A stretch of 36,588 nt of DNA, taken from Halovivax asiaticus JCM 14624 (GTDB taxonomy: Archaea > Halobacteriota > Halobacteria > Halobacteriales > Natrialbaceae). Where the stretch lies: NCBI RefSeq assembly GCF_000337515.1, contig NZ_AOIQ01000013.1:1-36588 (forward strand). The letters are read 5' to 3'. The notes beneath the pieces are model-generated. The model saw only the letters and a list, made by a program, of their open reading frames with translations, was not told the origin of the DNA and made no database searches. Position numbers and translations under genes: made by a program. Shown here one piece after another: positions 1-36,588 of the stretch; position 1 is the first letter of the stretch, and every line of letters starts with the position of its first letter.

Positions 1-20
1 GAGATGTGTATAAGAGACAG
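1..20 (+). other. Tn5 mosaic end / Nextera adapter remnant
   Basis: Bases 2-20 read AGATGTGTATAAGAGACAG, the 19-bp hyperactive Tn5 mosaic end used in Nextera libraries. The G at base 1 matches the last base of the Read 2 adapter arm, which ends in CGG before the mosaic end; the Read 1 arm ends in C. This is a library artefact left at a contig end, not a genomic transposon. The biological sequence begins at base 21. Confidence 0.95.
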
Positions 21-506
21 GGGATAGAGGGCGAACAGGTCGGCTTCCCCGATCAGGGGAACGAAAACTGGGAGCGCGTGCTCGGGATCAACCTGGGTGG
101 GGTCTTCTACGCGATGCGCGAGGAGATACCGGTCATGCTCGAAGACGGTGGCGGCGCCATCGTGAACACGGCCTCTATCGCCGGTATCCTTGGCTTTCCG
201 AATCTGAGTCCGTACGTCGCCAGCAAACACGGCGTCGTCGGACTGACGCGGTCGGCGGCCGTCGAGTTCAGCGCCGACGGGCTCCGGGTGAACGCGGTCC
301 TGCCGGGCGTGATCGACACCCCGATGGTCCAGCGCTCGAGCGAAGAGGACCCGGACTCGATGGAGCAGACGATCGCCGCGATCCCGGCAGACAGACTCGG
401 CGAACCCGAAGAGATCGCTGCGGCAGTCGTCTGGCTGTGCTCGGACGACGCCTCGTACGTCACCGGTCAACCGCTCACGGTGGACGGCGGGTACTCCGTT
501 CAGTAA
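21..506 (+). CDS. SDR-family NAD(P)-dependent oxidoreductase, 5'-truncated
   Basis: C-terminal two thirds (162 codons including the stop) of a classical short-chain dehydrogenase/reductase, which is normally about 250 residues. The visible part starts at the GI of the family's NAG(I) motif. It keeps the central Asn in the GINLGG segment, the catalytic Ser in NTAS, the YVASK Tyr/Lys pair, the PG-hinge NAVLPGVIDTPM and the C-terminal VTGQPLTVDGGYS signature. The Rossmann glycine motif and the first roughly 85 residues are missing because the contig begins here at a library adapter, so this is truncation by assembly, not gene decay. Substrate cannot be told from the sequence; family members reduce or oxidise alcohols, ketones, sugars or acyl chains. 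Confidence 0.93.
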   Translation, partial: GIEGEQVGFPDQGNENWERVLGINLGGVFYAMREEIPVMLEDGGGAIVNTASIAGILGFPNLSPYVASKHGVVGLTRSAAVEFSADGLRVNAVLPGVIDTPMVQRSSEEDPDSMEQTIAAIPADRLGEPEEIAAAVVWLCSDDASYVTGQPLTVDGGYSVQ

Positions 507-722
507 CACCGGCCCGAGTGTCGAAACGGAGGGCCCCGGGCGAATTCCACCCACACGGGAAGTCCATCCGCCATTCGCCGTGGCGCTCCCGGCCGCCCCC
601 GAAGCATGCGGCGCCCGGGTAACGTTTTACCGTGCTCGGCGACGTGCGTTGACCCTGCGCCCACGATGCGGGACGGTCTCGCGGAAACGACAGACTGGAG
701 GCCGTATCGGGTCGGCGCATAC

Positions 723-727
723 GGAGG
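723..727 (+). promoter_or_regulatory. Shine-Dalgarno site
   Basis: GGAGG ends 7 nt before the ATG at 735. It decides the start of the SnoaL-like gene against an in-frame upstream ATG at 606. It stands out because most genes in this window appear to be leaderless. Confidence 0.7.
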
Positions 728-734
728 ACTAATT

Positions 735-1172
735 ATGGCATCAGCAACAGATACAGCGGAAAACAAGCGAATCGCCCGCCGATACCCCGAGGAAGTCGCC
801 ACGGAACGGGATCTCGACCGCATCGACGAGCTCCACGCGGACGACTTCGTCGAGCACGGGCCGTTCGGCGTCGAATCGCACGGACCGGAAGAAGACAAAG
901 AACAGATGCGAACGTTCCTCGAGGCGTTTCCCGACCTCGAAGCCACCGTCGAAGAGATCGTCGCCGAAGGGGACACCGTCGCGATGCGGGTCCGGCTTCG
1001 CGGAACCCACCAGGGAGACTTCATGGGGATCGACCCGACCGGTGAGACGTTCGACGTGCAGAATATGGTATTCACTCGCATCGAGGAGGGGAAGATCGTC
1101 GAACGGTGGGTCAACCCGGACTCGCTCGGACTACTGGAACAGCTCGGCGTCGTCGACTCGCCCGTCGAGTAG
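735..1172 (+). CDS. SnoaL-like / ester cyclase family protein (NTF2-like fold)
   Basis: A protein of 145 residues, the usual length for the SnoaL-like polyketide-cyclase family. It shows the family pattern: an N-terminal helix ending in LDRIDELHADDFVEHG, then EDKEQMRTFLEAFPDLEATVEEIVAEGD, then VAMRVRLRGTHQGDFMGIDPTG, and a last strand containing KIVERWVNPD. Members are soluble cone-shaped proteins that include hydrolases, cyclases, isomerases and non-enzymatic ligand binders, so the reaction cannot be assigned. The start is set by a GGAGG site 7 nt upstream. It lies 228 nt after the SDR gene on the same strand and may be transcribed separately. It is acidic, as expected for a haloarchaeal cytosolic protein. 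Confidence 0.88.
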   Translation: MASATDTAENKRIARRYPEEVATERDLDRIDELHADDFVEHGPFGVESHGPEEDKEQMRTFLEAFPDLEATVEEIVAEGDTVAMRVRLRGTHQGDFMGIDPTGETFDVQNMVFTRIEEGKIVERWVNPDSLGLLEQLGVVDSPVE

Positions 1173-1242
1173 ATCCTGCTCGCCCGAGCGAGCGCCCGAC
1201 GAACGAAACGGACTCCTGGCACGGCTCCCGACCGAACGGCGA

Positions 1243-2529
1243 TCAGTTCGAGTCGGCAGTCGGTGTCGGCAGGGCGCGCACCTCCCGCGGCGGGAGCAGG
1301 AAGTTGCCCCGTCGTTCGACGGTCACGTACTGCAGGATGCCGTTGTTCAACCGCTGGCCGACCGCCGACGTCTCCGCGATATCGGTACCGTTCATGGCCG
1401 TCCGGGTGTCGACGAAGTCACCGATCCGCCGCTGCAGTGAGAGAAAGTGGAGAGTGGCCCGATCGTCGTCGGTCGAGTCGAAATCGCGCCGGAGGAGCAG
1501 CGGCGAATCGTCCTCACGCGCCCGGGCCGCCTTCTGTGAGTGACCGACCGTGCCGTGCTCCCGGGCGTCGTCCCCGGCGTGGGCGGGGCAGTTCCCGAGT
1601 CCGCTCGACGCGCCGAGATTGTGGCCGGCGCCCTCGACGCGGTCGTCGGCGGCGTGGGCGGGACAGAACATCTTCGAGACTCGCTGGTCGCGGGTGTCCT
1701 GTTCGTACCACTGGTGGAGATTCAGGCGGAGGAGCGAGAGTTGCTGGGTCGTCCCGCCGGCGAAGGGGCCCTCCCGGATCGTCACGCGATCCTCGCTGGC
1801 CTGGTTCTTCTCGAAGCCGGACTTGAAGCCCATGTACATCGGCGACTCTTCGGGCACCGGGTCGGAGTCGGGAACGTCCGACACGTCCTGGTTCTCGGCG
1901 GGGAGGCCCTCGCCGACGAAGCCCGTTCGTCGATCCACTCGCTCGAAGACGCCATCGAGCGTCGCCTCGACTGCGACGCCGTTGAGTTCGTCCAGTTCAC
2001 CGCGCAACGCTTCCTCGGCCGCTAGGACGACGGAGCCGTGATCGCTGGCCAGATGGACGACCGCGTCCGGGCGGTCGAGCGCCGGGTCCTCGAAGGGGGC
2101 GAGCGCCTCGGGTTCTCGCAGGTCGACCGAATCGGGTACCGACGCGTCGAATCGATCGAAGTACGACGGGGCGTAACTCACCGTAAAGAGGAGGCCGTCG
2201 TGACTCCGCTCGTACGCGCGTTCCAGGGTGCGGAACGCGTCCTCGACCGTCTCTCGATCGGCTGCGGTCGGCTCGCCGTCGTCCGCGTAGTCGAGCAGGA
2301 GAAGCACACGGTGGCGCGGTGGGAGGTGGTTCCCGTACTCGTCCGTCGCGAGTCGCTCGTTCCACGCGTGTTGACGCGAGGGGAGCCCCGAGAGGTCGTC
2401 GGGTCCCTGCGGTACGTCGACCTGCGATTCGCGTTCGAGGCAGGCCGAGAGTGCCGCAGACCCACCGATGGCGACGGCGGCTCTGGCGAAGTCGCGACGC
2501 GAGAGGGAGTCGTGTGAGGGAGAGACCAT
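1243..2529 (-). CDS. Tat-exported DyP-type-peroxidase-like lipoprotein (EfeB-like, catalytic Asp replaced)
   Basis: A protein of 428 residues with a Tat signal (SRRDFARAA, residues 10-18) and lipobox LSAC (Cys30), so it is probably anchored outside the membrane. The C-terminal half follows the dye-decolorising-peroxidase pattern of E. coli EfeB: GFKSG (234-238) stands for GFKDG; GGTTQQ...RLNLHQW (258-274) stands for the GGSY...W segment; His330 (VGHSQKAAR) is the likely proximal haem ligand; LLLRR has the conserved Arg347; then comes the LHFLSLQRRIGDFV strand. The catalytic Asp of GxxDG is Ser237. Two CPAHA motifs (Cys289, Cys314) are extra. I think this is the haloarchaeal family annotated DUF7405, but could not check. 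It is divergent from a P19-like metal-binding lipoprotein, which suggests iron handling. A TATA-like CAATTTTACG at about 2635-2644 could serve it through a leader of roughly 85 nt. The reading frame stays open upstream to 3633, but the Tat signal fixes the start. Confidence 0.8.
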   Translation of the reverse strand: MVSPSHDSLSRRDFARAAVAIGGSAALSACLERESQVDVPQGPDDLSGLPSRQHAWNERLATDEYGNHLPPRHRVLLLLDYADDGEPTAADRETVEDAFRTLERAYERSHDGLLFTVSYAPSYFDRFDASVPDSVDLREPEALAPFEDPALDRPDAVVHLASDHGSVVLAAEEALRGELDELNGVAVEATLDGVFERVDRRTGFVGEGLPAENQDVSDVPDSDPVPEESPMYMGFKSGFEKNQASEDRVTIREGPFAGGTTQQLSLLRLNLHQWYEQDTRDQRVSKMFCPAHAADDRVEGAGHNLGASSGLGNCPAHAGDDAREHGTVGHSQKAARAREDDSPLLLRRDFDSTDDDRATLHFLSLQRRIGDFVDTRTAMNGTDIAETSAVGQRLNNGILQYVTVERRGNFLLPPREVRALPTPTADSN

Positions 2530-2796
2530 CGGACGTGGTTCCTGGGGTAGTCGTTCGGGAACGGCTCGGCGCGGCGATCGCCTCGCGGTGCCGTCCCGTC
2601 GACCAGTTCTAGCTCCTCGTTGGCGGCTGGCGAACGTAAAATTGGCGGATGGCGGGCGGGCGGAACCGGTGTGGACCGGCTCGGTTCGCGGCGGTTGGAG
2701 ACCGACTCGATTCGCGGCGGTGATCGACAGCCGAGGCGCCACCCACGACACGTTCGAATCACAATTCGTATGCTGACTGGTCGGGAAGTACCGCCG

Positions 2797-3876
2797 ATGG
2801 AGCGACGGGAGTTCGTCGGGGCGGGCGCTGCGTTCGCGAGTGTGCTGACAGCGGGGTGTGCAGAGTCGGTGACGTCGCTGTTTCAGTCGGAAGACCGCCC
2901 ACGCGAGCCACCGGTCGTCGACGATCGGCCGGACGCGGTGTACGTCCCGACGCACACGGAGGGGATGGAGATGGCCGGAATGGCCCGGGCCGGGCCCTAC
3001 GCAGTCGCCCTCTCGTACAGTTACCCACACCGGTTCTGGACCGTCAGCGGCGACGAGGCGGAGCGAGTGTACGTGCAAGACCCGGGTTCGGCCCACCTCA
3101 TGCTGACCGTCTGGGATCCAGTAACCAGGGTCGTCGTGCCGGTCGGGAGTCCCACGATCGAACTCACACGAGACGGGGACGTCGTCGACCAGCGGGCGCT
3201 CTGGCCGATGCTCAGCCAGACCATGGGCGCCCACTTCGGCGACAACGTGCCGTTTCCCGACGACGGGACGTACACGGCCACTGTCCGGCTGGACCCCCTC
3301 ACGGTCCGACGGACTGGCGACTTCGCCGACCAGTTCGACGAACCAGCCACCGCCGCGATCACGTTCGACTACACTCGTGACGCGCGCGACGGCGTCACCG
3401 TCCGCGAGTATCCGGACGAGCAGGGCCAGAAAGGGGTGGCGCCCCCGGCGACGATGGACGGACCGGCCTCGACGGTCCCCCCGAAGAAGCGGCTTCCCGG
3501 GACCGTTCTCGGCGACGCGACGAGCGGCGACGCCAGGTTCGTCGCGACGGTCGTCGACGACGGCGATCGGCTCGGCGCCGACGGGACAGCCGGAAGGTAC
3601 CTCGCCGTCTCGCCGCGGACGCCCTACAACCACTTTCCGCTCCCCTTCATGGCGGTGTCAGCGACGATCACGCGCAACGAAGAGCCGGTCGTCGCCGACG
3701 AGTCGCTCCGGGCGACACTCGACCCCGACCTCGCGTTCCACTACGGGACCGCGATCGAGGGTGTCGAGGCGGGCGACACCGTCACGCTGTCGATCGACAC
3801 ACCCCCGCAGGTCGCCCGCCACGAAGGGTACGAAACCGCGTTCCTCGCGATGGCCGACGTCGAGTTCACCGTGTGA
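2797..3876 (+). CDS. P19-like iron/copper-binding lipoprotein (two-domain)
   Basis: A protein of 359 residues. MERREFVGAGAAF...LTAGC is a Tat-type signal with lipobox Cys21, so the mature protein should be lipid-anchored on the cell surface. Residues 52-165 resemble the P19/Tp34-type iron_transport domain: HTEGMEMAGM supplies His53 and Met57/59/62, AHLMLTVWDP follows, and MGAHFGDNVPFPDDGTYTATV matches the family's HYG.N...G.Y signature (His146). Residues about 260-359 look like a second, degenerate copy (FHYGTAIEGVEAGDTVTLSI). P19 proteins bind Cu/Fe and work with FTR1-type iron permeases; no permease is seen here. I believe this is the haloarchaeal DUF7350 type. An alternative start is the ATG at 2770; 2797 is chosen because it gives a proper signal peptide. 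Confidence 0.78.
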   Translation: MERREFVGAGAAFASVLTAGCAESVTSLFQSEDRPREPPVVDDRPDAVYVPTHTEGMEMAGMARAGPYAVALSYSYPHRFWTVSGDEAERVYVQDPGSAHLMLTVWDPVTRVVVPVGSPTIELTRDGDVVDQRALWPMLSQTMGAHFGDNVPFPDDGTYTATVRLDPLTVRRTGDFADQFDEPATAAITFDYTRDARDGVTVREYPDEQGQKGVAPPATMDGPASTVPPKKRLPGTVLGDATSGDARFVATVVDDGDRLGADGTAGRYLAVSPRTPYNHFPLPFMAVSATITRNEEPVVADESLRATLDPDLAFHYGTAIEGVEAGDTVTLSIDTPPQVARHEGYETAFLAMADVEFTV

Positions 3877-3947
3877 ATCGCCGGCTACCCGACAGCGAGG
3901 TCCGCACAGCGCATGGACACGACGCGGAGCGAAGGCCGAGTGCGCGC

Positions 3948-5642
3948 TCACCGAACGGCAGCGATCGCGGCGCTCACCGTCCGGCGATAGTGGCTGGCGA
4001 GTTCACCGACGACGAGCCGATCACGCGGGTTCGAACCGAACAGCGCGATGACGCCGCCGAAGGTGACGAGTCCGACTAGCGTGCCCAACCCGACCGCGAT
4101 CCAGCCGTCGAGGGCCGAACGAACGCCGATCATGACGCCGGCCATCGCGACCCCGGCGCCGAGCGGGGCGAGGAAGGTCGCGTCGAACGGCCACAGGCCC
4201 TCGAACCGCCGGAGTAGGAGCACCTGCAAGAAGTTCTGCACGCCGATGGCGACGCTGGTCCCCAGGGCCGCACCGATCAGGCCGAACTGGAGAACGAACA
4301 GCGTCGTGAGCGTGAGGTTCATGACGGCCAGGAGCCACTCCAGCCACATCTTCGGGTAGTGGTTGTTCGTCATCGAGAGGAGGATCCCCGTCGCCCCGAC
4401 GGCGTTGCCGACGAACCGGCCGACGAGGAAGACGAGAAGGATCTCGTAGCCACGGGTGTATTGCGGGCCGAAGATCGCGAGTAGGTCCCCGCCGAAGACG
4501 GCGAGGACGGCGATCAGCGGCACCGTCGCAGTGACGATGAGCCGCGTCACTGTGGTGTAGACGTCGTTCAGCGTCGCCACCCGACCGCGAGCGTAGAGGT
4601 CCGACGCGACGGGCGGCATCAACTGGTTGAACGCGATCAGCGGGATCGCCGCGAGGCCGACGAGTACGAGGACGACGTTGTAGATCCCCGCGGCCGTCGC
4701 GGTGAGTAACACGCCGATCAGGATCACGTCGACGCGCGTGCGGATCAGCCGCCCGACGCCGGAGAGCGCGCTCGGGACCGCGTGATCGAAGAAGTGCCGG
4801 GCCTCCGAGCGCAGGCCGCGAACCGTCGGTCGGACACCGATCGTCCCGATCGTGACGGGGTAGGCCACCACTGCGAGGGCCCCGACGGTGACGACGAGCG
4901 CTCCGACGACGCCGACCACGGAGTAGCCGAGGCCCACCGCCGCGGCCGCCGCGACCAGCCGGACGGCCGGGCGGAGGATCCGGTTGAGGAGTACCTCGCC
5001 GTTGGCCGACTTCGCCGCCTTGAGCGCCGTGGCGTGCATCCGCACCATCGCGAGGAGGACCAGTAAGACGCCGAAGAGGCGGATCGCCTCGGGAAACGCC
5101 GGCTGGTCGATCGTCGCCGCGTTGATCGGCTCCGCGGCGAGGAAGAGCAGTGCGGCGATGAGGAGCGACGTGACGAGCGTCGACAGGTACGCCAGCCCCA
5201 GCGAGCGGCGCTGGCGCTCCGGTTCGTCCGCGAACGCCGGCAGATCCCGCAGGAGCGTCATGTCGGCGCCCAGATTCGCAAAGCGGAGCGCCATCGTGGT
5301 GAGGCGCCAGCCGAACGCGTAGACGCCGTAGAGTTCCGGTCCCAGCCCGCGCGTGAGAATGGCCTCGATCCAGATGGAGAGGCCGCGCTTGACCGACACC
5401 CCGCCGCCGGTCACGACCGCGCCGTGGGCGATCGAGAGGAGCGCGTCACGCTCGTCGGCCGGGACTGCCTCGTCGGCCGTCGGCACGTCGTGGGCCGGGC
5501 GCTCATCGGCGAGCACGTCGCCGGCCCCGGTCGTATCGGCTCGGGCAGAATCGTCGGCCGAGTGGTCGACATCGGTCGCGTCGGCGGTCCGTGATCCGTC
5601 GGTGATTGCGATTCGTTCAGTTGGAGGTCCGTCGTCGCTCAC
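3948..5642 (-). CDS. Oligosaccharide/polysaccharide flippase (MOP superfamily)
   Basis: A polytopic membrane protein of the Wzx/RfbX type, 564 residues from the GTG at 5642. It would move lipid-linked glycans across the membrane for surface polysaccharide or S-layer/archaellin glycosylation. A soluble acidic N-terminal tail of about 70 residues is followed by the typical first segments (SVKRGLSIWIEAILTRGLGPELYGVYAFGWRL), the RTRVDVILIGVLLTATAAGIYNV helix pair, the GIYNVVLVLVGLAAIP and FNQLMPPVASDLYARG motifs, and about 12-14 hydrophobic helices. The frame continues upstream to a TTG at 5753, but that codon lies on the predicted TATA element at 5755-5760 and adds an atypical basic stretch, so the GTG at 5642 is preferred. 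No glycosyltransferases flank it, which is unusual for a flippase. Confidence 0.88.
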   Translation of the reverse strand: MSDDGPPTERIAITDGSRTADATDVDHSADDSARADTTGAGDVLADERPAHDVPTADEAVPADERDALLSIAHGAVVTGGGVSVKRGLSIWIEAILTRGLGPELYGVYAFGWRLTTMALRFANLGADMTLLRDLPAFADEPERQRRSLGLAYLSTLVTSLLIAALLFLAAEPINAATIDQPAFPEAIRLFGVLLVLLAMVRMHATALKAAKSANGEVLLNRILRPAVRLVAAAAAVGLGYSVVGVVGALVVTVGALAVVAYPVTIGTIGVRPTVRGLRSEARHFFDHAVPSALSGVGRLIRTRVDVILIGVLLTATAAGIYNVVLVLVGLAAIPLIAFNQLMPPVASDLYARGRVATLNDVYTTVTRLIVTATVPLIAVLAVFGGDLLAIFGPQYTRGYEILLVFLVGRFVGNAVGATGILLSMTNNHYPKMWLEWLLAVMNLTLTTLFVLQFGLIGAALGTSVAIGVQNFLQVLLLRRFEGLWPFDATFLAPLGAGVAMAGVMIGVRSALDGWIAVGLGTLVGLVTFGGVIALFGSNPRDRLVVGELASHYRRTVSAAIAAVR

Positions 5643-5754
5643 GGTCTCGATTCTACGTCGAGGGAGCCACCCCCGCCGGAAAAGGCGCGCGAAAGCGGGT
5701 ACCTTCGCCGTGAGACGGGGCTCGACTGTGCCGACCGTATCGGCCGCAGGCAAG

Positions 5755-5760
5755 TCTTAA
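5755..5760. promoter_or_regulatory. Shared bidirectional TATA element
   Basis: CTTAAG is self-complementary and can act as a TATA box in both directions. On the + strand it lies 27-28 nt before the ATG at 5786, the spacing of haloarchaeal leaderless transcripts. On the - strand it would start a flippase transcript near 5730 with a leader of about 88 nt. Confidence 0.45.
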
Positions 5761-5782
5761 GTTGATGGAAGGTTCGTTCCCC

Positions 5783-5808
5783 ATTATGGAAAACATCCTT
5801 TCCACAAT
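5783..5808. promoter_or_regulatory. Palindromic operator candidate
   Basis: ATTATGGAAA (5783-5792) and TTTCCACAAT (5799-5808) form a 10-nt inverted repeat with 9 of 10 positions paired and a 6-nt spacer. It covers the predicted transcription start and first codons of the small ORF, exactly where a repressor would block initiation. The XRE regulator encoded at 6283-6480 in the same unit is the obvious candidate binder (inference). Confidence 0.5.
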
Positions 5809-5887
5809 GTCGGTGATCACAGACATCCCCGAGAGAATCGACGGGCAGGATGGCGACGCACGGTTCCGAGCGAAGGTGGTCGCATGA
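5786..5887 (+). CDS. 33-residue small ORF translationally coupled to the DUF2178 gene
   Basis: The ORF begins MENILSTM and is followed by a GC-rich, charged tail ending AKVVA. The TATA-like CTTAAG at 5755-5760 places a leaderless transcript start at or next to its ATG. Its stop overlaps the next start as ATGA (5884-5887), a classic coupling arrangement. GC at third codon positions is high except across the first seven codons, which lie in the palindrome at 5783-5808. It has no recognisable domain. It may be a leader peptide that couples translation to the downstream membrane protein. It could also be an accidental ORF in a leader carrying the operator. The transcript start itself is better supported than the peptide. 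Confidence 0.4.
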   Translation: MENILSTMSVITDIPERIDGQDGDARFRAKVVA

Positions 5888-6279
5888 GCGACGTTCCGCA
5901 CAACATCAAGCGGCAGACGCAGATGGGCTACCTGATGCTCGCCGGGGCGGTACTGATCTTACTCGGAACCGCCGGTGCGCTCTGGTACACCGACGCGTCG
6001 CCGATCAGCTACCTCGGTGCGCTCGTTCCGTTCGGGATCCTCACGTTCTTCGGCTATCGGGCCATCTCCGCGGGTCGCGACCGGCGCGCCCTGGGTGACG
6101 AGCGAACCGAAAAACTGTACGGAAAGGTTGGACTCAACGCGTTCTGGATCCTGCTGTCCGTCATCGTCGTCGACATGGGGTTTTCCGTCTTGCCGTCGGA
6201 GCACGCCAGCACGATCTACGTCTGGGTCGGCCTGTTCGCCTACGGGTCGTACTTCGTCTACTACCGGTACGTGGAGTGA
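5884..6279 (+). CDS. DUF2178 family membrane protein
   Basis: A protein of 131 residues with four hydrophobic helices: about 13-35 (MGYLMLAGAVLILLGTAG), 42-60 (ISYLGALVPFGILTFFGY), 86-103 (NAFWILLSVIVVDMGFSVL) and 110-127 (IYVWVGLFAYGSYFVYY). A cytosolic DERTEKLYGK loop sits in the middle, which is typical of DUF2178. Function is unknown. Members commonly precede a small XRE-type repressor, as here: the next gene starts 3 nt after this stop, so the two are an operon. Its start overlaps the stop of the 33-codon ORF (ATGA). Confidence 0.85.
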   Translation: MSDVPHNIKRQTQMGYLMLAGAVLILLGTAGALWYTDASPISYLGALVPFGILTFFGYRAISAGRDRRALGDERTEKLYGKVGLNAFWILLSVIVVDMGFSVLPSEHASTIYVWVGLFAYGSYFVYYRYVE

Positions 6280-6282
6280 CTC

Positions 6283-6480
6283 ATGGAAAACGAACTGAAG
6301 GTCTACCGCGCGAAGCACGATCTGACACAGGAAGCCCTCGCGACGGAAGTCGGCGTCACCCGCCAGACCATCAACGCGATCGAAGCCGAACGGTACGATC
6401 CGTCGCTCGAACTCGCGTTCAAACTTGCCGAACACTTCGAGTGCTCGATCGAGGACCTGTTCACCTACACCGGTGAGTAG
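6283..6480 (+). CDS. XRE-family HTH transcriptional regulator (YozG-like)
   Basis: A 65-residue protein that is almost only a Cro/CI-type helix-turn-helix: KVYRAKHDLTQEALATEVG is helices 1-2 and VTRQTINAIEAERYDP is the turn and recognition helix, followed by the SLELAFKLAEHFECSIEDLF tail usual for this mini-regulator class. It is the last gene of the unit with the DUF2178 protein, 3 nt downstream of it. Such regulators normally repress their own operon; the palindrome at 5783-5808 is a plausible binding site. It has no sensor domain, so a signal may come through the membrane partner (inference). Confidence 0.92.
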   Translation: MENELKVYRAKHDLTQEALATEVGVTRQTINAIEAERYDPSLELAFKLAEHFECSIEDLFTYTGE

Positions 6481-6702
6481 GAGACCGATCGGTCGGTCGA
6501 CGTGAGGAAGCGGTGTGCACCACTATTGGTGTCTGGCCGCGCCAGCACAATCGTATTCTCCCGATCAGTGCGCAAGGCTGCTGAGCGATACGTTCAAAAT
6601 ATTCGGTTCGATGACGCTGGTGAAACCCGTAGAGAAAGATGTCTGCTGACCAGCCAGCGGTCAATACAGGAGGCCAACCGAACAGAGAGATACTACAAAA
6701 GA

Positions 6703-6708
6703 TTTTAT
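6703..6708 (+). promoter_or_regulatory. TATA box for the 6733 gene
   Basis: TTTTAT, centred about 27 nt before the ATG at 6733, in AT-rich DNA. This fits a leaderless transcript. The 220 bases between 6481 and 6702 hold nothing else I can identify, apart from the perfect 12-bp palindrome GACCGATCGGTC at 6482-6493. Confidence 0.5.
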
Positions 6709-6732
6709 CATCTTACTATCTATTTTGGAAGT

Positions 6733-6951
6733 ATGAGCGCCGACCAAAATGAGAGAAATTTACGGCTGTTGCTATCGATTGGAGGGCTGGCTTTGGTAAT
6801 TCAGTCAGTAGTATTTCAGGGCACCTTCGGAATTGTGGAAAGTCCCGGGGTTTCCGGGGTTCTGAGAAACGTGCTGAGCGGAGGGCTATTGCTGGTGGCA
6901 ACGATCTTCCTCTTCAGTGGGGTGTATCTACGCCTACGCGGTTCTCGATAA
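6733..6951 (+). CDS. Small two-helix membrane protein, unknown function
   Basis: A 72-residue protein. A short polar start (MSADQNERN) is followed by two hydrophobic segments, about residues 10-32 (LRLLLSIGGLALVIQSVVF) and 48-67 (LSGGLLLVATIFLFSGVYL), and a basic RLRGSR tail. It is small, AT-richer than its neighbours and not very acidic, so it may be an orphan or acquired gene. The start is supported by a TATA-like TTTTAT 27 nt upstream. The frame is open further upstream to 6502, but without a start of similar quality. No family recognised. Confidence 0.6.
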   Translation: MSADQNERNLRLLLSIGGLALVIQSVVFQGTFGIVESPGVSGVLRNVLSGGLLLVATIFLFSGVYLRLRGSR

Positions 6952-7109
6952 CTATGCACGAGGTACTAAACACGCTTTCAGCACACTGGTAGCGACCCAA
7001 GCGGGTTTCAACAGAGCCCGTCCGACACGAACGAGTCGGCCGTGATGACTTTATATTCCGTATCCAATACCCAAGTTATCTAACTTTCCGAGGAACATCC
7101 GACCTAGAA

Positions 7110-7122
7110 TCGGAATTTCCGA
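7110..7122. promoter_or_regulatory. Perfect palindrome upstream of the 7168 promoter
   Basis: TCGGAA-T-TTCCGA is a perfect 6+1+6 inverted repeat. It lies 15 nt upstream of the TATA-like CTTATCC (7138-7144), itself about 27 nt from the ATG at 7168. That position suits an activator or repressor site. Confidence 0.35.
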
Positions 7123-7167
7123 AACAGTACTCCGTCACTTATCCGGTTCCTGGCGGTGACAGGGAGT

Positions 7168-7440
7168 ATGGGAAAGACCAATCCCACCTACCGAAACACG
7201 GTCCGCGCGTTCGAAACCGAGTGGTCGACGTATCACCGGGCACTCCGCAGGCAGCACCAGGACCAGTTCCAGCAACTCATCGATCAGGTTCGAAACTTCG
7301 CCGACGCTGGCGGCATGCAGAACCACCCCGATCCGATGACGACGCACCTGATTTCGATGCTGCTCGCCCACGAGTGTCGGCTGACGGAGCTCGAGTTCCA
7401 GCTTGAGAATCCGCGGAGTGGCCCCGCCATAACAGACTGA
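7168..7440 (+). CDS. Conserved small haloarchaeal protein (MGKTNPTYR type)
   Basis: A soluble 90-residue protein, mostly helical. It starts MGKTNPTYRNTVRAFETEW and continues with a Q/R-rich helix (YHRALRRQHQDQFQQLIDQV), NFADAGGMQNHPDP, and a C-terminal helix LLAHECRLTELEFQLEN. The N-terminal MG(R/K)TNPTYR motif followed by a helical body is one I associate with a widespread haloarchaeal family of unknown function (possibly DUF8156; not verified). The start is the ATG with a TATA-like box 27 nt upstream; an in-frame GTG lies 12 nt earlier. The 216 bases before it hold the palindrome at 7110-7122 and no other gene. Confidence 0.75.
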   Translation: MGKTNPTYRNTVRAFETEWSTYHRALRRQHQDQFQQLIDQVRNFADAGGMQNHPDPMTTHLISMLLAHECRLTELEFQLENPRSGPAITD

Positions 7441-7618
7441 AAGAGAGTAGCTTAGAGAGCAGGTCCGGTGAATCTACTGCACACTACACGTGCGAACAGA
7501 GCATTGAAGCCCCTACCGACTATAGACCGTGTTTACCAATGTATTCATGAAACCCCCGATAAAGTACTAAGCTTCCACAACAGATTTATTGTAGCCTAAT
7601 TACTATTGAACTACATTC

Positions 7619-7921
7619 GTGTCACTCTTGATCCTCTTGGCATTTACGTGGCTATGTGTGAGCATCTGGATCTGGTACGATGCAACAACCTACAGCTCTC
7701 ACAGTGCTTTGCTGTGGAGTCTTACGGTGTTGTTTGGGGGAATTGTTGGGCTATTGCTCTACTTTAATATCGGACGGGACAAAGCAGGTGTGGAAAGTCA
7801 TACGACAACGCGATCGACAATACGGTCAGAAGGCCTCAGCAAGTGTCCCAATTGCCGTGCAATAGAGGAAACAAACAGGGATACCTGTCGCTTTTGTGAA
7901 GAACCATTGCACAATTCCTGA
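7619..7921 (+). CDS. Two-helix membrane protein with C-terminal zinc ribbon
   Basis: A 100-residue protein with a GTG start. Two hydrophobic helices (about 2-21, LLILLAFTWLCVSIWIWY, and 29-50, LLWSLTVLFGGIVGLLLYF) precede a linker and a zinc ribbon, CPNC (76-79) ... CRFC (91-94). The layout matches small haloarchaeal PLDc_N-like/zinc-ribbon membrane proteins of unknown role. A TTTATT box at 7585-7590 lies about 30 nt upstream. GC content is low for the window. It could be a membrane-tethered protein-protein interaction module. Confidence 0.7.
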   Translation: MSLLILLAFTWLCVSIWIWYDATTYSSHSALLWSLTVLFGGIVGLLLYFNIGRDKAGVESHTTTRSTIRSEGLSKCPNCRAIEETNRDTCRFCEEPLHNS

Positions 7922-8032
7922 CCTCCGTTCTCACTCGACTGCCTTGTTCTCTACATACCCTGTATTGACCGCACCTGAGTCAAAAACTCGCACTTACGGC
8001 GGATTTCAACAGCACCAAGCGGCTGGTGCCCC

Positions 8033-8260
8033 TCAAACCGACTCCGGATCACCCCTGGACACCCGCCCCGTATCGAACTCCAGTAACCCGATCGCCGCGA
8101 TGCAGTCCACGCACAGCCGTCTCTCCGCATCCGCGTACCGCTCCGACAGCGGCCCCTCGTGGACCGCCCGAACGGACGCCGAGTACGTCGTCGCCAGGTC
8201 CTGCCCGCATCGTGGGCACGGGTCGTCCGGCCGCGGCTCGTCGAAGTCGTAGCGACCCAT
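8033..8260 (-). CDS. Small zinc-binding protein (CPRC...CVDC)
   Basis: A 75-residue protein. It has two cysteine pairs, CPRC (15-18) and LCVDC (Cys50, Cys53), spaced as a zinc ribbon around a helical ASVRAVHEGPLSERYADAERR insert. It is acidic and haloarchaeal in composition, and the ordered cysteines argue against a chance ORF. The ATG is separated by one base (TGA G ATG) from the stop of the upstream ORF at 8262-8402, suggesting coupling. A GCACCA/TGGTGC hairpin lies just past its stop at 8012-8029. Function unknown. Confidence 0.72.
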   Translation of the reverse strand: MGRYDFDEPRPDDPCPRCGQDLATTYSASVRAVHEGPLSERYADAERRLCVDCIAAIGLLEFDTGRVSRGDPESV

Positions 8261-8261
8261 C

Positions 8262-8402
8262 TCAGTTCACCTTCAAATTGCCGAATCGTAGGACGAGATC
8301 CTCGATCAATTTAGAATCCCAGACGAATTCGGGGTAGCGCTTCGGCTGACTGTACCGCTGCTGTGCGAGACCTTTTTGTCTCGATGGTGGGTTTCGTATC
8401 AT
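8262..8402 (-). CDS. Possible short ORF upstream of the zinc protein, or a gene remnant
   Basis: The frame is open from 8636. The stretch from the ATG at 8402 has a protein-like C-terminus (PKRYPEFVWDSKLIEDLVL...) and its stop abuts the next gene as TGAGATG. The part before 8402 is rich in Arg, Ser and Pro and does not look coding. It may be the tail of a degraded gene or a genuine 46-residue protein. No family recognised. Confidence 0.3.
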   Translation of the reverse strand: MIRNPPSRQKGLAQQRYSQPKRYPEFVWDSKLIEDLVLRFGNLKVN

Positions 8403-8685
8403 GGTGGACAAATCTCTCATCGGGATTTGGAAGCCACGTCTCGGGTGCTGGTTCCACCCGGGACATTTCCGCAAGCGGCTGTCCCCGTACACTCGTTGGA
8501 GCGCGTGGCTTCCGTTCAGTACGTCAACGTGAAGTGCAATATAATTACCGGTTGGGTAGAAGAAAGTATTAGACTTGTTCCCGGGCGGACGCACGGAAAC
8601 CGACTGCTTGCGCCGTCTTCGGAGAAACGCGCTCACTACTCGTGCGAGTACACCGGCTGTTCACGTCCTCGTGCGTGGTGGTACA
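8403..8685. other. Gene-free stretch
   Basis: I see no convincing gene on either strand. Both strands have open frames here (+ from 8376, - to 8636), but with Arg/Ser/Pro-rich composition typical of chance frames. There is no obvious repeat. Confidence 0.4.
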
Positions 8686-8940
8686 CTACGTGAGGCCCCA
8701 CGCCAACCCGAGACAGATACCGAGACTCATACCGATCGAAATCCCTATCGCGATATCACCCAGCGCGAGCCCAAGAGCGACTCCCAGTAGCGGTCCGAAC
8801 GCTATTCCCAGCGCCATCTTATTCGAATCTAGTTGACCGTCTTCCTCGTCAGACACGTGCTGTCTCTGGGATTGCAGTGAGATAAACCCAGAAGATCTAC
8901 TGGCACGCGAGTTGCCTGTACTGACCGCAGACGACGCCAT
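8686..8940 (-). CDS. Small glycine-zipper membrane protein
   Basis: An 84-residue protein. The first 41 residues are polar and disordered (Ser-rich, then SDEEDGQLDSNK). The rest is a hydrophobic glycine zipper with Gly at 45, 49, 53, 57, 61, 66, 70, 74, 78 and 82: ten glycines four residues apart, broken only by one extra residue at the DIAI turn. This implies two tightly packed helices or an oligomeric membrane channel or scaffold. Similar short glycine-rich proteins occur in haloarchaea, without known function. An internal Met42 could be the true start, which would leave just the membrane part. It lies alone between convergent neighbours. Confidence 0.65.
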   Translation of the reverse strand: MASSAVSTGNSRASRSSGFISLQSQRQHVSDEEDGQLDSNKMALGIAFGPLLGVALGLALGDIAIGISIGMSLGICLGLAWGLT

Positions 8941-9027
8941 ACCTAGCGTGTTCTACGGGTTTCTCAGAACTGGGGGATTCTGCAAAGCGGTTCGTGAAAG
9001 TGGACCCGGTTGATGGAGAGTTCGGGA

Positions 9028-9297
9028 CTACCCCACCAGAGCCCAAATCCCAGCGAGACCACCGATGGCGGCCATCACGATCGTAATCCAGACGGCCCGC
9101 GTATCCGGCATAGTATCGAGGGAGGAAGACGAGATGAACACGTCGTAGATCACTCCTGCAATCATTCCGACCCCGCCAATCGAGAGGGAAACCGGGACGA
9201 GCGCGATCCGTCCGGAGACGACGCTGGAGAGCCCCATTCCTCCAAGAATGGCACCACAGACGGCGATCGACGCATACCAGAGACGAGCGCTCAGCAT
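9028..9297 (-). CDS. Three-helix membrane protein, unknown function
   Basis: An 89-residue protein with three hydrophobic stretches: about 5-20 (RLWYASIAVCGAILGG), 30-53 (RIALVPVSLSIGGVGMIAGVIYDV) and 68-87 (AVWITIVMAAIGGLAGIWALV), separated by short polar loops. The frame extends upstream to 9486, but that part overlaps a better small gene on the same strand and is Ser/Arg-rich, so the ATG at 9297 is used. It lies 85 nt downstream of the 57-residue gene at 9383-9556 and may share its transcript. No family recognised. Confidence 0.68.
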   Translation of the reverse strand: MLSARLWYASIAVCGAILGGMGLSSVVSGRIALVPVSLSIGGVGMIAGVIYDVFISSSSLDTMPDTRAVWITIVMAAIGGLAGIWALVG

Positions 9298-9382
9298 CGT
9301 TGGGTCTGTTGCACCCCGTTTGGCTTGATAGTTGCGTGGCCGGTCACGGAACAACCGGTGTGCGCATCGAGAGATCGACTCG

Positions 9383-9556
9383 TCACGTGTCCTGCCGCCG
9401 GCGCCACTCGTCGCGGACGAGCGGGCCCACGCCACCGATACCGATGAGGAGACCCCAGGCCACGACATCGGGGGCTTCGAGGGCACTGGCTGCGAGAAAG
9501 CTCAGCACAGCGACGGCGACGAGGAACGCGGTTTCTTTCGTGTCGCGCGAGAACAT
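9383..9556 (-). CDS. 57-residue two-helix microprotein
   Basis: A 57-residue protein starting MFSRDTKETAFLVAVAV and ending VRDEWRRRQDT. It has two helices (about 9-26 and 32-46) and a basic C-terminal tail, which predicts cytosolic ends by the positive-inside rule. Codon use is haloarchaeal. A CTTTTA box on the - strand (9585-9580) sits 27 nt upstream of the ATG, so leaderless expression is likely. It resembles other small haloarchaeal double-helix proteins with an IGGVGPxVRDE-type second helix; function unknown. Confidence 0.65.
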   Translation of the reverse strand: MFSRDTKETAFLVAVAVLSFLAASALEAPDVVAWGLLIGIGGVGPLVRDEWRRRQDT

Positions 9557-9579
9557 GTGGGAGAATAAGACGGAAAGGG

Positions 9580-9585
9580 TAAAAG
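9580..9585 (-). promoter_or_regulatory. TATA box for the 9383-9556 gene
   Basis: CTTTTA on the - strand, centred 27 nt upstream of the ATG at 9556. Confidence 0.5.
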
Positions 9586-9687
9586 AATCATCGTTTTATC
9601 GGGAGGGAGGTGACTCAGCTCCCAGCAGGGAGTAGCGCGAGTTCGTTCGCCAGACGGACCCACGGCTCCACTCCCATCGAGAGAGGC

Positions 9688-9893
9688 ATGGGCGTACCCG
9701 TTCCCGACGTTGACGGCGACACGATCACCGTCACGCGCAGCGACAACTGGTTCGTCGCTCGCGACGAATCGGCCGGGGTTACCAGCCAGGGAGAGACGAA
9801 GGCGGCGGGCTCGAAAACGTGGTCGAAGCCCTTCAGCTCCACCAGTTCCCGGTCCCGGACGACGTCGACCCCGAGCCCTCCAACGCACCCTGA
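9688..9893 (+). pseudogene. HicB-like antitoxin, frameshifted
   Basis: From the ATG at 9688 (GAGAGG just upstream) the frame reads VDGDTITVTRSDNWFVARDE then GVTSQGETKAA, the core of HicB/UPF0150 antitoxins. At 9808-9809 two extra bases (or one lost) shift the frame. Skipping GG restores LENVVEALQLHQFPVPDD and a stop at 9891-9893, giving a complete 67-residue HicB-like protein. Without the correction the frame runs on into Ser/Pro-rich nonsense. No HicA toxin is recognisable next to it. It may be a decayed orphan antitoxin or a sequencing error in a GC-rich run (GGCGGCGGGC). Confidence 0.65.
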
Positions 9894-9969
9894 TTCTATG
9901 CGTCCCCCTCGATTCAGATGGTTTAGACCGAACTACGAGGGTATTATCCACTGCTGAAGCCGTAGGAGG

Positions 9970-10563
9970 TCAACGCTCGGTCGCCGCGACGTACTCGTCT
10001 CGGGAGATGGTGTATCTGTGCACGTCGGCCACGGTGTCAGCCAGCGGCAGCCAATTCCGCAGTCGGCCCTCGTACCGACCGTCGTACCGGTCGACGTACG
10101 TTTCGATCGCCTTTCGTGACTTTTCGTTACCATCGATGTGCGCGGCGACGACGAGTTCCAAGTCGAGCTGATCGAACGCGACGGCGAGGATCGCATCGGC
10201 TCGTTCACCGGCGTATCCGCGCCCCCAGAATCGCGTCCCGAGGATGATTCCGAGGTTGGCGAGCCGTTTGTCCCAGTGCGGATACAATCCCGTCGTTCCG
10301 GCGATGACGCCCGCGCCGTCTTCCCCGTCCGTCGGACGAATAACGTACTTCGCTCCGTCTCCCTCGTCCCACGACCGCTCGGCCTCGTCGACGTAGTCGT
10401 GCGTCTCTTTTACCGTCTCGTGGGGCGACGAATCCCAGTACTCGAACATCTCGTCGACGTCCGCTCCGTCGCTGTAGAACTCGTGAAGGGCAAACACGTC
10501 GACAGTGTCGTGGGAAATCCGGTCGAGCTGGAGGCGCTCGGTCTCGATACGTTCGGGGAACAT
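9970..10563 (-). CDS. GNAT-family N-acetyltransferase (RimJ/RimL-like)
   Basis: A protein of 197 residues, typical of the RimJ/RimL branch that acetylates protein N-termini or small amines with acetyl-CoA. The start ERIETERLQLDRIS is the family's first strand. YVIRPTDGEDGAGVIAGTTGLYP covers strands 2-3. LGIILGTRFWGRGYAGERADAILAVAF (104-130) is motif A with the pyrophosphate-binding GRGYAG loop (114-119). VVAAHIDGNEKSRKAIE holds the usual Asn146 of motif B. Many haloarchaea carry several paralogues; substrate unknown. It is a single gene with a possible GATTACG promoter box at about 10586-10592 on the - strand. Confidence 0.9.
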   Translation of the reverse strand: MFPERIETERLQLDRISHDTVDVFALHEFYSDGADVDEMFEYWDSSPHETVKETHDYVDEAERSWDEGDGAKYVIRPTDGEDGAGVIAGTTGLYPHWDKRLANLGIILGTRFWGRGYAGERADAILAVAFDQLDLELVVAAHIDGNEKSRKAIETYVDRYDGRYEGRLRNWLPLADTVADVHRYTISRDEYVAATER

Positions 10564-11100
10564 AGCACCCTACTCGCAACCGAGCGTAATCAGTATTGAG
10601 CCCACACACCCGCCGAGCGAGTGGGTCTCGGGGCCGGGCCAAACCGAACGATGCCCCGCCGCTGAATCCAGCAGCTCTGGTCAGCAAATCAGTTCCGACA
10701 CCGGCTCGGCGGATCGGTGACGGCCGGGGGAGACGCAGCGCGCCACGTACGACGGTCTGTGAAATCGAGGATCGATCGATGCAGGCGGGACATGATCGTG
10801 TTCACCCCCATGTGAGCAACGCGGCCGGTTCCGCGACCAGACGGCCGAGTCCGAGCCATCGGCCCTCGCCGACGACGAGTTACGCACCGAGTTCGTCGGT
10901 GCCAGCCCGCCAGGACTAGCCCCGTCGCGGCGATCCGACACCGATGCCGAAAAGTCCAAGGAGTCAGCTGCCAGCGGTCGCAATCTATCTCCTGTCCAAC
11001 GACCACATCGGCAACTACAGTCGAGGACCATAGTACGACCAGCGGTAACAAATCAACGTAAAAAGCCAACTATCCGGGCACCGTGAGTAGAACCAGGGTG
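10564..11100. other. Gene-poor stretch, possible eroded coding DNA
   Basis: No complete gene can be supported. On the + strand, one frame between about 10800 and 10930 reads FRDQTAESEPSALADDEL then RTEFVG, which is acidic and protein-like but has no start codon and follows a TGA. On the - strand a frame starting at 11069 begins with a plausible hydrophobic MAFYVDLLPLVVLWSSTVVA and then turns Arg-rich. Both may be fragments of decayed genes. Confidence 0.4.
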
Positions 11101-11469
11101 TCAGTTACAGGACGATTCCCTGAGATGCTTATCTCCCCACTCGCCCATCGACGTGATAACGGATTCGAGTGACGAACCCCGGTCGGTCAACGAATACTCG
11201 ACACGGAACGGTTTCTCGCTCACGATCCGTCGGTTCACCAGTCCGTTTTCTTCTAAATCTTCGAGACTGGTCGAGAGAACGGTGCTGGAGATCGACTCGA
11301 TGTCGTCCTTCAACGCGTTGAAACCGAGCGGGCCATGGTCGAGGAGTCGGTGAATGATGACGGGGTGCCACTTTTGCCCGATGAGGTGGGCCGTACACGT
11401 CACGGAACACCACTCGTCGTCGGCGCACCACGACGCAACGCAGTGGTCTTCCTCGATTCTCCGGCTCAT
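11101..11469 (-). CDS. HxlR-family winged-helix regulator, Cys-rich N-terminus
   Basis: A 122-residue DNA-binding protein of the HxlR type. The core reads LIGQKWHPVIIHRLLDHGPLGFNALKDDIESISSTVLSTSLEDLEENGLVNRRI, then the wing PFRVEYSLTDRGSSL. The N-terminus has four cysteines (Cys10, Cys15, Cys21, Cys25) where most HxlR proteins have one, plus SSC near the end, which suggests redox or metal sensing (inference). An in-frame ATG at 11526 would add 19 residues; 11469 gives the family's usual length. It diverges from the Cys-rich membrane protein at 11620, with a long inverted repeat between them that could be its operator. Confidence 0.88.
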   Translation of the reverse strand: MSRRIEEDHCVASWCADDEWCSVTCTAHLIGQKWHPVIIHRLLDHGPLGFNALKDDIESISSTVLSTSLEDLEENGLVNRRIVSEKPFRVEYSLTDRGSSLESVITSMGEWGDKHLRESSCN

Positions 11470-11524
11470 TTGGGTGCCCGATTTTAGTGCCAGACCTATT
11501 ACGATACCGATGCTCGGTAGCCCC

Positions 11525-11569
11525 ATGGGGGTAACTATGCCCTAACCTACTCAGGTATGTTAACCCCAT
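11525..11569. promoter_or_regulatory. Inverted-repeat operator candidate between divergent genes
   Basis: ATGGGGGTAAC (11525-11535) and GTTAACCCCAT (11559-11569) are complementary at 10 of 11 positions with a 23-nt spacer. HxlR-type dimers bind such symmetric sites upstream of their own and divergent genes. The left arm overlaps an alternative ATG (11526) of the HxlR gene, and the right arm a TTAACATA box on the - strand. Confidence 0.5.
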
Positions 11570-11590
11570 CAGTGTGAGCTTCGCTGACGC

Positions 11591-11596
11591 TTATTA
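11591..11596 (+). promoter_or_regulatory. TATA box for the Cys-rich membrane protein
   Basis: TTATTA centred 27 nt upstream of the ATG at 11620; it implies a leaderless transcript beginning just past the inverted repeat. Confidence 0.5.
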
Positions 11597-11619
11597 GAAT
11601 CGTAGCGGGAAGTCAGCGT

Positions 11620-11925
11620 ATGGACTCACAGACGAATCCATCGTCGATTGTGGGCCTTCTCGTGGCCTACATCAGAGACATGTTCGGCGAACGCGGGTTC
11701 CTGATGGTTCTCGCTGGCATTCTCGCTGGCGTCAGTATTGGCATCCTCGGAAACGGTGTGATCACGGTTCCCCTCCTTGGGTCGGTGCCTGCAACACTGG
11801 TCGGCACCGTCGGACTTGCTGGGGCCCTTATCACGTGCCAACAGTGGAGTTGCTGCGACGAGAACGGCGAGGGCGGGTGCGAATGCACGGAGGGGTGCGG
11901 CGACAGCTGTTCGTACGACCCCTGA
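11620..11925 (+). CDS. Small membrane protein with Cys-rich C-terminus
   Basis: A 101-residue protein. An N-terminal amphipathic stretch (SSIVGLLVAYIRDMFGERG) leads to two hydrophobic helices at about 27-50 and 52-72, rich in Gly and Leu. The tail has seven cysteines in 25 residues: Cys73, 78, 79, 87, 89, 93 and 97 (WSCCDENGEGGCECTEGC...). The spacing is not a standard zinc ribbon; it could bind metal or a cluster, or form disulphides outside the cell. It is divergent from the Cys-rich HxlR regulator, whose target it probably is (inference). No family recognised. Confidence 0.72.
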   Translation: MDSQTNPSSIVGLLVAYIRDMFGERGFLMVLAGILAGVSIGILGNGVITVPLLGSVPATLVGTVGLAGALITCQQWSCCDENGEGGCECTEGCGDSCSYDP

Positions 11926-12067
11926 CGAATCACAATGGTCTCGATACCCGACGAAGCCGAGTGAACGGCGACGAAACCGGCAGATAGCCTCGGTCCTGCC
12001 ATCACACCGAGGGCCACCGGACGAACTGACGGGTGAACCATACCCCACTCGACCGTCCCTACCTGGA

Positions 12068-12073
12068 TTTTAA
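12068..12073 (+). promoter_or_regulatory. TATA box for the 12098 gene
   Basis: TTTTAA, about 27 nt before the ATG at 12098; supports a leaderless start there. Confidence 0.5.
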
Positions 12074-12097
12074 TGCAATTCCCCCATACACCAAGAT

Positions 12098-12343
12098 ATG
12101 AAAGGAGGAATGAAGAGCCGACTGACCCGGTTCGACAACACGGAGTGGAACAATCCGTGGTACGTCCCTCTCGGTGGGGCGGTACTGGCCATACTGGGAG
12201 TGCTGCTCGGATACCGGCTTGCCGCGGCTGCCGGTGCCACCGGGCTGGGCGAGTACGGCATCACGGTGCTGTGTCTCGCGCTCACGATGGCCGTCGGGTT
12301 CGGCGGCCTGGCGATACTCGATATGCGCAACCGTCGTCAGTGA
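12098..12343 (+). CDS. Two-helix membrane protein, unknown function
   Basis: An 81-residue protein. A charged start (MKGGMKSRLTRFDNTEWNNPWYVP) is followed by helices at about 25-46 (LGGAVLAILGVLLGYRLAAAAG) and 53-75 (YGITVLCLALTMAVGFGGLAI), then the short tail DMRNRRQ. It has its own TATA box and lies 35 nt upstream of the next gene, which also has a TATA-like TTTACT. An open frame on the opposite strand is a shadow. No family recognised. Confidence 0.68.
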   Translation: MKGGMKSRLTRFDNTEWNNPWYVPLGGAVLAILGVLLGYRLAAAAGATGLGEYGITVLCLALTMAVGFGGLAILDMRNRRQ

Positions 12344-12378
12344 CAAGATTTACTGTCTTCGTGAAACGCCACTAATAC

Positions 12379-13650
12379 ATGCGTCCCAGCAGGCGGACCG
12401 TCCTCAAAGTAGCGGGTGGCGTCGGGCTCGGCGGCGCCGGCATCGCCTACTGGAACCGCCGGTGGCTCCGACGGCGGGACGATGTCGACGCGATCGAGAC
12501 GACGCTCAAGGTCACGGTCCCGACCGTGGCGAATCCGGTGACGGTGACCGACGCCCACCTCGACGCCGCCTACTCGTGGGCCCGCGAGCACGTGGAAACG
12601 ACGGAGCGCAAACTCCCGGAGATGGAAGCAGAGGCGGAACACCTCGAAAACGCGAACGAGGATCTCGCGGGAAACGCTCCCGACGAGATCGAAGCCAGTG
12701 CCGATCGCCACGAGGCCCTCACAGCGTACAGACTCGCGGTCGCCTCGAGTGCCATGGCCCGTGGGAACCACCTCGAACCAGCGGAGGGGCTTGGAAGCGA
12801 CGAACTGCGTGATGCCCACAAAACCCTCGGTGAGGAGCTCGACGCGTTCGATACGTCGTACGTCGGCGAGTCGCTCACTCGCACCGTCGTCCAGGCCAGC
12901 CACGCAGAATCGCTCACCCACAGCGCGGAGTCACGGTACACCAACGCACCAGAGTATATGGCGGGCGACCGCTCCAATTCGGCGATGGCCTGGGAGCGTG
13001 TCGCGACCGGACGGGTCGCACTGCACGACGCCGAGTGGTTCCAGGAAGTGCTCGCGACCGACGACACTGTCGACCGGACCGAGGCCCTCGAAGCGTGCAA
13101 CGACCGACTCGCCGAGCGCATCGAATCGGCGACCGATGGCGTCCAGTGGGAGGACGAACACGGCATGAATACCTGGGCCTCCGGCCGATGGAGAGCGGCT
13201 CAAATGGATCACCGGTACGAACCAGACGACGCCAAGAGCGACGGACGACTCGCATTGGCGGTGTCCATCCAGGCCGAGTGGGCGACAGTCGCCGAAACGC
13301 TCGCCGAGTTCGACGACGTTCCCGGCTGGGGAGAGCTCGGTGACGCCGACATCGGACTACTCGACGACGTTGGAGAACTCGTGGCCGAAAAGCGATCCGC
13401 GAGCGATCGCCTCTCGACGACCGCCGACGCAGTCGGCACCGATCCCCTCGGTGCCCATTTGCTGCGACGGACGATTCAGAACGTCGAGCTGGCCGATTCG
13501 TCGCTCGATCACCTGCAAGAGAACGTCAGATCGTACGAGACGGCGGAATGGCAGACCGAACTCGATCGGGCAGCACTGCGATACCGTAGCGCGGCGGCGG
13601 ATGCGGACGCGATCCCAACGATCGTCTCCCTCGTCGCCGACGGCTCCTGA
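12379..13650 (+). CDS. Tat-signal helical protein, unknown function
   Basis: A 423-residue protein. It starts with a twin-arginine signal (RPSRRTVLKVAGGVGLGGAGIAYW) without a lipobox, so it is either released or held by an uncleaved N-terminal anchor. The rest is almost entirely helical and very acidic. It has heptad-like stretches (ETTERKLPEMEAEAEHLENANEDL, about 74-97), and it is rich in Glu, Asp and Ala with few cysteines. This suggests an extracellular helical-bundle or coiled-coil scaffold. The start is supported by TTTACT 27 nt upstream (12350-12355). I recognise no enzyme motif; it looks like a haloarchaea-specific family. Confidence 0.8.
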   Translation: MRPSRRTVLKVAGGVGLGGAGIAYWNRRWLRRRDDVDAIETTLKVTVPTVANPVTVTDAHLDAAYSWAREHVETTERKLPEMEAEAEHLENANEDLAGNAPDEIEASADRHEALTAYRLAVASSAMARGNHLEPAEGLGSDELRDAHKTLGEELDAFDTSYVGESLTRTVVQASHAESLTHSAESRYTNAPEYMAGDRSNSAMAWERVATGRVALHDAEWFQEVLATDDTVDRTEALEACNDRLAERIESATDGVQWEDEHGMNTWASGRWRAAQMDHRYEPDDAKSDGRLALAVSIQAEWATVAETLAEFDDVPGWGELGDADIGLLDDVGELVAEKRSASDRLSTTADAVGTDPLGAHLLRRTIQNVELADSSLDHLQENVRSYETAEWQTELDRAALRYRSAAADADAIPTIVSLVADGS

Positions 13651-13866
13651 CGGGGAAGCGCCGTCTCGGCTAGCTCGTCGAAGCGGAAGCGCCGGTTCAG
13701 CCTCCAGATACGGCTGTCGCACGCGAGGTCGCCCCATCGATCTCGACGCACGGGTCGCGACAGGACGACACCCTTTCTGCCCGCAAGTAGAAGCGAACAC
13801 GACGGGAGAACCTACTAGCGAGATTACACCACCGGGTTCTTCCGGCTCCGGTTTCGAGAGGTGAGC

Positions 13867-14625
13867 ATGTTAGAGAACGCGATCGTCTCGGTTTTCGGGC
13901 TGGTCTTCGTCGTCGCCGGTGGCATCACGATGTACCACGGGTACGGTGAGCGCGCCGAGGGCGGGGTGATCGCCGAGACCGAGACGACGGCGATCCGGGA
14001 TCTCACACCCGGACCGGTCGAGGTGAAGGGAACCGTTCGTCCCGCCGACGACGCGACCGCGATGGAGTCGCCATTCTCGGCGACCGAAGCGCTGGCCGTC
14101 AGCGTCGAGGTCGAGGAGCGCCAGGATGGGTCCTGGAACACGATCTTCGCGGACGAGTGGACCGAGTCGTTGCTCGTCGACGACGGAACCGGCGAGGTGC
14201 CGGTCGACCGTCCGCCCGCGGGCGAACTGGATCTCGAGGGAAGCGAAATCGAGGTCGGCGTCGACGACGAACCGCCGGCGGCCGTGCGACGCTACGTCGA
14301 AAACGAACCCACACTCGAAATTCCCGACCGGCAGAGCCTGGGGCCAGTGACCGTCGGTGAGCGCAGGCGCTACACGGAAGGCGTACTCGAACCGGGCGAC
14401 GACGGCTACGTGCTGGGGGCGGCGCGAGAGACGGCGGCCGGGTGGGATCGGGCGGACTACGTGATCGACGAACCCACGGAATCCGGCGAGTTCGTCCTCT
14501 CGAACAGACCCGAGCGCGAACTGATCGAGGAGCGGACGCAGGGCGGACTCATCTCTCTCGCGTTCGGTGGCCTCCTCGCGCTCGTCGGCACCGCCGTCGC
14601 GATCCTGCCGTGGCTTCCTGTTTGA
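13867..14625 (+). CDS. GIDE-domain membrane protein (E3-ligase-like, no RING)
   Basis: A 252-residue protein with a membrane helix at each end (about 5-25 and 230-250) and a middle domain of the GIDE/MULAN type. PVEVKGTVRPADDATAMESPFSATEALAVSVEVEERQDGSW is the opening half, followed by LLVDDGTGEVPVDRP, a beta-rich section, and the closing RRYTEGVLEPGDDGYVLGAA. In eukaryotic MUL1 this domain is in the intermembrane space of mitochondria and a RING domain follows; here the RING is absent, as in other prokaryotic members, so ligase activity is not implied. The ATG at 13867 follows a GAGGTGA Shine-Dalgarno-like stretch; an in-frame GTG lies 6 nt upstream. Confidence 0.82.
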   Translation: MLENAIVSVFGLVFVVAGGITMYHGYGERAEGGVIAETETTAIRDLTPGPVEVKGTVRPADDATAMESPFSATEALAVSVEVEERQDGSWNTIFADEWTESLLVDDGTGEVPVDRPPAGELDLEGSEIEVGVDDEPPAAVRRYVENEPTLEIPDRQSLGPVTVGERRRYTEGVLEPGDDGYVLGAARETAAGWDRADYVIDEPTESGEFVLSNRPERELIEERTQGGLISLAFGGLLALVGTAVAILPWLPV

Positions 14626-14636
14626 GTGCGACGCGA

Positions 14637-15632
14637 TCAGGTGCCCGGGAACGGACTCCGAGCGTGGTCCGGTGCCGAGCGAACGAGCCACGCCGGCACG
14701 ACCCGGGTGAGGACGACCATCCCGACGAGTTCGACGAGTGTCTGCGTGACGACGATCGCCGGCACGAGTTCGTAGCCCGCCGGCAAGGCGAGTGCTAGCG
14801 GGAGCACGACCAGGGAGTTCCGCGTCACCGCAGTGAAAACGAGCGCGCGGGCCGCACCCACGTCCAGTCCGACCGCGCTCGCGGCGAGACGGCCGAGCAG
14901 TGGCATGACGACGAGAAACGCGACGTAGACGGGAACGACAACCGCGATCTGGCCGATCGACGCTTCGACGCGGGGGAGCTGGGAGGCGATCACGACCAGC
15001 AGGGTTGCCCCCATCATCGGGACGGGAAGCCAGCCCATCGTGTCCTGCCACCGGTCGCCGGCGTCGGAGCGGGTCGCCCACAGGTCGGTGGCCCACGCGA
15101 GGGTCAACGGAAGCACGATGAGAAAGAAGAACGCCTCGACGAACGGGCCCGCCCTGATGATGGCCGCGAATTCGGGACCGACGAACAGCCACAGGTAGCC
15201 CGGGAGCGCCAGGAACTGGACGAGTAAGAGCGCCGGCGTCGCGGCGGTGACCTGTTCGGCGTCCCCGCCCGCGAGATCGGTGAACGCGATCACGTAGTCG
15301 ACACACGGCGTCAACAGCACCAGACACACCCCGACGAGGACGACCGACTCCTGCGGGAGAACGCGCGTCAGCGCGAAGACGACGATCGGCACGACGAGGA
15401 AGTTCATCCCGAGCGCGGTCGCCATGAACCGGACGTTCGTGAACGCACGGCGAAACCTCGTGAACGGGATTTCGAGGAACGTGACGTACAGCAGGATCGC
15501 AAGCACAGGGGTAAGTACCCGCTCGAACAGCGGGGCGGCCGCGGGAAGACCGACCCCGAACCCGACGGCGAGCGCGACGCTCACGGTGTAGACGGCGACC
15601 TGGTGGGTCCGGAGCCAGTCTCGCGTGTTCAC
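14637..15632 (-). CDS. BASS-family transporter, arsenite-efflux (ACR3-like) type
   Basis: A 331-residue protein with about ten hydrophobic helices, the length and layout of the bile acid:sodium symporter superfamily. The segment VCLVLLTPCVDYVIAFTDLAGGDAEQVTAATPALLLVQ has the Cys-containing TPC motif and the GD turn found in ACR3-like and 'arsenic resistance' members; the last helices carry the repeat VFTAVTRNSLVVLPLALALP. It would export arsenite or move another anion across the cell membrane. No ArsR-type regulator or arsenate reductase lies nearby, so the arsenic role is uncertain. A GTG start at 15632 is chosen because upstream residues are Ser/Arg-rich and lack homology features. It converges with the GIDE gene, with 11 nt between their stops. 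Confidence 0.82.
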   Translation of the reverse strand: MNTRDWLRTHQVAVYTVSVALAVGFGVGLPAAAPLFERVLTPVLAILLYVTFLEIPFTRFRRAFTNVRFMATALGMNFLVVPIVVFALTRVLPQESVVLVGVCLVLLTPCVDYVIAFTDLAGGDAEQVTAATPALLLVQFLALPGYLWLFVGPEFAAIIRAGPFVEAFFFLIVLPLTLAWATDLWATRSDAGDRWQDTMGWLPVPMMGATLLVVIASQLPRVEASIGQIAVVVPVYVAFLVVMPLLGRLAASAVGLDVGAARALVFTAVTRNSLVVLPLALALPAGYELVPAIVVTQTLVELVGMVVLTRVVPAWLVRSAPDHARSPFPGT

Positions 15633-15831
15633 AGGGCAAATGTTGAAGGGAGAGCCCAAACCGCTGGCGATCCGGGCAGCGTTGCGTCGAACGATGGCGC
15701 TCGAAAACGGATGTCGACGGTGAAAAACAGCCCCTACAGAATCAGTGCACCAGCCGCCAGAATTCGCACAGACCCTGTACCAGTGGGTAGCTGTGGGAAT
15801 CTTTTTGTTCGTTCCCACACTACTCACTCGT

Positions 15832-16092
15832 ATGAGCAAAACGGCCGTCGCGGACGACCGGGGCAGAATCGTTATCCCCCACGAAATCCGGGAAAAGCAC
15901 GGCGACCGGTACCGCGTCGTCGAACTCGACGAACGGGTAGAGTTGATCCCTATCGCCGACGACCCCATCGAAGGGCTCCGTGACGCCGTCGGCGATGCAT
16001 TCGACGAGAAGTCAATCAAAGAGATCAAACGCGAATCTCGGGAGGCCGCCCGGGACGAAGCGACAGCCGACGTAGCCGAGACGGACCGATGA
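15832..16092 (+). CDS. vapB: AbrB/SpoVT-type antitoxin (VapB-like)
   Basis: An 86-residue protein. The N-terminal TAVADDRGRIVIPHEIREKHG is a typical swapped-hairpin AbrB DNA-binding domain. The middle strand YRVVELDERVELIPIADDP completes it. The C-terminal half is a charged helix (DEKSIKEIKRESREAARDEA) that would wrap the toxin. It overlaps the VapC gene by four bases (ATGA), the standard VapBC layout. The pair should autorepress through the AbrB domain. A CTTTTTG stretch at 15801-15807 is the likely TATA element, 27-30 nt before the ATG. Confidence 0.92.
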   Translation: MSKTAVADDRGRIVIPHEIREKHGDRYRVVELDERVELIPIADDPIEGLRDAVGDAFDEKSIKEIKRESREAARDEATADVAETDR

Positions 16093-16472
16093 TCTACGCC
16101 GATACAGATTTCTTCATCGCACTAGTGAAAGACGCCGACTGGCTGCAAGAGCGGGCAGCGACCATCGCGACCGAGCATGCTGGCCAGATCTACACATCGC
16201 GGGCAACACTGGTCGAACTGCTCATGATCTCCGATCGGTTCGACTTCGATCGAATGGAGGCGCTCACACATGCACTGGAAATCGCAACGGTGCCCGAAGA
16301 CGAGGACGTCCTCTTCCAGGCGGCCGAGTACATGGACCAGGATGGACTCACCGCGTTTGACGCGTACCACGTCGCCTACGCAGCGGATGACCGGATAATC
16401 TCGTCTGACAAATCAATCGACGACGTAACCGACGAACGAATCGCCATCGAAGCGACGGCCGACGACCCATGA
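16089..16472 (+). CDS. vapC: PIN-domain toxin (VapC-like ribonuclease)
   Basis: A 127-residue PIN-domain protein, the size of VapC toxins, which cut specific RNAs (often tRNA or rRNA) with Mg2+. The acidic catalytic residues are in place: Asp5 and Asp7 (YADTDFF), Glu43 (LVELLM), Asp91 (TAFDAYHVA) and Asp107 (ISSDKS). It overlaps the antitoxin gene by four bases and is neutralised by it. All key residues are intact, so the module is probably active. It ends 31 nt before the BtuF-like gene on the same strand, but no functional link is expected. Confidence 0.93.
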   Translation: MIYADTDFFIALVKDADWLQERAATIATEHAGQIYTSRATLVELLMISDRFDFDRMEALTHALEIATVPEDEDVLFQAAEYMDQDGLTAFDAYHVAYAADDRIISSDKSIDDVTDERIAIEATADDP

Positions 16473-16503
16473 GCCTTTCCACCCACCCGACGAATCGCCG
16501 CGT

Positions 16504-17439
16504 ATGCGCGTCGTGACGACACTCCCCTCCGCGACGGAACTGGTCGCCGCCCTCGGGGTCGACCCGGTCGGCGTCTCTCACAGCTGTGACTACCCGCCGC
16601 GAGTCGCGGATCGACCACGCATCACCAGTGCGGCGATCGACACCGAGGCATCGACCGCCGAGATCGATCGACAGGTGCTGGACGCCGACACCGACGGCGG
16701 CGTCTACGACGTCGACGCCGAGACGATCGAGCGGCTCGATCCCGACGTGATCGTCACGCAGGGCGTCTGCGACGTCTGCGCGGTCGACACCGTGCTCGTC
16801 GCGGACGCAGTCGAGCGAATCGATGCGGAGCCGGAAATCGTCACGATCGATTCCCACACGGTGGCCGGGGTGTTCGACGACCTGGAACGACTCGGGCACG
16901 TATTGGGGCGGGCTGACCGCGCCCGGACGGTTCGCGCCGACCTCGAAGCACGTCTCGAGGCCGTCCGCGAACGCACACCGGACGAACCCGACGCCCGGCC
17001 GAGCGTCGCCGTCTTCGACTGGACGGACCCCGTCATGGTCGCGGCCCACTGGGTCCCGGAACTGGTCGAGATCGCCGGCGGGCGCTACGAACTGGCTGAG
17101 GCCGGGTCGGATTCGCGCCCGCGCGAGTGGGCCGAACTGCGCTCGGCCGACCCCGACGCCCTCGTCGTCGCGCCCTGCGGCTACGACCTCGCACAGACCG
17201 CCGAGAACCTCGGAGACCTCACCGACCGCCCGGGCTGGGGCGAGCTCGCGGCCGTGGAAGGTGGTCGCGTCTGGGCGGTAGACGGCAACCACTACCTCAA
17301 TCGACCCGGCCCACGGCTCGTCGATGCCGCTGAGACGATCGCCCGTCTCCTCCATCCCGACCGGTTCGACGCAGACGACACCCCGGACGCGAGCGTGGCC
17401 CGGCCGCTCTCGGCGCTACAGACCGGGCCGAGCGCATGA
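16504..17439 (+). CDS. Cobalamin-binding protein, BtuF-like (cytosolic type)
   Basis: A 311-residue protein of the BtuF/FepB-type substrate-binding fold. It starts directly in the domain (MRVVTTLPSATELVAALG) with no signal peptide, followed by VGVSHSCDYPP, DPDVIVTQGVCDVCAV, the linking helix, then SVAVFDWTDPVMVAAHWVPELVEIAGG, ALVVAPCGYDL and the last strand GRVWAVDGNHYLNRPGPRLVDAAE. The leaderless, signal-free form is common in archaea and bacteria and is annotated as cobalamin-binding protein; its job may be intracellular corrinoid handling or salvage. No BtuC/BtuD transporter genes lie nearby. It starts 31 nt after VapC. Confidence 0.85.
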   Translation: MRVVTTLPSATELVAALGVDPVGVSHSCDYPPRVADRPRITSAAIDTEASTAEIDRQVLDADTDGGVYDVDAETIERLDPDVIVTQGVCDVCAVDTVLVADAVERIDAEPEIVTIDSHTVAGVFDDLERLGHVLGRADRARTVRADLEARLEAVRERTPDEPDARPSVAVFDWTDPVMVAAHWVPELVEIAGGRYELAEAGSDSRPREWAELRSADPDALVVAPCGYDLAQTAENLGDLTDRPGWGELAAVEGGRVWAVDGNHYLNRPGPRLVDAAETIARLLHPDRFDADDTPDASVARPLSALQTGPSA

Positions 17440-17476
17440 GACAGGCGGTTTCCGGATCGATGGCGCAGTTCCCGTA

Positions 17477-17495
17477 GCCCCCTGACGGCGGGGGC
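17477..17495. terminator. GC-rich hairpin after the BtuF-like gene
   Basis: GCCCCC (17477-17482) and GGGGGC (17490-17495) form a perfect 6-bp stem with a 7-nt loop, 38 nt past the BtuF-like stop. No T-run follows, so termination function is uncertain. Confidence 0.3.
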
Positions 17496-17540
17496 AGGGC
17501 CCCTCGCTGGGTGTCAATCGCGTTTTGTATCGGTCGCCTA

Positions 17541-17546
17541 CTTAAG
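17541..17546 (+). promoter_or_regulatory. TATA box for the HalOD1 gene
   Basis: CTTAAG within CCTACTTAAGCG, about 27 nt before the ATG at 17572. Confidence 0.55.
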
Positions 17547-17571
17547 CGACTCGCGACCGTGAACGGCACCG

Positions 17572-17874
17572 ATGATGGGGACCGACGATCGGGATGGAGC
17601 CGAGCCGAGAACCGCCACCAGAGAGTTCGACACCGACCAGATCGATCCGAACGTCGCGGTCGTCTCGGCGCTCGCCGAGATCGAAGACGTGCCCGTAGAG
17701 GAGTTGACCCCGTTGTACGGCTGCATCGACCACATCCTCGAACACCTGTACTCCAATCCGCCGGCCGACGAAGCGGACGTACAGATTACGTTCACCTACA
17801 ACGGCTACCGGATCACCGTCGAGCAAGACGGAAACGCACGGTTCGAACCGGTCGAGAACTATCGCGTCGGGTGA
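17572..17874 (+). CDS. HalOD1 output-domain protein
   Basis: A 100-residue acidic protein whose second half is the haloarchaeal output domain HalOD1: VVSALAEIEDVPVEELTPLYGCIDHILEHLY, then a VQITFTYNGYRITVEQDGNARF beta hairpin. This domain is often fused to or found beside two-component receivers and is thought to be a regulatory output module; here it is stand-alone after a disordered 25-residue start. Two consecutive ATGs (17572, 17575) are possible. It is probably transcribed alone, converging with ubaA (43 nt between stops). Confidence 0.88.
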   Translation: MMGTDDRDGAEPRTATREFDTDQIDPNVAVVSALAEIEDVPVEELTPLYGCIDHILEHLYSNPPADEADVQITFTYNGYRITVEQDGNARFEPVENYRVG

Positions 17875-17917
17875 GCGGTGGAGGGGTTCGAGGACAGCAG
17901 TGGCACCGTTTCCGGCG

Positions 17918-18742
17918 CTATTTCGCCGGAATCGTACACCGCGCCTCGTAGGTAACCTCGTCGAGCGAGTCGATCGTGGCGGACTCGCCGCAGACGGGAC
18001 AGTCGGGCGAGCGGTGGACCGGGACCGTCTCGACCGACATGTCCGCGGCGTCGTACATGAGCAGCCGGCCGGTCAGCGCCTCGCCGATGCCCGTCAGTTG
18101 CTTGATGACCTCCGTCGCCTGGAGACAGCCGACGGTCCCGGGCAGGACGCCCAGCACGCCGGTCGTCGCGCAGTCGGGGACGGTCCCCGGCTCCGGCGCC
18201 TGGGGGAAGAGACAGCGGTAGCACGGCCCGTCTCCGCCGGGATCGATCGTGATCACCTGCCCCTCGAAGCGGTAGATCGCACCGTGGGAGAGTGGCGTGT
18301 CCGTAAGGACGCAGTAGTCGTTACAGAGATAGCGCGTCGCGAAGTTGTCGCTGGCGTCGCAGAGCACGTCGTAGCCTGCGGCGATCTCGTCGATCGAGCC
18401 GGCAGCGAGTCGCGTCTCGTAGGTCTCGACGGTGACGTCGGGGTTCAGGTTCCGGACGTACGCGGCGGCACTCTCGACCTTCGGGCGGCCGACATCGGCG
18501 TCGGCGTGGACGATCTGGCGCTGGAGGTTCGAGCGTTCGACGACGTCGTCGTCGACGATTCCCAGTCGGCCGACGCCAGCCGCCGCGAGGTACTGTACGA
18601 CCGGCGAGCCGAGCCCACCCGCACCGACGACGAGCACGGACCCGTCGAGCAGCGCCGCCTGCCCGGCTGGCCCCACCTCGTCCATGATGACGTGACGCGA
18701 GTAGCGATCAAGCTGCATCGCGTCGAGCGAGAGGTCGCTCAT
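17918..18742 (-). CDS. ubaA: UbaA: E1-like SAMP-activating / sulfur-transfer enzyme
   Basis: A 274-residue ThiF/MoeB/HesA-type E1, matching Haloferax volcanii UbaA in length and motifs. It adenylates the C-terminus of small archaeal modifier proteins (SAMPs) for protein conjugation, and for sulfur supply to molybdopterin and tRNA thiolation. Visible parts: QLDRYSRH start, nucleotide-binding VVGAGGLGS (38-46), DDDVVERSNLQRQ (64-76), CDASDNFATRYLCND (128-142), active-site Cys191 in PDCATTGVLG, and the structural zinc pairs CYRC (174-177) and CPVC (248-251). Start is the ATG at 18742; a GTG 6 nt upstream is less likely. A CTTTTGG box 27 nt upstream on the - strand suggests leaderless transcription. 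No SAMP gene is in the window. Confidence 0.95.
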   Translation of the reverse strand: MSDLSLDAMQLDRYSRHVIMDEVGPAGQAALLDGSVLVVGAGGLGSPVVQYLAAAGVGRLGIVDDDVVERSNLQRQIVHADADVGRPKVESAAAYVRNLNPDVTVETYETRLAAGSIDEIAAGYDVLCDASDNFATRYLCNDYCVLTDTPLSHGAIYRFEGQVITIDPGGDGPCYRCLFPQAPEPGTVPDCATTGVLGVLPGTVGCLQATEVIKQLTGIGEALTGRLLMYDAADMSVETVPVHRSPDCPVCGESATIDSLDEVTYEARCTIPAK

Positions 18743-18772
18743 ACCCACCGTTGGCGGCGGCGGGCCAAAAGC

Positions 18773-18828
18773 TGGCGGGTCCGTGACTCAACAGCAGTAT
18801 TGGCGGGTCCGTGACTCCACAGTTGTAT
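18773..18828 (+). repeat. 28-bp tandem direct repeat, two copies
   Basis: Copy 1 (18773-18800) and copy 2 (18801-18828) match at 25 of 28 positions; both start TGGCGGGTCCGTGACTC. The pair lies in the intergenic region between ubaA and the zinc protein at 18917, right behind the ubaA promoter box. It could bind a regulator or be a recent slippage duplication. Confidence 0.85.
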
Positions 18829-18916
18829 CGGCCGAATACGCACCATACAGCGCCCAAAACGCGACTATTTCGAAACACCCCCCAGATTTATTATCGTGTG
18901 ATGTGAACCCATGCCT

Positions 18917-19099
18917 ATGGGAGCCACTCCCACTGGTGCCGACGACGTGTTCGACCAGTTTTTGACGGACCGCGGTCACGAGACCGAGCCCGTAGGCTGG
19001 GATCAGAACCGGCGGAAGAAGCAATGCCCGGACTGTGGCGGTCTCCACGACGAAGCCGCCACGTCCTGCACCGTCTGTGGGTGGACACCGGCCCGATAG
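18917..19099 (+). CDS. Small zinc-finger protein (HVO_0416-like)
   Basis: A 60-residue protein. The start GADDVFDQFLTDRGHETEPVGWDQ is followed by the treble-clef-like zinc site KKQCPDCGGLHDEAATSCTVCGW, with two CxxC pairs. The pattern matches a haloarchaeal micro zinc-finger family I know as HVO_0416 (unverified here). Such proteins affect growth, biofilm or swarming in Haloferax, but the molecular role is unknown. TTTATTAT at 18887-18894 sits about 27 nt before the ATG at 18917; an in-frame ATG at 18911 would lie before the predicted transcript start. Confidence 0.85.
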   Translation: MGATPTGADDVFDQFLTDRGHETEPVGWDQNRRKKQCPDCGGLHDEAATSCTVCGWTPAR

Positions 19100-19220
19100 C
19101 CCCTGTGGCTGTACTGAGCCGTAAACGCGCCGACCCGCGTTTTAGACCTTAACGAAAATAGCTGTTTCAACGATCGGTATTACTAATAGCAAGAATTACA
19201 GACGTGTAGACGAGCTACGC

Positions 19221-19379
19221 ATGGAGGAATGCCAGAACTGCGGGTCGTTCGTCACCGACACGTACGTCAGAGTGTTCACGCCGCCCGAGGAGGACCAACC
19301 GCGTGTCTGTCCGGACTGCCCCGACATGGTTCGCGACGGGGCCGACGTCCGGCAAGCGCGGTCGACGCGCGGAGCGTGA
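19221..19379 (+). CDS. Small zinc protein (DUF7563-like, 52 residues)
   Basis: A 52-residue protein. It reads MEECQNCGSFVTDTYVRVF, a short acidic turn, VCPDCPDMVRDGADVRQAR, and a short basic tail. Two CxxC pairs form a zinc ribbon. The family is conserved in haloarchaea, with the same CQNCGSFVT and VCPxC..MVRDGA signatures, and I believe it is DUF7563. The role is unknown; single-domain zinc ribbons of this size often bind nucleic acid or a partner protein. An AATTACA stretch about 27 nt upstream may be its TATA element. It lies in the same direction as the zinc protein at 18917 and the helicase. Confidence 0.82.
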   Translation: MEECQNCGSFVTDTYVRVFTPPEEDQPRVCPDCPDMVRDGADVRQARSTRGA

Positions 19380-19514
19380 CCGGTCGTCCACAGGGGTGAC
19401 TGGGAACGGCCCCCGAGAATCAGGAGCACAGTCGAACGTGCCCGACGATTCAGTCACCGTCGGTTCGAACGAAACCCACGTCACTTATGGGGGACGCGCT
19501 CCTGTACGGTGACA

Positions 19515-21392
19515 ATGACCGCAAGCGACACGACGGTGACGCGCCTCTTCGGTGGGCCGGGCAGCGGGAAGACGACTGCGCTGCTCGACCACGTCGAAGA
19601 GATTCTCGAGGCCGACGACGTCACGTTCCGCGACATTCTCGTCGTCTCCTACACCCGTGCTGCCGCCCAGGAGGTCCGCGAGCGTCTCGCCGAGCGCTTA
19701 GACGAGAACCCCCGCTCGCTGCAGGGCAACGTCTGTACGATGCACGCGAAGGCCTACGAGCTGCTCGACCTCTCGCGCGGCGACGTCATCGGCGAGTCCG
19801 ACAAGGAGGACTTCTGTGAGGAGTACGGCATCGAGTACGAGGACGAGTACAGCGGCGCCGGCCGCCGGACCGCCCGCTCGACGACCATCGGGAACAAGAT
19901 CATCGCGACGAGTCAGTGGCTCCAGCGGACCAGCCGAGACGTCTCCGACTGGTACGACGTCCCCTTCCAGTGGGACGACGAGGAGGTTCGCCTGCCGCCG
20001 GAGATCGACGATAACGCCCAGGAGGGCAACAAGTACACCCCGACCTGGCCGAGCGACGACGACCGAATCGACGTCCCCGAGGCCATCCGTGGCTGGCGCA
20101 ACTACAAGGGCCAGGAGGGCAAGATCGGCTTCGCGGACATGTTAGAGCGAGTCGAACAGCGCTCGCTCGTCCCGAACGTCGACTACCTCGTCATCGACGA
20201 GTTTCAGGACATCACCACCCTGCAGTACGACGTCTACGAGGAGTGGAAACCCCACGTCGATCAGGTGCTGATCGCCGGCGACGACGACCAGGTCGTCTAC
20301 TCCTGGCAGGGCGCCGATCCCGCGCTCCTCCTGGACGAGGAAGTCGACGAAGACGTCGTCCTCCCGAACTCCTACCGCCTGCCATCGAACGTGTTGAACG
20401 CCGTCAACCGTGAGATCCGCCACATCGACGTCCGCCAGGACAAGGACCTCAACCCGCGCAAGGAAGGCGGCGTCGTCGAGGCGGAGACGAACAAGTCCAT
20501 GCTCGACGTCGTCCGGATGGTCCGGCGCGCCCTCGTCGAAGACGACGGCACGATCATGCTGCTCTTCCGGGCGCGCTACCAGATGTTCCAGTTCATCGAC
20601 GAGTTCATCACCGAAGGTGTCCCCTTCACCGCCCTGACCGACCAGCGGATGTGGACCGACCGCCTGACCCAGTACGTCCGCGCCGTCGAGGCCATCAGCG
20701 AGGACGAGGACATCGACGGGCTGGAGGCGCGCCGACTCGCCGACATGCTCCAGGACTCGGCGTTCGGCACCAACGAGCGCGACGCCCTCTTCGACGAGAT
20801 CGACGAGTTGCAGGAGGAGGCTGGCGTCGACGACCTGGAGGCGGTCACCGTCCCTGCCTCGGTGATCGACGAGCACGTCCCGTTCATGCCCGACAAAGCG
20901 TCCGCATCGGACATGCTCCGGAAGGTGACCAGCTTCCAGAAGAAGTCCGTCAAGGCCTACTTCAACATCGGCGAGTACCGCGGGATGGACACCGACCGGG
21001 TCCGCGTCGGTACCATCCACTCCGCGAAAGGTCGCGAGGCCGACCACGTCTTCGTCGGCACCGACCTCACCGAGAAGGTCGTCGAGCAGATGGTCGCCAC
21101 CATCGAGGATCGCTCAGGCGACGGTACGGGTGGCGTCACCGACATCCCCGGCGTCGAAGAGTTCACCAAAACCACCTCACCCGTCCCAGTCCTCACCGAC
21201 AACGAACGGCGCGTCTTCTACGTCGGAATGTCCCGGGCTCGCGAACGGCTCGTCCTGCTCGAAAATCTGGTCGACGGCGCCCCCACGCTGCCGATCGACG
21301 TTCTGCTGAACAACGAGCTCACGGACCAGAGCCTCGAGGAACTCGTCGAGGAGGCCCAGCGCCCGCAGGAACTCGAAGCCGAAGCGCCGTGA
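19515..21392 (+). CDS. UvrD/Rep-type superfamily 1 DNA helicase
   Basis: A 625-residue helicase. Motif I GGPGSGKTT (13-21) is close to the N-terminus. Motif Ia is VVSYTRAAAQEVRERL, motif II VIDEFQD (226-232), motif III GDDDQVVYSWQGADP (about 255-269), motif IV SYRLP, motif V TIHSAKGREADHVFVG (about 500-515) and motif VI YVGMSRARERLVL (about 570-582). All ATPase motifs are intact, so it should unwind DNA 3' to 5' in repair or replication restart. The 1B/2B subdomains are reduced compared with E. coli UvrD (720 residues). A TATA-like ACTTATG is 27 nt upstream of the ATG at 19515; a GTG lies 6 nt earlier. Its stop overlaps the start of the next gene (GTGA). Confidence 0.92.
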   Translation: MTASDTTVTRLFGGPGSGKTTALLDHVEEILEADDVTFRDILVVSYTRAAAQEVRERLAERLDENPRSLQGNVCTMHAKAYELLDLSRGDVIGESDKEDFCEEYGIEYEDEYSGAGRRTARSTTIGNKIIATSQWLQRTSRDVSDWYDVPFQWDDEEVRLPPEIDDNAQEGNKYTPTWPSDDDRIDVPEAIRGWRNYKGQEGKIGFADMLERVEQRSLVPNVDYLVIDEFQDITTLQYDVYEEWKPHVDQVLIAGDDDQVVYSWQGADPALLLDEEVDEDVVLPNSYRLPSNVLNAVNREIRHIDVRQDKDLNPRKEGGVVEAETNKSMLDVVRMVRRALVEDDGTIMLLFRARYQMFQFIDEFITEGVPFTALTDQRMWTDRLTQYVRAVEAISEDEDIDGLEARRLADMLQDSAFGTNERDALFDEIDELQEEAGVDDLEAVTVPASVIDEHVPFMPDKASASDMLRKVTSFQKKSVKAYFNIGEYRGMDTDRVRVGTIHSAKGREADHVFVGTDLTEKVVEQMVATIEDRSGDGTGGVTDIPGVEEFTKTTSPVPVLTDNERRVFYVGMSRARERLVLLENLVDGAPTLPIDVLLNNELTDQSLEELVEEAQRPQELEAEAP

Positions 21393-22531
21393 CGGAAGCG
21401 CTCGCGGCGATTCGATCGGCGCTCGAGAGCGAGGAAGCAGCCGGACTCGTCCACGCCGGCCCACGGCCGGATCCCGGCATTCACTATCTGCTCGCAAGCC
21501 GGGACGACCACACGGCACCCGACGTGGACACGGCCGATCTCGAAATACCGCTCGACGCGGCCGGCGGCTCCCCGCTCGACGGCCAAGCGAACGATCCCTG
21601 GGCCGTCGCCGTCGTCCCCGACGACGTCCTCGTCGTCTCACCGGCGGACGCCGATCGGCCGGCTGCGACGCTCGCGAAGCGACTGTCGACAGCGCTCCCC
21701 GACGGCGAAACGCTGCTCGCCCCGGCGTCGATCCCCCACGACGCGGCGCTGTACGTCGAGCGGGCGGGGTTCGAACTCGCCTCCACCGACGCCATCGACC
21801 TGGCTCGCGAACGAAAGGGAGCCGTGGCCCGTGCCCGGATCGAAACCGCCCAGCGAGCCGCCGTCGCGGGCCTCCGCCGGGCCGGCGAGGTGCTCGTCGA
21901 CGCGACAGCGACCGCCGACGGACTTCAGACTGCAGACGGACCGCTCACGACCGACCGGCTGCGCCGCGAGATCGATGCCGTGATCGTCGCCGCCGGGGCA
22001 CGCCCCGCGGGAGCGACGAGCGTCACCGGGGCCAAGCCCGAGCGACCCATCCAGTCCGGCGACGCGCTCGTCGTCCGGCTGGCACCGCGCGGGCCGGGCA
22101 GCTACCGGGGCTATCTCGCGCGGACGCTCGTGCCGGACACCGACGGTGGCTGGGAACGACGCGCGCACGTCGCCGTCGAGAGCGCCCTCCGGTCGGCGGC
22201 CACGATGCTCACGGCCGACGCCGCGGCCGTTCGCGAGGTCGAAGTCGAACTCGCTGCCGAGGCCGGCTCCTTCGGCTTCGAGCGGGAGGCGACGGCGAGC
22301 GTCGGCGGCGTGGGTCTCACCGTCGGCGAACGGCCCGTTCGCCCGGCTCACGAGGTCACGGCGGGGGCCGTCGTCGCGCTCGAGGCGTGTGTGCCGGCCC
22401 CCGACGGCCGCGAGGTCGTCCTCGCCGACCTCCTCACAATCGATGGGGACGATGTCGAGTGGCTCTCGCGGCCGAGTCGCACGCTCGATCCGGTCGCGCT
22501 CACAGAGCGCAGCGACCCGCCGACGGCGTGA
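21389..22531 (+). CDS. M24-like (Xaa-Pro aminopeptidase fold) protein lacking metal ligands
   Basis: A 380-residue protein starting at a GTG that overlaps the helicase stop. The first 140 residues form a creatinase N-terminal-like domain. From about residue 150 it follows the pita-bread M24 fold: IETAQRAAVAGLRRAGEVLVDA, then GDALVVRLAPRGPGSYRGYLARTLV, GFEREATASVGGVGLTVGERP, VVALEACVPAPDG. Compared with active M24 enzymes (Asp, Asp, His, Glu, Glu ligands), the positions appear as Arg, Tyr, Gly, Glu, Ala, so two-metal catalysis is unlikely. It may be a binding or regulatory protein, perhaps tied to the helicase by its coupled translation (inference). Confidence 0.8.
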   Translation: MTEALAAIRSALESEEAAGLVHAGPRPDPGIHYLLASRDDHTAPDVDTADLEIPLDAAGGSPLDGQANDPWAVAVVPDDVLVVSPADADRPAATLAKRLSTALPDGETLLAPASIPHDAALYVERAGFELASTDAIDLARERKGAVARARIETAQRAAVAGLRRAGEVLVDATATADGLQTADGPLTTDRLRREIDAVIVAAGARPAGATSVTGAKPERPIQSGDALVVRLAPRGPGSYRGYLARTLVPDTDGGWERRAHVAVESALRSAATMLTADAAAVREVEVELAAEAGSFGFEREATASVGGVGLTVGERPVRPAHEVTAGAVVALEACVPAPDGREVVLADLLTIDGDDVEWLSRPSRTLDPVALTERSDPPTA

Positions 22532-22544
22532 TACCGACCGCGGC

Positions 22545-22787
22545 CTACTCCTCCTCGTCGGACTCGACGGTGAGCGCGTCTTCGGCCCGCGACGCGACCG
22601 CCCCCGGTAGATCGCCGGGCGTCGTCAGGTACTGCTCGATCGCGACGAGGACGATTGCCAGCCCGACGAGCGCGCCACCGAGTAGCGGCTCGCCGCGAAG
22701 CACCAGAAAGTCGATGCCGGCGATCGCGGCGGGGATCGCGAAGATGAGGACGCCGGCGAGCTGGATCGTCTCGACGATACCTGCCAT
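22545..22787 (-). CDS. Small two-helix membrane protein (DUF7533-like)
   Basis: An 80-residue protein starting MAGIVETIQLAGVLIFAIPAA. Helices lie at about 7-28 and 38-56 (LLGGALVGLAIVLVAIEQYL), followed by TTPGDLPGAVASRAEDAL and an acidic tail. The MAGI-ETIQLAG start and EQYLTTPGDLP segment match a haloarchaeal family I know as DUF7533 (unverified). It is probably leaderless, with a CTTTTGG box 27 nt upstream on the - strand. Its stop faces that of the M24-like gene (13 nt). Function unknown. Confidence 0.8.
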   Translation of the reverse strand: MAGIVETIQLAGVLIFAIPAAIAGIDFLVLRGEPLLGGALVGLAIVLVAIEQYLTTPGDLPGAVASRAEDALTVESDEEE

Positions 22788-22964
22788 TGCCCGACCCAAG
22801 GACGGCCGAGCCAAAAGGTTCGTCGGTCAGGAGGAGTGCGACGGGAGGTCGGTGACCTGTGTCGGCGTCGGGCGCTATCACGGAAACAGCGGGCGTTCGA
22901 TCGGCTTCGGCGGGTCGCGGAACGCCCCGTAACGAATCCGAGATAGATAACGGGAACGGAACAA

Positions 22965-22968
22965 TTAA
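22965..22968 (+). promoter_or_regulatory. TATA core for riboflavin synthase
   Basis: TTAA within CAATTAACC, 27-29 nt before the ATG at 22994. Confidence 0.5.
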
Positions 22969-22993
22969 CCCGCAGGACCCCCGAGCACTCGAC

Positions 22994-23611
22994 ATGTTCA
23001 CCGGTATCGTCGAAGAGACGGGGACGATCCGATCGCGCGACGCGACCGACGACGGCGTTCGCCTGCGAATCGAGGCCGACGAGGTCGTCGAAGACGTCGC
23101 ACATGGAGCGAGTATCAGCGTCAGCGGCGTCTGTCTGACCGTCGAGCGCTTCGAGACCGGGTCGTGGTTCGAGGTGTTCCTCGCGAGCGAGACGGTCGAG
23201 CGGACGTATCTTGGCGATCTCGCCGTCAGCGACGCCGTCAACCTAGAGCGGGCCATGCCCGCCGACGGTCGGTTCGACGGCCACGTCGTCCAAGGCCACG
23301 TCGACGCGGTCGCGACCGTCTCGGCGGTCGAGTCGGTCGGCGAGGACTGGTACGTCGAGTTCGAACTCCCAGACGGCTACGCCCGGTATGTCGTGGAGAA
23401 GGGCTCGATCACGCTCGACGGAATCAGCCTCACCGTCGCCGACCTCGACGGCGACCGGGTCACGGTGGCCATCGTCCCGACGACGTACGAGATCACGACG
23501 CTCTCGGAGAAGGACGTCGGCGGTCCGGTCCACCTCGAGGTCGACGTGCTGGCGAAGTACGTCGAATCGATCGTCGAAACGCCGGATCGGGCCATTCCGT
23601 CGGCGCAGTGA
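22994..23611 (+). CDS. ribE: Riboflavin synthase, alpha-chain (bacterial) type
   Basis: A 205-residue protein. It makes riboflavin by dismutation of two 6,7-dimethyl-8-ribityllumazine molecules in the cytosol. Two lumazine-binding beta-barrels are present: residues 1-95 begin with the invariant MFTGIVEETGTI and contain VSGVCLTVERF; residues 96-195 begin GHVVQGHVDAVATV and contain LDGISLTVADL. The final helix carries the trimerisation tail HLEVDVLAKYVESIVE. It is the bacterial-type enzyme rather than the pentameric archaeal RibC. No other rib genes flank it. It is transcribed alone from its own TATA box. Confidence 0.95.
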   Translation: MFTGIVEETGTIRSRDATDDGVRLRIEADEVVEDVAHGASISVSGVCLTVERFETGSWFEVFLASETVERTYLGDLAVSDAVNLERAMPADGRFDGHVVQGHVDAVATVSAVESVGEDWYVEFELPDGYARYVVEKGSITLDGISLTVADLDGDRVTVAIVPTTYEITTLSEKDVGGPVHLEVDVLAKYVESIVETPDRAIPSAQ

Positions 23612-23669
23612 ACGCGGTGGTCTGCCGAAGCTTTCTGCCGACGACGCTCGGACGAAGAGAGAGACTTAC

Positions 23670-24344
23670 CTAGGAATCGCCGGACGACTCGGCGCTGACG
23701 TCGACCGAGGGGTCGATCGACGTGATGAGCGATTCGACGTTCGGTCGCTCCCGATCGGCGAGTTGGCGCGGATAGACTCCGATGCCGACGACGAGATCGT
23801 CGTCAGCGTCGATGGCTTCCGTGACGTGGAGGTTCACCTCGATCTCCTGATTGCCGACGAACGTGGCGGTCGTCCGGAAGACGGACGTGACGACTTGCTG
23901 GTCGAGTACGGACAGTTTGTCGTCTGCGACGTGGCGAGGCGTGCCCATCCCCTCGTAGTTTTCTGCGATCATGGTGACGAGCCTGGCCGTCTCCATGTCC
24001 TCGATCGGGTTGACTTGCTGGCCGAGAACCTCGATCTTCGGCGTCGAGAGCGAAACGAAGACTGCGGCCCGCTGATCCGTCAGCGGGCCGACCGAGACGC
24101 TCTTCTCGTGCTCGACGATATAGTTCGTCACCGAGATCGACTCGGACCACAGCACCACGTCGACCGACTCATCGATGACGAGTTCCTTGACACGACGCTG
24201 TTCGTACCCGGTGTCCGCCCGCGTCTCGGCAGCGACACCGACCGGGTTCGCCTCGTGCTCGTCCATCCCGAGCAGTCCGGTACAACCGGCGAGACCGGCG
24301 AGCGACGCCGCACCGGCCGTCCCCAGGTAACTCCGACGATTCAT
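23670..24344 (-). CDS. Tat lipoprotein, DUF6517-like
   Basis: A 224-residue protein. MNRRSYLGTAGAASLAGLAGC is a Tat signal with lipobox LAGC (Cys21), so the mature part is anchored at the cell surface. The body has the DUF6517-type sequence: RRVKELVIDESVDVVLWSESISVTNYIVEHEK, QRAAVFVSLSTPKIEVLGQQVNPIEDM, then a C-terminal beta-rich part ending in Ser/Asp. Function unknown; related proteins are common in haloarchaea. Start is the ATG at 24344; a GTG directly before it is possible. A TTATCC box 27 nt upstream on the - strand suggests a leaderless transcript. Confidence 0.85.
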   Translation of the reverse strand: MNRRSYLGTAGAASLAGLAGCTGLLGMDEHEANPVGVAAETRADTGYEQRRVKELVIDESVDVVLWSESISVTNYIVEHEKSVSVGPLTDQRAAVFVSLSTPKIEVLGQQVNPIEDMETARLVTMIAENYEGMGTPRHVADDKLSVLDQQVVTSVFRTTATFVGNQEIEVNLHVTEAIDADDDLVVGIGVYPRQLADRERPNVESLITSIDPSVDVSAESSGDS

Positions 24345-24589
24345 CACACGTACCGAGATTCTCTACGGATAAGTGCTTAGTGACTCGACCATCCAACTGT
24401 CCGAAAATTTAGCGTCCGAGTGGTCGATCCTCAAAGAGGTTTCCTGTGACAGGCGATAATCAGGAAATTTGGAAGTCATTCTCAGCGAATCCGGCTCGCG
24501 GCCGAAACCCGCACGCACAAGACGCCGCCGACCCCACGTGCGGATATGATCGCCGATCGAGAGACGCCCGCCCGTCGCACGAGCGAGTC

Positions 24590-26101
24590 ATGACGGCTGC
24601 GGAGCACACTGATGGGGCCGACGAGCACGATCCGACGTCCGTTCGGATCCGCGGTATCTACACGACCGCCCTCACCCAACGGCTCCGGACGGCGGGCCAC
24701 GAGGTCGTTCAGGCCTCCGATCCCATCGAGGAACGCTTCGACGGGACGTTCGCCACCGCGCCGGCGAGCGTGCGGATCGAGACGACGCGCGACCGACTCG
24801 GCATCGAGTGTTCGGGACCGGCAACGGCCGTCGCTGGCGTGGCCGACGCGGTCGAGTCGGTGGGAATCGACACACTCCGGTGGACCGACGGCGCGCCGCG
24901 CGGGGCCGTCTTCGACGCGACGGTCACCGACGCCGACGGCGGGAGCGGCGCGGTCGTCGACCTCGGGAACGGCCAGCGCGGCCATCTGCCCTACGACGCC
25001 GCCGACGGCTACGTCGACGCAGGCGACCGCTATCGCGTGCAGGTGACAGAGCCGACGCCGCCCTGGGCCGACGACCTGCCACGGGTCGAACCCACGATCA
25101 CCGTCGGCGGCGGGGTGTGTACGCTCACCCGCGGTCGGGGCGGCGTTCGGGCGGCAGCCCCGGGTGAGGCGGGCGAGGAGCTCGTGGGCCTGACGGACCT
25201 GCTGTCCGCGGACCCCCCTGACGGCTGGGGCGTGCGCTGGGAACGCACCGCCGCGGACGCCGATATGGACGCGATGGAGACGGCCCTCTCCGAGGCCGTC
25301 GACCGAGCCGCCGACCTGGACGACGCCTTGGATGGTGCTGAAGACGCCGACGCACCCGCACCGGTCGCCGCCCCCTGGGTGACCGAGTGGTGCTGGTTCG
25401 GCCGCGAGTCGCGGTTCGCCTTAGACGAGGCGCGCCGGGCGGTCGAAACCACCCTGCCGGGTCACCACCGGGCGAAGGCGGCCGACCGGAACGCCAGTGC
25501 GGCCGTCGACTTCGCCGAGGCGGTCTGTGGGGAGGCGACGACCGACGATGACGCGAGCGTCGATCTCGACGCCGCATTCGGCGGGGACGCCGACGTCGAC
25601 TTCCCGTTCGCCGCCGTCACGCGCCAGTTCGGCCCGCAGGCAGGCGACCGGTTCGCGCTTGGCCACGGCAAGCCCGACGGCCGACTCATCACGCTCGGCC
25701 CGGGCGAGGTGACCGACTGGGACGGGGAGGGGTCGCTCACCCTGGAGCGGTCGATCCGTGGCGGTGGACAGTACGACGGCCTCGGCGCGCCGAAGGAGTC
25801 CGGCGACGTTGCGGTGACGAAGCTCCGCGAGGGCCGATGGTGGTATCCGACGACGTACAAACGCGCCGACGGCACCGTGGTCGGGATTTACGTCAACGTC
25901 TGCACGCCCGTCGAGTGCTTCCCCGACGCGGCCCGCTACGTCGACCTGCACGTCGACGTCGTCCGCCACGGCGACGGGACGGTCGAGATCGTCGACGAGG
26001 ACGAACTCGCGGCGGCGGTCGAGGACGGGTTCGTCTCCGAAGCGCTGGCCGAGAAGGCGACGAGCGTAGCGAACGCGGTCGCACGGGCGCTCGGGAAGTG
26101 A
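24590..26101 (+). CDS. FAU-1-type ribonuclease / RNA-binding protein (RNase E/G-like plus DUF402)
   Basis: A 503-residue protein. The N-terminal half is an S1/RNase E-G-like RNA-binding part (VRIRGIYTTALTQRL, AVVDLGNGQRGHLPYD, YRVQVTEPTP). A helical middle (DADMDAMETALSEAVDRAADLDDAL) leads to a C-terminal DUF402 domain: GGQYDGLGAPKESGDVAV, RWWYPTTYKRADG, GIYVNVCTPVECFPDAARYVDLHVDVV. The order matches archaeal FAU-1, known to bind AU-rich RNA and reported to process rRNA precursors. The frame is open 48 codons further upstream, but that part does not resemble the family. The preceding 245 bases contain AAATTTAG but no clear gene. Confidence 0.88.
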   Translation: MTAAEHTDGADEHDPTSVRIRGIYTTALTQRLRTAGHEVVQASDPIEERFDGTFATAPASVRIETTRDRLGIECSGPATAVAGVADAVESVGIDTLRWTDGAPRGAVFDATVTDADGGSGAVVDLGNGQRGHLPYDAADGYVDAGDRYRVQVTEPTPPWADDLPRVEPTITVGGGVCTLTRGRGGVRAAAPGEAGEELVGLTDLLSADPPDGWGVRWERTAADADMDAMETALSEAVDRAADLDDALDGAEDADAPAPVAAPWVTEWCWFGRESRFALDEARRAVETTLPGHHRAKAADRNASAAVDFAEAVCGEATTDDDASVDLDAAFGGDADVDFPFAAVTRQFGPQAGDRFALGHGKPDGRLITLGPGEVTDWDGEGSLTLERSIRGGGQYDGLGAPKESGDVAVTKLREGRWWYPTTYKRADGTVVGIYVNVCTPVECFPDAARYVDLHVDVVRHGDGTVEIVDEDELAAAVEDGFVSEALAEKATSVANAVARALGK

Positions 26102-26192
26102 GCGGGACGTCACCCCTGCGTCGGGTCAGTCGGCCCCGTCGTCGCACCGACCGTCGCGAATCTTTTTCGCCGGGGACGTGGTCCGACCCGGC

Positions 26193-27023
26193 ATGGCGCC
26201 GAGCGAGCCGGCCGTCACCCTCGACGACGTCCGCAAGACCTACCAGCTAGCCGAGACGGTCCACGCGCTCGACGGGGTCTCGCTCACGCTTCCCCGCGGT
26301 TCGTACACGGCGATCATGGGGCCGAGCGGGTCGGGCAAGTCGACGTTGATGAACGTGATCGGCTGTCTCGACACGCCGACAGAGGGCCGCGTCGTCATCG
26401 ACGGAGCGGACGTCTCGACGCTCAGCGGGCGGGAACGGACGCGACTCCGCGGCATCGAGATCGGATTCGTCTTCCAGACGTTCAACCTGATGCCCCGGTT
26501 GACCGCTCTGGAGAACGTCGCCATGCCGCAACTCTTCCAGAATGTCGGCCGGACCGACAGGAACGAACGGGCGCGAGACCTCCTCGACCGGGTCGGTCTG
26601 GCCGACCGGGCCGATCACCGGCCGAACGAGCTCTCGGGCGGACAGCGCCAGCGTGTCGCGCTGGCTCGCGCGCTCGTGAACGACCCGGCGATCGTGCTGG
26701 CCGACGAACCCTCGGGGAACCTGGACACGGAGACAGAAGCCGGGATCCTCGACCTCTTCGCCGAGTTTCACGACGCCGGCACGACGCTGCTGGTCGTCTC
26801 CCACGAGCGCCACGTCGCCGAGCGCGCCGAGCGGATCGTGCACCTGCTCGACGGGAAGATCGAGCGAATCGAGGCGCTGAACGACGCCCGCAACGGCTCG
26901 GGGCCGCCGTCCGCCGGACCTGACGGAACCCCACCGTCGACCGTTGGACGCGACGAGCACGGCGGTTCGGCGACGGACCGGGGGACGGATCAGGAGGAGC
27001 CAGATCGGGGGCCAGACCGGTGA
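26193..27023 (+). CDS. MacB-type ABC transporter ATP-binding protein
   Basis: A 276-residue ATPase of the LolD/MacB (FtsE-like) class. Walker A GPSGSGKS (43-50), Q-loop [18 protein letters not shown], signature LSGGQRQR (147-154), Walker B IVLADEP (167-173) and the switch His in VVSHERH are intact. Residues after about 235 are a disordered Gly/Pro/Asp-rich tail. Its stop overlaps the permease start (GTGA), so the two proteins form one transporter. Substrate is unknown; MacB-type systems export peptides, lipids or drugs, or act mechanically. TTTTTC at 26162-26167 is a TATA candidate 27 nt before the ATG at 26193. Confidence 0.94.
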
Positions 27024-28372
27024 AGCCGCTCGCCCTGCTCCGCCTCGCCTGGCGGTCGATCGCCGGGCACCGCCTGCGGTCGGCGTTGACGACGCTGGGC
27101 GTCATTATCGGCGTCGCGGCCGTCATCGCGTTCGTCACCCTGGGAGCGAGCCTGCAGGCGGGAATCGTCGGCGACATCAGCCCCGACGACCAGCGCAACG
27201 TCTACGGCTGGGCGGCCGACCCAGGCACGGAGGGTGGTCCGCTCGCCGGGGCGCAACCAGTCGTCAGCGAAGCCGACCTCGCCGCGCTCGAAGAACGCAG
27301 CGGGATCGACGCGGCCTACGGCTACGCGCCGCTCGGCACTCAGGCGGTCGCGACTGGCGATTCCGTCGTCCCACTGGGTGACGGGGCGTTCGCCACCGGG
27401 CCGACGTACGTCAGGGAAGACGACATCGCCACGGGGCGGCAGTTCGAACAGGGCGAACCCGAGGCCGTCGTCAACCCGGCCGTCGCGGGCGCCTTCGAGT
27501 CGAACGTCTCCGTCGGCGACGAACTCACGCTCGTCTTCCAGGGCGGCGAGACGCGAACAGTGACGGTCGTCGGGATCACCGACACGTCCGAGGGCCTGAG
27601 TCCGTTCGAGGGCTTCGGCCAGTCACCGCGGCTGTACGTCCCGACCGATCCGTTCTACGCCGGCGCGGATTCGGCGGCCGACGAGGAGACCGACGGAAAC
27701 GAATCCGCTGAAGAATCCGAGGCCGACGGGAACGCGTCGGCACCCGGCGAAGACGACCCCGGCAACGAGAGCGACGGTGAGGCGGCCGCGGGAACCCGGT
27801 ACACCGCGATCGTCGTCGAGGCACCGTCCGCCGACGACGCGGCGATCGACCGCGCCAAAGAGCAGGCGCGCTCCTATCTGGAGAGCGACGCCTCGGATGC
27901 GAGCGCGCTGTTAGCGAGCGGCGAACTGGAGATCGTCCTCCAGACGAGTACACAATTGCTCTCCCAGCTGCAGGACATCCTCGGCCTGCTGCAGAACTTC
28001 ATCGTCGGCGTGGCGGCTATCTCCCTGCTTGTCGGGTCGATCGGCATCGCGAACATCATGCTCGTCTCCGTCACCGAGCGCACCCGCGAGATCGGCATCA
28101 TGAAGGCCGTCGGCGCACAGAATCGCGACGTCCTGGGGCTCTTCCTCATGGAGGCGATCGTCCTCGGAGTCATCGGCGCGATTCTCGGGACGGCGCTCGG
28201 CCTCGCGACGGGCTACCTGGGAGCCCAGTACATCGACCTCCCGCTGGTCTATCCGCTCGAATACGTCGCCCTCGCGATCGCCGTCGGCGTCCTGGTAGGC
28301 GTGTTCTCGGGGCTGTATCCGGCCTGGAAGGCCGCGCGGACGGACCCGATCGACGCGCTCCGGTACGAGTGA
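27020..28372 (+). CDS. MacB/FtsX-type ABC transporter permease
   Basis: A 450-residue protein that starts at a GTG overlapping the ATPase stop. The first helix ([33 protein letters not shown]) is the typical MacB_PCD start. A large extracellular domain (about 45-325) follows, and then three helices forming the FtsX core: [29 protein letters not shown], then [36 protein letters not shown], and the last helix with [20 protein letters not shown]. An Asp/Glu/Ser-rich low-complexity insert at about 214-255 is a haloarchaeal feature of the exposed domain. It is the partner of the ATPase at 26193. Confidence 0.93.
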
Positions 28373-28472
28373 CGGACACGTCGGTTCGAGTCGTTATCGG
28401 AGACCAGTGAGCAGAGTCGATAGCCGTTCCGGAACCGAACTCCCTATCAACGCGAGCGTCGAAACGCCGCGT

Positions 28473-29363
28473 ATGACCAAGCGGCACGTCTCGCTCCCGG
28501 ACGAAGCCGAGTCGGCACTGACCGACTTCATCGACGAGGTCGATGAGCGACTAGCGAGCGACGAGGAGGACACGTGCGACGTCGTCGAGGACGTCCTCAT
28601 CGACCTGACGGGCGATCGGGACGCCTACGAGCGCTGGGAATCGGGTGCGGACGTGTCGACGGCCGAGCGAGTCCGGTTGCAGAGTTACGATCCCTGTAAC
28701 ACGACCCTCGAGAGCGAGTACTACGCCGAGAAGGACGAGGAGGCGTTCGAGGAGTCCAAGCACCTCCAGTGGCTCTGGCGACAGTTCGACAGCCTGCCGA
28801 TCGCGGACAATGTCGCCTTCGCGCTCCGATTCCGGGCGATGCTGGCGGACCACCTCTTCGAATCCTGCGGCGACGACTGCCGATTCTTCAAGGGGATCAC
28901 GTTCACCTACGGCCACAACATCAGCGTCGGCGACAACACCGTCATCCACGACGGCGTGCACCTGGACGACCGCGGGAAACTCACCATCGGCGACCGGGCC
29001 TCTATCTCCGACGGCGTCCACCTCTACAGCCACGATCACGACGTCGTCGACCAGACCGCGGTCACCAACTTCCACACGATCGTCGCCGACGACGTCCGGG
29101 TCACCTACGACGCGATGGTCCGGGCCGGCTGCAAAGTCGGCGAGAACGCCATCGTCGGTGCGCGTTCCGTGGTCCAGGGCGACGTTCCCGCTCACCACAT
29201 CGCGGTCGGGACGCCCGCCAAGAGCGTGAAGATCAAGCCCGGCTGGGAGGACGAGGCAGTTCCCATAGAGGACGGCGGACGGAACCGACAGGACGAGCGC
29301 CGCCTCGAGTCGACGCTCCCGGACGACCTCGACGTCTTCGACGAGTTCAAGCGCGAGTGGTAG
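28473..29363 (+). CDS. Hexapeptide-repeat acyltransferase (left-handed beta helix)
   Basis: A 296-residue protein. A helical N-terminal 130 residues precede a left-handed beta helix of hexapeptide repeats (ITFTYGHNISVGDNTVIHDGVHLDDRG, LTIGDRASISDGVHLYSHDHD), like maltose/galactoside O-acetyltransferases. The HDHD segment holds the likely catalytic histidine. The coil ends in AIVGARSVVQGDVPAHHIAVGTPAKSVKI, the standard last turn. It probably moves an acetyl or related group from CoA to a sugar; substrate unknown. CCCTATCAA at 28442-28450 could be the TATA element for a leaderless ATG at 28473. It follows the permease gene by 100 nt. Confidence 0.88.
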   Translation: MTKRHVSLPDEAESALTDFIDEVDERLASDEEDTCDVVEDVLIDLTGDRDAYERWESGADVSTAERVRLQSYDPCNTTLESEYYAEKDEEAFEESKHLQWLWRQFDSLPIADNVAFALRFRAMLADHLFESCGDDCRFFKGITFTYGHNISVGDNTVIHDGVHLDDRGKLTIGDRASISDGVHLYSHDHDVVDQTAVTNFHTIVADDVRVTYDAMVRAGCKVGENAIVGARSVVQGDVPAHHIAVGTPAKSVKIKPGWEDEAVPIEDGGRNRQDERRLESTLPDDLDVFDEFKREW

Positions 29364-29476
29364 CCACGCGCTCACAGCGAAAGTGCCGATTTCTCCGGCG
29401 TAGCGGCTGATTACTGGAACACACCCGGCACAGACGCGGGCAATACACAAGGGGTATGAGACTGTATCTCACGGCG

Positions 29477-29800
29477 ATGGAGCTCTGGAGTTGGCTCGTC
29501 GGCTACGTCCTCCTGTTCGCTCTCCTCCACGTGGCGCTCTATTACTACTACGTCCGTCGCGAGAACGACGAACAGCCGGCGTCACCGTCGCTCTCCGAGG
29601 GGTCGCTCACCGGCGTCCGGTACGGCACGCCGATCGACGACCGGGCCGGGTCCGGCCTCGACGAGGGCGTCGACGATCCCGACGACTACGCCGTCGACCT
29701 CGACGACGAGATACAGACCTGCCGGGCCTGCGGGGCACCGAACGACGCCGACGCGACCTACACGTACTGCTGGAACTGTCTCTCGACGCTCGGGACGTGA
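29477..29800 (+). CDS. Membrane-anchored zinc-ribbon protein
   Basis: A 107-residue protein. One N-terminal helix (MELWSWLVGYVLLFALLHVALYYYYV) is followed by an acidic disordered linker and a C-terminal zinc ribbon, CRAC (86-89) ... CWNC (101-104). The ATG at 29456 would add seven residues (MRLYLTA); 29477 better fits the hydrophobic start and an AATACAC box about 30-36 nt upstream. The layout (helix, linker, ribbon) resembles the haloarchaeal DUF7577-type proteins. Role unknown, possibly a tethered adaptor. Confidence 0.75.
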   Translation: MELWSWLVGYVLLFALLHVALYYYYVRRENDEQPASPSLSEGSLTGVRYGTPIDDRAGSGLDEGVDDPDDYAVDLDDEIQTCRACGAPNDADATYTYCWNCLSTLGT

Positions 29801-29935
29801 GACTGCTAGAATGACGCGAGATCGCTGGACGAACGCGAGACTGCTGGACGGACGTGCTGCTGTTGGCACGCGTTCGACGCACTCGAAACGTGAGGAGTGG
29901 CTACCCACTCGATTGGCGAGGAAGAGTGGCCGAGG

Positions 29936-30667
29936 TCAGGACGTGAGCGCGTCGGCGAGCACGTCAAGGTGATCGACGCCCACGACCGCGACGACGTCGC
30001 CATCGTCGCGCAACGCGTCGAGGCGGTCGATCATACACGCCTCGCGCGTCTCGTCGCGGTAGCGCTTCGGACCGGAATCGGTCGCGCGAAGCAAGGCCGT
30101 GACGCCCGAGACGTGGCTGCGCTCGTGTTCGGCCTGCCGAGTCGGCGTGTCGGCGTGGCTCACGTCGTACTCCACGGCGTCGGTCACCCCCGCACACCCC
30201 GAGGCCGGATCGGAGAGGGTCGCCGCGAGCCGGCAGGCGAGGGCCGTTCGGGTCGCCCCGCCGACGCTCGAGAGGACGCGTCGAGCGGTCGAGAGCGGCG
30301 CTCGATCAGCGACGAGTCGGGTCACCAGCCGGCGCAGGAACGACCAGCTCGGCGCGTCGATCCCGGCGACCGTCGCGTCGGTCGCCGCGATGGCGGCACT
30401 CATCTCGCCCCCCGCGGTGGGATGATCACGGTCGTCGAGCCGTGTCGCGTACGCGCGGTACAGCGGAATCGCTGCCGCCGGCAGTTCGAGCGCGAGCGTC
30501 GTCGGTTCGAGGCGATCGAGAACGGTCTCGACGCGGCCGACGCTCGCCGGATGGTCGTGAACGACGCCGAGCAGGAGGACGTCACCGCCGTCGCCGGGAC
30601 AGTACCGGTAAAACGGCGCGGAAATCCGGGGATCGTCGAACGCGTCTGGGTGTTCGTACCCGTCCAT
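29936..30667 (-). CDS. TraB/TIKI-superfamily-like protein
   Basis: A 243-residue protein without a signal peptide or clear membrane helix. It begins with the TraB-like strand and loop VLLLGVVHDHPASVGRVETVLDRLEPTTLALELPAAAIPLYRAYA, where the G-VHDH and ALELP elements resemble the GxxH and Glu motifs of the TraB/PrgY/TIKI (ChaN-like) superfamily. The end, VVAVVGVDHLDVLADAL, is the matching last conserved histidine motif. Members include metalloprotease-like and pheromone-shutdown proteins; the substrate is unknown. It lacks the C-terminal transmembrane helices of full-length archaeal TraB. A single gene; GGTTATG about 30 nt upstream on the - strand may be its TATA element. Confidence 0.72.
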   Translation of the reverse strand: MDGYEHPDAFDDPRISAPFYRYCPGDGGDVLLLGVVHDHPASVGRVETVLDRLEPTTLALELPAAAIPLYRAYATRLDDRDHPTAGGEMSAAIAATDATVAGIDAPSWSFLRRLVTRLVADRAPLSTARRVLSSVGGATRTALACRLAATLSDPASGCAGVTDAVEYDVSHADTPTRQAEHERSHVSGVTALLRATDSGPKRYRDETREACMIDRLDALRDDGDVVAVVGVDHLDVLADALTS

Positions 30668-30926
30668 GCGGATAGACAGTAATACGGGACTACCGGCATA
30701 ACCCTTGTGTTTTATCCAGTCTACCGCCGAGTAATTGTCCGTAAAGGCAAGAAAACCAAGAATATGTGAAAGTGTTCAATTCAGAAATGACTCGGTCGGA
30801 TGATCTCGGTCGGCGGGTACGTGGCGAGCGTCGCCGTCGGTCGACAGCGGGCCGAACCCGCCGCCAGACGGCGCAAGTGCTAAGGCACCGATCGACGCCA
30901 GAAGCGAGAAGTCGCGTCGGTAGTGC

Positions 30927-31781
30927 TTACTCGACGAGCCGTTCGATCTCGGTGACGAGAATGTCGCTGGCACCGGCGCGTTTGACCTCGGTGATCGTCT
31001 CGAAGACGTCACGTTCGTCGACGACGGCGTGGACGGCGACCTTGTCACCGCCGTTGGCGACATCCATGATCGTGGGCCCGCCGAGGCCGGGAATGACGTC
31101 GCGCACCGCGTCGAGGCGGTCCTCGGGAACGTTCATCATCAGGTAGCGCTTGCCGTCCGCGGTCAGGACCGAGGACAGCGCCGTCCGAAGTTCCTGGACC
31201 TTCGGTTCGTCGACGACGTCGTCGCGAGCGAACAGCCGAACGGAACTCGAGAGGACCTCGTCGATGACGGCCAGTCGATTCACTTTCAACGTCGTTCCCG
31301 TGCTCGTGATGTCGACGATGGCGTCGGCCATCTCGACGTGGGGCGTGAGTTCCGTCGCGCCGGTGACCTCGACGACTTCGGGGTCGACGGCCGTGTCGGC
31401 GAAGAACTCGCGCGTGACGTGCGGGAACTCCGTCGCGACCGTGCGACCGGCCAGGTCCTCGACGGACTCGATGTCGCCATCTTCGGGGGCGGCGAGGACG
31501 AGCCGACAGCGACCGAATTCGAGATCCAGCAGCTCGGCCAACCGGTCGGCCTGGCCGGATTCACGGACCTGATCCAGCCCCGTGATGCCCATCTCGGCCG
31601 CGCCGTCGGCGATGTACTCGGGAATGTCTGCTGCGCGGGCGAAGAGGACCGTCACTTCGGGGTCGACGGTCTCGGCGTAGAGTTTGCGGTCGGCGCCGTT
31701 TTCCAGATGCAGCCCCGCCCGCTCGAGAAGGTCGATCGTCGGCTCGTGCAGGCGGCCCTTGTTGGGAACGGCGATTCGCAT
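30927..31781 (-). CDS. hisG: ATP phosphoribosyltransferase, long form
   Basis: A 284-residue protein, the size of the long homo-hexameric HisG. It catalyses the first step of histidine synthesis: ATP plus PRPP gives phosphoribosyl-ATP. It opens [23 protein letters not shown]. It shows the [20 protein letters not shown] loop, the PRPP-binding region [18 protein letters not shown], and a C-terminal regulatory ACT/PII-like domain ([28 protein letters not shown]...[28 protein letters not shown]), through which histidine inhibits. It stands alone without other his genes. The start is the ATG at 31781; upstream in-frame sequence lacks family similarity. Confidence 0.96.
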
Positions 31782-31926
31782 CACGCGTCCGTTGACCGGG
31801 CGGAGGGAATTGTCTTTCCATCTCGACCCGGCACGTCGACGCGTACCCCACGGAATCGCGAGACGGAGAACGAGAAGACGGCGACCGGCGACCGCGCGAA
31901 GCGGTTCGACTCGTGTGTTAGCGCGA

Positions 31927-32169
31927 TCAGGCTGTCGCGTCCGTCTCGTCGGCTGTAGCTCCCTCGGACGTCGTGTACGCGAGCCCGACACCGAGAAGTG
32001 TGACGAACACGATGAAGGCGACGATCACGCCGACCATCACCTTCGCTCCCTCGTCGCCCAGCGCGTTCGCCGTCCCGTAGGTCGAGCCGATGTAGACCAG
32101 CGTGCCGAGCATGGCTCCCACGCTGACGAGGGCGGCGGCAGCCTCGATGAGGCTTTCGCGGTCGATCAT
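31927..32169 (-). CDS. Small two-helix membrane protein (DUF7472-like)
   Basis: An 80-residue protein. [32 protein letters not shown] forms the first helix and [27 protein letters not shown] the second, with an acidic C-terminal tail. The MIDRE-L start and IGSTYG segment match a haloarchaeal family I know as DUF7472 (unverified). Function unknown. A CTTTTGG box is 27 nt upstream on the - strand. It ends 145 nt upstream of the hisG start, same strand. The 290 bases from 32170 to 32459 hold no other gene. Confidence 0.8.
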
Positions 32170-32459
32170 ACCGATGAATTCGTCGGTGCGACCAAAAGCG
32201 TGTCGGAGGGCAGTCAGCGGGTGGTCGGCGTCTCGGTTCGAGCGGTCGGTCACCGCTCCGCAGACGGAACGCAGTCGGTCGGAACGCACCGTTACCAGTG
32301 CAGTCGCTGTCCCCGGACGGCGGCCGGCAGCAGCAAGGAGAGCCTTTTGCGGCCCCGGCACCTGTAATCGATGATCGACGTCACGACAGTCCGAAGTGGG
32401 CGCTCCGCGGTGACCGCTTCGCGACCGACACAGACGCACCCGAAACACACCAGCGTCTC

Positions 32460-33080
32460 ATGAACACGATTGCCTCACCCAAGACCCCACTCTCCGTACC
32501 GCACCCCGACCAGCTAGACGAGCGATCGCGTCGAGCCCGGACCGAGCCGATGTCGGTGCTCGCACTCGGCGACGGCCTCTACGAGGTCGAGACCGAGGAG
32601 ACGACCTACCTCGTCGACGTCGCCGCCGGGCGCTGTAGCTGTCCCGACCACATCTTCCGCGGCGCTCGATGCAAACACGTCCGCCGCGTCGCGATCGAGA
32701 TCACCGAAGGGCTCGCGCCCCCGCCGGGGAAACTCGCCGTCGAATGTGCCGACTGCGCCGAGCGCGTCTTCGTCGACGAGGACGACGGCGGCCCCGTCTA
32801 CTGCGACCGTCACGCCCTCTCGCCCGGCGACCTGGCTCGCGATCGCGAGACCGACGCTCGCGTCACCGTCGTCGCCGTCTCCGACCGCCGCGCCGACGCC
32901 ACGGCCGTCCCCGCCACCGGCGAACCCGTCGCCGACTACGGCACCAACAGCGACTACGACGGCGACGTCCCGGTCGTCGCCGCGGTCTATCCCCACGCGA
33001 CGGTCCAGCGAAACGGTCCCGTGCCGCGCGAGCTACAGATCTACCTCTTCCCGCGGACGCGGCTGACTCGCGTCGAATAA
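32460..33080 (+). CDS. SWIM zinc-finger domain protein
   Basis: A 206-residue protein. The SWIM motif CxCx(n)CxH is complete: Cys59 and Cys61 (RCSCPDH), Cys71 and His73 (ARCKHVRR), within VDVAAGRCSCPDHIFRGARCKHV. A second small zinc site, CADC (96-99) with Cys115 and His118, follows. The C-terminal half is beta-rich (VPVVAAVYPHATVQRNGP...LQIYLFPRTRL). SWIM domains bind DNA or proteins and occur in recombination and transposase-linked proteins; here it is stand-alone. The frame continues upstream to 32298, but the ATG at 32460 gives the conserved start. Confidence 0.85.
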   Translation: MNTIASPKTPLSVPHPDQLDERSRRARTEPMSVLALGDGLYEVETEETTYLVDVAAGRCSCPDHIFRGARCKHVRRVAIEITEGLAPPPGKLAVECADCAERVFVDEDDGGPVYCDRHALSPGDLARDRETDARVTVVAVSDRRADATAVPATGEPVADYGTNSDYDGDVPVVAAVYPHATVQRNGPVPRELQIYLFPRTRLTRVE

Positions 33081-33173
33081 CACGGCCGCGAAACGACGGA
33101 ACGTGGGCGAACAGCGGAACTCGGCCGAAGCGGAACGAGGACGAAACGGAGCGTCGCAATAACAGAAAATCGA

Positions 33174-36100
33174 TCAGCGACGCCGGGTCGCTGCGGCGAC
33201 GGCGAGCAGGGCGACGACAGCGCCGAGGACGCCGAAGCCGGGCGAGGCGTCGCCCGACGACCGCGAGTCTCCCGCGAAGTCGTCGCTCCCGGCCGAACCG
33301 AAACTGTCGGTCGAATCGCCGTCGTCGGACGGCCCGGACCTCTCGGACTCGACGGTCACGTCGAACGAGCGGTCCGCGACGGAGAGCGTGTAGGTTCCCG
33401 GTTCGTCGAACGCGTGGGAGAGTTCGACCGCGGTCGTCGACCCCGCCTCGACGGTGCCCGATTCGGTGGCGACAGCGGTACCGTTCAGCGAGAGGACCAC
33501 CGCATACTCGGCCGTCGCAACACCGTCGTTCACCACCATGACGTCGATTGTCACCGGCTTGCCGACGGTGAAATTCGCGTCCTCGGGTGCGAGGTCGACG
33601 ACGGAAACGTTCAACTCGCGGGCCGGCTGGTTATCGTCGTCGCCGTCGTCGGTCGACAGGCGAGCGGCGACTCGAACGTCGGCCGAGGCGTTCAGGCCGG
33701 CGACGGTCGCGGTGATCGTCGCGGAACCGGCGCCGCGGGCCACGATCTCGCCGCCGTCGACCGTCGCGACGCCCGGCGCCGTGCTCGTGTAGTTCGCGAC
33801 GGTCGTCGCGGTCGCGGTGTCGCCGCTGACGAGATCGATCGCGACGGTCGCGTCGGCGGTTTCGCCGGGGCGGAGGGCCGCATCGTCGACAGAGAGGTCG
33901 ACGGATTCGACTTCGGTCTGGAGTCTCGGGTAACCGTCCGTCGCGGTCCAGGCGCGCTCGAAGTCGAAGCCGGCGAGCGACCCGTTCACGGTAGCGCCGG
34001 TCAGCTGTGCGGTGGTGAGCCCGGTCGCGTTGCCGGCGGAGCTGTTCTTCCCCGTCGCGTTCACGTCCCAGTAGACCGACGAGATCGTAGCGTAGGACGA
34101 GTTCGTCCCGATTGCCCCACCGAGGGATGCGTTGCCGGTCACCGCCCCCGTCGCGTACGAATCGGAGGAGTGGAACGCATAGCCGAACAGACCGCCAACG
34201 CTCTCGTTGCCGGTCACGTTTCCGCTGGCCCACGCGTTCGAGACGATTCTCGCGTTGTGATGGCCGACGAGTCCACCGACCTCGTCGCCGCCGGGCGCCA
34301 CGACGTCACCGGTTGCGCTCACGTTCGAGATGCCCGACCCGACATCGACGTAGCCGACGAGTCCGCCGACATCGAACGCATCTCCGTCGACGACGACGTC
34401 ACCACTTGCCCACGAGTCGGTGATCTCGGCATTCCGCACGTTTCCGACTAGCCCGCCGATTTTGGCGTCGGTCCCCGTTACGGTGCCACTCGCCCACGAG
34501 CGGTCGATACGGTCGCTACCGACGATGCCTGCGAGTCCGCCGACGACGTCCGTGCCGTTCACGTCCGCAGTGACGGAGACGTTCGTGAGGGGGAGGTCTG
34601 CCTGCCCAGCGATCCCGCCGACCCGAGTCGTACCACGGACACTTCCACTCACAGTCGCGTTCCTCACTTCGGCATCCTCGTGGCCGAACCCAACCAGGCC
34701 GGCGACGTCATCGTTCCCGACGACCGACGCATTCGCGATCGCGACGTCGTCGACGATACCAACTGCCTCGCCAAACAGCCCGACGTAATCGCTACCGGGT
34801 CGGTCGATCGTCAGGCCCTCGATTTCGTGACCGTCGCCGTCGAACGTCCCCGAAAACTCCGTGGTGGAACTCCCGCCGAGCGGATCGAAGCCCGCGCCGT
34901 CGTTCCACACAGCAGTTCCGCTCGCGTCGATATCGCCGACGAGCGTGTAGTTCGCCGCGAGATCCTGACTGATCGTCTGTAACTCCGCGGCGGTATCGAT
35001 CCGGAAGGGATCGCTCGCGGTGCCGCTACCGGGCAGCGTCTGGAAGAGGGCGAGGTCGAGCGTCGTCGCGTTTCGAATCGTCGTGGTGCTCGAGTTCGCG
35101 ATCGCGACGGAGCCGTTACCCCAGCTCGTCCTGCTGGACGCCGAGACGATGGCAGTCGAGGCGTTGTGGACCTCGATCGAGTACGCGCCGCTCGCGTTCG
35201 TCGTGACCGTTCGCGTCCCGGCGCCGTCCGCAACGGTCACGTTGCGGTTCGAGAGCGCTTTGCCGGTGACGCCGTCGGTGATCGTGCCCGAGAGCGTCTC
35301 GTAGCCATTCACGTGGACGCTCCGGGTCGCGTCGTCGTGGGGCGTGGTTGCGTCCAGGGCGACCGATCCGGTGGCGGTGTCTTCGGGAACAGTGTACTCG
35401 AACGCGATCGACTCGGTCGCTCCAGCGCCGACGGTCGTGGATTGGTCGAAGATCGTCGCGCCGTCGAACGCGAGCGAGACGTTGTCGGCTCCCTGGTCGT
35501 TCCCGACGTTCCGAACGGTCGCGTTGATCCAGTAGGACCCGCCGGCAGCAGCGGTTGCGGGAACGTCGGTGAACGTAATCTCGTAGTCGGCGTCGAGCGC
35601 GATGACGGCCACGGCGTCCGAGTAGCCGCCAGCGGCGGCCGTCACGGTGTCGGGGCCGTAGGCGTCTGCGGTGGCGGTGCCGTCGCCGTCGACCGAGACG
35701 TTCCCGCCCGTGGCGTAGGTCGAGGTCGTCGTCGCGGTCGCCGTCGTTCCATCTCGCAGCCCGACGATGACCGTCGCGTCAGTCGATCCGCCGTCGACCG
35801 CGATCTCGTCGCTCGCGAGCGAGAGGTCGTAGCTCGTGACCTCCCCGGAGAGCGCGGGATACTCGCCGTCGAGCGCGATCCAGGTCGATTCGAGGGCGAG
35901 ACCGTCCATGAACTCCGTGGCGTTCGCGCCAGTCATCTCGTCGGTGGTGAGGCCGACTGCATCGCCCCCAGAGGTGGGCTGACCGGTCGTCCCCACGTTC
36001 CAGTACGCGTCGGTGACCGTCGCCCATCCCCCTGCGCTTCCGACGAGCCCACCTCCTATGTCACCGGATACCTCGCCAGTTGCGAAGGAGCCCTCGACTG

Positions 36101-36588
36101 TCGCTAAGTCAACGAGGGAGCCGACCAACCCGCCCACCGTTGATTCCCCAGTCACTGTGGTGGCGGCGTGGGAATCAGTTATTGCTGCGCCCGACTGCGT
36201 CTGGCCGACGAGACCACCCGCGTCGTCGGTCCCACTGACGGTCCCTGAGGCCGCCGATTCGTCCACTGATCCCGTAAGATACCCGACGAGTGTGCCGACC
36301 CCCCTGTCACCGGTAACGGTCGCGTCACGCACCCTGGCGTTCGAGAGTGACCCGGAGAGAACCCCGAACAGCCCGACGTGTTCGCTGTCGGGGCGGTCGA
36401 TTACGAGGCCGTCGACGACGTGTCCGTCGCCGTCGAAGGTTCCCGAAAACTTGGTAGTGGCGCCGACCGGATCGAACCCCCTTCCGTCGTTCCAGTCGGC
36501 CGTATCGCTCGCGTCGACGTCGTCGACCAGGACGTAGTGCGCACCGAGATCCAGTTGCATCGCTTGCAGCCCGCGCACGGTCGTGATA
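33174..36588 (-). CDS. Giant GLUG-repeat surface protein with PGF-CTERM anchor, 5'-truncated
   Basis: At least 1137 residues are visible; the start lies beyond the right edge. Order from the edge: a GLUG-repeat module (to about 35840), a Big-like bacterial-immunoglobulin domain, a CARDB-like domain (about 35580-35310), a carboxypeptidase-regulatory-like beta domain, a second GLUG module (about 35045-33930), a Big_2-like domain (about 33920-33660), a second CARDB-like domain, a Ser/Asp-rich spacer, and a C-terminal PGF-CTERM signal: PGFG, a hydrophobic helix, then RRR. Archaeosortase A should cut and attach a lipid there. Repeats read GTFDGDGHxxxGL...GLFG, VGGLVG. Likely an adhesin or cell-wall protein. 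Modules 1 and 2 are alike in both protein and DNA. Confidence 0.9.
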   Translation of the reverse strand, partial: ITTVRGLQAMQLDLGAHYVLVDDVDASDTADWNDGRGFDPVGATTKFSGTFDGDGHVVDGLVIDRPDSEHVGLFGVLSGSLSNARVRDATVTGDRGVGTLVGYLTGSVDESAASGTVSGTDDAGGLVGQTQSGAAITDSHAATTVTGESTVGGLVGSLVDLATVEGSFATGEVSGDIGGGLVGSAGGWATVTDAYWNVGTTGQPTSGGDAVGLTTDEMTGANATEFMDGLALESTWIALDGEYPALSGEVTSYDLSLASDEIAVDGGSTDATVIVGLRDGTTATATTTSTYATGGNVSVDGDGTATADAYGPDTVTAAAGGYSDAVAVIALDADYEITFTDVPATAAAGGSYWINATVRNVGNDQGADNVSLAFDGATIFDQSTTVGAGATESIAFEYTVPEDTATGSVALDATTPHDDATRSVHVNGYETLSGTITDGVTGKALSNRNVTVADGAGTRTVTTNASGAYSIEVHNASTAIVSASSRTSWGNGSVAIANSSTTTIRNATTLDLALFQTLPGSGTASDPFRIDTAAELQTISQDLAANYTLVGDIDASGTAVWNDGAGFDPLGGSSTTEFSGTFDGDGHEIEGLTIDRPGSDYVGLFGEAVGIVDDVAIANASVVGNDDVAGLVGFGHEDAEVRNATVSGSVRGTTRVGGIAGQADLPLTNVSVTADVNGTDVVGGLAGIVGSDRIDRSWASGTVTGTDAKIGGLVGNVRNAEITDSWASGDVVVDGDAFDVGGLVGYVDVGSGISNVSATGDVVAPGGDEVGGLVGHHNARIVSNAWASGNVTGNESVGGLFGYAFHSSDSYATGAVTGNASLGGAIGTNSSYATISSVYWDVNATGKNSSAGNATGLTTAQLTGATVNGSLAGFDFERAWTATDGYPRLQTEVESVDLSVDDAALRPGETADATVAIDLVSGDTATATTVANYTSTAPGVATVDGGEIVARGAGSATITATVAGLNASADVRVAARLSTDDGDDDNQPARELNVSVVDLAPEDANFTVGKPVTIDVMVVNDGVATAEYAVVLSLNGTAVATESGTVEAGSTTAVELSHAFDEPGTYTLSVADRSFDVTVESERSGPSDDGDSTDSFGSAGSDDFAGDSRSSGDASPGFGVLGAVVALLAVAAATRRR

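Follow-up and report, generated by a model that had tools for sequence, protein, structure and literature searches.

A DyP-fold lipoprotein and a tandem P19-like lipoprotein are encoded together across haloarchaea and may form a metal-handling pair without a permease of its own

The closest described relatives of the locus analysed here belong to bacterial systems. EfeB, the DyP-type member of EfeUOB, is a Tat-exported protein with a proximal haem His, a distal Arg and the Asp of the DyP motif GxxDG. In a Klebsiella DyP this Asp is reported to be essential for H2O2 reduction, and an Asp-less DyP variant was still able to react with peroxide, its Compound I being the stronger oxidant (PMC6153280). 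A second family, Pfam Iron_transport (PF10634), includes P19, FetP and FtrA, in which copper is bound by His-Met-His ligands. In P19 an acidic patch that includes Glu44, Asp46 and Asp92 is the likely iron site (PMC9174327), and copper-loaded FtrA is reported to oxidise Fe2+, making it a possible ferrous oxidase (PMC11966278). In FtrABCD and in the P19 system of C. jejuni (fetMP-fetABCDEF), the extracytoplasmic P19-type protein works alongside an FTR1 permease.

Here we describe a pair of genes from Halovivax asiaticus JCM 14624. The window, meaning the whole stretch of DNA that was analysed, is the 36,588-nucleotide contig NZ_AOIQ01000013.1. The original prediction placed a DyP-like and a P19-like lipoprotein gene back to back at 1243-3876, which is what we find (Table 1), and described them as an Efe-type iron module that lacks a permease. 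The names "Dyp-type peroxidase" and "iron transporter" are already in use for some of these proteins in public annotation, so the identity of the families is not new, and our literature search found no paper naming DUF7405, the family of the DyP-like protein. What is new here is the class-wide coupling of the two families, the absence of FTR1 and the alteration of two sites.

Table 1. Features of the gene pair in the window, with the basis for each
Feature	Position	Strand	Basis
DUF7405 gene, DyP-fold Tat lipoprotein, 428 aa (P0001)	1243..2529	-	PF24152, AlphaFold2, Foldseek, VIA
Tat signal (SRRDF) and lipobox up to Cys30, DUF7405	2440..2529	-	sequence; Cys30 invariant
GFKSG, residues 234-238, counterpart of DyP GxxDG, with Ser237 replacing the catalytic Asp	1816..1830	-	hhalign to nine DyPs; column 237
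His330, counterpart of the proximal haem ligand EfeB His329	1540..1542	-	68/68; hhalign
Arg347-Arg348, counterpart of the DyP distal Arg	1486..1491	-	68/68; hhalign
Intergenic region between the divergent genes	2530..2796	.	coordinates; divergent also in L113 and L114
Two-domain P19-like Tat lipoprotein gene	2797..3876	+	PF10634, PF24041, AlphaFold2, Foldseek, VIA
Domain 1, predicted P19 fold (Iron_transport)	2923..3384	+	model residues 63-208 match P19/FetP/HftA
His109-Leu-Met111: His109 = FetP His44, Met111 = FetP Glu46	3094..3102	+	alignment; both 45/45
Met147...Met152..His155: Met147 = FetP Met90, His155 = FetP His97	3208..3234	+	alignments
Domain 2, DUF7350, diverged duplicate of the P19 domain; invariant His324, Tyr325, His351, Glu355	3490..3870	+	PF24041; hhalign

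The DyP-fold protein DUF7405 and its probable haem site

The DUF7405 gene starts at ATG 2529 on the reverse strand and stops at 1243; a longer GTG-initiated frame lying over it and reaching 3633 is merely a mechanical open reading frame. Searching the PDB with either protein of the pair singly (phmmer) gave nothing useful, so profiles and fold comparison were needed, and no NCBIfam model was found for either protein. Pfam assigned the DyP-like protein to PF24152 (E 6e-170). Of the Pfam families expected from the original prediction, Iron_transport was recovered in the P19-like protein; the window DUF7405 protein itself matched no Dyp_perox model at E<=1. Among 292 haloarchaeal genomes, 24 passed the Dyp_perox_C model PF20628; DUF7405 relatives of other genomes pass this profile, and many of the places that it finds are DUF7405 genes.

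Fold comparison confirmed the assignment of both proteins. AlphaFold2 models of both proteins were built from the window sequence together with alignments of the fetched loci, and that of DUF7405 scored a pLDDT of 90.3 and a pTM of 0.89. The best Foldseek matches were all DyPs (E 7e-16), and VIA superposed the model on a DyP with Z 27.9 and rmsd 3.1 over 299 aligned residues and on Sphingomonas EfeB (6jbn) with Z 27.6. Profile alignment of the family with nine bacterial DyPs agreed (hhalign 99.1%, E 1e-18). As modelled, DUF7405 has the DyP alpha+beta barrel fold, in keeping with the EfeB-like pattern originally read from the sequence.

The haem-site residues are preserved in part. The proximal His330 and distal Arg347 are kept in all 68 aligned DUF7405 proteins. 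The catalytic Asp is not: hhalign pairs the GFKDG of EfeB, which contains Asp235, with the GFKSG of DUF7405, and column 237 of the alignment holds Ser in 54 proteins, Ala in 12, Thr in 2 and Asp in 0. DUF7405 thus shares with EfeB the whole DyP fold, Tat export, the proximal His and the distal Arg, and differs from it in being lipid-anchored, by a Cys30 that is invariant in the 68 relatives, and in having replaced the Asp of GxxDG throughout. Because His330 and Arg347 are invariant and the Asp column is never Asp, these sequences point to a DyP-fold lineage that probably binds haem and is not a canonical DyP peroxidase. Since an Asp-less DyP reacts with peroxide, it would go too far to call DUF7405 "not a peroxidase".

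The family also has irregular members. A second, remoter DUF7405 clade (L083, L092, L104 and L111) is ~42-47% identical to the window protein, and some of its members reach the Dyp_perox_C profile. Partial or broken copies, some with internal stop codons, are clustered in two genomes (L098, L099 and L101 in G113; L097, L100 and L102 in G285). Long frames of 681 and 740 aa occur in L084 (genome G278) and in genome G030, where a break near position 273 divides the profile match, as though a segment had been inserted.

The tandem P19-like protein and its probable metal site

Residue numbers of the P19-like protein (P0002) count from an alternative start at 2770. In that numbering homologues align from M10 onwards, which makes the ATG at 2797 the more likely start. 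The protein has a twin-arginine signal (ERREF) and a lipobox Cys, Cys30, kept in 37 of the 38 alignment rows that extend to that position. With the Tat signal and Cys30 of DUF7405, this agrees with the lipid anchoring that had been predicted for both proteins.

Pfam matched the protein to DUF7350 (PF24041; E 1.7e-57) and to Iron_transport (PF10634; E 7.5e-6, 26.7 bits against a cut-off of 21), the latter partially, over 44 profile positions. A chance match to P19, which we considered since the Pfam match is short, was rejected in view of the fold comparison and the profiles. In the AlphaFold2 model (pLDDT 87.6, pTM 0.82), domain 1 has the P19 fold: Foldseek matched it to P19, FetP, FtrA and HftA (E 1.7e-5), and VIA aligned 135 residues with P19/FetP/FtrA at Z 13.4 and rmsd 2.4. 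By hhalign, domains 1 and 2 are homologous (96.7%, E 4.5e-10), so the description of the protein as two-domain and P19-like was correct. The next fold neighbour of domain 1, at a distance (Z 8.9, 10% identity), is the copper protein CrdA, a copper resistance determinant of H. pylori that has a single domain, unlike the tandem haloarchaeal protein.

What does the metal site look like? We mapped its residues by alignment with two bacterial P19s, anchoring the FetP numbering on the spacing between Glu46 and Met90, residues named in PDB titles. The counterparts of the copper ligands FetP His44, Met90 and His97 are each present in 45 of 45 aligned P19-like proteins, so domain 1 resembles P19, FetP and FtrA in its His-Met-His ligands as well as its predicted fold. 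The acidic part of the site differs. The metal-site Glu (P19 Glu44, FetP Glu46) is Met111 in all 45, the position of P19 Asp46 is mostly Ser, Thr or Val, and an invariant Met152 lies at or beside P19 Asp92, depending on the alignment. A counterpart of the C-terminal FetP His127 is also missing, in that the alignment has no conserved His for it in domain 1. The invariant His351 of domain 2 is in a place comparable to the C-terminal His of P19, and the tandem may therefore work as a covalent pseudo-dimer.

By analogy, the site looks rebuilt towards His and Met, which favours copper, and a conserved His/Met-rich site of this kind means that the protein most likely loads copper. One possible role for the pair is therefore copper trafficking or tolerance. 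The P19-like protein would carry Cu(I)/Cu(II) on the surface, supplying cupredoxins and oxidases or protecting them, and the haem protein would limit copper-driven oxidative damage. The invariance of His109, Met111, Met147, Met152 and His155 and the structural neighbour CrdA are consistent with such a role; against this, a Met-rich site predicts copper by analogy only. Genomic context also bears on this role, as described below.

Co-occurrence, gene order and the missing permease

We searched an even draw of 292 genomes from the class with profiles for the two families. DUF7405 is present in 261 and DUF7350 in 254; both occur in 253 genomes, DUF7405 only in 8, DUF7350 only in 1 and neither in 30 (Fisher p 2e-32, although the genomes are related and their independence is thus overstated). 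Five of the eight genomes with DUF7405 alone have no better copy of it than a divergent or partial one (E 1e-35 to 1e-115). When 393 genomes of the phylum were drawn, all 70 matches fell within the same order. Fold similarity to DyP and P19 and a non-random association of the genes, on which the original prediction had staked itself, were both upheld.

The two genes are also neighbours. Among 62 fetched loci, which are not independent because some genomes are represented twice, 51 carry DUF7405 and a P19-like gene on one stretch, 33 of these within 300 bp. The most frequent arrangement has P19 after DUF7405, both on one strand; several orders and orientations were seen among the 51, the convergent one never. 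The divergent arrangement first noted in the window recurs in two other genomes of the genus (L113 and L114; gaps of 241, 216 and 241 bp in the three) and at four other loci, but it is not the usual layout, as the genes elsewhere are mostly co-directional. The pairing is genuine across haloarchaea.

Could the two surface proteins nevertheless act separately, with genes that lie close merely through the shared ancestry of the region? This would fit the 11 of 62 loci that have no P19-like gene in the fetched stretch (3 of which end near the DUF7405 gene on one side) and the extra copies of either family in several genomes. However, the pair stays together although its neighbours, order and orientation vary, it is kept on plasmids too, and the presence and absence of the two families are tightly coupled. 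We consider separate action improbable.

The permease is missing throughout. A search with the FTR1/EfeU profile PF03239 found no match in the 292 genomes, and control searches with it were positive for E. coli, B. subtilis, Synechococcus and Thermotoga. The pair is thus permease-less class-wide, within the sensitivity of this profile; bacterial P19 genes taken as a further control adjoin an FTR1 gene. In the window no permease was seen in the immediate neighbourhood of the pair, as had been noted originally; the left end of the 36.6-kb contig is only ~1.2 kb away, so the view is cut on that side. Several FecCD-type permeases are encoded elsewhere in the source genome. Unlike EfeUOB, the haloarchaeal pair has no EfeU, and its DyP-fold member is partnered by a P19-like protein. 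Compared with P19, FetP and FtrA, the haloarchaeal protein is a tandem of two domains with no FTR1 neighbour. With FtrABCD and the C. jejuni system the haloarchaeal pair shares an extracytoplasmic P19-type protein, copper proteins near some loci and, in Halobacterium, an ABC ATPase and an FtsX protein that follow DUF7405; it differs in having a DyP-fold partner in place of an FTR1 permease.

The name "Efe-type iron module" is therefore not supported as it stands: the permease is absent, the DyP Asp is lost in 68 of 68 proteins and the P19 Glu has become Met in 45 of 45. The case for iron is not made, and copper is no less likely. Iron could still be acquired without FTR1 if the P19-like protein bound Fe2+ and its copper oxidised this to Fe3+ for siderophore ABC transporters, with the DyP-like protein serving as an EfeB-like haem iron source or as a peroxidase. 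The close fold match to EfeB, the passing of PF10634, the adjacency of bacterial P19s to FTR1, the FecCD permeases and the possible ferrous oxidase activity of FtrA (PMC11966278) fit this proposal, as does an iron-type regulator in the plasmid islands described below. The absence of FTR1 and the conversion of the P19 acidic patch (Glu44 and Asp46; PMC9174327) to Met111 and mostly Ser, Thr or Val weigh against it, and we regard it as rather unlikely.

Metal islands and the possible role of the pair

The neighbours of the pair in the window, an SDR oxidoreductase, a SnoaL-like protein and a polysaccharide flippase, give no hint of a metal role. Positions 1-20 of the contig are a Nextera transposase end (agatgtgtataagagacag); the open reading frame at 6-506 accordingly starts with adapter residues (MYKRQ), and the SDR gene there is truncated. 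Farther along, by sequence appearance, 16504-17439 encodes a BtuF/cobalamin-type ABC binding protein and 26178-28372 holds overlapping, MacB-like ABC ATPase and FtsX-type permease genes.

Recurrent neighbours elsewhere are DUF7471, a small membrane protein; an HTH regulator of the HVO_0163 type; and a polytopic membrane protein of ~500 aa. The polytopic protein is found near the pair in several families, and its copies at L053:10475-11983 and L145:13699-15210 are 60% identical. Neither membrane protein is a likely substitute for the permease: the source genome lacks DUF7471, and the polytopic protein, which has no Pfam match, is near a minority of loci only.

It is on plasmids that the surroundings of the pair speak most strongly for a metal role. 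A near-identical island on four plasmids, from Salarchaeum, Halobaculum, Salinigranum and Haloprofundus, encodes in order an Fe-dependent repressor, a multicopper oxidase, a ZIP-like metal transporter, plastocyanin, an HTH protein, DUF7471, a PEMT-like methyltransferase, DUF7405, two P19 proteins, the polytopic protein, a heavy-metal P-type ATPase and a CDF protein. The repressor is of the DtxR type with a FeoA domain, and the ATPase has a CPC motif. The island is ~15 kb long and nearly colinear in the four genera (L145, L146, L147 and L148), and a Haloarcula plasmid has a shorter form. Some protein accessions recur in more than one genus, for example WP_137685099 in both Salarchaeum and Halobaculum and WP_103427990 in Halobaculum as well as Salinigranum, a pattern suggestive of recent transfer.

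These islands leave the choice between iron and copper undecided. Halocyanin or plastocyanin, multicopper oxidase and the CPC-motif ATPase recur near some loci, which favours copper trafficking or tolerance. However, most chromosomal loci have no copper genes adjoining the pair, and the DtxR-type regulator points to Fe or Mn. Such a role in copper trafficking or tolerance is possible, though we would not bet on it; iron acquisition via an oxidative step that feeds ABC transporters is a rival of similar weight.

The explanation that we favour, and to which we give about half of our confidence, is that the two proteins are an extracytoplasmic haem/copper pair for metal handling, a variant of the Efe/Ftr/Fet systems without its own permease. 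Predicted folds, conserved residues, gene association, the absence of FTR1 and the metal context on some plasmids back it, and from these we infer that haem and copper are bound, which metal is handled by what reaction, and that the two proteins cooperate. DUF7405, exported by Tat and lipid-anchored, would most likely bind haem b, without the distal Asp to which canonical DyPs owe their fast H2O2 cleavage. The partner, likewise exported and anchored, would be a tandem P19, probably a covalent pseudo-dimer and most likely copper-loaded. Oxidative handling of metal would be their joint task outside the membrane: the P19-like protein, loaded with copper, would capture Cu, or oxidise Fe2+ as reported for Cu-FtrA, and the haem protein would supply or dispose of oxidising equivalents. 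Uptake or efflux would then proceed via general transporters (FecCD-type ABC, ZIP, P-type ATPase) rather than a dedicated FTR1 permease. Several observations weigh against this explanation: besides the plasmids, just a few chromosomal loci have a rich metal context, the neighbours in the window give no such hint, DUF7471 is absent from the source genome, and among the most changed proteins given in the main text of an iron-starvation proteome of Haloferax volcanii there is no recognisable member of either family (PMC11349517). The main text of a paper on Cu/Ni stress in haloarchaea names none.

A broader and more tentative proposal is that this is a class-wide archaeal surface system, in which an Asp-less DyP-fold haem protein and a tandem P19 rebuilt as a copper site form a haem/copper redox couple that replaces the permease-coupled iron uptake of bacteria.

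Why does this matter for haloarchaea? About 87% of the sampled genomes encode both families, and the extracytoplasmic handling of copper and iron in these organisms is poorly known. Should the two sites be rebuilt in the way that the sequences suggest, the labels "Dyp-type peroxidase" and "iron transporter" mislead, and the pair would be a natural experiment on how a DyP fold functions when it lacks its Asp and a P19 when it lacks its permease. Both families are present in Haloferax volcanii, where the prediction is directly testable.
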